Assembly: GCA_007131245.1 (NCBI GenBank) | Contig: SLQX01000182.1 | Span: forward strand, 1-44,334 | DNA: 44,334 bases | Source of the DNA: Bacteroidales bacterium | Lineage (GTDB): Bacteria; Bacteroidota; Bacteroidia; Bacteroidales; UBA7960 | Reading direction: 5' to 3' | Made by a program: the position numbers and the translations under genes | The notes under the pieces: model-generated | Database searches by the model: none | The model's input: the letters and a program-made list of their open reading frames with translations, nothing else | Told to the model about the DNA's origin: nothing | Shown: positions 1-44,334 of the stretch, in pieces | Layout of the letters: each line of letters opens with the position of its first letter | How positions within the stretch are numbered: the stretch's first letter is position 1

Positions 1-1026
1 AAAAACTTTAACGGTAATGTGCTGATATCCAGATACGGCATGTTGATTTATGAGCGTTCTTTTGGCATGGCCTGCTTTAACCAGGCTTTACCACTTAACA
101 AGGAAACTTCGTTTCAGCTTGCCAGCATTACCAAAACCTTCACAGCAACGGCCATTTTGCAACTTCAACAAAAAGGGCTGCTCGACCTGGACGACAAGGT
201 ACAAAAACATATACCCGCATTTCCCTACGACAACATCACTATCAGGCATATGCTCACGCACACCTCAGGACTGCAAAACTATATGTGGATGCTGGAGCGT
301 TACTGGAGAGGAAGTCAATTGCCAGACAATGAAGATGTATTACAGTTATTTCTCAGGCATCCACGCCCCCTGAATTTTACCCCCGGGGAGCGTTTTAATT
401 ATTCTAACACCGGATTTGTTTTTCTTGCGCTGCTTATAGAAAGAATCTCAGGGCAGTCCTATGCACAGTATATTCACCAGCATATTTTTGAACCTCTGGG
501 GATGGATCAGTCTTTTGTGTTTGACCTTCATAATCCACCCCAGGTTAGCAACAGGGCTTATGGGTTCAGGCAATGGAGGGGCAGCCAGATAAGGATTCCC
601 GACGATAGACTTGACGGTCCCCTTGGAGATAAAGGAATCTTTTCTTCGGTGAATGATTTATTTAAATGGGACCAGGCCCTGCATCGGTCCGAACTTTTGC
701 CACCCCACGTATGGGAAAAAGCGTTTGCAAATGCAACACTCAACAATGATTCGCTCGTTAGGTATGGCCTTGGCTGGCGCTTGCAAACTTTTCTGGATAA
801 GAAAATTGTACACCATCCTGGAAGGTGGCGGGGTTTCAGAACAACGCTGAAAAGATTTGTCAATGATCACACCACAATTATTATCCTGAGTAACAACAAT
901 CAAAGCATTGCGCCTGTAATAGAAGCAATTCAGGATATTATCTACTATGATGAAAAAGAAATTTGGCTTACTCAGCACCCCAGAACATTGAAAGATAGTC
1001 TTAAGATAGAAAAGAAAGAGGACTGA
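1..1026 (+). CDS. Serine hydrolase, beta-lactamase/penicillin-binding fold (class C-like), 5' end outside window
   Basis: The reading frame is open from the first base, so the gene begins upstream of the window; the GTG at 19 is not a credible start because the residues before it (FNGNV) already fit the family. The three active-site motifs of the class C beta-lactamase/DD-peptidase fold are visible: SxxK as SITK near the start of the visible part, YxN as YSN about 100 residues later, and a C-terminal HxG as HPG. Members include DD-carboxypeptidases, esterases and D-amino-acid peptidases; the substrate cannot be told from sequence. An N-terminal signal peptide, if any, lies off the window. The gene ends 89 bases before dut on the same strand, with a promoter-like sequence in between, so they are probably separate transcription units. 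Confidence 0.85.
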   Translation, partial: KNFNGNVLISRYGMLIYERSFGMACFNQALPLNKETSFQLASITKTFTATAILQLQQKGLLDLDDKVQKHIPAFPYDNITIRHMLTHTSGLQNYMWMLERYWRGSQLPDNEDVLQLFLRHPRPLNFTPGERFNYSNTGFVFLALLIERISGQSYAQYIHQHIFEPLGMDQSFVFDLHNPPQVSNRAYGFRQWRGSQIRIPDDRLDGPLGDKGIFSSVNDLFKWDQALHRSELLPPHVWEKAFANATLNNDSLVRYGLGWRLQTFLDKKIVHHPGRWRGFRTTLKRFVNDHTTIIILSNNNQSIAPVIEAIQDIIYYDEKEIWLTQHPRTLKDSLKIEKKED

Positions 1027-1045
1027 TCGATGGTGTCAAAAATGT

Positions 1046-1073
1046 TTTGGTAAAAGGTAAATCCTTAAATTTG
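1046..1073 (+). promoter_or_regulatory. Candidate promoter for dut
   Basis: A TAAATTTG box (1066-1073) matches the Bacteroidota -7 consensus TAnnTTTG. A TTTG lies at 1046-1049, but the 16-base gap is shorter than the 19 seen at the best promoters in this window. It is about 43 bases before the dut start. Confidence 0.4.
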
Positions 1074-1115
1074 TGGGATTTTTCAGGATAAAATTTGTGA
1101 ATCAAATTTTGAAAC

Positions 1116-1550
1116 ATGGATGTAAAAATTGTGAATAAGTCAGACAATGCCCTGCCTCACTATGAAACGGCGCAGTCTGCCGGGATGGATTTAAGAGCTT
1201 TTTGCCCCGGGCCGGTTTTGTTGAAACCTCTTGAAAGGGTTATGGTTCCTACAGGTTTGTTTATTGAGTTGCCTGTGGGCTATGAAGCCCAGGTGAGGCC
1301 CCGAAGTGGTCTTGCAGCAAAAAAAGGTATTACTGTGCTCAATGCTCCGGGCACGATTGATGCTGACTACAGAGGTGAAATCAAAGTAATCCTGGTGAAT
1401 TTGTCCAACGAGGAGTTTGCCATAAGATCGGGTGAGCGCATCGCTCAAATGGTGATAGCCCGGCACGAAAGAGTAAGCCTGAAAGAAGCCCAAACCCTGA
1501 ACCATACGGATCGTGGTGCCGGAGGGTTTGGACATACCGGGGTGCAATAA
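1116..1550 (+). CDS. dut: dUTP diphosphatase
   Basis: Trimeric dUTPase of 144 residues, the usual length. It hydrolyses dUTP to dUMP and pyrophosphate, keeping uracil out of DNA and supplying dUMP for thymidylate synthesis. The five family motifs are all present: AGMDLRA (22-28), RPRSGLA (61-67), the uracil-binding [11 protein letters not shown] (79-89), RIAQMV (108-113) and the C-terminal P-loop-like [10 protein letters not shown] (133-142). It is followed after 177 bases by the nucleotidyltransferase gene on the same strand. This is a complete, ordinary enzyme. Confidence 0.97.
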
Positions 1551-1727
1551 TTAAGAGATTGTTCGGAGCAGTGATTGTTTTACACGGTTTCTCAAAAGAA
1601 CAAGTATGTTGAATTTGCTGCCATTTTGCACTGGAAAGAATGAACCCAACCCCCCCTTTCACTATCACCCGACAGATTATGATTTAAGAGTATTGCTTAA
1701 ACCCAAATGAAAACCTAAAATAGCGTT

Positions 1728-2729
1728 ATGAATTTAGTTATCCCCATGGCCGGAATGGGTAAGCGAATGCGGCCTCATACATTAACCGTTCCCAAACCAT
1801 TGCTTTCGGTGGCAGGCAAGTCTATTGTACAACGACTTTGTGAAGATATTGTAAGTGTTTGTGAAGAAAAACCCGAGGAAATTGCTTTTATCATTGGTGA
1901 TTTTGGTAAGGAAGTAGAGCAGAGGTTGTTGGATATTGCCCGCAAGGCTGGCGCAAAGGGTAAAATATACTACCAGGAGGAGGCTCTGGGGACGGGGCAT
2001 GCTGTTTTGTGTGCAGCTCCATCCCTCAAGGGGAAAACCATTGTAGCTTTTGCTGATACCCTGTTCAAAGCCGACTTTAAACTAGATGAAAAGCAGGATG
2101 GCATTATTTGGACCCACCGCGTGGAGGATCCCAGTGCTTTTGGTGTGGTAAAAACCAATGATAAAGGCATTATTACCGATTTTGTGGAAAAGCCAACCCA
2201 TTTCATTTCCGATCAGGCCATCATCGGCATCTATTATTTCAGGGATGGGGAGATGCTGAAAAACGAACTACAGTATCTTGTGGACCAAAAAATTGTAAAA
2301 AGTGGAGAATATCAGCTCACAGATGCCCTGGAAAACATGCGAGTCAAAGGTACAGCTTTTAAAACCGGGGATGTGGTTGAGTGGATGGATTGTGGCAATA
2401 AAAATGCAACTGTTTATACCAACCAGCGTGTGCTGGCTAATCTGGAAAAACTGTCTGTCCCGGATAATATAGTGCAGGAAAATGCAGTTATTATTCAACC
2501 ATGCTTTATTGGCCAAAACGTACAACTGAAAAATTCCGTCATTGGACCGTATGTTTCCATTGGGGATGGCAGCCGGATCGGACAGTCCGTTATTTCCAAT
2601 AGTATTATAGCCGAAAATACCAGCATTAGTCATGTAGTGCTTGATAATACCATGATCGGAAACCAAGCGGTGTTGGAGGGAAGCCCCTGGGAGTTAAGCC
2701 TGGGTGATTTTTCACAAATGAAAAGATAA
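1728..2729 (+). CDS. Sugar-phosphate nucleotidyltransferase with left-handed beta-helix C-terminus
   Basis: 333 residues. The N-terminal nucleotidyltransferase domain begins with the signature GMGKRMRPHT, followed by KPLL (substrate-binding Lys) and LGTGHA. The last ~80 residues contain hexapeptide repeats (runs such as IGQNVQ, IGDGSR, IGNQAV) typical of a left-handed beta-helix. The family activates sugar-1-phosphates with dTTP, UTP or GTP for polysaccharide synthesis; the exact sugar and nucleotide are not decidable here. No acetyltransferase function can be claimed because the helix is short. It sits between dut and a TPR lipoprotein in an envelope-related cluster I recall as common in Bacteroidales. 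Confidence 0.85.
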   Translation: MNLVIPMAGMGKRMRPHTLTVPKPLLSVAGKSIVQRLCEDIVSVCEEKPEEIAFIIGDFGKEVEQRLLDIARKAGAKGKIYYQEEALGTGHAVLCAAPSLKGKTIVAFADTLFKADFKLDEKQDGIIWTHRVEDPSAFGVVKTNDKGIITDFVEKPTHFISDQAIIGIYYFRDGEMLKNELQYLVDQKIVKSGEYQLTDALENMRVKGTAFKTGDVVEWMDCGNKNATVYTNQRVLANLEKLSVPDNIVQENAVIIQPCFIGQNVQLKNSVIGPYVSIGDGSRIGQSVISNSIIAENTSISHVVLDNTMIGNQAVLEGSPWELSLGDFSQMKR

Positions 2730-2840
2730 AGATTTTGTAACTTTAGCCAGTTGCGTGTGTTGATATAATAGATGACTCCTAAACCGGGAAGAGCAGTAAA
2801 AGAAACGCTTTACCCAATGTGTTTGAATAAAGACCCTATC

Positions 2841-4607
2841 ATGAAGATGTTCAAAAAAATCCCGATCCTACATTATTTTGTCATGGCTGTGCTTGTGCTT
2901 GTTGCCGGATGCGGGACCCAACAAAAGGTTTCGGAACCCACCGCAGACCAAGCAGAAGAGCCCACTGCCATTGATAAGCTGGAAAGTACTGCCCGGATTA
3001 TTGAAGCTAAAAAACAGGAGTTTCTTGATAACCGTGCCCATGCGCTTATCTTATATGATGAGGCCAGTAAGGCAGATCCGGGGAATGATGCTGCGTGGTA
3101 TGGTTTAGCTAAGCTGCATGTGGAGGAAGGCTTTGTGGAAGATGCCGAAGAGTTTGCGTTGAAAGCCGTTAACCTGGATCCCCAAAATAAATATTATAAC
3201 CTGCTTCTTGCAGACATTTATTTTATCCAGGACAAAAATGAGAAGGGGTTACAGATACAGCAAAAGATGGTTGAAGAGCACACTACTGACACCAATCTGA
3301 AAATCAGTTTGCTAAGCACGCTGTTGTATTTGCAGGAGTACGAAAAGGCCATCGATGTATTGGATGAGATTGAAAGAACCGGAGGTTTTAACAATGAACT
3401 TTCATTGCAAAAGCAGAGGGTTCTGCTTGAGATGGGTGAAGTGGAAAGAGCTATCGAAGAGGCCCGGAAACTGCTGACCTATTTTCCTAATGAGGTGAGC
3501 TACATGGAAATCCTTGGCGAACTTTACCAGGAAGCTGGTAAGGATGAAGAGGCATACCGAGTTTACCAGGAGATGCTCGAAGCCCAACCCGAAAACGCTA
3601 TGGCTCGTTTACTGTTGGCTGACTATTACCGAAACAAAGGAGATGAAGAAAAGTCTTTTGAGCAGTTACTAAAAGCTTTTGAAAGTCCTCAAATGGGCCT
3701 GGAAGGCAAGGCCAGCATCCTGGCAACCTATTACTACCTTAGCGAGGACGACCCTTCCTATCTTGAGCCGGCACGAAAACTGGCTCGACTAATGCTGGAT
3801 CGCCATCCTGATGATGCCCGTAGCAATGCCATATACGGAGATTTCCTTTACCGCGACCAAAAGTTTGATGAAGCTCTGGAGCACTATTATAGAGCGGCCA
3901 CAAACGACCCTTCTGAATTTGGGTTTTGGCATCAATCCCTTATTATTACTTCGCAAATGGAAGACTTTGAAGCCATGGCGGAAATATCGGAAGAGGCATT
4001 GGAGTATTTTTTTGAGCAACCCTTGCTGTACTTTTTTAATGGACTTGCCAACTATCAGCTGGGCAATTATGAACAGGCCATTTCCATCCTAACCAGTGGT
4101 AAGGATTATGCTTTTACCGATGATGAGCTCTTTGGCCAGTTCCTTACACTTTTGGGCGACTCCCACTACCAGGCTGACAACCATTCATCTTCTTTTCAGT
4201 ATTATGAGGAAGCTATTACCCTTGATCCTGATAATGCTTATGCATTGAACAACTATAGCTATTACATGTCCGTCATAAATGAAAATCTTGAGAAAGCATT
4301 AGAGATGTCAGCCAAATCACTGGAAATACAGCCCGATAATGCCGCATTTTTGGATACGTTTGGATGGATAAAGTATAAAATGGGCGATTATAAGGAAGCC
4401 CGCAAGTGGATAGAAAAATCTCTTGAGAAAGCTGAAAGCAAAAGTGCAGTGGTGCTTGAACACTTTGGTGATGTACTCTACCAGCTGGGAGAAAAGGAAA
4501 GTGCGCTTCAATACTGGGAAAAAGCATTGAAAGCAGAAGAGAAAACCGGTGAAGAGGGGTCGGAGTTTTTGCGGAAAAAGATCGAAGATGAAACGCTTTA
4601 TGAATAA
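2841..4607 (+). CDS. TPR-repeat lipoprotein
   Basis: 588 residues from the chosen start at 2841; an in-frame ATG at 2772 would put 23 charged residues before the signal peptide, so it is rejected. The start gives MKMFKKIPILHYF, a hydrophobic stretch and a lipobox VAGC, predicting an outer- or inner-membrane lipoprotein. The remainder is an array of about a dozen tetratricopeptide repeats (pattern LxxxGxxxxAxxxYxxAxxxxP) with near-continuous helical character. TPR proteins are scaffolds; the partner is unknown. The downstream neighbours are a DUF4292 lipoprotein and an EnvC-like factor, which suggests a role in envelope assembly or cell-wall remodelling (inference). Confidence 0.85.
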   Translation: MKMFKKIPILHYFVMAVLVLVAGCGTQQKVSEPTADQAEEPTAIDKLESTARIIEAKKQEFLDNRAHALILYDEASKADPGNDAAWYGLAKLHVEEGFVEDAEEFALKAVNLDPQNKYYNLLLADIYFIQDKNEKGLQIQQKMVEEHTTDTNLKISLLSTLLYLQEYEKAIDVLDEIERTGGFNNELSLQKQRVLLEMGEVERAIEEARKLLTYFPNEVSYMEILGELYQEAGKDEEAYRVYQEMLEAQPENAMARLLLADYYRNKGDEEKSFEQLLKAFESPQMGLEGKASILATYYYLSEDDPSYLEPARKLARLMLDRHPDDARSNAIYGDFLYRDQKFDEALEHYYRAATNDPSEFGFWHQSLIITSQMEDFEAMAEISEEALEYFFEQPLLYFFNGLANYQLGNYEQAISILTSGKDYAFTDDELFGQFLTLLGDSHYQADNHSSSFQYYEEAITLDPDNAYALNNYSYYMSVINENLEKALEMSAKSLEIQPDNAAFLDTFGWIKYKMGDYKEARKWIEKSLEKAESKSAVVLEHFGDVLYQLGEKESALQYWEKALKAEEKTGEEGSEFLRKKIEDETLYE

Positions 4608-4657
4608 AACAGAAAATTATTTGGGCCCTTTGACGTTGGTATAAAAACATAAAATAT

Positions 4658-4678
4658 TAGGAGCGGACATGGCTCCTA
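4658..4678 (+). repeat. Intercistronic hairpin before the DUF4292 gene
   Basis: Perfect 7-base arms TAGGAGC (4658-4664) and GCTCCTA (4672-4678) with a 7-base loop. No T tract follows, so it is not a classical terminator. It lies 21 bases before the DUF4292 start and could be an mRNA processing or stability element. Confidence 0.5.
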
Positions 4679-4699
4679 TATTCATTTAACCTAAAAAAA

Positions 4700-5509
4700 A
4701 TGATCAATCAAAAATTTAATATAGGCTGGGTGACACTGTCCTTGTTGCTGGGCGTCTTTGCCTGCCAGGTAAAGCGTGATGTAGCTCCTGAATTACCCGT
4801 TACCCAAACGGCTACCTCTGTATTACAAGAACTCCATACCAGCCAGGCCGATTACGAATGGTTCAGTACCCGCTTTTCAGGGAGTGTGCTTTACGAAGGA
4901 AACTCTCATAGCATTAGCGGCTCATTACGAATTCGTAAAGATTCGGCCATTTATGTTTCCATTGCTCCCATTCTGGGTATCGAACTTGGCAGAGCCTTGA
5001 TAACACCGGATAGCGTAAAGGTTCTCAACCGGTTGCAGGCTGAATACTATAAAGGCGACTTGAAAGCGTTGAGCCATCTTTTCAATGCAGATGTGGATTT
5101 TTATATGCTACAGGCGTTGTTCACAGGTAATGACTTCCCAAACTTCAGGAACGATCAGTTTCGACTTACCAACGAGCCACATCTTTTAAAACTGCATGCC
5201 GACCCACGCAGCAGGTCTTTGGGAGGAGGCGGGTCCATTCGTCATACTTTAATGGTGGATCCTGAGTACAAGCGCATCAGAACAAGCCTGGTGGAGCAAA
5301 AAGAATCCAACAGAGCATTAAGAGCCGATTACAGCAGCTACCAGTCAGTAAGTGGGCAGTCCGTTCCCTCAGAACTCAGAATCATTTTCTCTGATCAAAA
5401 TAATATGTCAAACCTGGAAATGTCCTTCAGTCGTACATTTATTAATGAGCCACAACGGATAAGGTTTTCTGTTCCTTCCAGGTATCGGCATATTCATCTG
5501 ACAGATTAA
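4700..5509 (+). CDS. DUF4292 family lipoprotein
   Basis: 269 residues. A short hydrophobic N-terminus ends at Cys22 (GVFAC), consistent with a lipoprotein signal although the -2 residue is not canonical. The central region (SGSVLYEGNSHSISGSLRIR, then IYVSIAPILGIELGRALITP) is the pattern of DUF4292, a Bacteroidota family whose beta-sheet core is often compared with the LolA/LolB lipoprotein carriers. A function in lipoprotein or lipid handling is possible but is inference. It lies between the TPR lipoprotein and the EnvC-like gene, 16 bases before the latter, so they are probably co-transcribed. Confidence 0.8.
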   Translation: MINQKFNIGWVTLSLLLGVFACQVKRDVAPELPVTQTATSVLQELHTSQADYEWFSTRFSGSVLYEGNSHSISGSLRIRKDSAIYVSIAPILGIELGRALITPDSVKVLNRLQAEYYKGDLKALSHLFNADVDFYMLQALFTGNDFPNFRNDQFRLTNEPHLLKLHADPRSRSLGGGGSIRHTLMVDPEYKRIRTSLVEQKESNRALRADYSSYQSVSGQSVPSELRIIFSDQNNMSNLEMSFSRTFINEPQRIRFSVPSRYRHIHLTD

Positions 5510-5525
5510 TAAGCCGGGAAAAGAT

Positions 5526-6794
5526 ATGACCCAAATACAACAAACAGTTTCAAAGTACTTTTTGAATTATCGTTTTGTCATCTACATTACCCTGTTGTGT
5601 TCAGTGGTCTGCACTCCTTTTTTCAACCTGGCTGCGCAGGATCGAAGTGCATTGGAACGAGACAAGCAGCGTATTGAAAGAGAAATACATCTGATCAACC
5701 AAATGCTATCTGAAACCAGGGAAACAGCTGAGCTTAATATGAGCCAGCTTGTAATTCTAAACAACAGAATAGAATCCCGGGAAGAGCTCATCAGCAACCT
5801 TCAAGGAGAAATCAGGCTGATTAACCAACGCATAAGCCGAATTGACCACCAAGTGGAACAGCTCCAACAGGAGCTGGAGGAGCTTAAAGAGTCTTATGCG
5901 CAGATGATTTATTATGCTTACAAAAACAGGAATGCCTTTCAACGTGTGATGTTTCTTTTTTCCAGCCGCGATTTTAACCAGGCTTACCTGAGGCTTCGTT
6001 ATTTGCAACAGCTTGCCAGGCACCGGCAGATGCAGGCCGAAAAGATAGTCGATACACGGGAAGAGCTCGAAGAAACAATGGTTGAGCTTGAACTGCAGAA
6101 GCAGCAACAGCAAAATACCCTGGCTGAGCATCAACGGGAGATAGAACAACTTAATCTTGAAAAACAAGAACAAAGTAATGCCGTAGAGGAACTGCAGCAG
6201 CAGGAGCAAGAACTGAGGGAACAACTCGCCAGGCAAGAAGAAGCCGCCCGGGAACTACAGCAAGCCATAGAAAGGGTGATTGCCGAAGAACGAAGAAAAG
6301 CTGCCGAGGCTGCAAGAGCAGAAGGGAAGCCCGAAGAACAGGCTTTCCGGCTAACTCCCGAGCAGCAGGTTGTCTCTGACAACTTCGCCGAAAACAAAGG
6401 CAAACTTCCCTGGCCCCTGGAAAGAGGGGTTATTACCGGTCATTTTGGTGAGCAACCGCACCCTGTTTTGCCCGGCATTACCATTGTCAATAACGGCATT
6501 GATATATCTACCACACAGGGAAGTTCAGCAAGAACAATTTTTGAAGGAACCGTTACCCGGGTAATTAGTATTCCCGGAGCAAACTACGCTGTGATTATAA
6601 GACATGGAGAATACCTTACGGTATATTCAAATCTTGCCGAAGTTTATGTAAGAAATGGTCAGCAGGTTTCTGCAAGAGAAAGAATCGGAATTATTGCCAC
6701 CGATCCTGCCGACTCCAACACCTACGTACATTTGGAGGTTTGGCACCAGAACAACAAGCTGAACCCTGCCGACTGGATTTCAAGTTATCAGTAA
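5526..6794 (+). CDS. EnvC-like murein hydrolase activator, degenerate M23 domain
   Basis: 422 residues: an N-terminal membrane or signal segment (about 17-37), a long coiled coil (about 40-265, very rich in Gln/Glu) and a C-terminal LytM/M23 domain (about 295-420). Compared with active M23 metallopeptidases, the first-site His312 and Asp326 remain, but the HxGID motif reads NNGID (N322), the HLHFE motif reads YVHLE (Y400 replaces the first His), and the YxHL histidine is Asn369. Loss of zinc ligands together with the coiled coil matches EnvC/NlpD-type factors, which activate amidases during septum splitting rather than cleaving peptidoglycan themselves. It is last in the envelope cluster. Confidence 0.88.
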   Translation: MTQIQQTVSKYFLNYRFVIYITLLCSVVCTPFFNLAAQDRSALERDKQRIEREIHLINQMLSETRETAELNMSQLVILNNRIESREELISNLQGEIRLINQRISRIDHQVEQLQQELEELKESYAQMIYYAYKNRNAFQRVMFLFSSRDFNQAYLRLRYLQQLARHRQMQAEKIVDTREELEETMVELELQKQQQQNTLAEHQREIEQLNLEKQEQSNAVEELQQQEQELREQLARQEEAARELQQAIERVIAEERRKAAEAARAEGKPEEQAFRLTPEQQVVSDNFAENKGKLPWPLERGVITGHFGEQPHPVLPGITIVNNGIDISTTQGSSARTIFEGTVTRVISIPGANYAVIIRHGEYLTVYSNLAEVYVRNGQQVSARERIGIIATDPADSNTYVHLEVWHQNNKLNPADWISSYQ

Positions 6795-7447
6795 ACTCCT
6801 GTGCCACCGCTGTAATCCTTGCATCTTTTCCTGTTTCTTTCCTATGGTTTTTCACGGTTTTATAAGAATTGTATAAATATGATACAAGTGTGTTCTTTTT
6901 TGAACAAAAGCGAATCGGGTTTTTATCTTTCCCTTTTTTTGTTTAATGCTGACCACTAACAGGTTATATCTGTTGTGGATAGAATGATTAGAATTTACGT
7001 GCAAAAATCAGAAAAAACTATTTCAGTTTGCAAAGTTTACTTACTTTTGTTTCGCTAAAAAAATATTCCAGGTATATTCAGTTGAAGTGCTGTTTTGTTG
7101 GACAGGTTTTTGACATTGGAACTAAGTCAAACACAATGGAAAACAACATGTAAACGGCAGTATAAAACGCGGCATTAAAAACAGATACATTTAGATTATC
7201 ATTTAGAGTTAAGGTAAAGAGCAATGCTGTATGGTGTTTTATGGATGAATGGCATGAAACTTGATAATAGATATGGAGCATTTATAACGTTAAAACGTTT
7301 ATCCCGGGGCGACCAGGAAGCAGCCAGGAGCTTTGAGTAGCGTCCTGTTTGTTAAAATAAAAGTTGCAAAAGTGTTTGCCGGTCGCAGACACAAATAATT
7401 CTCATCAATTCAACCATTAAAAATCGTGTAGAGAATTATAAAATTGT
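6795..7447 (+). other. Intergenic region, AT-rich, no gene seen
   Basis: 653 bases between the EnvC-like gene and the TetR gene. No coding frame of plausible length or composition was seen. A TACTTTTG box at 7042-7049 fits the -7 promoter consensus but has no good TTG 19 bases upstream. A 5-base hairpin with a T6 loop lies at 6891-6906. A perfect inverted repeat lies at 7395-7439 (listed separately). Confidence 0.6.
7395..7439. repeat. 9-base inverted repeat before the TetR gene
   Basis: ATAATTCTC at 7395-7403 and GAGAATTAT at 7431-7439 are perfect complements separated by 27 bases, ending 8 bases before the TetR start codon. The position suits autoregulation, but the half-site spacing is wider than a usual TetR operator; it could also fold as an mRNA hairpin. 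Confidence 0.45.
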
Positions 7448-8056
7448 ATGCTAATGACAATACAAGAAAGAATTACAGAGCAAGCGGCATCTATGTTTTT
7501 CCGAAATGGAATACGTTCGGTTACGATGGACGAAATTGCCGAAAGCCTTGGGATATCAAAGAGAACACTTTATGAGGGCTTTACAACGAAAGCAGAATTA
7601 CTCAAAGCCAGCATAGAATATAAATATAAAGAGAGTCTTCAACTAAGAAATGAAATCGAAAGTCATCATAAAAATGATGTTTTGGAGGTGATATATCAGC
7701 ACTTTCGTTATATACTGCTTTCATTGAATGATATACACCCTAATTTTTTCAAGGATATTCAGAAATATCACAGCCGTATTTGGTTTAAGCATATAGAAAA
7801 CAAGCAAGAAGAAAATATTGCATTTACAGAAAGTATCATCAAAAAAGGAAAAGAGCAGGGCCTCTTTCGTGAAAATGTGGATGGTGCCATTTTGAGCCGA
7901 ATGATACATGCTATGTTGCAGATGATGCACACGGAAAAACTTTACCCTGAAACACGTTTTGCTCGTGCTGAAGTTGCAAAACAGGTGATGTTCAACTTTA
8001 TCAGGGGGCTGGCTACGGCTGAGGGTTTAAAAAAGATTGATGAAAAGATAGCTTAA
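7448..8056 (+). CDS. TetR/AcrR family transcriptional regulator
   Basis: 202 residues. The N-terminal helix-turn-helix (about residues 6-55) is clear: ASMFFRNGIRSVTMDEIA, then LGISKRTLYEGFTTKAEL, the typical TetR recognition helix. The C-terminal ligand-binding region is all-helical and shows no close subfamily. An alternative ATG lies two codons downstream (7454). No efflux pump, enzyme or other usual TetR target adjoins it; the nearest downstream gene is the carrier-like protein 169 bases away. The gene and its flanks are visibly richer in A and T than the genes on either side, which could mean transfer or simply relaxed composition. Confidence 0.9.
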   Translation: MLMTIQERITEQAASMFFRNGIRSVTMDEIAESLGISKRTLYEGFTTKAELLKASIEYKYKESLQLRNEIESHHKNDVLEVIYQHFRYILLSLNDIHPNFFKDIQKYHSRIWFKHIENKQEENIAFTESIIKKGKEQGLFRENVDGAILSRMIHAMLQMMHTEKLYPETRFARAEVAKQVMFNFIRGLATAEGLKKIDEKIA

Positions 8057-8225
8057 GCTAATGTCCGATATATCTAAATCAGATAAAAAAAGCTTTTAAG
8101 TAAGATTAGAAAATATAATTTTTATAAAACCGGCGCAACTATCAGCCGATGTTCATTTACTGAAACAACTGTCGCATTAAAATTACAACGATAAAAAACA
8201 CTGTTTAATAATTAAGAATTCCGCC

Positions 8226-8483
8226 ATGACATATCCTGAAATACATACCGAAATTAAAAGCATTCTCAATAAAAAAATGAGAGTGAACCAACAAAATCCT
8301 TCTTATACAGCTAATTTTTACGATGATTTTGGATTAGCAACCTGGGAGCTCAACCTGCTTCTTTATAACATCGAAGACCAGTTTAATATCAGGCTGGAAA
8401 ACGGACTTGAAAACAAACTGAATACCGTAAACCAACTGGTTACCGTAGTGTATAAAGAAAAAGCACGACAGCTGTCCAACTAA
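8226..8483 (+). CDS. Acyl carrier protein-like protein without the phosphopantetheine serine
   Basis: 85 residues. The pattern DDFGLATWELNLLLYNIEDQ followed by FNIRLENG and TVNQLVTVVY follows the helix 2 to helix 4 layout of acyl carrier proteins (DLGADSL...EL...LEE.F.I, then TV.....Y). However, the DSL motif reads ATW (residues 38-40), so the serine that carries 4'-phosphopantetheine is Thr39 and the flanking Asp and Leu are also lost. It is therefore unlikely to be a working carrier; a protein-binding role is possible. No acyl-transfer enzymes adjoin it. The assignment rests on pattern recognition and is moderate. Confidence 0.6.
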   Translation: MTYPEIHTEIKSILNKKMRVNQQNPSYTANFYDDFGLATWELNLLLYNIEDQFNIRLENGLENKLNTVNQLVTVVYKEKARQLSN

Positions 8484-8495
8484 CTTGTACCTGTC

Positions 8496-8726
8496 TTAAA
8501 GGAGCTCATCAATTTTCCGGGCCAGTTGGCGATCTTTGTCGGTAACCTTATTGCCTGCATCGTGGGATGACAAACGTATTTCCACTTTGTTGTATACGTT
8601 GGTCCACTCAGGGTGGTGGTTCATCTTTTCTGCCGCAAAGGCTACACGGGTCATAAAGGAAAAGGCACTGATAAAGTCACCGAATTCAAATTGTCTGATG
8701 AGTTGATTGTTCTCTTCTTTCCACAT
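8496..8726 (-). CDS. 4a-hydroxytetrahydrobiopterin dehydratase (pterin-4a-carbinolamine dehydratase)
   Basis: 76 residues from the ATG at 8726; the longer frame to 8759 adds an atypical leader, and family members normally begin near MWKEEN. The active-site signature is intact: [20 protein letters not shown] followed by DAG, containing the catalytic His-His and the conserved Trp, and ending in a short helix. The enzyme dehydrates 4a-hydroxytetrahydropterin in recycling of the pterin cofactor; in bacteria lacking phenylalanine hydroxylase it has also been linked to molybdopterin. No aromatic hydroxylase gene is in the window. It is convergent with the carrier-like gene, 12 bases away. Confidence 0.92.
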
Positions 8727-9051
8727 AATATCTGGTTTTGGGTTTATAACAAAAAACAAGTTGTATAAGCCTGGTTATTGTATGAAACAATCAGTCGTTG
8801 AAGATTGTTTGTATAAAAATGCATTACTGCCAGCCCAAACACAATTTATGGTTTATGACCGGTCTGGTTAAATTACCATTGCCCGCCGGTAAGCCTGGAT
8901 ATTTTTTTATGGATGGGTTGGCTCCCATTGGCTTTACATCGGCCAATCCGATTTAAAGAAAGACTCTCTTCCTTGATACACGCAAACATACTTCAAACCA
9001 AGGTCTGTTAAGCATGGCAAGCACTTGCATAAATGAGCTTATTATGTTTCA

Positions 9052-9081
9052 TTCGCGCAAACAAAAGTTTTCATAACTTTG
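9052..9081 (+). promoter_or_regulatory. Candidate promoter for hutI
   Basis: TAACTTTG at 9074-9081 matches the TAnnTTTG consensus. A TTC triplet at 9052-9054 sits exactly 19 bases upstream, where TTG is expected. The predicted transcript starts near 9088, giving a leader of about 170 bases. Confidence 0.5.
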
Positions 9082-9088
9082 TTTGCGC
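9055..9088. repeat. Long palindrome over the putative hutI promoter
   Basis: GCGCAAACAAA (9055-9065) and TTTGTTTGCGC (9078-9088) are perfect 11-base complements; with one bulged A (9066) the arms extend by GTT (9067-9069) and AAC (9075-9077), leaving a 5-base centre. It is not followed by a T tract, so a terminator is unlikely. Overlap with the -7 box suggests an operator. Confidence 0.75.
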
Positions 9089-9257
9089 TTAAATATGATT
9101 AGTTTGTTTCCTTGATGACTCTCTACAGACTTGAAGTGTGAGGCCCTTTAGCCGATAAGCAGCTGTGTTTCCAAGGCAGAAACAGGCACTATTAAAACCT
9201 GCAAGAGGCAGGTTTGTCAGGAATCCATTCATTTTGAACCTTAAAACGAAAATGTAC

Positions 9258-10517
9258 ATGAAAATTCTAATCCGGAACATCAAAGAGTTGATACAGGTTG
9301 AACATGAGCCCCGCGAAAAGGTAAGCGGAAAGGAAATGTCAGAGCTTAACACCATTGAAACCGCTTACTTGTATATTGAAGATGGGCTAATCCATTCTTT
9401 TGGAAAAATGGAAGAGCTTGCACAGAGCGAAGTTTACCCAAGTATCACGGGCAACGATGTGCAGGAAATTGATGCCACCGGTAAAATGGTTTTCCCCTCT
9501 TTCTGCGATTCCCATACCCATATCGTCTATGATGGCAGTCGCGAAATTGAATACATTGATAAAATCAAAGGCCTTTCCTACGAAGAGATAGCCAGGAAGG
9601 GTGGAGGAATTCTTAACTCAGCCAAGCGAATGCAGGAAGCTACAGAGCTGCAGTTGGTGGAGCAGGCCATGGAGAGGCTTGAAGAAATTAAAATGCTGGG
9701 TACGGGTGCCGTTGAAATAAAGAGTGGATATGGTCTTACCACTGAGAGCGAAATGAAAATGCTCAGGGTAATCAGAAAGCTGAAAGAATTGAGCCCCCTT
9801 ACTATCAAGTCCACATTTTTAGGAGCACACTCCATCCCTGCAGAGTATAGAGGACGTCAGGGTGAGTATGTAGACCTGGTCATCAACGAAATGATCCCCA
9901 AAGTTGCTGGAGAAGAGTTGGCCGATTATATTGATGTTTTTTGCGACAGGGGGTTTTTCACAAAGGAAGAAACCGATCGCATTCTTATGGCCGGGATGAA
10001 ACATGGATTGCGCCCGAAAATTCATGCCAACGAACTGGATTTTTCAGGTGGTATACAGGTAGGAGTGAAGTACAATGCGCTTTCAGTGGATCATCTCGAA
10101 TTTACCGGGGACGATGAAATAAAAGCGTTGTTGCAATCAGATACTATGCCCTGCTTGCTGCCCGGTGCGGCTTTTTTCCTTGAAATGGAGTATCCGCCAG
10201 CCCGTAATATGATCAACGCTGGTTTGCCTTTGGCCCTTGCCAGTGACTTTAATCCGGGGTCTTCCCCTTCAGGAAACATGCAGCTTATCCTTTCTTTTGC
10301 CTGTGTGAAAATGAAAATGTTACCCCAAGAGGTTATCCATGCCAGCACCCTGAACGGTGCTTATGCAATGGGTGTGCAGGATGAGCTGGGTTCTATTGCC
10401 AAAGGGAAAAAAGCCAATGTGTTTATCACCAAACGTATTCCCACCTATTCTTTTATGCCTTATGCTTATGGCAGCAATAAGGTGGAGTCAGTAATTATCA
10501 ACGGTGAGCTGCAATAA
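9258..10517 (+). CDS. hutI: Imidazolonepropionase
   Basis: 419 residues from the ATG at 9258 (another ATG lies two codons upstream at 9252); the longer frame from 9165 adds a basic leader not seen in the family. The amidohydrolase metal ligands are visible: SHTH (H86, H88), H256 in HANELDFSGG, and the catalytic Asp330 in SDFNPGSSPSGN; H191 (GAHSIP) and H279 (VDHLE) are also conserved. The enzyme opens the ring of imidazolone-5-propionate to N-formimino-glutamate in histidine breakdown. No hutH, hutU or formiminotransferase gene is in the window, so the pathway is encoded elsewhere. The RNA methyltransferase gene follows 45 bases later. Confidence 0.95.
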   Translation: MKILIRNIKELIQVEHEPREKVSGKEMSELNTIETAYLYIEDGLIHSFGKMEELAQSEVYPSITGNDVQEIDATGKMVFPSFCDSHTHIVYDGSREIEYIDKIKGLSYEEIARKGGGILNSAKRMQEATELQLVEQAMERLEEIKMLGTGAVEIKSGYGLTTESEMKMLRVIRKLKELSPLTIKSTFLGAHSIPAEYRGRQGEYVDLVINEMIPKVAGEELADYIDVFCDRGFFTKEETDRILMAGMKHGLRPKIHANELDFSGGIQVGVKYNALSVDHLEFTGDDEIKALLQSDTMPCLLPGAAFFLEMEYPPARNMINAGLPLALASDFNPGSSPSGNMQLILSFACVKMKMLPQEVIHASTLNGAYAMGVQDELGSIAKGKKANVFITKRIPTYSFMPYAYGSNKVESVIINGELQ

Positions 10518-10562
10518 AAACCGCTGGCCACTCATAAAAATTACACTGTTTTGAAAACAACA

Positions 10563-11732
10563 ATGACCACCCTGACAGCCAAAACACTTTCCGGTCTGGA
10601 AGATGTTTTGGCTGCAGAACTTAAAGACCTTGGTGCACATAATGTAAAACCCAAGAGACGTGCTGTACAGTTTGATGGCGATGACCTCCTGATATATAAA
10701 AGCAACTTGTGGTGCCGCAGTGCATTGAGTATCCTCAAACCTGTTTATAAATTCACTTTTGAAAGTCAGCAGGAGTATTACGACATTTTGCGGGCCTATC
10801 CCTGGGAAGAGTTATTTGCTGTAGACAAAACCATTTCCATTAACGCCCTGGCCTTTAGCTCTGTGTTCTCCAATACCCACTTCCTGGCCCAGCGTACCAA
10901 GGATGCCATAGCAGATTATTTTATTGATAAAGCAGGCAAGCGGCCCGATGTGGATTTGGATGATCCACAGGTAAAAGTCAATATTTTTATTCAGCAAAAC
11001 CAGTGCACTGTATCTTTGGATAGCAGTGGTGCACCTTTATTTAAAAGAGGGTACCGCCGAAAGAGCACTACAGCCCCCTTGAATGAGGTACTGGCCGCAG
11101 GTATTATCATGATTTCGGGCTGGGATAAGCAACAACCCCTTTACGACCCCATGTGCGGCAGTGGTACTTTTAGCATTGAAGCGGGTATGATGGCAATGAA
11201 TATGGCTCCGGCTATTTTCAGGAAAAACTTTTCCTTTATGCACTGGAATAGTTTTGATGCCCAAGGTTGGGACCAGATGCGGGAAAGTGCCGCCGCAGAA
11301 ACCCCGGGCCAATCTCTTCCCGAAATATTTGCCTCCGATATCAGTAACCTGAGTATGGATGCTGCCAGGCAAAATATTATGGAAGCTGGTTTGCTGGGAA
11401 GAGTACGACTTGAGAAAAAGGACTTTTTTGCATCAAAACCCCGTCACAATAATGGTACACTGGTCCTCAACCCACCCTATGGGAGAAGATTGCAAAGCCC
11501 GGATATTAGTGAGTATTACCAGAAAATAGGAGCCACGTTCAAACACAATTATCCTGGTTTCGAGGCTTGGGTTATAAGCCCCGATAAAGCACTTACCCAC
11601 AAAATTGGACTGAAACACACACACCGCCAAACGGTTTTTAATGGTCAGATTGAATGTCAGTTGTTGGGATACAAGCTATATCAGGGTACAAAAAGAGTTA
11701 GACGAAAGCGAATCGATCCAACCAAACAGTGA
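10563..11732 (+). CDS. THUMP-domain class I SAM-dependent RNA methyltransferase (RlmL N-terminal/YpsC type)
   Basis: 389 residues from the ATG at 10563 (a TTG at 10551 is less likely). Residues about 45-155 form a THUMP RNA-binding domain; a Rossmann methyltransferase follows with DPMCGSGTF (195-203, SAM binding) and NPPY (303-306), the motif of N2-guanine and N6-adenine methylases. By analogy with RlmL and YpsC it probably methylates 23S rRNA. It carries only one methyltransferase domain, unlike the two-domain E. coli RlmKL. The C-terminus (GTKRVRRKR) is basic. No terminator is obvious after the stop. Confidence 0.9.
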   Translation: MTTLTAKTLSGLEDVLAAELKDLGAHNVKPKRRAVQFDGDDLLIYKSNLWCRSALSILKPVYKFTFESQQEYYDILRAYPWEELFAVDKTISINALAFSSVFSNTHFLAQRTKDAIADYFIDKAGKRPDVDLDDPQVKVNIFIQQNQCTVSLDSSGAPLFKRGYRRKSTTAPLNEVLAAGIIMISGWDKQQPLYDPMCGSGTFSIEAGMMAMNMAPAIFRKNFSFMHWNSFDAQGWDQMRESAAAETPGQSLPEIFASDISNLSMDAARQNIMEAGLLGRVRLEKKDFFASKPRHNNGTLVLNPPYGRRLQSPDISEYYQKIGATFKHNYPGFEAWVISPDKALTHKIGLKHTHRQTVFNGQIECQLLGYKLYQGTKRVRRKRIDPTKQ

Positions 11733-11750
11733 TAAAATTTAAGGCAAAAA

Positions 11751-11782
11751 TGTGGTCAGAAAAAAATATTTTTATACCTTTG
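11751..11782 (+). promoter_or_regulatory. Candidate promoter upstream of structured intergenic region
   Basis: TACCTTTG (11775-11782) matches the -7 consensus. A weaker TGTG (11751-11754) lies 20 bases upstream. Transcription would begin near 11789 and run through the three stem-loops listed next. Confidence 0.45.
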
Positions 11783-11800
11783 CATGTGTTTTGATAATTT

Positions 11801-11860
11801 GGGTAAAAATGCGTTATTTTTATCCATTGGGTGCAATTCTTATTTGACAGCTGAGAATTG
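11801..11860 (+). repeat. Two successive stem-loops
   Basis: First: GGGTAAAAA (11801-11809) pairs with TTTTTATCC (11817-11825), 9 base pairs with one G-U, 7-base loop. Second: CAATTCT (11834-11840) pairs with AGAATTG (11854-11860), 13-base loop. Neither is followed by a T tract. They may form the 5' part of a longer structured RNA. Confidence 0.5.
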
Positions 11861-11893
11861 TCCCCGGATTTAAGGGTGATATGCTTGTTGTGA

Positions 11894-12034
11894 AACACGC
11901 GGATTCAGGAAAAAAAGGAGATTTGCCGTACAGAAAGAATTGACTGTTCGCAAATGAAAAAAGTTCAATACTTGTATTGGTTTTACATTTGACTTTTTCT
12001 GCCCTTGCGGCAAATTTTTCCTTTTTCCTTTTTT
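11894..12034 (+). ncRNA. Candidate small structured RNA, 6S-like rod
   Basis: The arms 11908-11928 and 12008-12028 pair over about 20 bases. Inside them CAGAAA (11931-11936) pairs with TTTCTG (11996-12001). Next comes an asymmetric bubble of 14 bases on the 5' side and 4 on the 3' side, then CAAATG (11951-11956) with CATTTG (11986-11991), and at the tip CAATAC (11966-11971) with GTATTG (11974-11979). Six Ts (12029-12034) follow the closing stem, so the rod could end its own transcript. A promoter candidate sits immediately upstream: TTG (11858-11860), 19 bases, then TATGCTTG (11880-11887), predicting a start near 11894 and an RNA of about 140 bases. A long hairpin with a central bubble is the layout of 6S RNA, though 6S RNAs are usually 160-200 bases. 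No open frame fits. It could instead be a pfkA leader. Confidence 0.5.
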
Positions 12035-12269
12035 AAGGATAAAGGATTTTCCCTCCTCCCTTTTTATATAGATAATCTACGTGAGTGTTAAAAAAGCCTT
12101 TAACCAAATTTTTTATTACTGTCCCAACAATATGGCTCTTTCATATGTGGAACAAAAGTCGGTTAATGATTGCACTCACCGAATAATAAAAACAAAACAA
12201 GCAAAATAACACCAATGGGTTACAGTTGGTAGCGTTTTGCTTTTTTATTGCGTACAAAATATAACAAAA

Positions 12270-13367
12270 ATGAAAAAAAGAGTATTGATTGCCACAGGTG
12301 GTGGAGACTGCCCTGGGTTGAATGCCGTAATCAGGGCTATTACCCTGCGTGCGTCGCAAGAGAAAAACTGGGAAGTAATAGGAAGCATCAACGCTTTTGA
12401 TGGTATATTGAATGAACCCAATGAAATCGCGGTGCTGGATGAAAAGCGAGTAGGAGGTATACACATACGTGGAGGCACCATCATTGGCACCACCAACAAA
12501 GGGGGCCCTTTTGCATGGCCCATCAAAAATCCTGATGGAACATGGGGAAGTGCCGACCGCTCCGATGAAATGTTACGCCGTTTACAATATTTGGGTGTGG
12601 ATGCAGTCATAAATATTGGAGGTGACGGGTCACAGGCCATCTCACAAAAATTTTATGAGAAAGGTTTAAACATTATAGGTGTTCCCAAAACCATTGATAA
12701 TGACTTGTCGGCCACCGATTTTACATTCGGTTTCCAAACTGCCGTTCAGGAAGCAACCACCGCTGTTGATAAGCTGGTTACCACAGCCGACAGTCATAAC
12801 CGGGTGCTTATCCTGGAGGTGATGGGCCGCTATGCCGGGTGGATTGCCTTGCATGCTGCGGTTGCAGGTGGTGCTCACGTATGCTTAATCCCTGAAATAG
12901 CGTATGATGTTCCCAAAGTAGTGGAAAGAATTTACCAGCGGTTTGACAAGGGAAGAGGTTTTGCCATCATTGTAGTTGCTGAAGGTGCCAAGCCTGTTGA
13001 AGGTGAAATGTACTATGAAGAAAGCTCTGAAACCGGTTACAAAAACGTACGCCTGGGAGGTGTTGCTACCAAGCTCATGAAAGAGCTTAAAGATGGTGGA
13101 CTGGAAGCAGATATGCGCGAAACGGTACTGGGGCACCTCCAAAGGGGTGGAACGCCCATAGCCTACGACCGCGTCCTGGCAACACAGTTTGGTGTGAAAG
13201 CTTTTGAAATGGTCCTGGAAGGCAAATATGGTGAGATGGTAGCATATCGTCATCCCAACATTGTGTCTGTGCCATTTAAAGAGGCCATTGCCCACTATAA
13301 TTTTGTTGATCCGCAATCAGACCTGGTGAAAACTGCCAGGGGTACGGGCATCTGTATGGGTGATTAA
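12270..13367 (+). CDS. pfkA: 6-phosphofructokinase
   Basis: 365 residues from the ATG at 12270; the longer frame adds an unconserved leader. It phosphorylates fructose-6-phosphate at C1, the committed step of glycolysis. Visible motifs are GGGDCPGLNAVIR (10-22, phosphate donor loop), GGDG (117-120), PKTIDND (139-145, with the catalytic Asp) and MGRYAGW (185-191). Position 104 in E. coli numbering is Gly, which favours ATP, while position 124 is Lys, usual in pyrophosphate enzymes; this Gly/Lys pair occurs in the actinobacterial-type ATP-PFKs. It is single and followed by a strong terminator. Confidence 0.95.
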   Translation: MKKRVLIATGGGDCPGLNAVIRAITLRASQEKNWEVIGSINAFDGILNEPNEIAVLDEKRVGGIHIRGGTIIGTTNKGGPFAWPIKNPDGTWGSADRSDEMLRRLQYLGVDAVINIGGDGSQAISQKFYEKGLNIIGVPKTIDNDLSATDFTFGFQTAVQEATTAVDKLVTTADSHNRVLILEVMGRYAGWIALHAAVAGGAHVCLIPEIAYDVPKVVERIYQRFDKGRGFAIIVVAEGAKPVEGEMYYEESSETGYKNVRLGGVATKLMKELKDGGLEADMRETVLGHLQRGGTPIAYDRVLATQFGVKAFEMVLEGKYGEMVAYRHPNIVSVPFKEAIAHYNFVDPQSDLVKTARGTGICMGD

Positions 13368-13403
13368 TTATAAATAGAAATCTTGATCTCCTTATATATT
13401 TAA

Positions 13404-13436
13404 AACTGCAGCCTTTTACGGGTTGCAGTTTTTTTA
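13404..13436 (+). terminator. Intrinsic terminator after pfkA
   Basis: AACTGCAGCC (13404-13413) pairs with GGTTGCAGTT (13421-13430) over 10 base pairs with one G-U, 7-base loop, followed directly by a T run. Confidence 0.9.
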
Positions 13437-13486
13437 TTTTCTGCCGGGAATTGCCTAATTTTATGTTTTTAATGACTGCTTTTTTC

Positions 13487-15982
13487 ATGAATAATAAGAC
13501 CCTTTTTGCTGACATCTTTCTCCCTTTGCCCCTCCCAGGTTACTTTACCTATAGGGTGCCTGCAGAATTGAACGAAAAAATGCAGAGTGGTGCCAGGGTG
13601 GTGGTCTCTTTTGGACCAAGAAAAATTTACTCCGGCCTGGTGCGCAAAATTCATCATACACCACCCGGCAGCTTTCAGGCCAAATATATCCTCTCTGTCT
13701 TGGATGAGTTTCCCATCGTGTCGGAAAAACAATTCGAATTTTGGGAGTGGATTGCCGATTATTACCTGGCAACCCCCGGTGAAGTAATGAATGTTGCTCT
13801 ACCCCCGGCCATGAAACTTGCCAGCGAAACAAGAATTACCCTCAGCCCCGATTTTGATGGTGAGTTACACAACCTGGGTGAAAAAGAGTTTCTCATTGCG
13901 GAAGCACTGGAGGTGCAGAAAACTCTTTCTGTTAGTGAGGTCAGCAAAATCACAGGGCTGCAAAAGGTGTTCCCGCTCATTGGCAGCCTGATTGATAAAA
14001 GAATTGTCCTTCTTAAGGAAGAGTTGGAGAATCCGTATCGACAGAAAGTTGAAAAATTTGTCAGGCTACGACCTGCCTATGAGGATGAACAGAACCTGAA
14101 AAAAGCTTTTGATGAAGCAGAGAAAAGAGCTCCCAAGCAACTGGAAGTGCTAATTGCTTTTATCAAACTCTCCAACAGGTATCAGTCAGCAGTAAGGGAA
14201 GTGTCTGTAAAAGAGATTAGAAACAGTGTGAAAAATGCCGATGCCGCCATCGGTGCATTGGATAAAAAAGAAGTGCTTGAAGTATATAAAAACACGGTGA
14301 GCCGCTTTCAACACCAGGAGAAAATGGCCGATGAGATTGTGTTTAATGAACATCAGCACAAAGCCCTGGAGGATATTCACAACATTTGGAAAGAAAAAGA
14401 TTGTGTGCTTTTGCACGGTGTTACCTCCAGTGGTAAAACCGAAATATATATTCAACTAATTAAGGAGGCCCTGGAGAAGGGTCAGCAGGTGCTATACCTC
14501 CTTCCTGAAATTGCTCTTACTACACAAATTATCCGGAGAATACAGTTTCATTTTGGTGAAATAGCCGGAGTGTATCACTCCCGCTTCAATGAAATGGAAC
14601 GCACGGAAGTTTGGAATAACCTTGTGCTTGGAGGTGTTGATTCTATCAATAAAAAAATCACCTACCAGTTGGTGGTTGGTCCCCGCTCGGCTTTGTTTCT
14701 CCCGTTTAAAAACCTGGGATTAATTATTGTGGATGAAGAGCACGAAACATCTTACAAGCAGCACGACCCGGGGCCACGATACCATGCCAGGGATGCGGCC
14801 GTATGGTTGGCCAACCATCATAATGCCCGGATATTGCTGGGATCAGCAACCCCTTCGGTGGAATCGTATTACAATGCCCGGGCAGGTAAATATGGCCTGG
14901 TTGAGCTTAATAAAAGGTATGGAGGTGTGCAGCTACCAGAGATTTTGGTGGCTGATGTTAAAAAGGAAACCCGGGAGAAAAAAATGAAGTCCCACCTCTC
15001 CTCTCTATTATATAATCATATAATGGAGGCACTGGATGAGCAGAAACAGGTTATTTTGTTTAAGAACCGGCGTGGCTTTGCCCCCCATATGGAGTGCGAA
15101 CAATGCAACTATATTCCTACTTGCACCCAGTGTGATGTAAGCCTGGTTTATCATAAAAAGATCAACAAGCTTAAATGTCACTACTGTGGCTATTCAGTGA
15201 AACCGCACAATCAGTGCCCCTCGTGTGGCTATACTGGCATCTCTTTGAAAGGCTATGGCACCGAAAAGATGGAAGATGAGCTGCCCCTGATTTTTCCTGA
15301 TGCCACTATCAAACGAATGGACCTGGACACCACACGGGCCAAGAACGCCTATCAAAATATCATCAGTGATTTTGAAGACAAGCGGATTGACATCCTTATC
15401 GGTACCCAGATGGTGAGCAAAGGACTAGACTTTGAAAATGTCGCTGTGGTTGGGATTCTTAGTGCGGATAGCATGCTCAGCTTTCCTGATTTCAGAGCGC
15501 ATGAAAGAGCCTACCAGATGATGGCGCAGGTAAGTGGCCGGGCAGGTCGCAAGAGCGACAGAGGTAAGGTGATTATCCAGGCTATGGACCCCTGGCATGC
15601 CATCATCAGGCAGGTGATTGACAATAACTATGAAGAAATGTATAAAAACCAGGTGCTGGAAAGACGTAACTTTCAGTATCCACCCTTTAATCGACTGGTG
15701 CTGCTTACCTTAATGCACCATGACCCCGGTAAGGTCAATGATGCCGCAGGTTATCTGGCAGGCCGGTTGAGGAGTTTGCTACCCAAAGAAAATGTTCTGG
15801 GTCCGGAGTTCCCCATTGTTGCCCGCATCAAAGCCCAGTACATGAAAAATATTATGGTAAAGCTGGATCGAAAGTCAGGGTTTATGCAACAAAAAGATAA
15901 ACTCAAAAGCATTATTGAGGAGTATAGGCTTGACAGAAATTGGAAAGCTGTGAAGCTTAAAGTAAATGTTGATCCGGCCTAA
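13487..15982 (+). CDS. priA: Primosomal replication protein N' (PriA helicase)
   Basis: 831 residues from the ATG at 13487, where the family's N-terminus FADIFLPLPLPGYFTYRVP starts at once; the upstream in-frame TTG at 13451 and two ATGs would add residues encoded next to the pfkA terminator. PriA restarts collapsed replication forks. It has an N-terminal 3'-end-binding domain (about 1-105), Walker A GVTSSGKT (about 311), DEEH (416-419), and the eight-cysteine zinc-binding region beginning CEQCNYIPTCTQC (about 536) and ending CPSCG. Helicase motifs VSKGLDFENV and QVSGRAGR follow. It is complete. Confidence 0.96.
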   Translation: MNNKTLFADIFLPLPLPGYFTYRVPAELNEKMQSGARVVVSFGPRKIYSGLVRKIHHTPPGSFQAKYILSVLDEFPIVSEKQFEFWEWIADYYLATPGEVMNVALPPAMKLASETRITLSPDFDGELHNLGEKEFLIAEALEVQKTLSVSEVSKITGLQKVFPLIGSLIDKRIVLLKEELENPYRQKVEKFVRLRPAYEDEQNLKKAFDEAEKRAPKQLEVLIAFIKLSNRYQSAVREVSVKEIRNSVKNADAAIGALDKKEVLEVYKNTVSRFQHQEKMADEIVFNEHQHKALEDIHNIWKEKDCVLLHGVTSSGKTEIYIQLIKEALEKGQQVLYLLPEIALTTQIIRRIQFHFGEIAGVYHSRFNEMERTEVWNNLVLGGVDSINKKITYQLVVGPRSALFLPFKNLGLIIVDEEHETSYKQHDPGPRYHARDAAVWLANHHNARILLGSATPSVESYYNARAGKYGLVELNKRYGGVQLPEILVADVKKETREKKMKSHLSSLLYNHIMEALDEQKQVILFKNRRGFAPHMECEQCNYIPTCTQCDVSLVYHKKINKLKCHYCGYSVKPHNQCPSCGYTGISLKGYGTEKMEDELPLIFPDATIKRMDLDTTRAKNAYQNIISDFEDKRIDILIGTQMVSKGLDFENVAVVGILSADSMLSFPDFRAHERAYQMMAQVSGRAGRKSDRGKVIIQAMDPWHAIIRQVIDNNYEEMYKNQVLERRNFQYPPFNRLVLLTLMHHDPGKVNDAAGYLAGRLRSLLPKENVLGPEFPIVARIKAQYMKNIMVKLDRKSGFMQQKDKLKSIIEEYRLDRNWKAVKLKVNVDPA

Positions 15983-16043
15983 ACTACCCTTTGGCCAACA
16001 GGAGCAAACCACGAAGGTTTCCGGTAAAATTGTTGTAGAGTTG

Positions 16044-17408
16044 CTACTTTACCCAAACCGTTTTTATATTCATAAACTCCCGAATTCCCAGGTAGGAGAG
16101 TTCTCTCCCATATCCACTATGGCCAATGCCACCAAAGGGCAACCTGGGATCTGATTTTACAAAATCATTCACGAAGCAGCATCCGGCATGGAGGCTTTTT
16201 TCGGCAATTTCCTGCCCTTTTGCCTTATCTGCGGTGAAAATAGCAGCGCCCAGTCCGAATGGGCTATCGTTGGCAATGGCAATGGCATCCTCTTCGTCTT
16301 TTGCTTTTATCAGGGCAGCTACCGGTCCAAACATCTCCTCATCCCAGGCAGGCATTCCTGGTTTCACGTTCGACAACACCGTTGCCGGATACCAGGCTCC
16401 GGGCTGATCTGGCACGAAACCACCAAGCAGGCACTCAGCCCCTTTGTCCATGCTTTGCACCACTTGTTGGTGAAGTTCATCACGTAAACTTTCCTGGGCC
16501 TGGGGGCCATAATCAGTGGCGTCATCGAAAGGATCGCCCATTTTTTTGGATTTCATCATTTCCACAAATAGCCTTTCAAATTTTTCATAAACCTCTGTAA
16601 CTACAATAAACCGTTTTGCAGCAATGCAGCTTTGGCCACTGTTGATAAGCCTGCTGGTAACACAGGTCTGGGCCGCCTGCTCCAGGTCGGCGTCTTCCAA
16701 AACAAGGTAGGGATCGCTGCCCCCCAACTCCATCACTGTTTTTTTCAGCATTTCACCCGATTTTTTTGCAACGGCACTCCCTGCTGCAACGCTGCCTGTT
16801 AGTGTGACGGCTTTTACCAATGGGTTTTCAATCACACCTGCCACTTCTTTGCCGGGAATGCGTAAAGTTCGGAAAATGTTTCTGGGAAAACCCGCCTTTT
16901 GAAACACCTCTTCTATGGCCATGGCACATCCCATTACGTTGGAGGCATGTTTAAGCAATCCGGCATTCCCTGCCATCAGGGCCGGGGCCGCAAATCTGAA
17001 AACCTGCCAGAAGGGGAAGTTCCATGGCATGACAGCCAGCACAATGCCCAGTGGATTGTAGGTGATATAACTCTGGGATGCCTCCGTGGAGATTCTTTCG
17101 TTTTCCAGGAACCTTTCTGCATGTTCAGCATAATACTGACAAACAGAGGCGCATTTTTGCACTTCTGAAAGGGCCTGATTCACCGGTTTTCCCATCTCAT
17201 TCACCATTAGGTGGGCATACCCTTGCTGATTTTGGATTAGCACATCTGCCGCTTTCTGCATCAGGGTACTCCGCTGTGCAAAGGTGGTTTCTGACCAGCT
17301 CTCCCATGCCTCCCGGGTATCAGTTATGATAGAGTTTACCTGTTGCGGGTTATGTGCACTGTAGGTTGTTATAATTGCCCCGGATGAAGGGTTTTGCGAT
17401 TGAAACAT
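16044..17408 (-). CDS. NAD(P)-dependent succinate-semialdehyde dehydrogenase family protein
   Basis: 454 residues. An aldehyde dehydrogenase with the oxyanion residue N130 (PWNFP), the general base E227 ([10 protein letters not shown]) and the catalytic Cys261 (GQSCIAAKR). The motifs ELGGSDP and [10 protein letters not shown] and the ~455-residue length match the Sad/GabD2-type semialdehyde dehydrogenases that oxidise succinate semialdehyde to succinate. The exact aldehyde is not provable from sequence. No GABA transaminase gene lies nearby. It is convergent with priA (61 bases apart) and upstream of nothing obvious. Confidence 0.88.
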
Positions 17409-17565
17409 AATAAAAGTTTAGTTGCACCTATAGGGTGTTTAGCGTATGACTAAAAAGAAATACCCGGCTTCAAATTACAGACCAGTGACCATGCCTGGTT
17501 TAAAACTCAGGGTGCGGGTAAAATTATAAAAAACGAGTGACAATTTAGATGGAATGCAGGACTCT

Positions 17566-17781
17566 TCAGGGCTCTACTACCACTTTGTATTCAACTGATT
17601 CCACAATGTCCCCGGGCTTTACTTTGGCTCTTTTGCGATATTCTATCTGGCCATTGAGCTTAATGTAGCCCTCTTCTACCATGAGCTTGGCCTCACCTCC
17701 GCTGGAGGCAATTTGTAAAGCTTTCAGCAGCTTAACCAGTTCAATAAAATCGCCGTTCAAAGGAAATCTTAATTGTTTCAT
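17566..17781 (-). CDS. S4-domain RNA-binding protein (YbcJ/YaaA type)
   Basis: 71 residues made almost entirely of one S4 fold: LVKLLKALQIASSGGEAKLM, then VEEGYIKLNGQIEYRKRAKV and PGDIVE. Small stand-alone S4 proteins bind structured RNA and often act around ribosome assembly; the target is unknown. Its start is 3 bases beyond the stop of the cyclophilin gene, so the two are translated from one message. Confidence 0.9.
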   Translation of the reverse strand: MKQLRFPLNGDFIELVKLLKALQIASSGGEAKLMVEEGYIKLNGQIEYRKRAKVKPGDIVESVEYKVVVEP

Positions 17782-17784
17782 TTA

Positions 17785-18228
17785 CTACTCCTTAACTTCT
17801 TCAACAACAATTTTTTCAATTTTATCACCCATTCGAATATCGTCAATTACATCAAGGCCTTCATAAACTTTACCAAAGCAGGTATGTTTGCGATCCAGGT
17901 GCTGGGTGTTTTCACGACTGTGGCAAATAAAAAACTGGGAGCCGCCAGTGTCGCGACCAGCATGAGCCATTGAAAGCACACCACGGTCATGGTACTGGTT
18001 GTCTCCATCCAGTTCGCAGGGTATGGTGTAGCCAGGGCCACCTGATCCGGTGCCGTAGGGACATCCCCCTTGTATCACGAAATCGGGTATCACTCTGTGG
18101 AAAGTTAGTCCATCATAAAACCCTTTGCGGGCCAAATCAACAAAGTTTTTAACGGTTCCGGGGGCGTCTTTTTCGTAAAACTGAACCTTCATGTCCCCTT
18201 TTTCTGTATGAATTGTTGCTTTTAGCAT
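17785..18228 (-). CDS. Cyclophilin-type peptidyl-prolyl isomerase
   Basis: 147 residues from the ATG at 18228; a longer frame to 18270 would begin inside the putative promoter. Catalyses cis-trans isomerisation of proline peptide bonds. [13 protein letters not shown] contains the catalytic Arg, and GSQFFI and FGKVYEG are standard. The usual PWLDGKH reads QHLDRKH, so the Trp that binds cyclosporin is absent, as in many bacterial forms. There is no signal peptide, so it is probably cytoplasmic. It is first in a two-gene unit with the S4 gene. Confidence 0.93.
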
Positions 18229-18267
18229 AGCATTTTGTATTGAAAGTTTTGTGGCAAAATTGCAGGG

Positions 18268-18275
18268 CAAACCTA
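18268..18275 (-). promoter_or_regulatory. Candidate -7 box for the cyclophilin-S4 unit
   Basis: On the minus strand this reads TAGGTTTG, matching TAnnTTTG, 40 bases before the chosen start. No TTG sits at the expected 19-base distance. Confidence 0.35.
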
Positions 18276-18374
18276 CTAATTTTTGAGCAATTTTTTTGAC
18301 AACTTTATGTCAATAACTCCTGAAGAAGCGGAAATGCTGGTGGGTTTTCCGGCAGTTTTTAATCCGTGGCTGGA

Positions 18375-19190
18375 TTAGTCTACCCTGGATGTCATTGGGT
18401 TTTTAAGTCCTTCGTAGTTTGTCAGCTCCATTTTTACACTTCCTACCACAATTCCAGATTGGGCCAGTACAGGGATTTTGTTTTCATCATCAGATATCCA
18501 CAGGGTCATTGGATATGGTTGGCTGAATACTTCCCCTTCCAGCACCTGGGGCCTAAAGCGCAAAGTGTTAAAGGTGCCAATACGTGTATGTACCCTCTCC
18601 CTGCCGTCGAAAACCACCCGTGAAACATAAACGGTATCATCAAGGAAAAAATTTACATCATACACATCTCCTACCTCTGCATCATCATAATTGTAAGTAC
18701 GCAGGTAATAAAAGGCGGAAATGATATCCTGAACATTCTCCACAACAGGAACAGTGTCTGTGTTACTATAGGCAATATTATTACGTTGGTCAAACATTAC
18801 ATCCTGGCTTTTGCGGTAGCCCCCTTCATTAATTCGCCGGATAAACAAAAGGGGCACAATGGCCTGATCATCAATATAGGTTTCATAGCGGTTTACCACA
18901 CGAAAGAAAAAGTTAAAAGCTCCCTGGGTATTGCCAAGACCTACAACATTCATGGTGTTGCGGCCCCCCACAACTTCATTATTGTCCTTAATTTCCAGTG
19001 ACGCACTGCCAGCGTGTACATTACCGGTGAGGTAGCTATCGTAAAATACCCTGTAGCTTATCTTTTCCCCACGCTGAAAGGCAGTGTTTTCAAGGGTTCT
19101 TAATCCCTGTGCAAAAGTTTTTTCGCCTGCCAGAAAATGGCATAACAGGATGGCAGATAAGATTATAAAAATTTTGGAAGTCGTTTGCAT
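18375..19190 (-). CDS. DUF3108 family secreted protein
   Basis: 271 residues with an N-terminal signal peptide ending near TFAQ. The body begins RGEKISYRVFYDSYLTGNVH (the DUF3108 opening pattern GE.L.Y.V.Y....AG) and ends in WISDDENKIPV followed by VGSVKMELTNYEGL, also typical. Predicted to be a beta-rich protein of the periplasm or outer membrane; no function is established that I can state. It stands alone, 146 bases upstream of the cyclophilin gene in the direction of transcription. Confidence 0.82.
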   Translation of the reverse strand: MQTTSKIFIILSAILLCHFLAGEKTFAQGLRTLENTAFQRGEKISYRVFYDSYLTGNVHAGSASLEIKDNNEVVGGRNTMNVVGLGNTQGAFNFFFRVVNRYETYIDDQAIVPLLFIRRINEGGYRKSQDVMFDQRNNIAYSNTDTVPVVENVQDIISAFYYLRTYNYDDAEVGDVYDVNFFLDDTVYVSRVVFDGRERVHTRIGTFNTLRFRPQVLEGEVFSQPYPMTLWISDDENKIPVLAQSGIVVGSVKMELTNYEGLKNPMTSRVD

Positions 19191-19216
19191 AGTCGTTTCA
19201 TTTTTGGTTTAAAAAA

Positions 19217-19261
19217 CCACCTTCTGTTGGAGCAAAACATGTTTGATGCAATACAAGGTGG
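19217..19261 (-). repeat. Leader hairpin before the DUF3108 gene
   Basis: CCACCTT (19217-19223) and AAGGTGG (19255-19261) are perfect 7-base complements, extended inward by a second short helix of about four pairs (19226-19229 region with CAAT at 19249-19252). It falls just before the start codon of the minus-strand gene, so it would be in the 5' untranslated part of that message. Confidence 0.5.
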
Positions 19262-19470
19262 CTTATTAATGGTTAAAGATACTAAATGAACGTGGTATTG
19301 TCATGAAGCGTTCATTGAGAATTTTGTTTTTCTTTTTTTTAACCAAAAAGTGTTCCATTAAGTGATTATGAAGTGAATTCATAGCGGATGGAAATGATTA
19401 AGTGTTATGATATTTGCAAAAAGCAGTTAAAAACAATACCATCTGAAGATGTCTTTAGGCCTTGGTGCAA

Positions 19471-20511
19471 TCAATCCGTTTTTTTCTGAATGCTCATGTC
19501 CAGAATTAGATTTTCGGGCTGGAGCTCAATTTGGTTAATTTGGAGGCGGGCAGTTTTTACGGCCACTTCCCTGGCTAATTCAGAGGATTCGGGTTGATGG
19601 TTTTCTCCCACAACACGTATTCTCATGCTTGATTGTTCGGTGGCAAGTGCCAGGTGTTTCAGTGTTTGTTTTATGAAATTTCCCCAAAGACCGTTGTATG
19701 CTGTCAGGGGGCGGCTGTTGGATTCATGTTGCGAATCTGTAAAACGGTATAGGAAAACCGGGAATTCTACCTCCTGGCCATTTCGCTCAGATCTTACCAG
19801 CTCGCGCCTGCCCTTTTGAATACAATGAAAAGAAGTCTTTTGTACCTGATCTTTTTTTATAATGGTGCTCTGGATATTGTATGCTGCCTGGGGCTCAAAC
19901 AGGTTGCCAATTCTCGCTTCCACATACAGAACCGTAGCTTCAGAAGTAACAATAAAGTCTTTCTGTTTTCGGCTTCCTGCAGGTCGATATTTTACCAATA
20001 TAATGGATTCGTTGTATTGGGTGACATGCTGATCAATGATTGTAAAGCTTTCCCTGGAAGCACTGTCTGTCGCAGACAGCCTAAAGTATGTGTCGAAACG
20101 GTGACGGTACCCTTTGGAGCGATGACCGGGTTTGTCTGAAGAAAATACGTCTCGGTAATATTCAATTTTTGTGTGACTGAACAGCATAGCCATTGTTTTT
20201 GCCCGAAACAGCGCCTGTTCAAAAGCTTCGTCTTCAGGTAAGTCAGGATCTGATATGCCAATGGCGAAAACATTTTGGCTATCGCCAGCCGGAGGGTGAA
20301 AAAACCAATCGGGCAGAGTATCGGGAAAGTAGCTTAAATGGGTGATGTTTTCAAACAAGGGAAGGTTTCGGGAAGCAGATTGAACTTGAGTTTCCTGTTC
20401 AAAAATTTTCCGGAAGGATGAGGGTGTCTGACAGAAACTTTCTCCCACGCCTGATAATATCAAAAAGGCAGATATCAAAAAAAGTGAATATACATTGTTT
20501 CTCATGGACAT
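19471..20511 (-). CDS. Secreted protein with LPP20-like domain
   Basis: 346 residues from the ATG at 20511 (another ATG lies two codons in, at 20505); a longer frame to 20604 would run through a promoter box. A signal peptide is clear (LFLISAFLILSGVGESFCQ). Residues about 60-110 read LPDWFFHPPAGDS, then VFAIGISDPDLPEDEAFEQA, which resembles the LPP20 pattern PDW.......YAVG....A...A...A. The rest is beta-rich, with no catalytic motif seen. Function unknown; an envelope protein is likely. It is divergently transcribed from the protease gene across about 265 bases. Confidence 0.65.
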   Translation of the reverse strand: MSMRNNVYSLFLISAFLILSGVGESFCQTPSSFRKIFEQETQVQSASRNLPLFENITHLSYFPDTLPDWFFHPPAGDSQNVFAIGISDPDLPEDEAFEQALFRAKTMAMLFSHTKIEYYRDVFSSDKPGHRSKGYRHRFDTYFRLSATDSASRESFTIIDQHVTQYNESIILVKYRPAGSRKQKDFIVTSEATVLYVEARIGNLFEPQAAYNIQSTIIKKDQVQKTSFHCIQKGRRELVRSERNGQEVEFPVFLYRFTDSQHESNSRPLTAYNGLWGNFIKQTLKHLALATEQSSMRIRVVGENHQPESSELAREVAVKTARLQINQIELQPENLILDMSIQKKTD

Positions 20512-20590
20512 GCAATGCCTGTGAACTAAGACTTCTGAATTGCTTTTTATTTGAGGTTGCCTGTTAGAACGGTGCAAAATACCCCCAATG

Positions 20591-20598
20591 CAAATATA
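20591..20598 (-). promoter_or_regulatory. Candidate -7 box for the LPP20-like gene
   Basis: The minus strand reads TATATTTG, matching TAnnTTTG, about 80 bases before the chosen start; the upstream -33 element is not clear. Confidence 0.4.
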
Positions 20599-20775
20599 AT
20601 TCAAAAAGACACGCCAGTAAAAACAAAGTATCTGGTTTATTCATGGTGCCGCTAAGATGTGCAGCCGAACTCTCATATAGTTGTCGATGGTACGCAGAAA
20701 AATTATTCGCCATTACGCTTTTACAGCTAAAATGAAAAATTTGTAGTAAATTAGCTTTAAAAAAACATTAAAAAG

Positions 20776-23739
20776 ATGCGACAGGTAGATGTTTGTCTTG
20801 TTGTTTTTATTCTTTTAGGGGTGTTTCCCATTGCAGGTAAGGCACAGTTGATGCAGGGCGGTTTGCCCCGGGCAATGGAAAACCCCGGCCTGTTGAATAC
20901 GCAGTCTTTTGCCAAAGTAGAAGCACTGAATGTGGAGGCCCTGAAACAGGAAGACAAAATGCTGGATACCATCGCCGGTGTTCCATGGCGGTTTGGGGAA
21001 AATATACCTGTTCATGTTTTACCGGATAAAGAGGGTGATTGGCATAAAGACTTAGATGGTGGACGTTTGTGGCAATATGGAATAATAAGTCCAGGTGCTT
21101 TGAGCATCAACCTGGTTTTTCATCCTTATCGTTTGCCACCAGGGGCTGAGTTGTTTGTTTACAGCAGCGATGGAAAAGAAATACTGGGTGCCTTTGATCA
21201 CCGGAACAACCAGGATGACGGCTATTTTGCCACAAGCCTGATTTTTTCGGATTCTGTTATAGTGGAATATTTTGAACCCGCATGGGTTGCTTTTGAAGGG
21301 GAGTTCAGTATTGTGCAGGTTACTCATGGATACAGGGGTGTCCGGACTTTTGCCGACAAAGCCTTTGGCGATTCGGGGTATTGCAATATAAATGTGGCCT
21401 GCGATGTGGCTCTCCCTTATGCCGACCAGGTTCGCGCAGTGGGGTTGATGCTGGTGGGCAGCGATTCTTTTTGCACCGGTTCGCTCATAAATAATACAAA
21501 CAATGACGGAACTCCCTTTTTTCTGTCAGCAAACCATTGTTATAAAGACCCTTCCACCGTTGTGATCTGGTTTAACTGGGAGAGTGAAACCTGTGAAAAT
21601 CCGGAACACTCACCCCCTCACCAGGCTTTGTCAGGTGCAGTGGATCGTGCCAGGTATGTTTACAGTACCTTTCAAAAAACAGGGTCGGATATGTGGTTGC
21701 TGGAGCTGAATGACTTGCCTCCCTACGAATATGATTTGTTCTACAGTGGCTGGAACAGGGCAGAAGATGCCTCAGACATAGACTCGGTAGTTGCTGTACA
21801 CCACCCCAGCGGAGATGTTAAAAAATTTTCTTGGTCAACAGACGATTTGGTTGTATCAGGCTACGGACCTGCCAACCCGGAGTATGATACCCATTGGAAA
21901 GTAACTTCGTGGGATGCGGGTACCACCACCGAGGGGGGCTCATCAGGTTCTCCCTTGCTGGATAACCACGGGCGTATTATTGGTCAGTTGCATGGTGGTT
22001 TGGCAGCGTGTGGCAACACAGACCCGGACTGGTATGGTCGGCTGGCGGTATCCTGGGAAGGGGGAGGTGATAGCCAAAACCGCCTGAAAGACTGGCTGGA
22101 CCCTGACGATACGGATGCTATGGCAGTTTTTGGATATCAACCGGAATATCATTTCATCGAATCGTCTGTGGCTGGAGGACATGGAGGTGTTATCGACCCC
22201 TCAGCATGGGTGATGGAAAACCGTGATTACACTTTTTATTTTTCACCCTGGCAGGACTATCTCATTGCGGATGTGCTGGTAAATGGACAAAGTGTTGGTG
22301 CAGTGGATAGTTATACGTTTGAGAATGTTAATTCCGGACAAACCATTGAGGTGGTTTTTGCACCAGATACTTTCACCATCATGTCTGACTTTGAAGGAAG
22401 TGGCATTGTTGAACCCCAAGGGGAGGTTGCCATTGGCTACGGTTCGGATATTACTTTTGTTTTTACTCCGGATGAAGGGTACCAGGTTGTGAATGTTTGG
22501 GTTGATGGAGAAAGCCTGGGGGTTCTGGAAAGCTATACCTTTGAAAATGTCACCTCAGACCATACCCTTCATGTGACATTTGACATAAACACCTACACTA
22601 TTATTGCCACAGCATCTTCCGGGGGAGTCACAGACCCTTCGGGTGAAATAGAGGTAACCCATGGTTCAGATAAAGCTTTTGTGTTTTCTTCCTTTGATGG
22701 CTACCACATTGCCGATATATTGGTAGATGGTATAAGCATAGGAGCCTTGGATAGTCATACCTTTGAAAATGTCACCTCAGATCACACCCTACATGCTGTT
22801 TTTGAGGTTAATACTTACACTGTAACTGCTACACATACACATGGAGGCTTTATGCAACCGGAAGGCTATATTGCTGTGAGTCATGGAGATGATCTTACAT
22901 TTAACATTGAGACTTATAATGGCTATCACATGGTGGATGTACTGGTTGATGAACAAAGCGTTGGGATGGTGAACACCTACACCTTTGAAAATATCACTTC
23001 ATCACACACGATCTCTGCCATCTTTGCCACGAATACTTACATTATTACTGCCTCATCAGGCAGTGGAGGAACCATTGAGCCCCAAGGCGAAGTAGATGTG
23101 AATCATGGGGAAGACCAGCTTTTTTTCATCACCCCATCAGCAGGTTATCATATCTCCAATGTAAAAGTTGACGGGGAAAGTATGGGTGATTTGGACTCCT
23201 TTACTTTTGAAAATGTAACATCTGATCATCTAATAGAGGCACTGTTTTCAAAAACTACCTATACCCTTACATTGGAGGTCTTTGACGAACAAAACAACTT
23301 TTTGAATGATGCGGAAGTTACCCTGGAAGGTGAATCCTTTGACCCCGGGGTTTATATGTTTGATGGATTGGAGCCGGGAAGTTACAGCTACTTGGTATCC
23401 CGTGAAGGGTTTTTCCCTTCAGGCCGTGATGTTGAGATTTTTGATTCGGATGTTACGGAGCAAGTCATACTTGTTGTTGATGATACGGGAGTAGTCGGTG
23501 TTTCGGGATCTGAATTACAGATATACCCCAATCCGGCCAGCAATCAGCTGTTTATTTCGTGTCATAAAAGACCTGCCTCTGTTCAGCTTGTGGACATGGC
23601 CGGAAGAGTGATTGCTGAAACTACTGCTCCCGGCAAGCTGACGGTCATTGATACGGCGATGATTCAAGATGGGTTTTATGTGGTTCGAGTGGTTTTACCT
23701 GATGAGATATTGATTCAGAAAGTGCAGGTAAAAAAATAA
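20776..23739 (+). CDS. Secreted trypsin-fold serine protease with five repeats and a type IX secretion sorting domain
   Basis: 987 residues. A signal peptide (LGVFPIAGKAQ) is followed by a prodomain to about residue 200. The chymotrypsin-fold domain (about 205-450) shows H254 (SANHC), D305 (GSDMWLLEL) and S390 (GGSSGSPLL); the pattern is closest to lysyl endopeptidase, which cuts after lysine, but the specificity is inference. Residues 458-827 are five units of exactly 74 residues, of the InlB B-repeat/Flg_new type, each ending near TFENVTSDHT. Then comes a beta domain (TYTLTLEVFDEQNN) and a C-terminal type A sorting signal from about 915 (LQIYPNPASNQLFISC to IQKVQVKK), which directs export through the type IX system and anchoring or release at the surface. 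Confidence 0.92.
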   Translation: MRQVDVCLVVFILLGVFPIAGKAQLMQGGLPRAMENPGLLNTQSFAKVEALNVEALKQEDKMLDTIAGVPWRFGENIPVHVLPDKEGDWHKDLDGGRLWQYGIISPGALSINLVFHPYRLPPGAELFVYSSDGKEILGAFDHRNNQDDGYFATSLIFSDSVIVEYFEPAWVAFEGEFSIVQVTHGYRGVRTFADKAFGDSGYCNINVACDVALPYADQVRAVGLMLVGSDSFCTGSLINNTNNDGTPFFLSANHCYKDPSTVVIWFNWESETCENPEHSPPHQALSGAVDRARYVYSTFQKTGSDMWLLELNDLPPYEYDLFYSGWNRAEDASDIDSVVAVHHPSGDVKKFSWSTDDLVVSGYGPANPEYDTHWKVTSWDAGTTTEGGSSGSPLLDNHGRIIGQLHGGLAACGNTDPDWYGRLAVSWEGGGDSQNRLKDWLDPDDTDAMAVFGYQPEYHFIESSVAGGHGGVIDPSAWVMENRDYTFYFSPWQDYLIADVLVNGQSVGAVDSYTFENVNSGQTIEVVFAPDTFTIMSDFEGSGIVEPQGEVAIGYGSDITFVFTPDEGYQVVNVWVDGESLGVLESYTFENVTSDHTLHVTFDINTYTIIATASSGGVTDPSGEIEVTHGSDKAFVFSSFDGYHIADILVDGISIGALDSHTFENVTSDHTLHAVFEVNTYTVTATHTHGGFMQPEGYIAVSHGDDLTFNIETYNGYHMVDVLVDEQSVGMVNTYTFENITSSHTISAIFATNTYIITASSGSGGTIEPQGEVDVNHGEDQLFFITPSAGYHISNVKVDGESMGDLDSFTFENVTSDHLIEALFSKTTYTLTLEVFDEQNNFLNDAEVTLEGESFDPGVYMFDGLEPGSYSYLVSREGFFPSGRDVEIFDSDVTEQVILVVDDTGVVGVSGSELQIYPNPASNQLFISCHKRPASVQLVDMAGRVIAETTAPGKLTVIDTAMIQDGFYVVRVVLPDEILIQKVQVKK
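22147..23256 (+). repeat. Five tandem 222-base coding repeats in the protease gene
   Basis: Units begin at 22147, 22369, 22591, 22813 and 23035, each exactly 222 bases (74 codons). Each carries a GG or SG turn, a G.YH...VLVDG-like core and a TFENVTS-like end. The DNA has diverged, so slippage is not acute, but the identical length shows strict in-frame duplication. Confidence 0.9.
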
Positions 23740-23789
23740 ACATTTGTGGTAATTGTTTTTGAAAAACCTTTCAGGATAATAAAAATTTG

Positions 23790-23797
23790 TAATTTTG
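23790..23797 (+). promoter_or_regulatory. Promoter -7 box for tRNA-Arg
   Basis: TAATTTTG matches TAnnTTTG and ends 10 bases before the tRNA, where a tRNA transcript start would fall. The triplet 19 bases upstream is CTT rather than TTG. Confidence 0.5.
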
Positions 23798-23807
23798 CAC
23801 ACCCAAA

Positions 23808-23881
23808 GGCTCCGTAGTTCAATTGGATAGAATAGCAGATTCCGGTTCTGTCGGTTGGGGGTTCGAGTCCCCCCGGAGTCA
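23808..23881 (+). tRNA. tRNA-Arg, anticodon CCG
   Basis: 74 bases. Acceptor GGCTCCG pairs with CGGAGTC; D stem GTTC/GAAT; anticodon stem GCAGA/TCTGT with loop TTCCGGT, giving anticodon CCG (reads CGG, arginine); variable loop of 5; T arm GGGGG-TTCGAGT-CCCCC; discriminator A at 23881. The 3' CCA is not encoded. It stands alone between its own promoter box and a terminator. Confidence 0.95.
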
Positions 23882-23882
23882 C

Positions 23883-23914
23883 AAAAAAAGGCCTCGTTTT
23901 GCGAGGCCTTTTTT
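23883..23914. terminator. Two-way intrinsic terminator between tRNA-Arg and the DUF4837 gene
   Basis: GGCCTCG (23890-23896) pairs with CGAGGCC (23902-23908), with a 5-base loop, preceded by A7 and followed by T6. It can stop both the tRNA transcript and the convergent DUF4837 transcript. Confidence 0.92.
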
Positions 23915-23932
23915 GATAGGGTTGCTTTGCTC

Positions 23933-24961
23933 TCAGGCGGTTATTTCATTATCCTCATCCTCTTCTTTTTCCTCTTCATAAACTTCAACACTATACATCA
24001 GGGCTTCTACCTGCCGCAAATAATTTCTTTTGTCAAACTTTGGGGCATATACAAACCCATCCAGGTTGATAAGCCTGCTGTTTTTCTCGTCTACAAATGT
24101 TATGTTTACAAATGGGCCGCCCATATAATCATCTTTCACTCTCCAGAGACCCCTGGCTTCCATTGCATAAATGTCATTAAAGTTGATCTCTTTATACATG
24201 TGGTCTATGTCTGGGTATGTGGTCATATAGGTATCGGGAAAAGTTCCGGGAATATGCTGGCGGGTAATAGAATCGCGCCGGGCCTCGATCACTTCGGGTG
24301 AAAAGTCCACATCGGGGTCTGTATAAGGGAGTACCGTAATAAGGAGCCCGAGTTCAAGTTCTTCCCGTGAGCCGGTTTGACGCAACCACACAAAGTTGTC
24401 TTCCTGTTTGGCAACAAAGTATCCTTCGGGAACGGCAACATCCAGCTTTAATCGTTCACGAACGGTGTTTCTTGCCTGGTAGTTGAGCATCCGCTTGTAA
24501 GCATTTACCAGTCTTTCCCGTTCGCTTTCAAGGTAATAATTGAAGAACGTTTCCCGGTTGCGTTCCAGGATTCTTTTCAGTGTTTCTTCATCAGGAACTT
24601 TCAGGGTTACAACCATTTGTGGATATGCCCAACTGTCGCGGGCCATGTTAATTTCACCTTTTTCGAGGGCGCCATCAAACTCAACCCGTAAAATGTTTCT
24701 GTGGGTTTCAAACAGCCTTACAAAGCCAGCATGATTGATTTGTATGATGTTGAACATGGGCTCTGCCTGGGGAAGCATAGGTACGTAAGTGGCAAAATTT
24801 TCACGGATTATTTCACCGGCATACCCACCCCAACGGGAGTCGTTTACAACTACCAGTAATTCTCCTGCCTTTCCTGATGCTGCTGGTTTGCGCGGCCCCT
24901 CAGTGGTGCCACAGGCATAAACAAAAACAGCTAAAAATAAAATTGTGACGATTCTTTTCAT
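23933..24961 (-). CDS. DUF4837 family lipoprotein
   Basis: 342 residues. A lipoprotein signal (FLAVFVYACG) is followed by ASGKAGELLVVVNDSRW, the opening typical of DUF4837, a Bacteroidota family without known activity. The middle is helical with many charged residues and a run of Arg. The C-terminus is strongly acidic (EEEKEEDEDNEITA). It is transcribed away from the VanZ-like gene and ends at a shared two-way terminator next to tRNA-Arg. Function unknown. Confidence 0.85.
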   Translation of the reverse strand: MKRIVTILFLAVFVYACGTTEGPRKPAASGKAGELLVVVNDSRWGGYAGEIIRENFATYVPMLPQAEPMFNIIQINHAGFVRLFETHRNILRVEFDGALEKGEINMARDSWAYPQMVVTLKVPDEETLKRILERNRETFFNYYLESERERLVNAYKRMLNYQARNTVRERLKLDVAVPEGYFVAKQEDNFVWLRQTGSREELELGLLITVLPYTDPDVDFSPEVIEARRDSITRQHIPGTFPDTYMTTYPDIDHMYKEINFNDIYAMEARGLWRVKDDYMGGPFVNITFVDEKNSRLINLDGFVYAPKFDKRNYLRQVEALMYSVEVYEEEKEEDEDNEITA

Positions 24962-24992
24962 GGCTATGAGGGTTTAAAAAGGACTGTATGAA

Positions 24993-25011
24993 AGATTAAC
25001 AAACTTAATCT
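24993..25011. repeat. Small palindrome between divergent genes
   Basis: AGATTAA and TTAATCT, 7-base complements around a 5-base centre (CAAAC), lie about 32 bases upstream of the DUF4837 start. Possible operator or hairpin; low information. Confidence 0.3.
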
Positions 25012-25155
25012 ATGTTTTATTGTTAGTTCTTGTCAAAAATAAGAAAAACAAACAGTTTAACCGGGACATTTTTTAGTGTAGCAAAATAAGTGTCCATTTT
25101 TTACATTATTATAACTGGGAATTACTCCCTCAAAAAGTACTACATTAATGTCATA

Positions 25156-25590
25156 ATGCTGAATAAATTACCCAAAAATAGTATGTATCATTTCTCTGCA
25201 AAAATTCTTTTCTGGGGCTACAACCTCCTTCTACTGTTGTTTGCGTTAATGCCGTTAAGCTCGGTAGGAGTGAGTGGTTTGAACAAAACCGAGGTGATGG
25301 GTTTTCGCTCTGACCACTTGCTACACATGCTTGTTTTTGTGCCATGGTATACTCTGGCTGTTTTTTCTTTTTATTCGGGCCGGTTATGGCAGTATATTTT
25401 GCTGTTTGTAGCGGGGTTAATATTTGGTTTTTTTGCCGAGTTTGTTCAGTATTTTATCAGCTATCGTTCTTATAACTTTCATGATTTATGGGCTAACCTA
25501 ATAGGTGTTACTGCCGGGGTAGCTTTGTATTTTGTAGCTCTTCCCTTTTTGAAGAAGTACAGGCTTTTACCTATAGCTCAAAAGGAGTAA
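25156..25590 (+). CDS. VanZ-like membrane protein
   Basis: 144 residues from the ATG at 25156; another start at 25183 (MYHFSAK) is equally plausible, and one at 25090 less so. Four hydrophobic segments are visible, with the VanZ landmarks RSDHLLHMLVFVP and FAEFVQYFISYRSYNFHDLW. VanZ proteins are integral membrane proteins, some linked to glycopeptide resistance, but most chromosomal copies have no known role, and nothing here indicates resistance. Confidence 0.85.
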   Translation: MLNKLPKNSMYHFSAKILFWGYNLLLLLFALMPLSSVGVSGLNKTEVMGFRSDHLLHMLVFVPWYTLAVFSFYSGRLWQYILLFVAGLIFGFFAEFVQYFISYRSYNFHDLWANLIGVTAGVALYFVALPFLKKYRLLPIAQKE

Positions 25591-25624
25591 AACCCACTCA
25601 ACATGGAATGCAGGCCCGTTAAAA

Positions 25625-25657
25625 ATTCCTATCTTTACTTGTTGTAATTATAGGAAT
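25625..25657. repeat. Inverted repeat upstream of the 2-epimerase-like gene
   Basis: ATTCCTAT (25625-25632) and ATAGGAAT (25650-25657) are perfect complements with a 17-base spacer. A promoter-like TATCTTTA (25630-25637) overlaps the left arm, so an operator is possible. Confidence 0.4.
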
Positions 25658-25727
25658 ATGCCACTACCCATAGAAGGCTCCCTGAGCTTTGGAAGGGGGT
25701 TTGTTGTTGAATAAAATTCTGCTCCAA

Positions 25728-26825
25728 ATGAAAAAAGTTATAAGTTTTGCCGCTTCACCCCAAAATTTATTAAAAGTTTCGGCTGTTGACAAAGCATTTA
25801 AGAAGTACCGGAAGGAGGTTAAGCATCTGATATGTCATGCTGGTTATGAACAGGAAGAAAAAAAATCTCTTTCTTCTTTTGAAGATATTGTGTTCCCCCG
25901 AAGACACTATTATGTATCGGTAGGCTATGGTAGCCATGCTGCACAAACAGCGCGTACCATGTTGGAAGTGGAGAAAATACTCATAGAAGAACAACCTGAT
26001 TTGGTCCTGCTGTCGGGTTATCAGGATGCCGCCCTGGCATTCGGCATAACTGCCTCCAAAATGAAAATACCCATCGCACATATGGATGCAGGCCTGCGAA
26101 GCTTTGAAAAGCACAATCCTGCAGAAATCAACAGGATGCTCACAGATGTGCTGTGTGACTTCTATTTTGTCAGCGAGCACAGTGCCATGAAAAACTTACG
26201 CGACGCCGGCCTGGATAATGGAAATATCAACTACTGCGGTAACCCCCTTGTTGATACTATAGAATTGTACTGGTCGGATATGGAAGAGTCAGATGTGCTT
26301 AAAAAATTGAATATTACCGATGATACATTTGTTTTGGCAACTTTCCATCAATCTGAAAATCTGCGTAAAGAAGATGGATTTGATGCTGTTTTCCAGATGC
26401 TTTCCAGGCTTAGTAAGTCCTGCAAAGTAGTATGGGTTCTTCCCGATTATGAGTACAATAACTTTGCCCAAATCAGCGGAGGTAAAAAGTTGCCATCCAG
26501 TCTGTTGCTATCCAGTCCACTGCCTTATACCGATTTTCTGGCACTAATGAACAATGCAGAGGTGGTTATTACAGATACTGAGAGCATACAGGAGGAGAGC
26601 ACCTACTTGAGTGCACAATGCCTTACGGTAAAAAAGTACACCGAACGAATTGTAACCCTTGAGGTAGGCACCAACCAACTGATGGGTTTAGATTTTGAAA
26701 AAACAGAAAAAACAGCCCTCGAAGTTATCAATGGTAACATCAAGCCTGGCCGTATCCCGGAATTATGGGACGGTAAAGCAGCCAGGCGCATTGTTGATAT
26801 ACTTTTCAGTGAAATGCAGGAGTAA
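25728..26825 (+). CDS. UDP-N-acetylglucosamine 2-epimerase homologue with altered active site
   Basis: 365 residues from the ATG at 25728; a longer frame adds an unconserved leader. The fold is that of non-hydrolysing UDP-GlcNAc 2-epimerase (WecB), shown by HMDAGLRSFEKHNPAEINRM, then TFHQSENLR, ITDTESIQEES and YTERIV. Several key positions differ from E. coli WecB: the usual HGDT reads SGYQ (Asp95 becomes Tyr98), HVEAGLR reads HMDAGLR (Glu117 becomes Asp120), GTRPE near the start reads ASPQ, and the SGG of the UDP-binding loop reads TES (284-286). The catalytic-region His207 and Glu133 remain. It may be a different sugar-nucleotide enzyme or inactive. It is convergent with the KamA-type gene. 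Confidence 0.8.
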   Translation: MKKVISFAASPQNLLKVSAVDKAFKKYRKEVKHLICHAGYEQEEKKSLSSFEDIVFPRRHYYVSVGYGSHAAQTARTMLEVEKILIEEQPDLVLLSGYQDAALAFGITASKMKIPIAHMDAGLRSFEKHNPAEINRMLTDVLCDFYFVSEHSAMKNLRDAGLDNGNINYCGNPLVDTIELYWSDMEESDVLKKLNITDDTFVLATFHQSENLRKEDGFDAVFQMLSRLSKSCKVVWVLPDYEYNNFAQISGGKKLPSSLLLSSPLPYTDFLALMNNAEVVITDTESIQEESTYLSAQCLTVKKYTERIVTLEVGTNQLMGLDFEKTEKTALEVINGNIKPGRIPELWDGKAARRIVDILFSEMQE

Positions 26826-26854
26826 GACAATGATAATTCCAGATTATTGTATTT

Positions 26855-29059
26855 CTATCCCTGGAAGTTGGTGGTTTCCGGGGTAACCTGGAAATCATAC
26901 TCAGGGTATTCATAGATGGATGGTCTGGTTTCAGTTTCCCCGATACTATAACCCCATATGCTTTCATAATTGCTTATGTCGTCTCCCATTTCCTTGATCT
27001 GTCTTAGATACTCATCAATGGGCTTGGATTCAGCAATAATAAACTTACCCAGCTTTTCTATAATGGGGCTGTGGGAGCGTGTATGATCATGGTCGAACTC
27101 CAGTATCCTGCGTCCATCTGAAGTAATGCCAATAACCCTGAAAGTCATGCTTTTTCCCACCCCCGGCAGGTTGAGTACGTTCCTGTCGGTGGCAATAAAG
27201 GGTTGGTTGGTTTCGTGCCGTAGTGCATTGATTTGCTCTGCCATCTTCTCGGCATTATCCGGGAAGTTTCTGATTTTGTCAAATTGTTCGCCGGACAGCT
27301 TGCCTATGATTTTCTCTTCAAACTGCTCCTGCGTTGCCCGGGCGTTGGTGGCAAACTTAGAGCTGTTTTCTCTGTATCCCTTTACAGAAAAAGTGTAGTA
27401 CGGCAACACACCCACATCATTGAGCACTTTTCTTAGCTTCGCGGTATGTCCACGCCTTGACGCCGGAGCAGTAAACACCAATTGGTTGGCAACCATCCAG
27501 CCTGCTCCAATCAGCCTTTCCAAACCTGTTTTTGCTTCAGGAGTTACCTCCATGGAGGATTGAAAGTGTGTTTGTATGACAAACTGCCGGATGCCTATCT
27601 TAGAAGCTTTTTCTTTGAAATTGGCGAGAATGCGGGCCAGTTCATTCGTAATGCGATGGGGTAAGTAAACCGGCAGCCGGGTGCCCAGGCGAACCCTTAA
27701 TATCTCTGCATACTTTTCTCCATCGGGGCGGCTTTTGTTGGCTTCTTTCTTTCTGAGGGCCATCTGGTAGACTGCCTCCAGGATTTTTTCAAGGGATTTC
27801 TCAGAGCTCATAAGTGCATCACCACCGGTAATGAGCACATCGCGTAAGTGAGAGTCCCTCTCCCAATAGTTCATGATTTTTGCCAGTTTATCATCCCAGG
27901 TTTCTTTGGGCTTGAGCTTGTCCAGGTCAAAGTTAAGATTCCCGCGCTGAAAATCGTACATGCGCTGACAGGATGCACAAAGACCTGCACATGCCCTGCC
28001 CATGGTGTCGGGAATAAGGATTGCTACCTCAGGATACCTGCGGTGCACATTATGATCAGTGGGAAGAATCCATCCTGCAGCATTAGGCTTGCCTGGCTCC
28101 ACAATATCCTCTTTTTCCCAGGCAACAATGTGTCCAAATTCATCCACCAACTGGCTGGAGTATATAACATAGTAGCGAATGGCCAAATCTGCATCTTTGG
28201 CAAACTCAGGGGCATTCACATTAAGCAGTGATAAATAATAGGGGTTCACAAAAAACGGAATGCCGCGTTCCTTGGCCTGGTATAGCACATCCATGGTTTC
28301 CTTATCCAGTGAATGGCCCAGTAGCTCGTTGAGTAAGTCGGGGTTGCGAACGGCAAAACGGAGGTGGAAAAAGTGGTCGTTCCACCAGTGTCTTACCATT
28401 TCAACCTGCTCTTCATGGCTTATATTTTCTGGTAGCTGATACCGCTGGCTGGTAAGCTCTTTTTTGGCAATTTTCCCGGCCAGGATATGAATAATTCGCT
28501 CCTTGTTCTGTTCACGTATTTTTACGATTTCTTCATCCAGGCCTGAAGGGTGATTGTTCATCCAGTCCATAACCTTACTTTTGTCAGGCACCACTCTGTC
28601 AGCTTTGCCGGTAAACTGGCGGAACAGCTGGATAAAATCGTTAAAAAAGGCTTCTGTTGCTCCACCCGATTGCTTGTGTGTAGCCATCCATAACAAATGA
28701 AAGGGGTGAGAATGAATGGTAGCCCCCCGTATATTCAAATCTTCAAGTTGCAGCCCTTCATTATTCAGGTAATCCATAAGACGGATGGCAGCAAAATCTT
28801 GCCAGTTTAGTTTTTCCATGGCCTGCCTGCCTGTGGCTTCATGCTTAAAGTAAGCATAGGCCCGGGGGTTGTTATGCATATATTCATTAACCCATGAACG
28901 AATAGAGGCCAAAGCACTTTCTGTATTTTTTGAAGAAAAAATAATCTCTCTCAGTCGAGGATTCTCTTCAAATAATAGCTGAAGTAATTTTTGGGATCTG
29001 GCGGAAAGACCCGCTGTGTTTTGCCCCTGGTTTTTTATTTCGTTCATTATTTCCGTCAT
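26855..29059 (-). CDS. Long KamA-family radical SAM 2,3-aminomutase-like protein
   Basis: 734 residues, against about 420 for lysine 2,3-aminomutase; the extra length is mainly an N-terminal region of about 330 residues. The 4Fe-4S-binding CxxxCxxC is C357, C361, C364 (CAGLCASC). ITGGDAL (410-416), RLGTRLPVYLPHRI (457-470) and the PLP lysine K636 in PGVGK follow. The two Asp residues that hold the side-chain amine in lysine 2,3-aminomutase are K560 (PYYTFSVKG) and N630 here. I recall Lys and Asn at these sites in glutamate 2,3-aminomutase. A role in making beta-glutamate is therefore possible but unproven. It lies downstream of the flippase. Confidence 0.85.
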   Translation of the reverse strand: MTEIMNEIKNQGQNTAGLSARSQKLLQLLFEENPRLREIIFSSKNTESALASIRSWVNEYMHNNPRAYAYFKHEATGRQAMEKLNWQDFAAIRLMDYLNNEGLQLEDLNIRGATIHSHPFHLLWMATHKQSGGATEAFFNDFIQLFRQFTGKADRVVPDKSKVMDWMNNHPSGLDEEIVKIREQNKERIIHILAGKIAKKELTSQRYQLPENISHEEQVEMVRHWWNDHFFHLRFAVRNPDLLNELLGHSLDKETMDVLYQAKERGIPFFVNPYYLSLLNVNAPEFAKDADLAIRYYVIYSSQLVDEFGHIVAWEKEDIVEPGKPNAAGWILPTDHNVHRRYPEVAILIPDTMGRACAGLCASCQRMYDFQRGNLNFDLDKLKPKETWDDKLAKIMNYWERDSHLRDVLITGGDALMSSEKSLEKILEAVYQMALRKKEANKSRPDGEKYAEILRVRLGTRLPVYLPHRITNELARILANFKEKASKIGIRQFVIQTHFQSSMEVTPEAKTGLERLIGAGWMVANQLVFTAPASRRGHTAKLRKVLNDVGVLPYYTFSVKGYRENSSKFATNARATQEQFEEKIIGKLSGEQFDKIRNFPDNAEKMAEQINALRHETNQPFIATDRNVLNLPGVGKSMTFRVIGITSDGRRILEFDHDHTRSHSPIIEKLGKFIIAESKPIDEYLRQIKEMGDDISNYESIWGYSIGETETRPSIYEYPEYDFQVTPETTNFQG

Positions 29060-29178
29060 AGGCTACGATTGTTTTTTGAGTGAAAAATAGATGAATTAAA
29101 TAACTTTTGCTGAATGAAAGATTCTGGGGGAACAAAAATAAACGCCATACAAGACGTTACCTACCCCAAATTAGCATA

Positions 29179-29186
29179 CAAAAATA
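29179..29186 (-). promoter_or_regulatory. Candidate -7 box for the KamA-type gene
   Basis: The minus strand reads TATTTTTG, matching TAnnTTTG, about 120 bases before the start; only a T run lies near the -33 position. The 178-base gap from the flippase allows a separate promoter. Confidence 0.35.
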
Positions 29187-29237
29187 CAAAATTTAGAGCA
29201 GTTTAAAAAATGATTGGCCAAAAATCCGGGGTGTAAC

Positions 29238-30752
29238 TTATGGAAGTTTCTTCCCTGAAAGCTTATGAATCAGTGGCTTAATAGTTTTGCGCGCTTCATC
29301 ATCAATAAGCCATACCGACAAGGCAAAGAATGCCAGGAACAGGCCACTAATCAAAAAGTCCACCAGGGAATGGATAGCAGGAATCCACCCATGGATGAAA
29401 TAGAGGGCAATAGCAACACCAATAAAAAGGAAGATTCGGCCTATGTCGTAAGGGACATAAAACCGTTTTTTGCCCCAGTACCACGACAGAGCAGCCATTC
29501 CCAGGTAACAGACCAGGTGTCCCAGAGCAGATGCATAATAACCTAAAACCGGGATAAGCAGTACATTCACCAAAATGGTGATACTTGCTCCGATAACAGC
29601 AATATATGCACCAAATCGGGTTTGCCCGGTAAGCTTATACCAAATGGAGAGGTTGAAATATATCCCCAGGAAAATATGGGCGATCAACAAAATAGGTACA
29701 ACTTCAAGTCCTTCCCTGTAATCACTGCCTATGAAATATTGTATAATGTCCATGAAGAGCATAATCCCCAGAAAAATAAAAAGGCAGGTAACCACAAAAA
29801 CTTTCATTACCCGGGCGTACAGTTCCTTAGCGTTTTCTTTTTTGTATTCGGCAAAAAAGAAAGGCTCTGCAGCAAAACGAAATGCTTGTATAAATAAAAT
29901 CATCAAAACGGATACTTTGTAGGAAGCACCGTAAATGCCTACCTGTGACATCGCGATGTCGCGCGGCAGAAGATACTTGAGCAGGATTTTGTCGATGGCT
30001 TCATTGAGGATGCCTGCCAAACCCGCCAGCAATAATGGAAGTGCATACAGTATCATCTGACGCCACATGATAACCGAAAACTCAATACGATGACGTAAAA
30101 CCACCGGAAGCAACAAAACAGCTGTAATGCTGCTTGCCACAAGGTTGGCTATAAAAACATATCCTACGCCGATTTGTGGGTCATAAAAAGAGTTGATAAA
30201 GCTCGCGGTTGCCGGGTTGCCGTTTTCAAGAAGCCAGGGGCAGGCAATAATAAAAAACAATACCAGGAAGATGTTGATAATGATGCCGGTGAGCTTTATA
30301 AAAGCAAAATGAACAGGTCGGTTTTCGGCTCTTAACCTGGCAAATGGTACTGCCATTATTGCATCAAGACCTATAATGATACCAAACCATAAAACATATT
30401 CAGGATGTTCAGGGTATCTGAGCAAACCCGCAATTTCTCCCCTGAAAGTAAGGGTAGTGAAAACAAAAATTACAGATAGGATGAAAACAGATAGCAGTGC
30501 TGTGCTAAATGTCCTGCCCTGGTTTTGGGTATCATTTTCATAAAACCTGAAAAAGGCTGTTTCCATCCCATGGGTAAGAATTACAATCAATATGGCTACA
30601 TAGGAGTACATTTCTGCAATGACGCCATATTCATGGGTAAGGAAATAATGTGTGTAAACAGGAACCAACAAATAATTAAGCAAGCGCCCCAGGATGGTGC
30701 TTACACCGTAGATGGCCGTCTGGCCGGCTAATCGTTTTATGGCATTTGTCAT
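29238..30752 (-). CDS. Oligosaccharide flippase family protein (Wzx/MATE-like)
   Basis: 504 residues from the ATG at 30752; a longer frame adds a few residues without support. About 12-14 hydrophobic segments cover the whole protein. The N-terminus (AIKRLAGQTAIYGVSTILGR, then LLNYLLVPVYTHYF) is the typical opening of the polysaccharide export/flippase family, which moves lipid-linked sugar units across the inner membrane. The exact substrate is unknown. As I recall it, in many Bacteroidales a flippase gene precedes dut and the nucleotidyltransferase; here it sits about 28 kb away on the opposite strand. Confidence 0.9.
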   Translation of the reverse strand: MTNAIKRLAGQTAIYGVSTILGRLLNYLLVPVYTHYFLTHEYGVIAEMYSYVAILIVILTHGMETAFFRFYENDTQNQGRTFSTALLSVFILSVIFVFTTLTFRGEIAGLLRYPEHPEYVLWFGIIIGLDAIMAVPFARLRAENRPVHFAFIKLTGIIINIFLVLFFIIACPWLLENGNPATASFINSFYDPQIGVGYVFIANLVASSITAVLLLPVVLRHRIEFSVIMWRQMILYALPLLLAGLAGILNEAIDKILLKYLLPRDIAMSQVGIYGASYKVSVLMILFIQAFRFAAEPFFFAEYKKENAKELYARVMKVFVVTCLFIFLGIMLFMDIIQYFIGSDYREGLEVVPILLIAHIFLGIYFNLSIWYKLTGQTRFGAYIAVIGASITILVNVLLIPVLGYYASALGHLVCYLGMAALSWYWGKKRFYVPYDIGRIFLFIGVAIALYFIHGWIPAIHSLVDFLISGLFLAFFALSVWLIDDEARKTIKPLIHKLSGKKLP

Positions 30753-31023
30753 AACGGTTCCGTTGATGCAAAGGTGCAAAATTTATTTTATATATGAACG
30801 GGCTTTGGGTTTGTATTTGCTGGCATGATGCAAAAAAATGTTCAAAAACGAACAGTGTGTGACCTTTCTCGTACACTAAAACGCTTTGAGGGATTAAACA
30901 ATTTGGGCTTGGCTTTGTTATGTGTTCATTATAAGTTTATTATGTAAAATGGCACGACTTTGGATACCTTAAAATCAGACAAGTACGAAAAATCAATAAA
31001 ATAAACTCATAAAATTAATTATC

Positions 31024-31527
31024 ATGAAAACTTTACAACACATCACTATTATCGCAATTCTTTTTACAATGTTAAGCAACCAAGCTATTGCAAGTTCACT
31101 TCATACTTTTAAAATCTTTCTTCCAGAGGGTACGGTTGAGGTAACATCAAAACAAGAAACCCTGAAGCAAGAAATAATTCCACAAACTGAAATACAGAAA
31201 AGCTTCTCTGGTTATCATTTTGATTTAATCCCCATGCCTCAATACCATGAGCCCCTGCTGGATGAGGATATCCCCTCAGTGGAAACAACCCATGTTAAAT
31301 ATAGTAGTTATCATAATCATTTTGATAATCTGCTGCAGCAAATTCAAAAACCAGAGAAACTTGTGGAAGAAAATGAAATTGATACAACTGCTATATTTGC
31401 ACAGATTCAGAATGAAAACCGTTATACACTGTCTATAAAAGATCTGTTGCAGATATACAGGCCTGAAAAGGAACTTTCTGAAGAGAAACCAGTGTTGGAG
31501 CAATTCAGGTTGCAAACCGCAAAATAA
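31024..31527 (+). CDS. Small secreted protein of unknown function
   Basis: 167 residues with a clear signal peptide (ITIIAILFTMLSNQAIAS). The mature part has no cysteine, is rich in Glu, Gln and Thr, and shows no recognised fold. A Pro-rich segment (LIPMPQYHEPLLDEDIPSV) lies near residue 68. Low-complexity, acidic-to-neutral, probably periplasmic or surface. It is isolated and followed by two strong terminators in a row. I do not recognise a family. Confidence 0.65.
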   Translation: MKTLQHITIIAILFTMLSNQAIASSLHTFKIFLPEGTVEVTSKQETLKQEIIPQTEIQKSFSGYHFDLIPMPQYHEPLLDEDIPSVETTHVKYSSYHNHFDNLLQQIQKPEKLVEENEIDTTAIFAQIQNENRYTLSIKDLLQIYRPEKELSEEKPVLEQFRLQTAK

Positions 31528-31561
31528 AGTATGTTGCCATTTAAAGCAACATACTTTTTTT
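31527..31561 (+). terminator. Intrinsic terminator 1 after the small secreted protein
   Basis: AAGTATGTTGC (31527-31537) pairs perfectly with GCAACATACTT (31546-31556), 8-base loop, followed by T's. The stem begins at the stop codon. Confidence 0.92.
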
Positions 31562-31577
31562 GGAAATATATTACTGA

Positions 31578-31602
31578 CCCCGGAGTTTACCGGGGTTTTT
31601 TT
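31578..31602 (+). terminator. Intrinsic terminator 2, in tandem
   Basis: CCCCGG (31578-31583) pairs with CCGGGG (31590-31595), 6-base loop, followed by seven Ts. It is 16 bases after the first terminator, ensuring isolation from the TonB-receptor gene. Confidence 0.9.
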
Positions 31603-31805
31603 GTGTTGTAACCTCTCATCGTGTGTTGCTTTATCCCCGGTTGAAGAATAGCATCAACAATACAGGGGTTCATTCTCATCCCGAGATAGTTACCAGACAG
31701 ACAATAATTAGTACCTTTAAACAGAAATACTGGCTTTGTAAACAAATGTATGCACTGGGTATCAATCGACGTATTTCAAAAAAGTAGACAGAGAAAACAG
31801 GGCCC

Positions 31806-34055
31806 ATGAAAACTTTTGCATCGTTTATACTAATCTTACTGTTTTGTATGGTAGCATCTCATGGGCAAAAAGCCCATGTACGGGGTGTCATTTCAGATGC
31901 TCTTACATTTGAGCCCCTGCCGGGGGCCAGTATTATATATTCGGGGGACCAGGGTACAGTGAGTGATCACAGCGGAAGGTATACCCTTGATGTTCCACCC
32001 GAAACGACAAGGTTGGAGTTTAGGTATGTGGGTTACCAGCAACGGGTTTATACCCTTAATCTTGCTGCTGGAGATACGGTGTCGTTGGATGTTCGCCTTG
32101 CCCGGGAGGTGAGGCAAATGGATCAGGTGGTTATAAGTGCCGGCCGGTCTGAGCAACGTGTGGCTGAATCCACCGTATCCATGAGTATTATCCGGCCGAA
32201 AGGTTTCGAAACTGCCCATATTACCGACACACGGGAGCTTATTAACCGGACACCCGGTATCGAGGTAGTGGATGGTCAGGCTTCTGTCAGAGGGGGTACA
32301 GGGTATAGCTATGGGGCAGGTTCGCGGGTGCTTGCCCTTGTAGACGGGCTTCCTGTGTTGGCCGCTGATGCCGGCAACATCCGCTGGCAGTTTTTACCTC
32401 TTGAAAATATTTCACAGGTTGAAATCATCAAAGGAGCCTCTTCTGTGCTTTATGGATCCTCTGCTTTAAATGGAGTGATAAATTTCCGGACCGCAAGGGC
32501 TACAGTTGAAGGGCGAACTTCTTTTTATGCTGAAAGTGGTGTGTATGACCACCCTCCCAATTCCAATTGGAAATGGTGGAGCTCACCCAGGGTTTTTTCA
32601 TCAGCATCTTTTTCTCATTTGAAAAAATACGGCCATAACGAGCTGGGAGTTGGTGTTTATGGTGGGCGTAATCCCGGGTACCGAAAACGCAATCACGAGG
32701 ATGTTGGTCGCTTTAGCTTGCAGTTACGGCAAAACAACAAGCGCCATGAAGGCCTTAGCTACGGCGTAAACATCATGGCGGGTTATAATGATAAAATAGA
32801 TTTTGTCTTGTGGGACAACGCTGAAACGGGTGCATTGGTGCAGTCTGAAACTACTGCCATTAACCTTAACAGTACCTTCCTTGCTTTTGATCCATATATT
32901 AGTTTGGAGTCGGATGAAAACTTCAGCCATCATCTGAAAACCCGTCTTCAGCGAACTGACAACGCTTTTCACGATGCTCCCAATAATGATAGTGAGGCTA
33001 TTTCATTACTGACCGAATATCAAACCTGGCAAAATATTAATGATTTTATCAATGTTAATGCAGGCCTTTTTCAAAAAAGCAGCCGCATCAGGTCCCGGTT
33101 TCATGGCAATCACCAAAGCCTAAATCTGGCTGCATACCTGCAGTCTGATTTGAGTTTTTCCAGGCGGATGAAATGGGTTGGGGGAGTCAGGGTTGAGCTT
33201 AACAGTCTCAATGGTGTAAAAGACAGGTTCGTTCCTCTTTTCAGAACCGGCATTAATTATATGCTTTCAGATTATACCTTTTTAAGGGCTTCTTGGGGGC
33301 AGGGGTATCGTTATCCTTCCATCGCTGAAAAATACGCAGCAACTACCCTTGGTAGCGTCAGGATTTTTCCCCACCCTGAGCTGGAGTCTGAAACAGGGTG
33401 GAGTGCAGAGCTGGGTCTTAAACAAGGGCTGGGTGCAGGCATTTGGGAAGGGATGATAGATGTGGCAGGATTTTATACCCAAAATAAAAATATGATAGAA
33501 TACCTGTTTGGACTCCACACTGATCCGGAAACCGGGGAGTTAACATTTGGATTCAGGGCAGATAATACAGAACACTCCAGAGTGTATGGAGGAGAGATTG
33601 ATGTGATACTGGAGGCACATGTGGGCTTAGTGGAGCATACCATAACGGGTGGATATGTATATATGCATCCCGTGGAATTTGATCCCCAAACCAGGAAAAA
33701 CACAGGGGAGTACCTAAAGTATCGACGTAAACATGCAGCTCAGGCTGGATATCATGCCAGGTTGGGAGCCTGGCAGCCAGGTGTTGACTTGTACTACAAA
33801 TCGGCTACACTTAGCATTGATCATGTTTTTGTAAGTGAACTCACCCGTGAACAAATACTACCCGGATTCTATGATTACTGGCAAAACAACAATACGGGAT
33901 ACCTGTTGGTAAATTTTTCTCTGGCCTACTACATCAGTCATAAGTACAAAATTTCTTTGGTCGTAAAGAATGTCACCAACCAGGAGTACATGGGAAGGCC
34001 AGGTGATATACAGCCCCATAGGAACTTTAGTATAAGGCTCAGTGGAAAAATTTAA
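31806..34055 (+). CDS. TonB-dependent outer-membrane receptor
   Basis: 749 residues. A signal peptide (about 1-20) is followed by an N-terminal CarboxypepD_reg-like beta domain (about 23-105; VRGVISDALTFEPLPGAS), a plug (about 110-235; GRSEQRVAESTV, GYSYGAGSRVLALVDGLPV and LENISQVEIIKGASSVLYGS), and a 22-strand-type beta barrel ending IQPHRNFSIRLSGKI with the terminal aromatic expected for barrel assembly. It imports a ligand, perhaps a siderophore, cobalamin or a small carbohydrate; no SusD partner is adjacent, so a polysaccharide system is less likely. No riboswitch was recognised upstream. It stands alone. Confidence 0.92.
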   Translation: MKTFASFILILLFCMVASHGQKAHVRGVISDALTFEPLPGASIIYSGDQGTVSDHSGRYTLDVPPETTRLEFRYVGYQQRVYTLNLAAGDTVSLDVRLAREVRQMDQVVISAGRSEQRVAESTVSMSIIRPKGFETAHITDTRELINRTPGIEVVDGQASVRGGTGYSYGAGSRVLALVDGLPVLAADAGNIRWQFLPLENISQVEIIKGASSVLYGSSALNGVINFRTARATVEGRTSFYAESGVYDHPPNSNWKWWSSPRVFSSASFSHLKKYGHNELGVGVYGGRNPGYRKRNHEDVGRFSLQLRQNNKRHEGLSYGVNIMAGYNDKIDFVLWDNAETGALVQSETTAINLNSTFLAFDPYISLESDENFSHHLKTRLQRTDNAFHDAPNNDSEAISLLTEYQTWQNINDFINVNAGLFQKSSRIRSRFHGNHQSLNLAAYLQSDLSFSRRMKWVGGVRVELNSLNGVKDRFVPLFRTGINYMLSDYTFLRASWGQGYRYPSIAEKYAATTLGSVRIFPHPELESETGWSAELGLKQGLGAGIWEGMIDVAGFYTQNKNMIEYLFGLHTDPETGELTFGFRADNTEHSRVYGGEIDVILEAHVGLVEHTITGGYVYMHPVEFDPQTRKNTGEYLKYRRKHAAQAGYHARLGAWQPGVDLYYKSATLSIDHVFVSELTREQILPGFYDYWQNNNTGYLLVNFSLAYYISHKYKISLVVKNVTNQEYMGRPGDIQPHRNFSIRLSGKI

Positions 34056-34097
34056 GCTGCTCTATTTAGAGGCACTGGTTTATAAATGAGAGCTTTT
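34054..34097 (+). terminator. Imperfect terminator after the TonB-receptor gene
   Basis: Starting at the stop codon, AAGCT, CTC and ATTTA (34054-34070) pair with TAAAT, GAG and AGCTT (34083-34096) with small bulges; a short T run follows. A weak terminator. Confidence 0.4.
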
Positions 34098-34361
34098 CCA
34101 TGGGTTGTATCCTGAAATTTGGGAGGTTGATTTATTTTTTTCTTAAATTTGCCTGGTAAGTGATGCTTTCATATTTTTACTTCTGCATAAGTTCCATGGC
34201 CAATTAGGCAAGAGCTGATGCCAAGGTTGATAAGAGTATACATTTAGGACCCTATACAAAATCAGGGAATTCCGGTAAAATTATGAATCTATTTGGAAGA
34301 ACACGGTAACCGGGTTTATAATCCAAAACTTAACCAAAGGTTGAAAACAAAAGCCCATCCC
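34056..34361 (+). other. Intergenic region before the small lipoprotein
   Basis: 306 bases. It holds the imperfect terminator and a promoter-like TTTG (34118-34121) with TAAATTTG (34144-34151), a 22-base gap. The rest shows no gene. Confidence 0.5.
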
Positions 34362-34757
34362 ATGAAACGCATATATTTATTCTTCTCGCAGTTATTAATC
34401 GCAGGGGTTATTATCAGTTCCTGTACGGATGACAAATATGATTTGTTACAGGGTACCTGGGAGCGGGTAAACGTGGAAGATATCAACGATCCCTATCGAT
34501 ATGAGTGGGTTTTCCAGGATGGAGAACTGACCATGTACAGGATCAGTAAAGAAGACCCCAGTGATGTTTCTATCCGCAATAGCGGGTATTATTCATTGGA
34601 GGTCAATCCTTTGGGGACAGGCCTTGTGCTCTCCAATACATCCAATTCTACCTGGAATGACAAATGGGATGTTATAAAACTTGATAACGAACAGCTGATT
34701 ATCAATTTAGAGATTACCGGGGGTATCATCCTGCGGGAGTTTGTAAAAAAACCTTGA
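34362..34757 (+). CDS. Small lipoprotein, lipocalin-like
   Basis: 131 residues from the ATG at 34362, chosen because it begins a lipoprotein signal (MKRIYLFFSQLL, lipobox ISSC). The upstream in-frame ATG at 34293 precedes it by 23 residues of unlikely leader. The mature part (LLQGTWERV, then YEWVFQDGELTMYRI) has the GxW and repeated beta-strands of small lipocalin-like proteins of Bacteroidota, whose ligands are unknown. No neighbour suggests a function; radA follows after 104 bases with its own promoter. Confidence 0.65.
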   Translation: MKRIYLFFSQLLIAGVIISSCTDDKYDLLQGTWERVNVEDINDPYRYEWVFQDGELTMYRISKEDPSDVSIRNSGYYSLEVNPLGTGLVLSNTSNSTWNDKWDVIKLDNEQLIINLEITGGIILREFVKKP

Positions 34758-34783
34758 CCCTTTCATTTTCTTTTGTAACTTTA
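34754..34783 (+). promoter_or_regulatory. Promoter of radA
   Basis: TTG (34754-34756), 19 bases, then TAACTTTA (34776-34783), one base from the TAnnTTTG consensus. The start would be near 34790, about 70 bases before radA; the -33 element lies in the previous gene's last codons. Confidence 0.6.
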
Positions 34784-34861
34784 AAGTCTTGTTTTCATGG
34801 TTGCAAAGGGAAGACCAAATTGCTAAAAAGCTTGGTTTTCCCTTTTTTATTTTAAAAGGAT

Positions 34862-36235
34862 ATGGCGAAAGTAAAAACAGCATTTTTTTGTCAGAATTGC
34901 GGGGCACAATCAGCCCGATGGATTGGGAAATGCCCTGCATGTGGGGAGTGGAATACCTATGTGGAAGAAGTTCTTGAAAAGAAATCAACCCAGGGTTCCA
35001 ATGGTGGTCACAAAGGGTCGGGAATGTCTTCAGCACGGCCAAGACTTATTTCTGACATTCAGGCCCGGGAAGAGGAACGCTTTAGTTCGGCTAACCAGGA
35101 GCTTGACCGTGTGCTGGGAGGTGGCATTGTACCGGGTGCACTTATCCTTGTAGGGGGTGAACCGGGTATTGGAAAATCCACCCTTATGTTACAGGTTGCT
35201 CTTAACCTTAAGTCCAAAAAAGTGCTTTATATTTCGGGAGAGGAAAGTGATTTGCAAATCAAAATGCGTGCCGAACGTTTGGGGCTGCATCAGTCCAACT
35301 GTTATATTCTTACGGAAACCAACACCCATAATATCTTTCACCATATCCATGAAACCTCCCCGGATATAGTGGTTATCGATTCTATACAAACCCTTACCAC
35401 AGCCGCCATTGAATCATCAGCAGGGAGTATATCCCAAATACGGGAGTGTTCGGCAGAGTTTCAAAAATACGCCAAAGAGAGTGGCGTTCCTGTTTTTCTT
35501 ATAGGTCATATTACCAAAGAGGGCTCCCTGGCAGGACCCAAGCTTTTGGAGCACATGGTTGATACGGTTTTGCAGTTTGAAGGAGATCATAATCATGTTT
35601 ATCGAATACTAAGGGCGCAGAAGAACCGATTTGGCTCTACTGCCGAACTGGGTATTTTCGAGATGCGTGGTGATGGACTCAGGGAGGTTTCCAATCCCTC
35701 TGAAATACTCCTTTCCAGTCGTGAGGATTCTTTGAGTGGTATATCTGTTTCAGCCACCATCGAGGGCATGCGCCCCATGCTGATAGAAACACAGGCTCTT
35801 ATAAGTACGGCAGCCTATGGCACACCCCAGCGTTCCTCCACCGGTTTTGACGTAAGGAGGTTGAATATGCTACTGGCTGTTTTGGAGAAACGCTGTGGCT
35901 TTCGCCTAAGCATCAAAGATGTTTTTTTGAATATCACCGGGGGTATCCGCGTGGATGACCCGGCTATTGACCTGGGAGTTATCTGTGCCGTTCTCTCTTC
36001 AAGTGAGGATATTGCCATCAATGAAAAAACGTGCTTTGCCGCTGAGGTGGGGCTTACCGGCGAGATAAGGCCCGTAACCCGCGTGGAACAGCGGATTACT
36101 GAAGCCCAAAAACTGGGATTTGAACAAATCTTTGTTTCCAAATACAGTCTTAAAGGAGTTGATCTCCAAAACTTTACAATTAAGGTACACCCGGTATCCA
36201 AGGTTGAACAGGTGTTCTCCCTGCTGTTTGGCTAA
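34862..36235 (+). CDS. radA: DNA repair protein RadA
   Basis: 457 residues. A RecA-like ATPase that helps branch migration and processing of recombination intermediates. An N-terminal zinc finger (C10, C13, C24, C27), Walker A GEPGIGKST (99-107), the RadA-specific KNRFG (254-258) and a C-terminal Lon-protease-like domain (from about 285) without the catalytic Ser-Lys pair in an obvious form. Complete. It is convergent with the TIGR01777 epimerase gene, 20 bases apart. Confidence 0.96.
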   Translation: MAKVKTAFFCQNCGAQSARWIGKCPACGEWNTYVEEVLEKKSTQGSNGGHKGSGMSSARPRLISDIQAREEERFSSANQELDRVLGGGIVPGALILVGGEPGIGKSTLMLQVALNLKSKKVLYISGEESDLQIKMRAERLGLHQSNCYILTETNTHNIFHHIHETSPDIVVIDSIQTLTTAAIESSAGSISQIRECSAEFQKYAKESGVPVFLIGHITKEGSLAGPKLLEHMVDTVLQFEGDHNHVYRILRAQKNRFGSTAELGIFEMRGDGLREVSNPSEILLSSREDSLSGISVSATIEGMRPMLIETQALISTAAYGTPQRSSTGFDVRRLNMLLAVLEKRCGFRLSIKDVFLNITGGIRVDDPAIDLGVICAVLSSSEDIAINEKTCFAAEVGLTGEIRPVTRVEQRITEAQKLGFEQIFVSKYSLKGVDLQNFTIKVHPVSKVEQVFSLLFG

Positions 36236-36255
36236 ACCCTCATCAGTATATTGTT

Positions 36256-37116
36256 TTATGCAGGTCCCAGGATATCTGTCAGTGCTTGTTCAATATGTGG
36301 GTGACTGAAAACAAACCCCTCATCTTCCAGGTTTTTGGGCAAAACATGCCTTCCTGTTAGCACTACTATGGAACCTTCTCCGTATAGTAATTTCAGGGCA
36401 AAGGCCGGTACAGTAAAAATATTGGGTTTTTTCAGGGATTTAGCAAGGGTGGAAGAAAAAACCTCATTGGTAACAGGATTTGGAGATGTGAAATTAAAAA
36501 CCCGTTTATCCGGCAGTTTTTCAATTAAAAAGAGAAGGGCATTGGCAAAATCATCAATGTGTATCCATGAAATTTTTTGTTTTCCGCTGGCGATTTTCCC
36601 TCCCACACCCATATTGAAGGGTCGTTTCATTTGAGGCAGGGCACCACCCTCATTGCCCAGCACAACACCAATGCGGGTTATATAGGTCTTGCAGAATATC
36701 CTCGCTCTCAGAGCTTCTTCTTCCCACCGCTGGCATAATATGCCCAAAAATTCATTACTGAGGGTGTTTTGTTCTTCGGTTTGGTGGCTCTCTTCGTCAT
36801 TGGCATAGATGTCTACTGCTGAGGCAGAGAAGAATGCCCTGGGTTTTGGGTTTGCCTGACCCAACGCATCAACCAGTGTTTGAGTGGTTTGGATACGGCT
36901 ATTCCAAAGCGCTTTACTGTGTTTTTTGGTCCAGCGTTTCATAATAGGAGCTCCAGCCAAATTTATCAGTATATCTGTTTGGGATAATAAAGATGAAAGA
37001 TTGCCCGATCTGAGCTCTTTTCGGCCAATTCCCAGAACTGTATAACCCTTTTCAGAAAAAAACATTTTCAAATGGCTGCCGATAAAGCCTGTATGCCCGG
37101 TAATGGAAATGGTCAT
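36256..37116 (-). CDS. TIGR01777 family NAD-dependent epimerase (YfcH type)
   Basis: 286 residues. A short-chain dehydrogenase fold with the NAD-binding GHTGFIGSHL, then LINLAGAPIMKRWTKKHSKA (the family's signature of a conserved Trp-containing segment), SASAVDIYAND, ITRIGVVLGNEGGALPQMKR and the C-terminal FVFSHPHIEQAL. The reaction is not known; homologues are widespread and sometimes annotated as nucleoside-diphosphate sugar epimerase. It stands alone, divergent from tolC-type gene. Confidence 0.9.
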   Translation of the reverse strand: MTISITGHTGFIGSHLKMFFSEKGYTVLGIGRKELRSGNLSSLLSQTDILINLAGAPIMKRWTKKHSKALWNSRIQTTQTLVDALGQANPKPRAFFSASAVDIYANDEESHQTEEQNTLSNEFLGILCQRWEEEALRARIFCKTYITRIGVVLGNEGGALPQMKRPFNMGVGGKIASGKQKISWIHIDDFANALLFLIEKLPDKRVFNFTSPNPVTNEVFSSTLAKSLKKPNIFTVPAFALKLLYGEGSIVVLTGRHVLPKNLEDEGFVFSHPHIEQALTDILGPA

Positions 37117-37365
37117 AGAAGTATCTTTAAAGTGTTTGATACATTAAACAAAGCCGAATGAGTATTGTTTGTCAGGGTGTCAACAGGATTTTACCAGTAA
37201 GTCGTCGGGTTGAGCACTCTCAGGAAAAATTACCTGGTGAACGGCCTTAGAAAAATAATTGATGTTTTCTGTAACGATAAGCCTTAGGCACACGTCCTAT
37301 TACCATGTAATTTGCAAGAATTATGCATTAGACTTTTCAAAAACCTTAAATCTCTTTTATAGCCC

Positions 37366-38793
37366 ATGGTTGAACTAAGAAATTTATTCCTGGTAATCAT
37401 TTTTTTACTTTTATCGTTTCAGCCTGTTGGTGCGCAGGAAAATGGCTGGACTTTGCGCGAGTGCATTGATCATGCATGGGAAAATAACCTTCAGTTGCAG
37501 CAGCAAAAGCTTTCTGTTGATATGGCCCGGGAAGATTTGTCGCAGAGCCGTGCCAATCGTTACCCCACCCTCAACGCCAATGCTTCACACTCCTATAGCT
37601 TTGGACGAACCGTTGACCCTTTCACCAACGAGTTTGCAACCGAAACCGTGCAATCCAATAATTTTAGTATGAGTAGCGGAGTCACCTTGTTTAATGGGTT
37701 CCAGGTAAGCAATATAATTCGTCAGAACCGCCTGGAGCTGGAAGCAGGGAAAAAAGATATGGAGCAGGCTTACAACGATGTTGCCCTGATGGTGGCTTCG
37801 GCTTACCTGCAGGTTTTGTTTAACAAAGAGATGGTTGAGAATGCACATAGCCAGCTTGAAATCATACAACAACAGGTAGAGCGCACCGAAAAGCTGGTAG
37901 AGGCAGGCACCTTACCCAGGGGATCCTTGCTTACCATACAGGCGCAAAAGGCAACGGAAGAGCTTCAGTTGGTGAATGCCCAGAACCAACTTGATTTGGC
38001 TTATTTGAACCTGCAGCAGATTATGTTTATGCCAGAAGGTGAAGAGGTGGTTGTCGAATCACCCGAATTAGAAATAGCTCCTGGAGACGATCTGGAATAC
38101 ACACCTATGCAGGTTTATCGAATTGCCGTGAATGAACAGCCCAATGTGCGTTCGGCCCAGATACGAATTGCAAGTGCAGAAAGGGGTGTAAGCATTGCCA
38201 AAGGAGCTCGTAGCCCCAGTTTAAGGATGCAGGGTTCCATCGGTACCGGTTATTCAGAGGCAAGCCTTGAAATTTTTGATCAAACCGAAACAGGAATCAA
38301 CCAGGTGTTTGTTACAGATGATGGGGTGGAAATGCTTCAGCCGGTATATGATTTTAGCACCCGCATCAAGCCTTTTACAGATCAACTGGATGAAAACCTT
38401 AGTCGCAGCGTGGGGCTATTTTTAAGCATACCCATTTTTAATAACTTCCAGACCAGGGCTGGCATCAGCCGATCTAAAATCAACCTGGAAAATGCAAGGC
38501 TTCAAAATCAAATTGTACGCGAAAATCTTTTTCAGACTATCCAGCAAGCCCACGCTGATGCTTCAGCTGCCCTGAAAAGATATTTTGCCTCAGAGAAAAA
38601 CGTGGAAGCCCTGGAAGAGTCTTTCCGGTATACCGAACAAAGATTCAATGTGGGGATGGTAAACACGGTAGAGTACAATGATGCCAAAAACAGGCTTTCG
38701 GCCGCCCAATCCGAGCTTTTACAGTCCAAATATGAGTATTTGTTCCGTTTTAAAGTGTTGGAATTTTACATGGGTAGGCCGTTGGAATTATAG
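37366..38793 (+). CDS. TolC family outer-membrane channel protein
   Basis: 475 residues. Signal peptide to about residue 23 (PVGAQ), then two OEP repeats made of long amphipathic helices and beta segments (e.g. CIDHAWENNLQLQQQKLSVD and GYSEASL). TolC-type trimers form the outer-membrane exit duct of tripartite efflux or type I secretion systems. The membrane-fusion adaptor gene starts 28 bases downstream, so they form one unit. No pump gene is adjacent. Confidence 0.93.
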   Translation: MVELRNLFLVIIFLLLSFQPVGAQENGWTLRECIDHAWENNLQLQQQKLSVDMAREDLSQSRANRYPTLNANASHSYSFGRTVDPFTNEFATETVQSNNFSMSSGVTLFNGFQVSNIIRQNRLELEAGKKDMEQAYNDVALMVASAYLQVLFNKEMVENAHSQLEIIQQQVERTEKLVEAGTLPRGSLLTIQAQKATEELQLVNAQNQLDLAYLNLQQIMFMPEGEEVVVESPELEIAPGDDLEYTPMQVYRIAVNEQPNVRSAQIRIASAERGVSIAKGARSPSLRMQGSIGTGYSEASLEIFDQTETGINQVFVTDDGVEMLQPVYDFSTRIKPFTDQLDENLSRSVGLFLSIPIFNNFQTRAGISRSKINLENARLQNQIVRENLFQTIQQAHADASAALKRYFASEKNVEALEESFRYTEQRFNVGMVNTVEYNDAKNRLSAAQSELLQSKYEYLFRFKVLEFYMGRPLEL

Positions 38794-38821
38794 AAAATTA
38801 AAATAAAGCAATAAATTGTAT

Positions 38822-40159
38822 ATGAAGCAAAAGAATTTTATAAAGATTGCAGCCATCGCTTTGGGTGTAATTTTGTTGTTTGTAATCCTTGCGCGCAGTG
38901 CCGGATGGATTGGAGCAAGTCAAGGTGTAAGGGTTACAGTTGAGGAGGCTACATCGCGCACCATCATAGAAACGGTTACAGCCAGTGGCAAGGTTCAACC
39001 GGTTACCGAGGTGAAAATCGCACCTGATGTGTCGGGCGAAATAGTAGAGATACTTCGGGAAGAAGGAGATTATGTAAACCGGGGTGATTTGCTGGTTCGT
39101 ATCAATCCTGAGATTTATGAATCTGCACTGGATAGGGTAGAGGCCTCCCTGAATACCAGTCGTGCAAACCTGGCAAGTGCCAGGGCCCGGCTGGCACAAT
39201 CGGAGGCACAGTTTATTAATGCCCGCTCCAGCTTTGAACGAAACCAAAAACTTTTTGAGCAGGATGCCATCTCTGAGTCTGAATTTGATGCTGCACGTTC
39301 GCAATTTCTGACAGCACAGGCTGATGTTGAAGCTGCAGAACAAAGTGTAGTGGCTTCCCAGTTCCAGGTAAAAAGTGCCGAGGCAACTCTGAGGGAAGCC
39401 AAAGAGAATCTTACCAAAACAAATATCTTTTCCCCCATGGACGGAACCATATCTAGATTGGACGCTGAACTGGGAGAGAGGGTCGTAGGTACTTCACAGT
39501 TTGCCGGCACGGAAATACTGCGCATTGCCAATCTTAATGTAATGGAAGTTTTGGTTGAGGTTAATGAGAATGATATCATCCGCGTCAATGAAGGCGATAC
39601 TGCCGTTATTGAAATTGATGCATACATGAACCAGCAGTTCCGGGGGGTGGTAACATCCATAGCCAACTCAGCCATGTTGCAGGATTTGAGCGCAGACCAG
39701 GTAACCAACTTTGAGGTGAAAATTAGGATCCTCCCCGAATCTTACCAACATTTGCTTCGCGAAGACCGTCCACACCTTTCACCTTTCAGACCAGGTATGT
39801 CGGCTTCGGTTGATATCCGGACAAAAACCGTTCAAAATGCAATGTCTGTCCCCATACAGTCTGTAACCACACGCCAGGAGCAACAACAAAAGGAAGAATC
39901 AGAAGGTGATACTGAAGAGAAAGAAACAGGTGCTCCATCAGATGGCTCAGTTCAGGAGTATGTTTTTGTTTACAGCAATGGGAAAGTAGTGCTTACTTCT
40001 GTTGAGACCGGTATCCAGGACAGCAATTATATCGAGATACAATCAGGTCTCAGCCAGGGAGACAGGGTTGTTACAGGTCCTTTCCGGGCTGTGTCGCGCA
40101 CACTTAATGACGGCGATGAAGTAACCTCGGTAAGTCGCGAACAATTGTTTGGAGATTGA
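38822..40159 (+). CDS. Efflux periplasmic adaptor (membrane fusion protein, HlyD/MacA type)
   Basis: 445 residues from the ATG at 38822. An N-terminal membrane anchor (about 8-25) is followed by lipoyl half-motifs (VTASGKVQPVTEVKIAPDVS), a coiled-coil hairpin (about 95-195, rich in Ala, Ser and Glu) and the second lipoyl half with beta-barrel domain. A Glu/Gln-rich linker near residues 350-380 precedes the last strand domain. The usual partner is an ABC (MacB-type) or RND pump, which is absent here. It probably works with the adjacent TolC protein. Confidence 0.92.
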   Translation: MKQKNFIKIAAIALGVILLFVILARSAGWIGASQGVRVTVEEATSRTIIETVTASGKVQPVTEVKIAPDVSGEIVEILREEGDYVNRGDLLVRINPEIYESALDRVEASLNTSRANLASARARLAQSEAQFINARSSFERNQKLFEQDAISESEFDAARSQFLTAQADVEAAEQSVVASQFQVKSAEATLREAKENLTKTNIFSPMDGTISRLDAELGERVVGTSQFAGTEILRIANLNVMEVLVEVNENDIIRVNEGDTAVIEIDAYMNQQFRGVVTSIANSAMLQDLSADQVTNFEVKIRILPESYQHLLREDRPHLSPFRPGMSASVDIRTKTVQNAMSVPIQSVTTRQEQQQKEESEGDTEEKETGAPSDGSVQEYVFVYSNGKVVLTSVETGIQDSNYIEIQSGLSQGDRVVTGPFRAVSRTLNDGDEVTSVSREQLFGD

Positions 40160-40229
40160 TAAAGGGGACACCATTATACCCTCTATGTTCATTCTTTAAA
40201 AAACATGACCTTTTTAAGAAAAATTGTTT

Positions 40230-40237
40230 TACTTTTG
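40230..40237 (+). promoter_or_regulatory. Candidate -7 box for tsaB
   Basis: TACTTTTG matches TAnnTTTG, about 145 bases before tsaB in a 221-base gap; the upstream element is weak. Confidence 0.35.
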
Positions 40238-40380
40238 CCCGATCTTTCGGCTTAAGGGATTGTGCTGTTGTGTGTTCAGGATAGCCTTGGTTTTTGAATG
40301 TTTTACAGGATGCATCCCAGGTTGAGCAAGAAAAGACGATTCCCTGAATACATTGAAGTTTTATAATTTGTTTCCATCGT

Positions 40381-41076
40381 ATGACCCACATTTTACTCAT
40401 AGAAACAGCCACAAAAGTTTGTTCGGTTGGCCTTGCACGTAATGGTGAAATCATTTCCATCAAAGAAGACCATAGTATGCAGTACTCACACTCTTCGTTG
40501 CTGACAAGCTTTATGGAAGAAGTGGTTCAGTCGGCGGGAATTGATTTTAAGGACCTGGATGCTGTAGCTGTGAGCAAAGGACCTGGTTCCTATACCGGGC
40601 TGAGAATAGGTGTTTCTGCTGCCAAAGGCTTGTGTTATGCCCTGGATATTCCCCTTATCTCCGTCAATACGCTCCAGGCTATGGCTTATATGGCAGCCGG
40701 GGAGACCGGAGATGATGTATCGTTTTACGTTCCCATGATCGACGCCCGAAGGATGGAGGTGTACAATGCCGTTTTTGATCCTTCCCTGAACCCCATCCGG
40801 GAAACGATGGCTGAAATCATTGATGAAGGCTCTCTGGATAGGTTCTTACATCAGGGCCGGGTGGTAGTATTTGGGGATGGTGCCGCGAAGTGCCACGAAA
40901 TCCTCAAACATCCCAATGCTGCTTTCTACGGCGATATACACCCATCGGTGAAGGGTATGCTGGTGCCGGCCCGGGAGAAATTTGGTCATAAAGAGTTTGA
41001 AGACATTGCCTATTTTGAGCCATTTTACCTGAAAGATTTTGTGGCGGGAAAGCCCAAAGTTAAAGGACTTCAATAA
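40381..41076 (+). CDS. tsaB: tRNA threonylcarbamoyladenosine biosynthesis protein TsaB
   Basis: 231 residues of the ASKHA fold: LLIETATKVCSVGLA, then AVSKGPGSYTGLRIGVSAAK, which is diagnostic. TsaB partners TsaD and TsaE in making t6A37 in ANN-decoding tRNAs. It lacks the ATP-handling loops of TsaD, as expected. It stands downstream of the efflux genes but with its own gap, and 95 bases before the FtsB-like gene, which has its own promoter. Confidence 0.95.
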   Translation: MTHILLIETATKVCSVGLARNGEIISIKEDHSMQYSHSSLLTSFMEEVVQSAGIDFKDLDAVAVSKGPGSYTGLRIGVSAAKGLCYALDIPLISVNTLQAMAYMAAGETGDDVSFYVPMIDARRMEVYNAVFDPSLNPIRETMAEIIDEGSLDRFLHQGRVVVFGDGAAKCHEILKHPNAAFYGDIHPSVKGMLVPAREKFGHKEFEDIAYFEPFYLKDFVAGKPKVKGLQ

Positions 41077-41115
41077 AAAAGAAAAGCTTTCCTTTTGTAT
41101 GCATGACTTTTGATC

Positions 41116-41145
41116 TTGCATGAAAATAAATTTACTTTATCTTTG
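41116..41145 (+). promoter_or_regulatory. Promoter of the FtsB/DivIC-like gene
   Basis: TTG (41116-41118), exactly 19 bases, then TATCTTTG (41138-41145), a perfect match to the Bacteroidota primary sigma consensus. The start is predicted near 41152, about 20 bases before the gene. Confidence 0.8.
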
Positions 41146-41171
41146 CATATACCCCATAAAGAAGCACCCGC

Positions 41172-41459
41172 ATGTTAAAAAAGATTGCCCCATACCTGAA
41201 AAACAAATATGTACTGGTGCTCATAGCAGCTGTTGTGTGGTTTTTGTTTTTCGATCAAAACAACCTCATCCTGCAATATCGCTTTTCAAGTGAAATTAAG
41301 GATTTGCGAAAAGAAAAAGAGTATTATTCCACTGAAATTGCCCGCGACAGTGTTGCCATGGAAAAGTTGCGCGATGACCCCCATGAGCTTGAGCGTTATG
41401 CACGTGAAAAATATCTTATGAAAAAGGAAGGAGAAGATATTTTTATTGTAAAAGAGTAA
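41172..41459 (+). CDS. Septum formation initiator (FtsB/DivIC family)
   Basis: 95 residues: a transmembrane segment (about 12-28), then a coiled coil (about 35-70; SSEIKDLRKEKEYYSTEIA) and the conserved tail ELERYAREKYLMKKEGEDIF. The family forms the FtsBLQ divisome core, which signals septal peptidoglycan synthesis. It is a bitopic membrane protein with the coiled coil in the periplasm. It has a near-ideal promoter, in line with essential expression. Confidence 0.9.
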   Translation: MLKKIAPYLKNKYVLVLIAAVVWFLFFDQNNLILQYRFSSEIKDLRKEKEYYSTEIARDSVAMEKLRDDPHELERYAREKYLMKKEGEDIFIVKE

Positions 41460-41597
41460 TAGACTAATTTTCCTGGTGGATTTGTGGCTGATATGATTCT
41501 TTGCCCCTCCCTGGCCGGTATTATTTTGTAGTTCTTCCCCTCCCCTGGCCTATATTGCTTTTTATAAGAACACAAATGTTTCACCCCCTTTTTTTGC

Positions 41598-43802
41598 CTA
41601 TGCTCTCTCCGGGAACAGTCTTTCCACCAGATTTATAAAGTCATTGGTTGTGACGGGTTTGTTTACGTATTCATCCATACCAGTATCCATATACTTTTCA
41701 CGATCTCCTTCGAAAGCATTAGCACTTAGCCCTACAATGGGCGGGAGGTTTTTGTACATTTTTTTCAGGTTACGGGTAGCTGTGAGCCCATCCATAACGG
41801 GCATTTGAATATCCATGAGAACGAGGTCAAACAACCTGGGGTCAAACATTTCCATGGCTTCTTCGCCGTTTTCTGCCACCACTACTTCATGCCCCAGGGA
41901 GTTGAGCATGAGCCTGATTACTTTCTGGTTGATTTTTTTATCCTCGGCCAGCAGGATTTTGAGCTTGTTGGGTAAAGGCGTGTGTGCTTTATTGTACTTT
42001 TTAAGGTTGATCGAATCTTCATCTACTGCTTCAGCCTTAAAGGTAAACCAAAAAGTACTTCCTTTTTCAAAAGCACTTTCCAGCCCAATGTCTCCCCCAT
42101 GAAGTGCTGCCAGGTTTTTACAAATGGACAAGCCCAGGCCTGTCCCCTCATTACCCCTGATTACGCTTTCTTCCAGCTGCGAGAAGGGTTTGAAAAGCTT
42201 TTCCTGCATCGAGGGGTGAATGCCCCGGCCTGTATCGGTCAATGATACTTTGATTACAACTTCCTTAGTCGCTTTATCATAGTCATGCAGCTTTGTTTCC
42301 AGTGTAATGGATCCTGACGGAGTAAACTTCACGGCATTGGACATAAGATTGTTAACCACTTGTGTTAACTTTCCTTCATCGCCGTAAATGTATTTTGGGA
42401 TGGCAAGGTCGTGGTTAAAGGAAAACCTGACATTATGGCTGCCAATACTTTCAAAAAATCTTTGGGCTTTGTAACAAAGGTTGATTGTTTCAAAGGTTTC
42501 TTTTTTCAGGGTACTTTTACCAGATTCAATTTTTGAGAAACATAAAACCTGGTCTATTATTTCGCGAAGATTTTTGCAGGACAAAGAGATCGTTTGAATA
42601 TAATCCCGCTGTGTGTCATTTATAGAAGTTTGGCTCAGCAAATCAACCATTCCCATTATTCCGGTGAGCGGTGTGCGTATTTCGTGGCTCATATTGGCCA
42701 GAAAGTTTTGTTTGAAGTTTGCACTTTTTTGGGCCACCTCCACTTCGGTACGAAGTTTTTCATTGGTTTTTTGTTCTGACAGGTTAACGGCAACGCTTCT
42801 CAATCCTGCAACCCTCCCATTGACAAAAACCGGATTGGAATAGTCGACGACAGGAAAGGTTGTACCATCCTTCCTAACCACCGCATACTCTCCGGTAACA
42901 ATATCAGGGTGGTTAAGGGAGCGGAGAAAATCTTTCCGGGCCTGTTGCTGGTATTCTTCTGTAACCAAATGCAATACGTTTTTACTGCCCGACAGCAACT
43001 CCTCTTTTTCGTACCCAAGTTGTCTGAAGGCTTCCTGATTGGCATAGGTAATAACTCCCTCAGTGTTGGTCTCATAAACCATTACAGGCAAGAGCTCCGT
43101 AAGGTTTTTGAATCTTTCCCGGCTCTCTGTCAAATCTTTCGTGCGCTTCTCCACCCTGTCTTCCAGGCTTTTATTTACTTCTTCAAGTTCCTTGCTTTTA
43201 TCAATAAGCTGCTGGTTGAGGATAAAATTTTTACGGCTGTTGGTTTCAAAATGGTAAACGACCGCCATACCGATGATATTGGCTGAGACATAAAAGAAGT
43301 TGTAGGAAATGAGCAAGATACCTCCATGTGGCATATGATAAGCTGCCAGAATGTTAAAAATCAAAAGTGTTATCCAGCCTGCCAGGGTTGCTTTTAAAAA
43401 TCGCAAACGGATAAAGGAATAGCCTGCCAAAAAAATAAGCATTAACCCCCCAAAATAGGATGCATTTTCAGGGTATAGTACTATCATCAGGCTGATGCCT
43501 GTGCCTGCAACTACGAAGGCAGTAAATAATAAGCTTTGCCAGTACCGGTAAAAATATCTGCTATAGGAAAAACCGATGATGAAAAGCAGCAATGGCACAA
43601 CAAATACAAACCGGAGGATGAGGAAAAAATGTAAGTGGGGAATGTTAGCCACATAGTCCAGTAAGCCGAAAAGGGCATAAAGTGCAGCTGCAATAGCCAG
43701 GGATAGCCTGGTTAGAGATAAAGATTCCCGGAAATAGCTTTCCTGGTAGCTCTTTTCGGTTTGCGGGTTGTCGAAAGCAAGTGTTATGGGGTGTGCTCTC
43801 AT
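41598..43802 (-). CDS. Hybrid sensor histidine kinase with membrane, PAS and receiver domains
   Basis: 734 residues from the ATG at 43802; the frame to 43874 adds an unlikely leader. About six membrane segments (residues 30-185) are followed by a coiled linker, a PAS domain (about 230-345), HisKA with His373 (MSHEIRTPL), the ATPase domain (N-box around 484-489; DTGRGI and GTGLGL) and a C-terminal receiver with phosphoacceptor Asp664 (LMDIQMPVMDG) and the conserved Lys715 (KP). The signal is unknown. No output regulator is adjacent; phosphoryl transfer to another protein is expected. A second, similar receiver gene lies 276 bases upstream of its start. Confidence 0.92.
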   Translation of the reverse strand: MRAHPITLAFDNPQTEKSYQESYFRESLSLTRLSLAIAAALYALFGLLDYVANIPHLHFFLILRFVFVVPLLLFIIGFSYSRYFYRYWQSLLFTAFVVAGTGISLMIVLYPENASYFGGLMLIFLAGYSFIRLRFLKATLAGWITLLIFNILAAYHMPHGGILLISYNFFYVSANIIGMAVVYHFETNSRKNFILNQQLIDKSKELEEVNKSLEDRVEKRTKDLTESRERFKNLTELLPVMVYETNTEGVITYANQEAFRQLGYEKEELLSGSKNVLHLVTEEYQQQARKDFLRSLNHPDIVTGEYAVVRKDGTTFPVVDYSNPVFVNGRVAGLRSVAVNLSEQKTNEKLRTEVEVAQKSANFKQNFLANMSHEIRTPLTGIMGMVDLLSQTSINDTQRDYIQTISLSCKNLREIIDQVLCFSKIESGKSTLKKETFETINLCYKAQRFFESIGSHNVRFSFNHDLAIPKYIYGDEGKLTQVVNNLMSNAVKFTPSGSITLETKLHDYDKATKEVVIKVSLTDTGRGIHPSMQEKLFKPFSQLEESVIRGNEGTGLGLSICKNLAALHGGDIGLESAFEKGSTFWFTFKAEAVDEDSINLKKYNKAHTPLPNKLKILLAEDKKINQKVIRLMLNSLGHEVVVAENGEEAMEMFDPRLFDLVLMDIQMPVMDGLTATRNLKKMYKNLPPIVGLSANAFEGDREKYMDTGMDEYVNKPVTTNDFINLVERLFPERA

Positions 43803-44078
43803 GTAAAATTTCCTTGAGTTGTCTGGATTGGGTAGACAACCTGTTTTTGTTTTCCGGATGTAAAAGTAAAACAATAAAAAACCTCTTTTATCCGTAAAAA
43901 TACCATATTTTGCCCATATTGATAATTGGTGTTTCAGGGTTTAGGGAAGAGGATAAAACAGTTTGGTTGAGTGCTGGAGTGATTTGCATGCATCAACCTG
44001 GGTGATATGTTGCATGGTATTCAAGCATAAATCAGGGTGTCTTTGCAAGGTTCCTATGCTCCAATTTAGAAAAATGTG

Positions 44079-44334
44079 CTACATAACCTTTTCAATCATA
44101 AGTTTAAAATCATCTCCTTTAATGGGCTTGGTCAGGTATTCGTCCATGCCCTGAGAAATATATTTTTCTCTGTCTCCTTCAAAAGCGTTTGCACTCAGAG
44201 CAACAATAGGAGGCAAGTCGGTGTATTTCTTTTTTAGTTCTTGTGTTGCAGTAATTCCATCCATTATAGGCATTTGAATATCCATAAGTATCATATCATA
44301 AACTCCTGGTTTATATATTTCTAAAGCCTCTTTG
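44079..44334 (-). CDS. Receiver domain, C-terminal end of a second hybrid kinase (5' end outside window)
   Basis: The visible 84 residues end a response-regulator receiver: MILMDIQMPIMDG with the phosphoacceptor Asp, then LPPIVALSANAFEGDREKY, and TKP with the conserved Lys. The frame stays open to the window edge, so the upstream part is missing. The sequence is very close to the receiver of the neighbouring kinase over this stretch (LPPIV.LSANAFEGDREKY), so this is probably a tandem duplicate. A stand-alone regulator cannot be excluded. Confidence 0.85.
   Translation of the reverse strand, partial: KEALEIYKPGVYDMILMDIQMPIMDGITATQELKKKYTDLPPIVALSANAFEGDREKYISQGMDEYLTKPIKGDDFKLMIEKVM

Follow-up and report, generated by a model that had tools for sequence, protein, structure and literature searches.

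Results

Organization of the rlmL-pfkA intergenic region

The locus occupies the gap between rlmL and pfkA on contig C280 of a Bacteroidales genome (G000); the window is the whole 44,334-nucleotide stretch that was analysed. A -7 box, a 5′ domain with three helices (P1, P2 and P3), a long hairpin rod, a linker and a second hairpin element (T2) follow one another in this gap up to pfkA. As had been described earlier, no open frame accounts for the gap before pfkA. A leader peptide was considered and rejected: the short frames of the conserved region vary among genomes and are interrupted by single-base indels. The features are listed below.

End at 11732: rlmL, the upstream neighbour
11775..11782, + strand: -7 box TACCTTTG of a sigma-ABfr type promoter; TAnCTTTG in 10/10 full copies
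11786..11898, + strand: P1, closing stem of the 5′ domain (11786-11792 with 11892-11898), invariant but for its outer pair
11800..11826, + strand: P2 hairpin (11800-11809 with 11817-11826), two pairs with two-sided changes
11829..11865, + strand: P3/P3b hairpin (11829-11835 with 11859-11865; 11838-11842 with 11852-11856)
11866..11882, + strand: near-invariant single-stranded stretch GGATTTAAGGGTGATAT
11883-11889 with 11894-11900, + strand: local hairpin, alternative to P1
11908..12034, + strand: rod and T6 (outer arms 11908-11928 with 12008-12027, irregular inner helices, T6 at 12029-12034)
12035..12200, + strand: linker, unconserved
12201..12246, + strand: T2, hairpin GCAAAAT...TTTTGC and then invariant TTTTTT, in 10/10 copies plus L090
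12270..13367, + strand: pfkA, ATP-dependent 6-phosphofructokinase, 365 aa (NCBIfam NF002872, 355 bits, cut-off 253), start codon ATG at 12270

The gene under control of the leader is likely pfkA. Phosphofructokinase is the classic committed step of glycolysis. A second phosphofructokinase-family gene is present in the same genome (G000:C88:352-1338, L104; PF00365, 225 bits), and pfkA at this locus therefore need not be the sole gene for the enzyme.

A single promoter precedes the structured region

The preliminary description placed a promoter-flanked structured RNA before pfkA. The structured RNA is present, but with one promoter instead of two. The box claimed further upstream was found at 11775-11782 and is the only conserved sigma-A box of the locus. 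The Bacteroidota sigma-A -7 consensus is TAnnTTTG, with the box at -12 to -5 (PMC7366714, PMC9723704). Since sigma-A -7 boxes span these positions (PMC9723704), transcription is expected to start at about 11787. The letters of the other claimed promoter, TTG-N19-TATGCTTG, can be read at 11858-11860 and 11880-11887, but the promoter reading fails. Each box forms one arm of a conserved helix, and 5 of the 9 other copies are without one or both of them (the TTG is lost in L004, L005, L008 and L009; the TA is altered in L005 and L010). Between the rod and the pfkA ATG, a search for TAnnTTTG, which covers only consensus sigma-A promoters, gave no match in any of 10 genomes. The pfkA mRNA thus most likely carries the whole leader and passes T2.

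Conservation, folding and covariation

Wherever the locus is assembled in this genus, the promoter and the following ~250 nt (11775-12036) are conserved, at ~80% pairwise identity. In nine genomes, mean pairwise DNA identity is 81% for promoter and 5′ domain, 79% for the rod and 71% for T2. The corresponding values are 43% in the linker, 33% from T2 to the ATG, 50% in the 60 nt upstream, 82% at the start of pfkA and 56% at the end of rlmL. The rod region (11895-12040) folds at -36.8 kcal/mol and its shuffles average -27.0 (z -3.1), in agreement with the hairpin first proposed. For the whole gap (11733-12270) z is -3.6, and 0/100 shuffles folded as well. Averaged over the nine genomes, the fold z of the 5′ domain is -3.5, that of the rod -4.0 (range -2.7 to -5.5) and that of the linker -0.4.

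Alignment with relatives, which had been suggested as a check, revealed strong conservation together with some compensatory change. Four pairs and 9 cells carry two-sided changes, and 98.2% of cells are paired. The number of two-sided-change cells and the score are reached by 0/500 shuffles, and the number of pairs (4) by 26/500. The covariation is real but modest. All two-sided changes fall in P2 and P3 and none in the rod. Sequence variation is scarce in P1 and the rod arms, which are therefore backed mainly by folding and conservation.

In the 5′ domain, the successive stem-loops noticed earlier are present at 11800-11826 and 11829-11865. The P3/P3b loop TGACAGC is conserved, and the compensatory pairs of this hairpin are AU to GC (4 sequences) and GU to UA/UG. 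Within 11866-11882, GATTTAAGGGTGAT is invariant in 10/10 aligned copies. An exact-pattern scan of 84,980 species returned 11 stretches, all of them this locus as far as they were matched to studied loci. The core pattern occurred in that scan only in MAGs, nearly all filed under Bacteroidales, Bacteroidetes or Sphingobacteriia. Several core-bearing records are labelled CSSed, a label shared with papers on soda-lake sediments; the remaining titles state no habitat.

The 3′ strand of the domain (11786-11900), AAACA(C/A)GC, pairs either with the 5′ end, forming P1, or with GCTTGTT, forming the local hairpin, and the two are mutually exclusive. One subclade favours P1 and another the local GCTTGTT hairpin; the outer pair of P1 is broken in one subclade, where the local hairpin is perfect. 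The alternation could be a switch or just drift.

The outer pairs of the rod are kept at 98-100% and are nearly invariant; its inner loops are not conserved in register. The rod is palindromic and matches its own complement too. Both the rod (11908-12028) and the T6 tail described for it (12029-12034) are found in the window, but the T6 is not conserved in relatives (L003 has TTCCTAAT and L009 CCCCCATTTT). A SAM-II riboswitch (RF01726) inside the rod was rejected, the match being at chance level (17.6 bits against a gathering score of 44, E 2).

T2, a conserved element before pfkA

T2 had been missed by the preliminary description. It is the third conserved element, located 23 nt 5′ of the pfkA ATG, with a mean z of -4.1 (shuffles, nine genomes). 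Its upper stem is replaced by other pairing sequences among the copies. In L009 the whole stem is replaced, with CAGC/GCTG for ACCAG/CTGGT. The distance from the U6 end to the ATG is 21-24 nt in 6/10 full copies and 110-117 nt in 4/10; the longer gap could leave room for a hidden promoter without a consensus box. In L006, L007, L015 and L009 the segment from T2 to the start of pfkA is longer by ~90 bases, and the first three of these copies share a stretch TT(A/T)CCATTTACAAAAAA there.

T2 is terminator-like, and may terminate transcription. A simple terminator scan passed over both the rod and T2; the stem of T2 is A/U-rich and contains an internal loop. A search for an antiterminator gave no consistent pairing among genomes. 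Pairing of GGGTGATATGCTTG with the 5′ arm of T2 was clearly better than with shuffled arms in one genome only, and an antiterminator of this kind is suggestive at best.

Distribution of the RNA and likely origin of the probable leader

With model R1, the RNA was detected at the rlmL-pfkA locus of 10 g1 genomes. The match in G009 is partial, and two copies were found in G006 (9% contamination). G001 is an eleventh genome, in which DNA search located the 5′ half at the end of a contig. At the threshold used, G002 yielded no match for the RNA or for pfkA. Every copy lies between rlmL and pfkA, with pfkA downstream wherever the contig reaches; the RNA is single copy and was never found away from pfkA. 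The rlmL, leader and pfkA of the Bacteroidales genus also occur on L090 (PWOE01000098.1), which is filed under Candidatus Nealsonbacteria and is probably a mis-binned contig.

The RNA was not confidently found in 35 genomes from other genera of the family, nor in ~197 genomes of the order and ~394 of the class (some overlap); the filters of the large scans were stricter, and distant relatives may have escaped them. DNA-search matches in two other genera cover the promoter part only and do not adjoin pfkA or rlmL. A match to the rod in G112 (28.5 bits) has E 0.004 for one genome, and about one such match is expected by chance among 198 genomes. No Rfam family matches the locus RNA.

Other genera have a homologous promoter close before pfkA. 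In genera g5 and g6 the gap before pfkA contains TA(T/C)CTTTGCA, a T-rich stretch, a AAATTGGGGAAA-like sequence and TTTTTCC, and aligns with the g1 promoter and P2. The P2-like sequence lies at the same position in these pfkA leaders and folds as a hairpin in 3/4 examples. When the 50 nt after the promoter were compared with the short g5/g6 leaders, at most 1/500 shuffles did as well in 10 of 16 comparisons. For the remaining 6, which include every one of the four made with the window copy, 4-17/500 shuffles or fewer did as well. The likeness is weaker for the window copy than for other g1 copies. On the strength of this alignment, the g1 promoter is most likely an inherited pfkA promoter. P3, the rod, the linker and T2 were most likely added within genus g1, as judged from sequence comparison. 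In sister genera the promoter and first hairpin stand close to pfkA, so the genus would have inserted ~350 nt into the pfkA 5′ UTR. In genus g3, little DNA separates rlmL from pfkA, and some cases have no promoter.

Discussion

A probable genus-specific leader of pfkA

We consider it probable that the locus is a genus-specific, cis-acting long 5′ leader of the pfkA mRNA, which would attenuate pfkA expression. Its conservation, its fold, its fixed position, the lack of another consensus promoter and its likeness to the short leaders of sister genera are the observations behind this reading. The promoter at 11775 would start transcription at ~11787. The predicted fold of the RNA consists of a compact domain of several helices joined by invariant strands (11786-11900) and the long hairpin rod (11908-12028), after which an unstructured linker leads to the hairpin-U6 element T2 just 5′ of the start codon. 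The upstream domains may sense a signal, be it a metabolite, a protein or the conditions of transcription, and the sensed signal would set the passage of RNA polymerase through T2, and perhaps through the rod, into pfkA. We infer termination at T2 and a sensed signal, with regulated readthrough at T2 as the simplest reading. An outcome that the preliminary description had set against its own proposal, namely expression solely within the pfkA leader, is the likeliest one.

Confinement to a single genus is unusual for a metabolite riboswitch and counts against a leader. A riboswitch-like version, in which the leader senses a glycolytic metabolite (e.g. fructose-6-phosphate, fructose-1,6-bisphosphate or phosphoenolpyruvate) and attenuates pfkA at T2, is doubtful. 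Like riboswitch and attenuator leaders such as the pfl and crcB motifs (PMC2864571), the locus has, ahead of a metabolic gene, a promoter followed by a conserved multi-helix RNA and then, still within the 5′ UTR, a terminator-like hairpin. In contrast to them, it matches no Rfam family by sequence or covariance model, precedes one gene in one genus and has a variable linker of 100-170 nt between domain and hairpin. Structured 5′ elements without Rfam matches are found in Flavobacterium psychrophilum mRNAs (PMC9723704). The locus resembles these lineage-specific structured Bacteroidota 5′ UTRs, which include those of carbon-metabolism genes; pfkA is not named in the main text of that report, and the likeness is one of description only (PMC9723704).

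A limited literature search returned no direct control of phosphofructokinase by an RNA leader. The catalogue of cis-acting RNAs in Bacteroidota is poor. The locus offers a compact case in which a short pfkA leader of sister genera grew to a 450-nt structured leader in one genus, and the gain of the RNA element is thus datable and testable.

Alternative explanations

Rather unlikely, yet the strongest competing reading, is a ~250-nt stand-alone or 5′-UTR-derived trans-acting sRNA (11787-12034) that ends at the rod and acts on other targets, pfkA being read by rare readthrough or from rlmL. Conservation is indeed strongest over exactly the promoter-to-rod segment and collapses in the linker, and the rod ends in a U-rich arm. 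The closeness of rlmL and pfkA in g3, with some promoters missing, makes readthrough from rlmL possible. 5′-UTR-derived sRNAs are known in Bacteroides (PMC7366714); as with those of Bacteroides thetaiotaomicron, the mRNA promoter here could also yield a short RNA. However, the RNA never occurs apart from pfkA, its promoter and P2 resemble short pfkA leaders of sister genera that have no rod, relatives do not keep the T6 that follows the rod, and the conserved T2 just before pfkA would go unexplained. In a dual role, premature termination at the rod or T2 would yield a functional sRNA and readthrough the pfkA mRNA. This would account for the conserved loop sequences of the 5′ domain as well as for T2, and we regard it as improbable.

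The possibility that the pfkA-locus RNA is a 6S RNA (RNA polymerase mimic), as first proposed and in keeping with the rod shape, the intergenic place and the T-rich end, is very remote. Covariance-model searches of the window and of 11300-12300, up to E 5, gave no match to RF00013, RF01685 or RF01693, and scans of the genome itself with 6S models returned nothing at the pfkA locus. The large central bubble of 6S is not there as a conserved open bubble: the outer arms (11908-11928/12008-12027) are an almost fully paired, nearly invariant duplex. The rod shares with 6S-Flavo RNA (RF01685) and Bacteroidales-1 (RF01693) the form of a long irregular hairpin RNA in the same bacterial group, but the locus RNA differs from both in sequence and topology.

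Moreover, a 6S-shaped family is already present elsewhere. Weak RF01685 matches were found in five genomes of three families, at syntenic places. Their alignment forms one rod with a closing stem, a ~14/13-nt central bubble and a terminal arm, and has 20 pairs with two-sided changes. Model R2, made from those sequences, finds one copy in 33/40 relatives across 18 genera, G000 included, and has no match in the window. The single-copy RNA of G000 lies at G000:C127:4251-4443 (L099, L026) and is probably the 6S RNA of the order. It scores far under the RF01685 gathering score (32 bits against 85), and the naming thus rests on shape, synteny and weak similarity. In B. thetaiotaomicron, a 6S RNA with product RNAs has been detected (PMC7366714). 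The R2 matches G038:C143:7229-7401 and G040:C55:1781-1962 coincide with sub-threshold RF01693 matches, and this overlap suggests that 6S-Flavo and Bacteroidales-1 belong to a single 6S family, with these sequences as the bridge.

That the folds arose by chance in AT-rich intergenic DNA, where A/T-rich arms fold easily and a palindromic rod matches its own complement, can be practically dismissed: the dinucleotide shuffles, the covariation and the conservation in at least 11 genomes contradict it.
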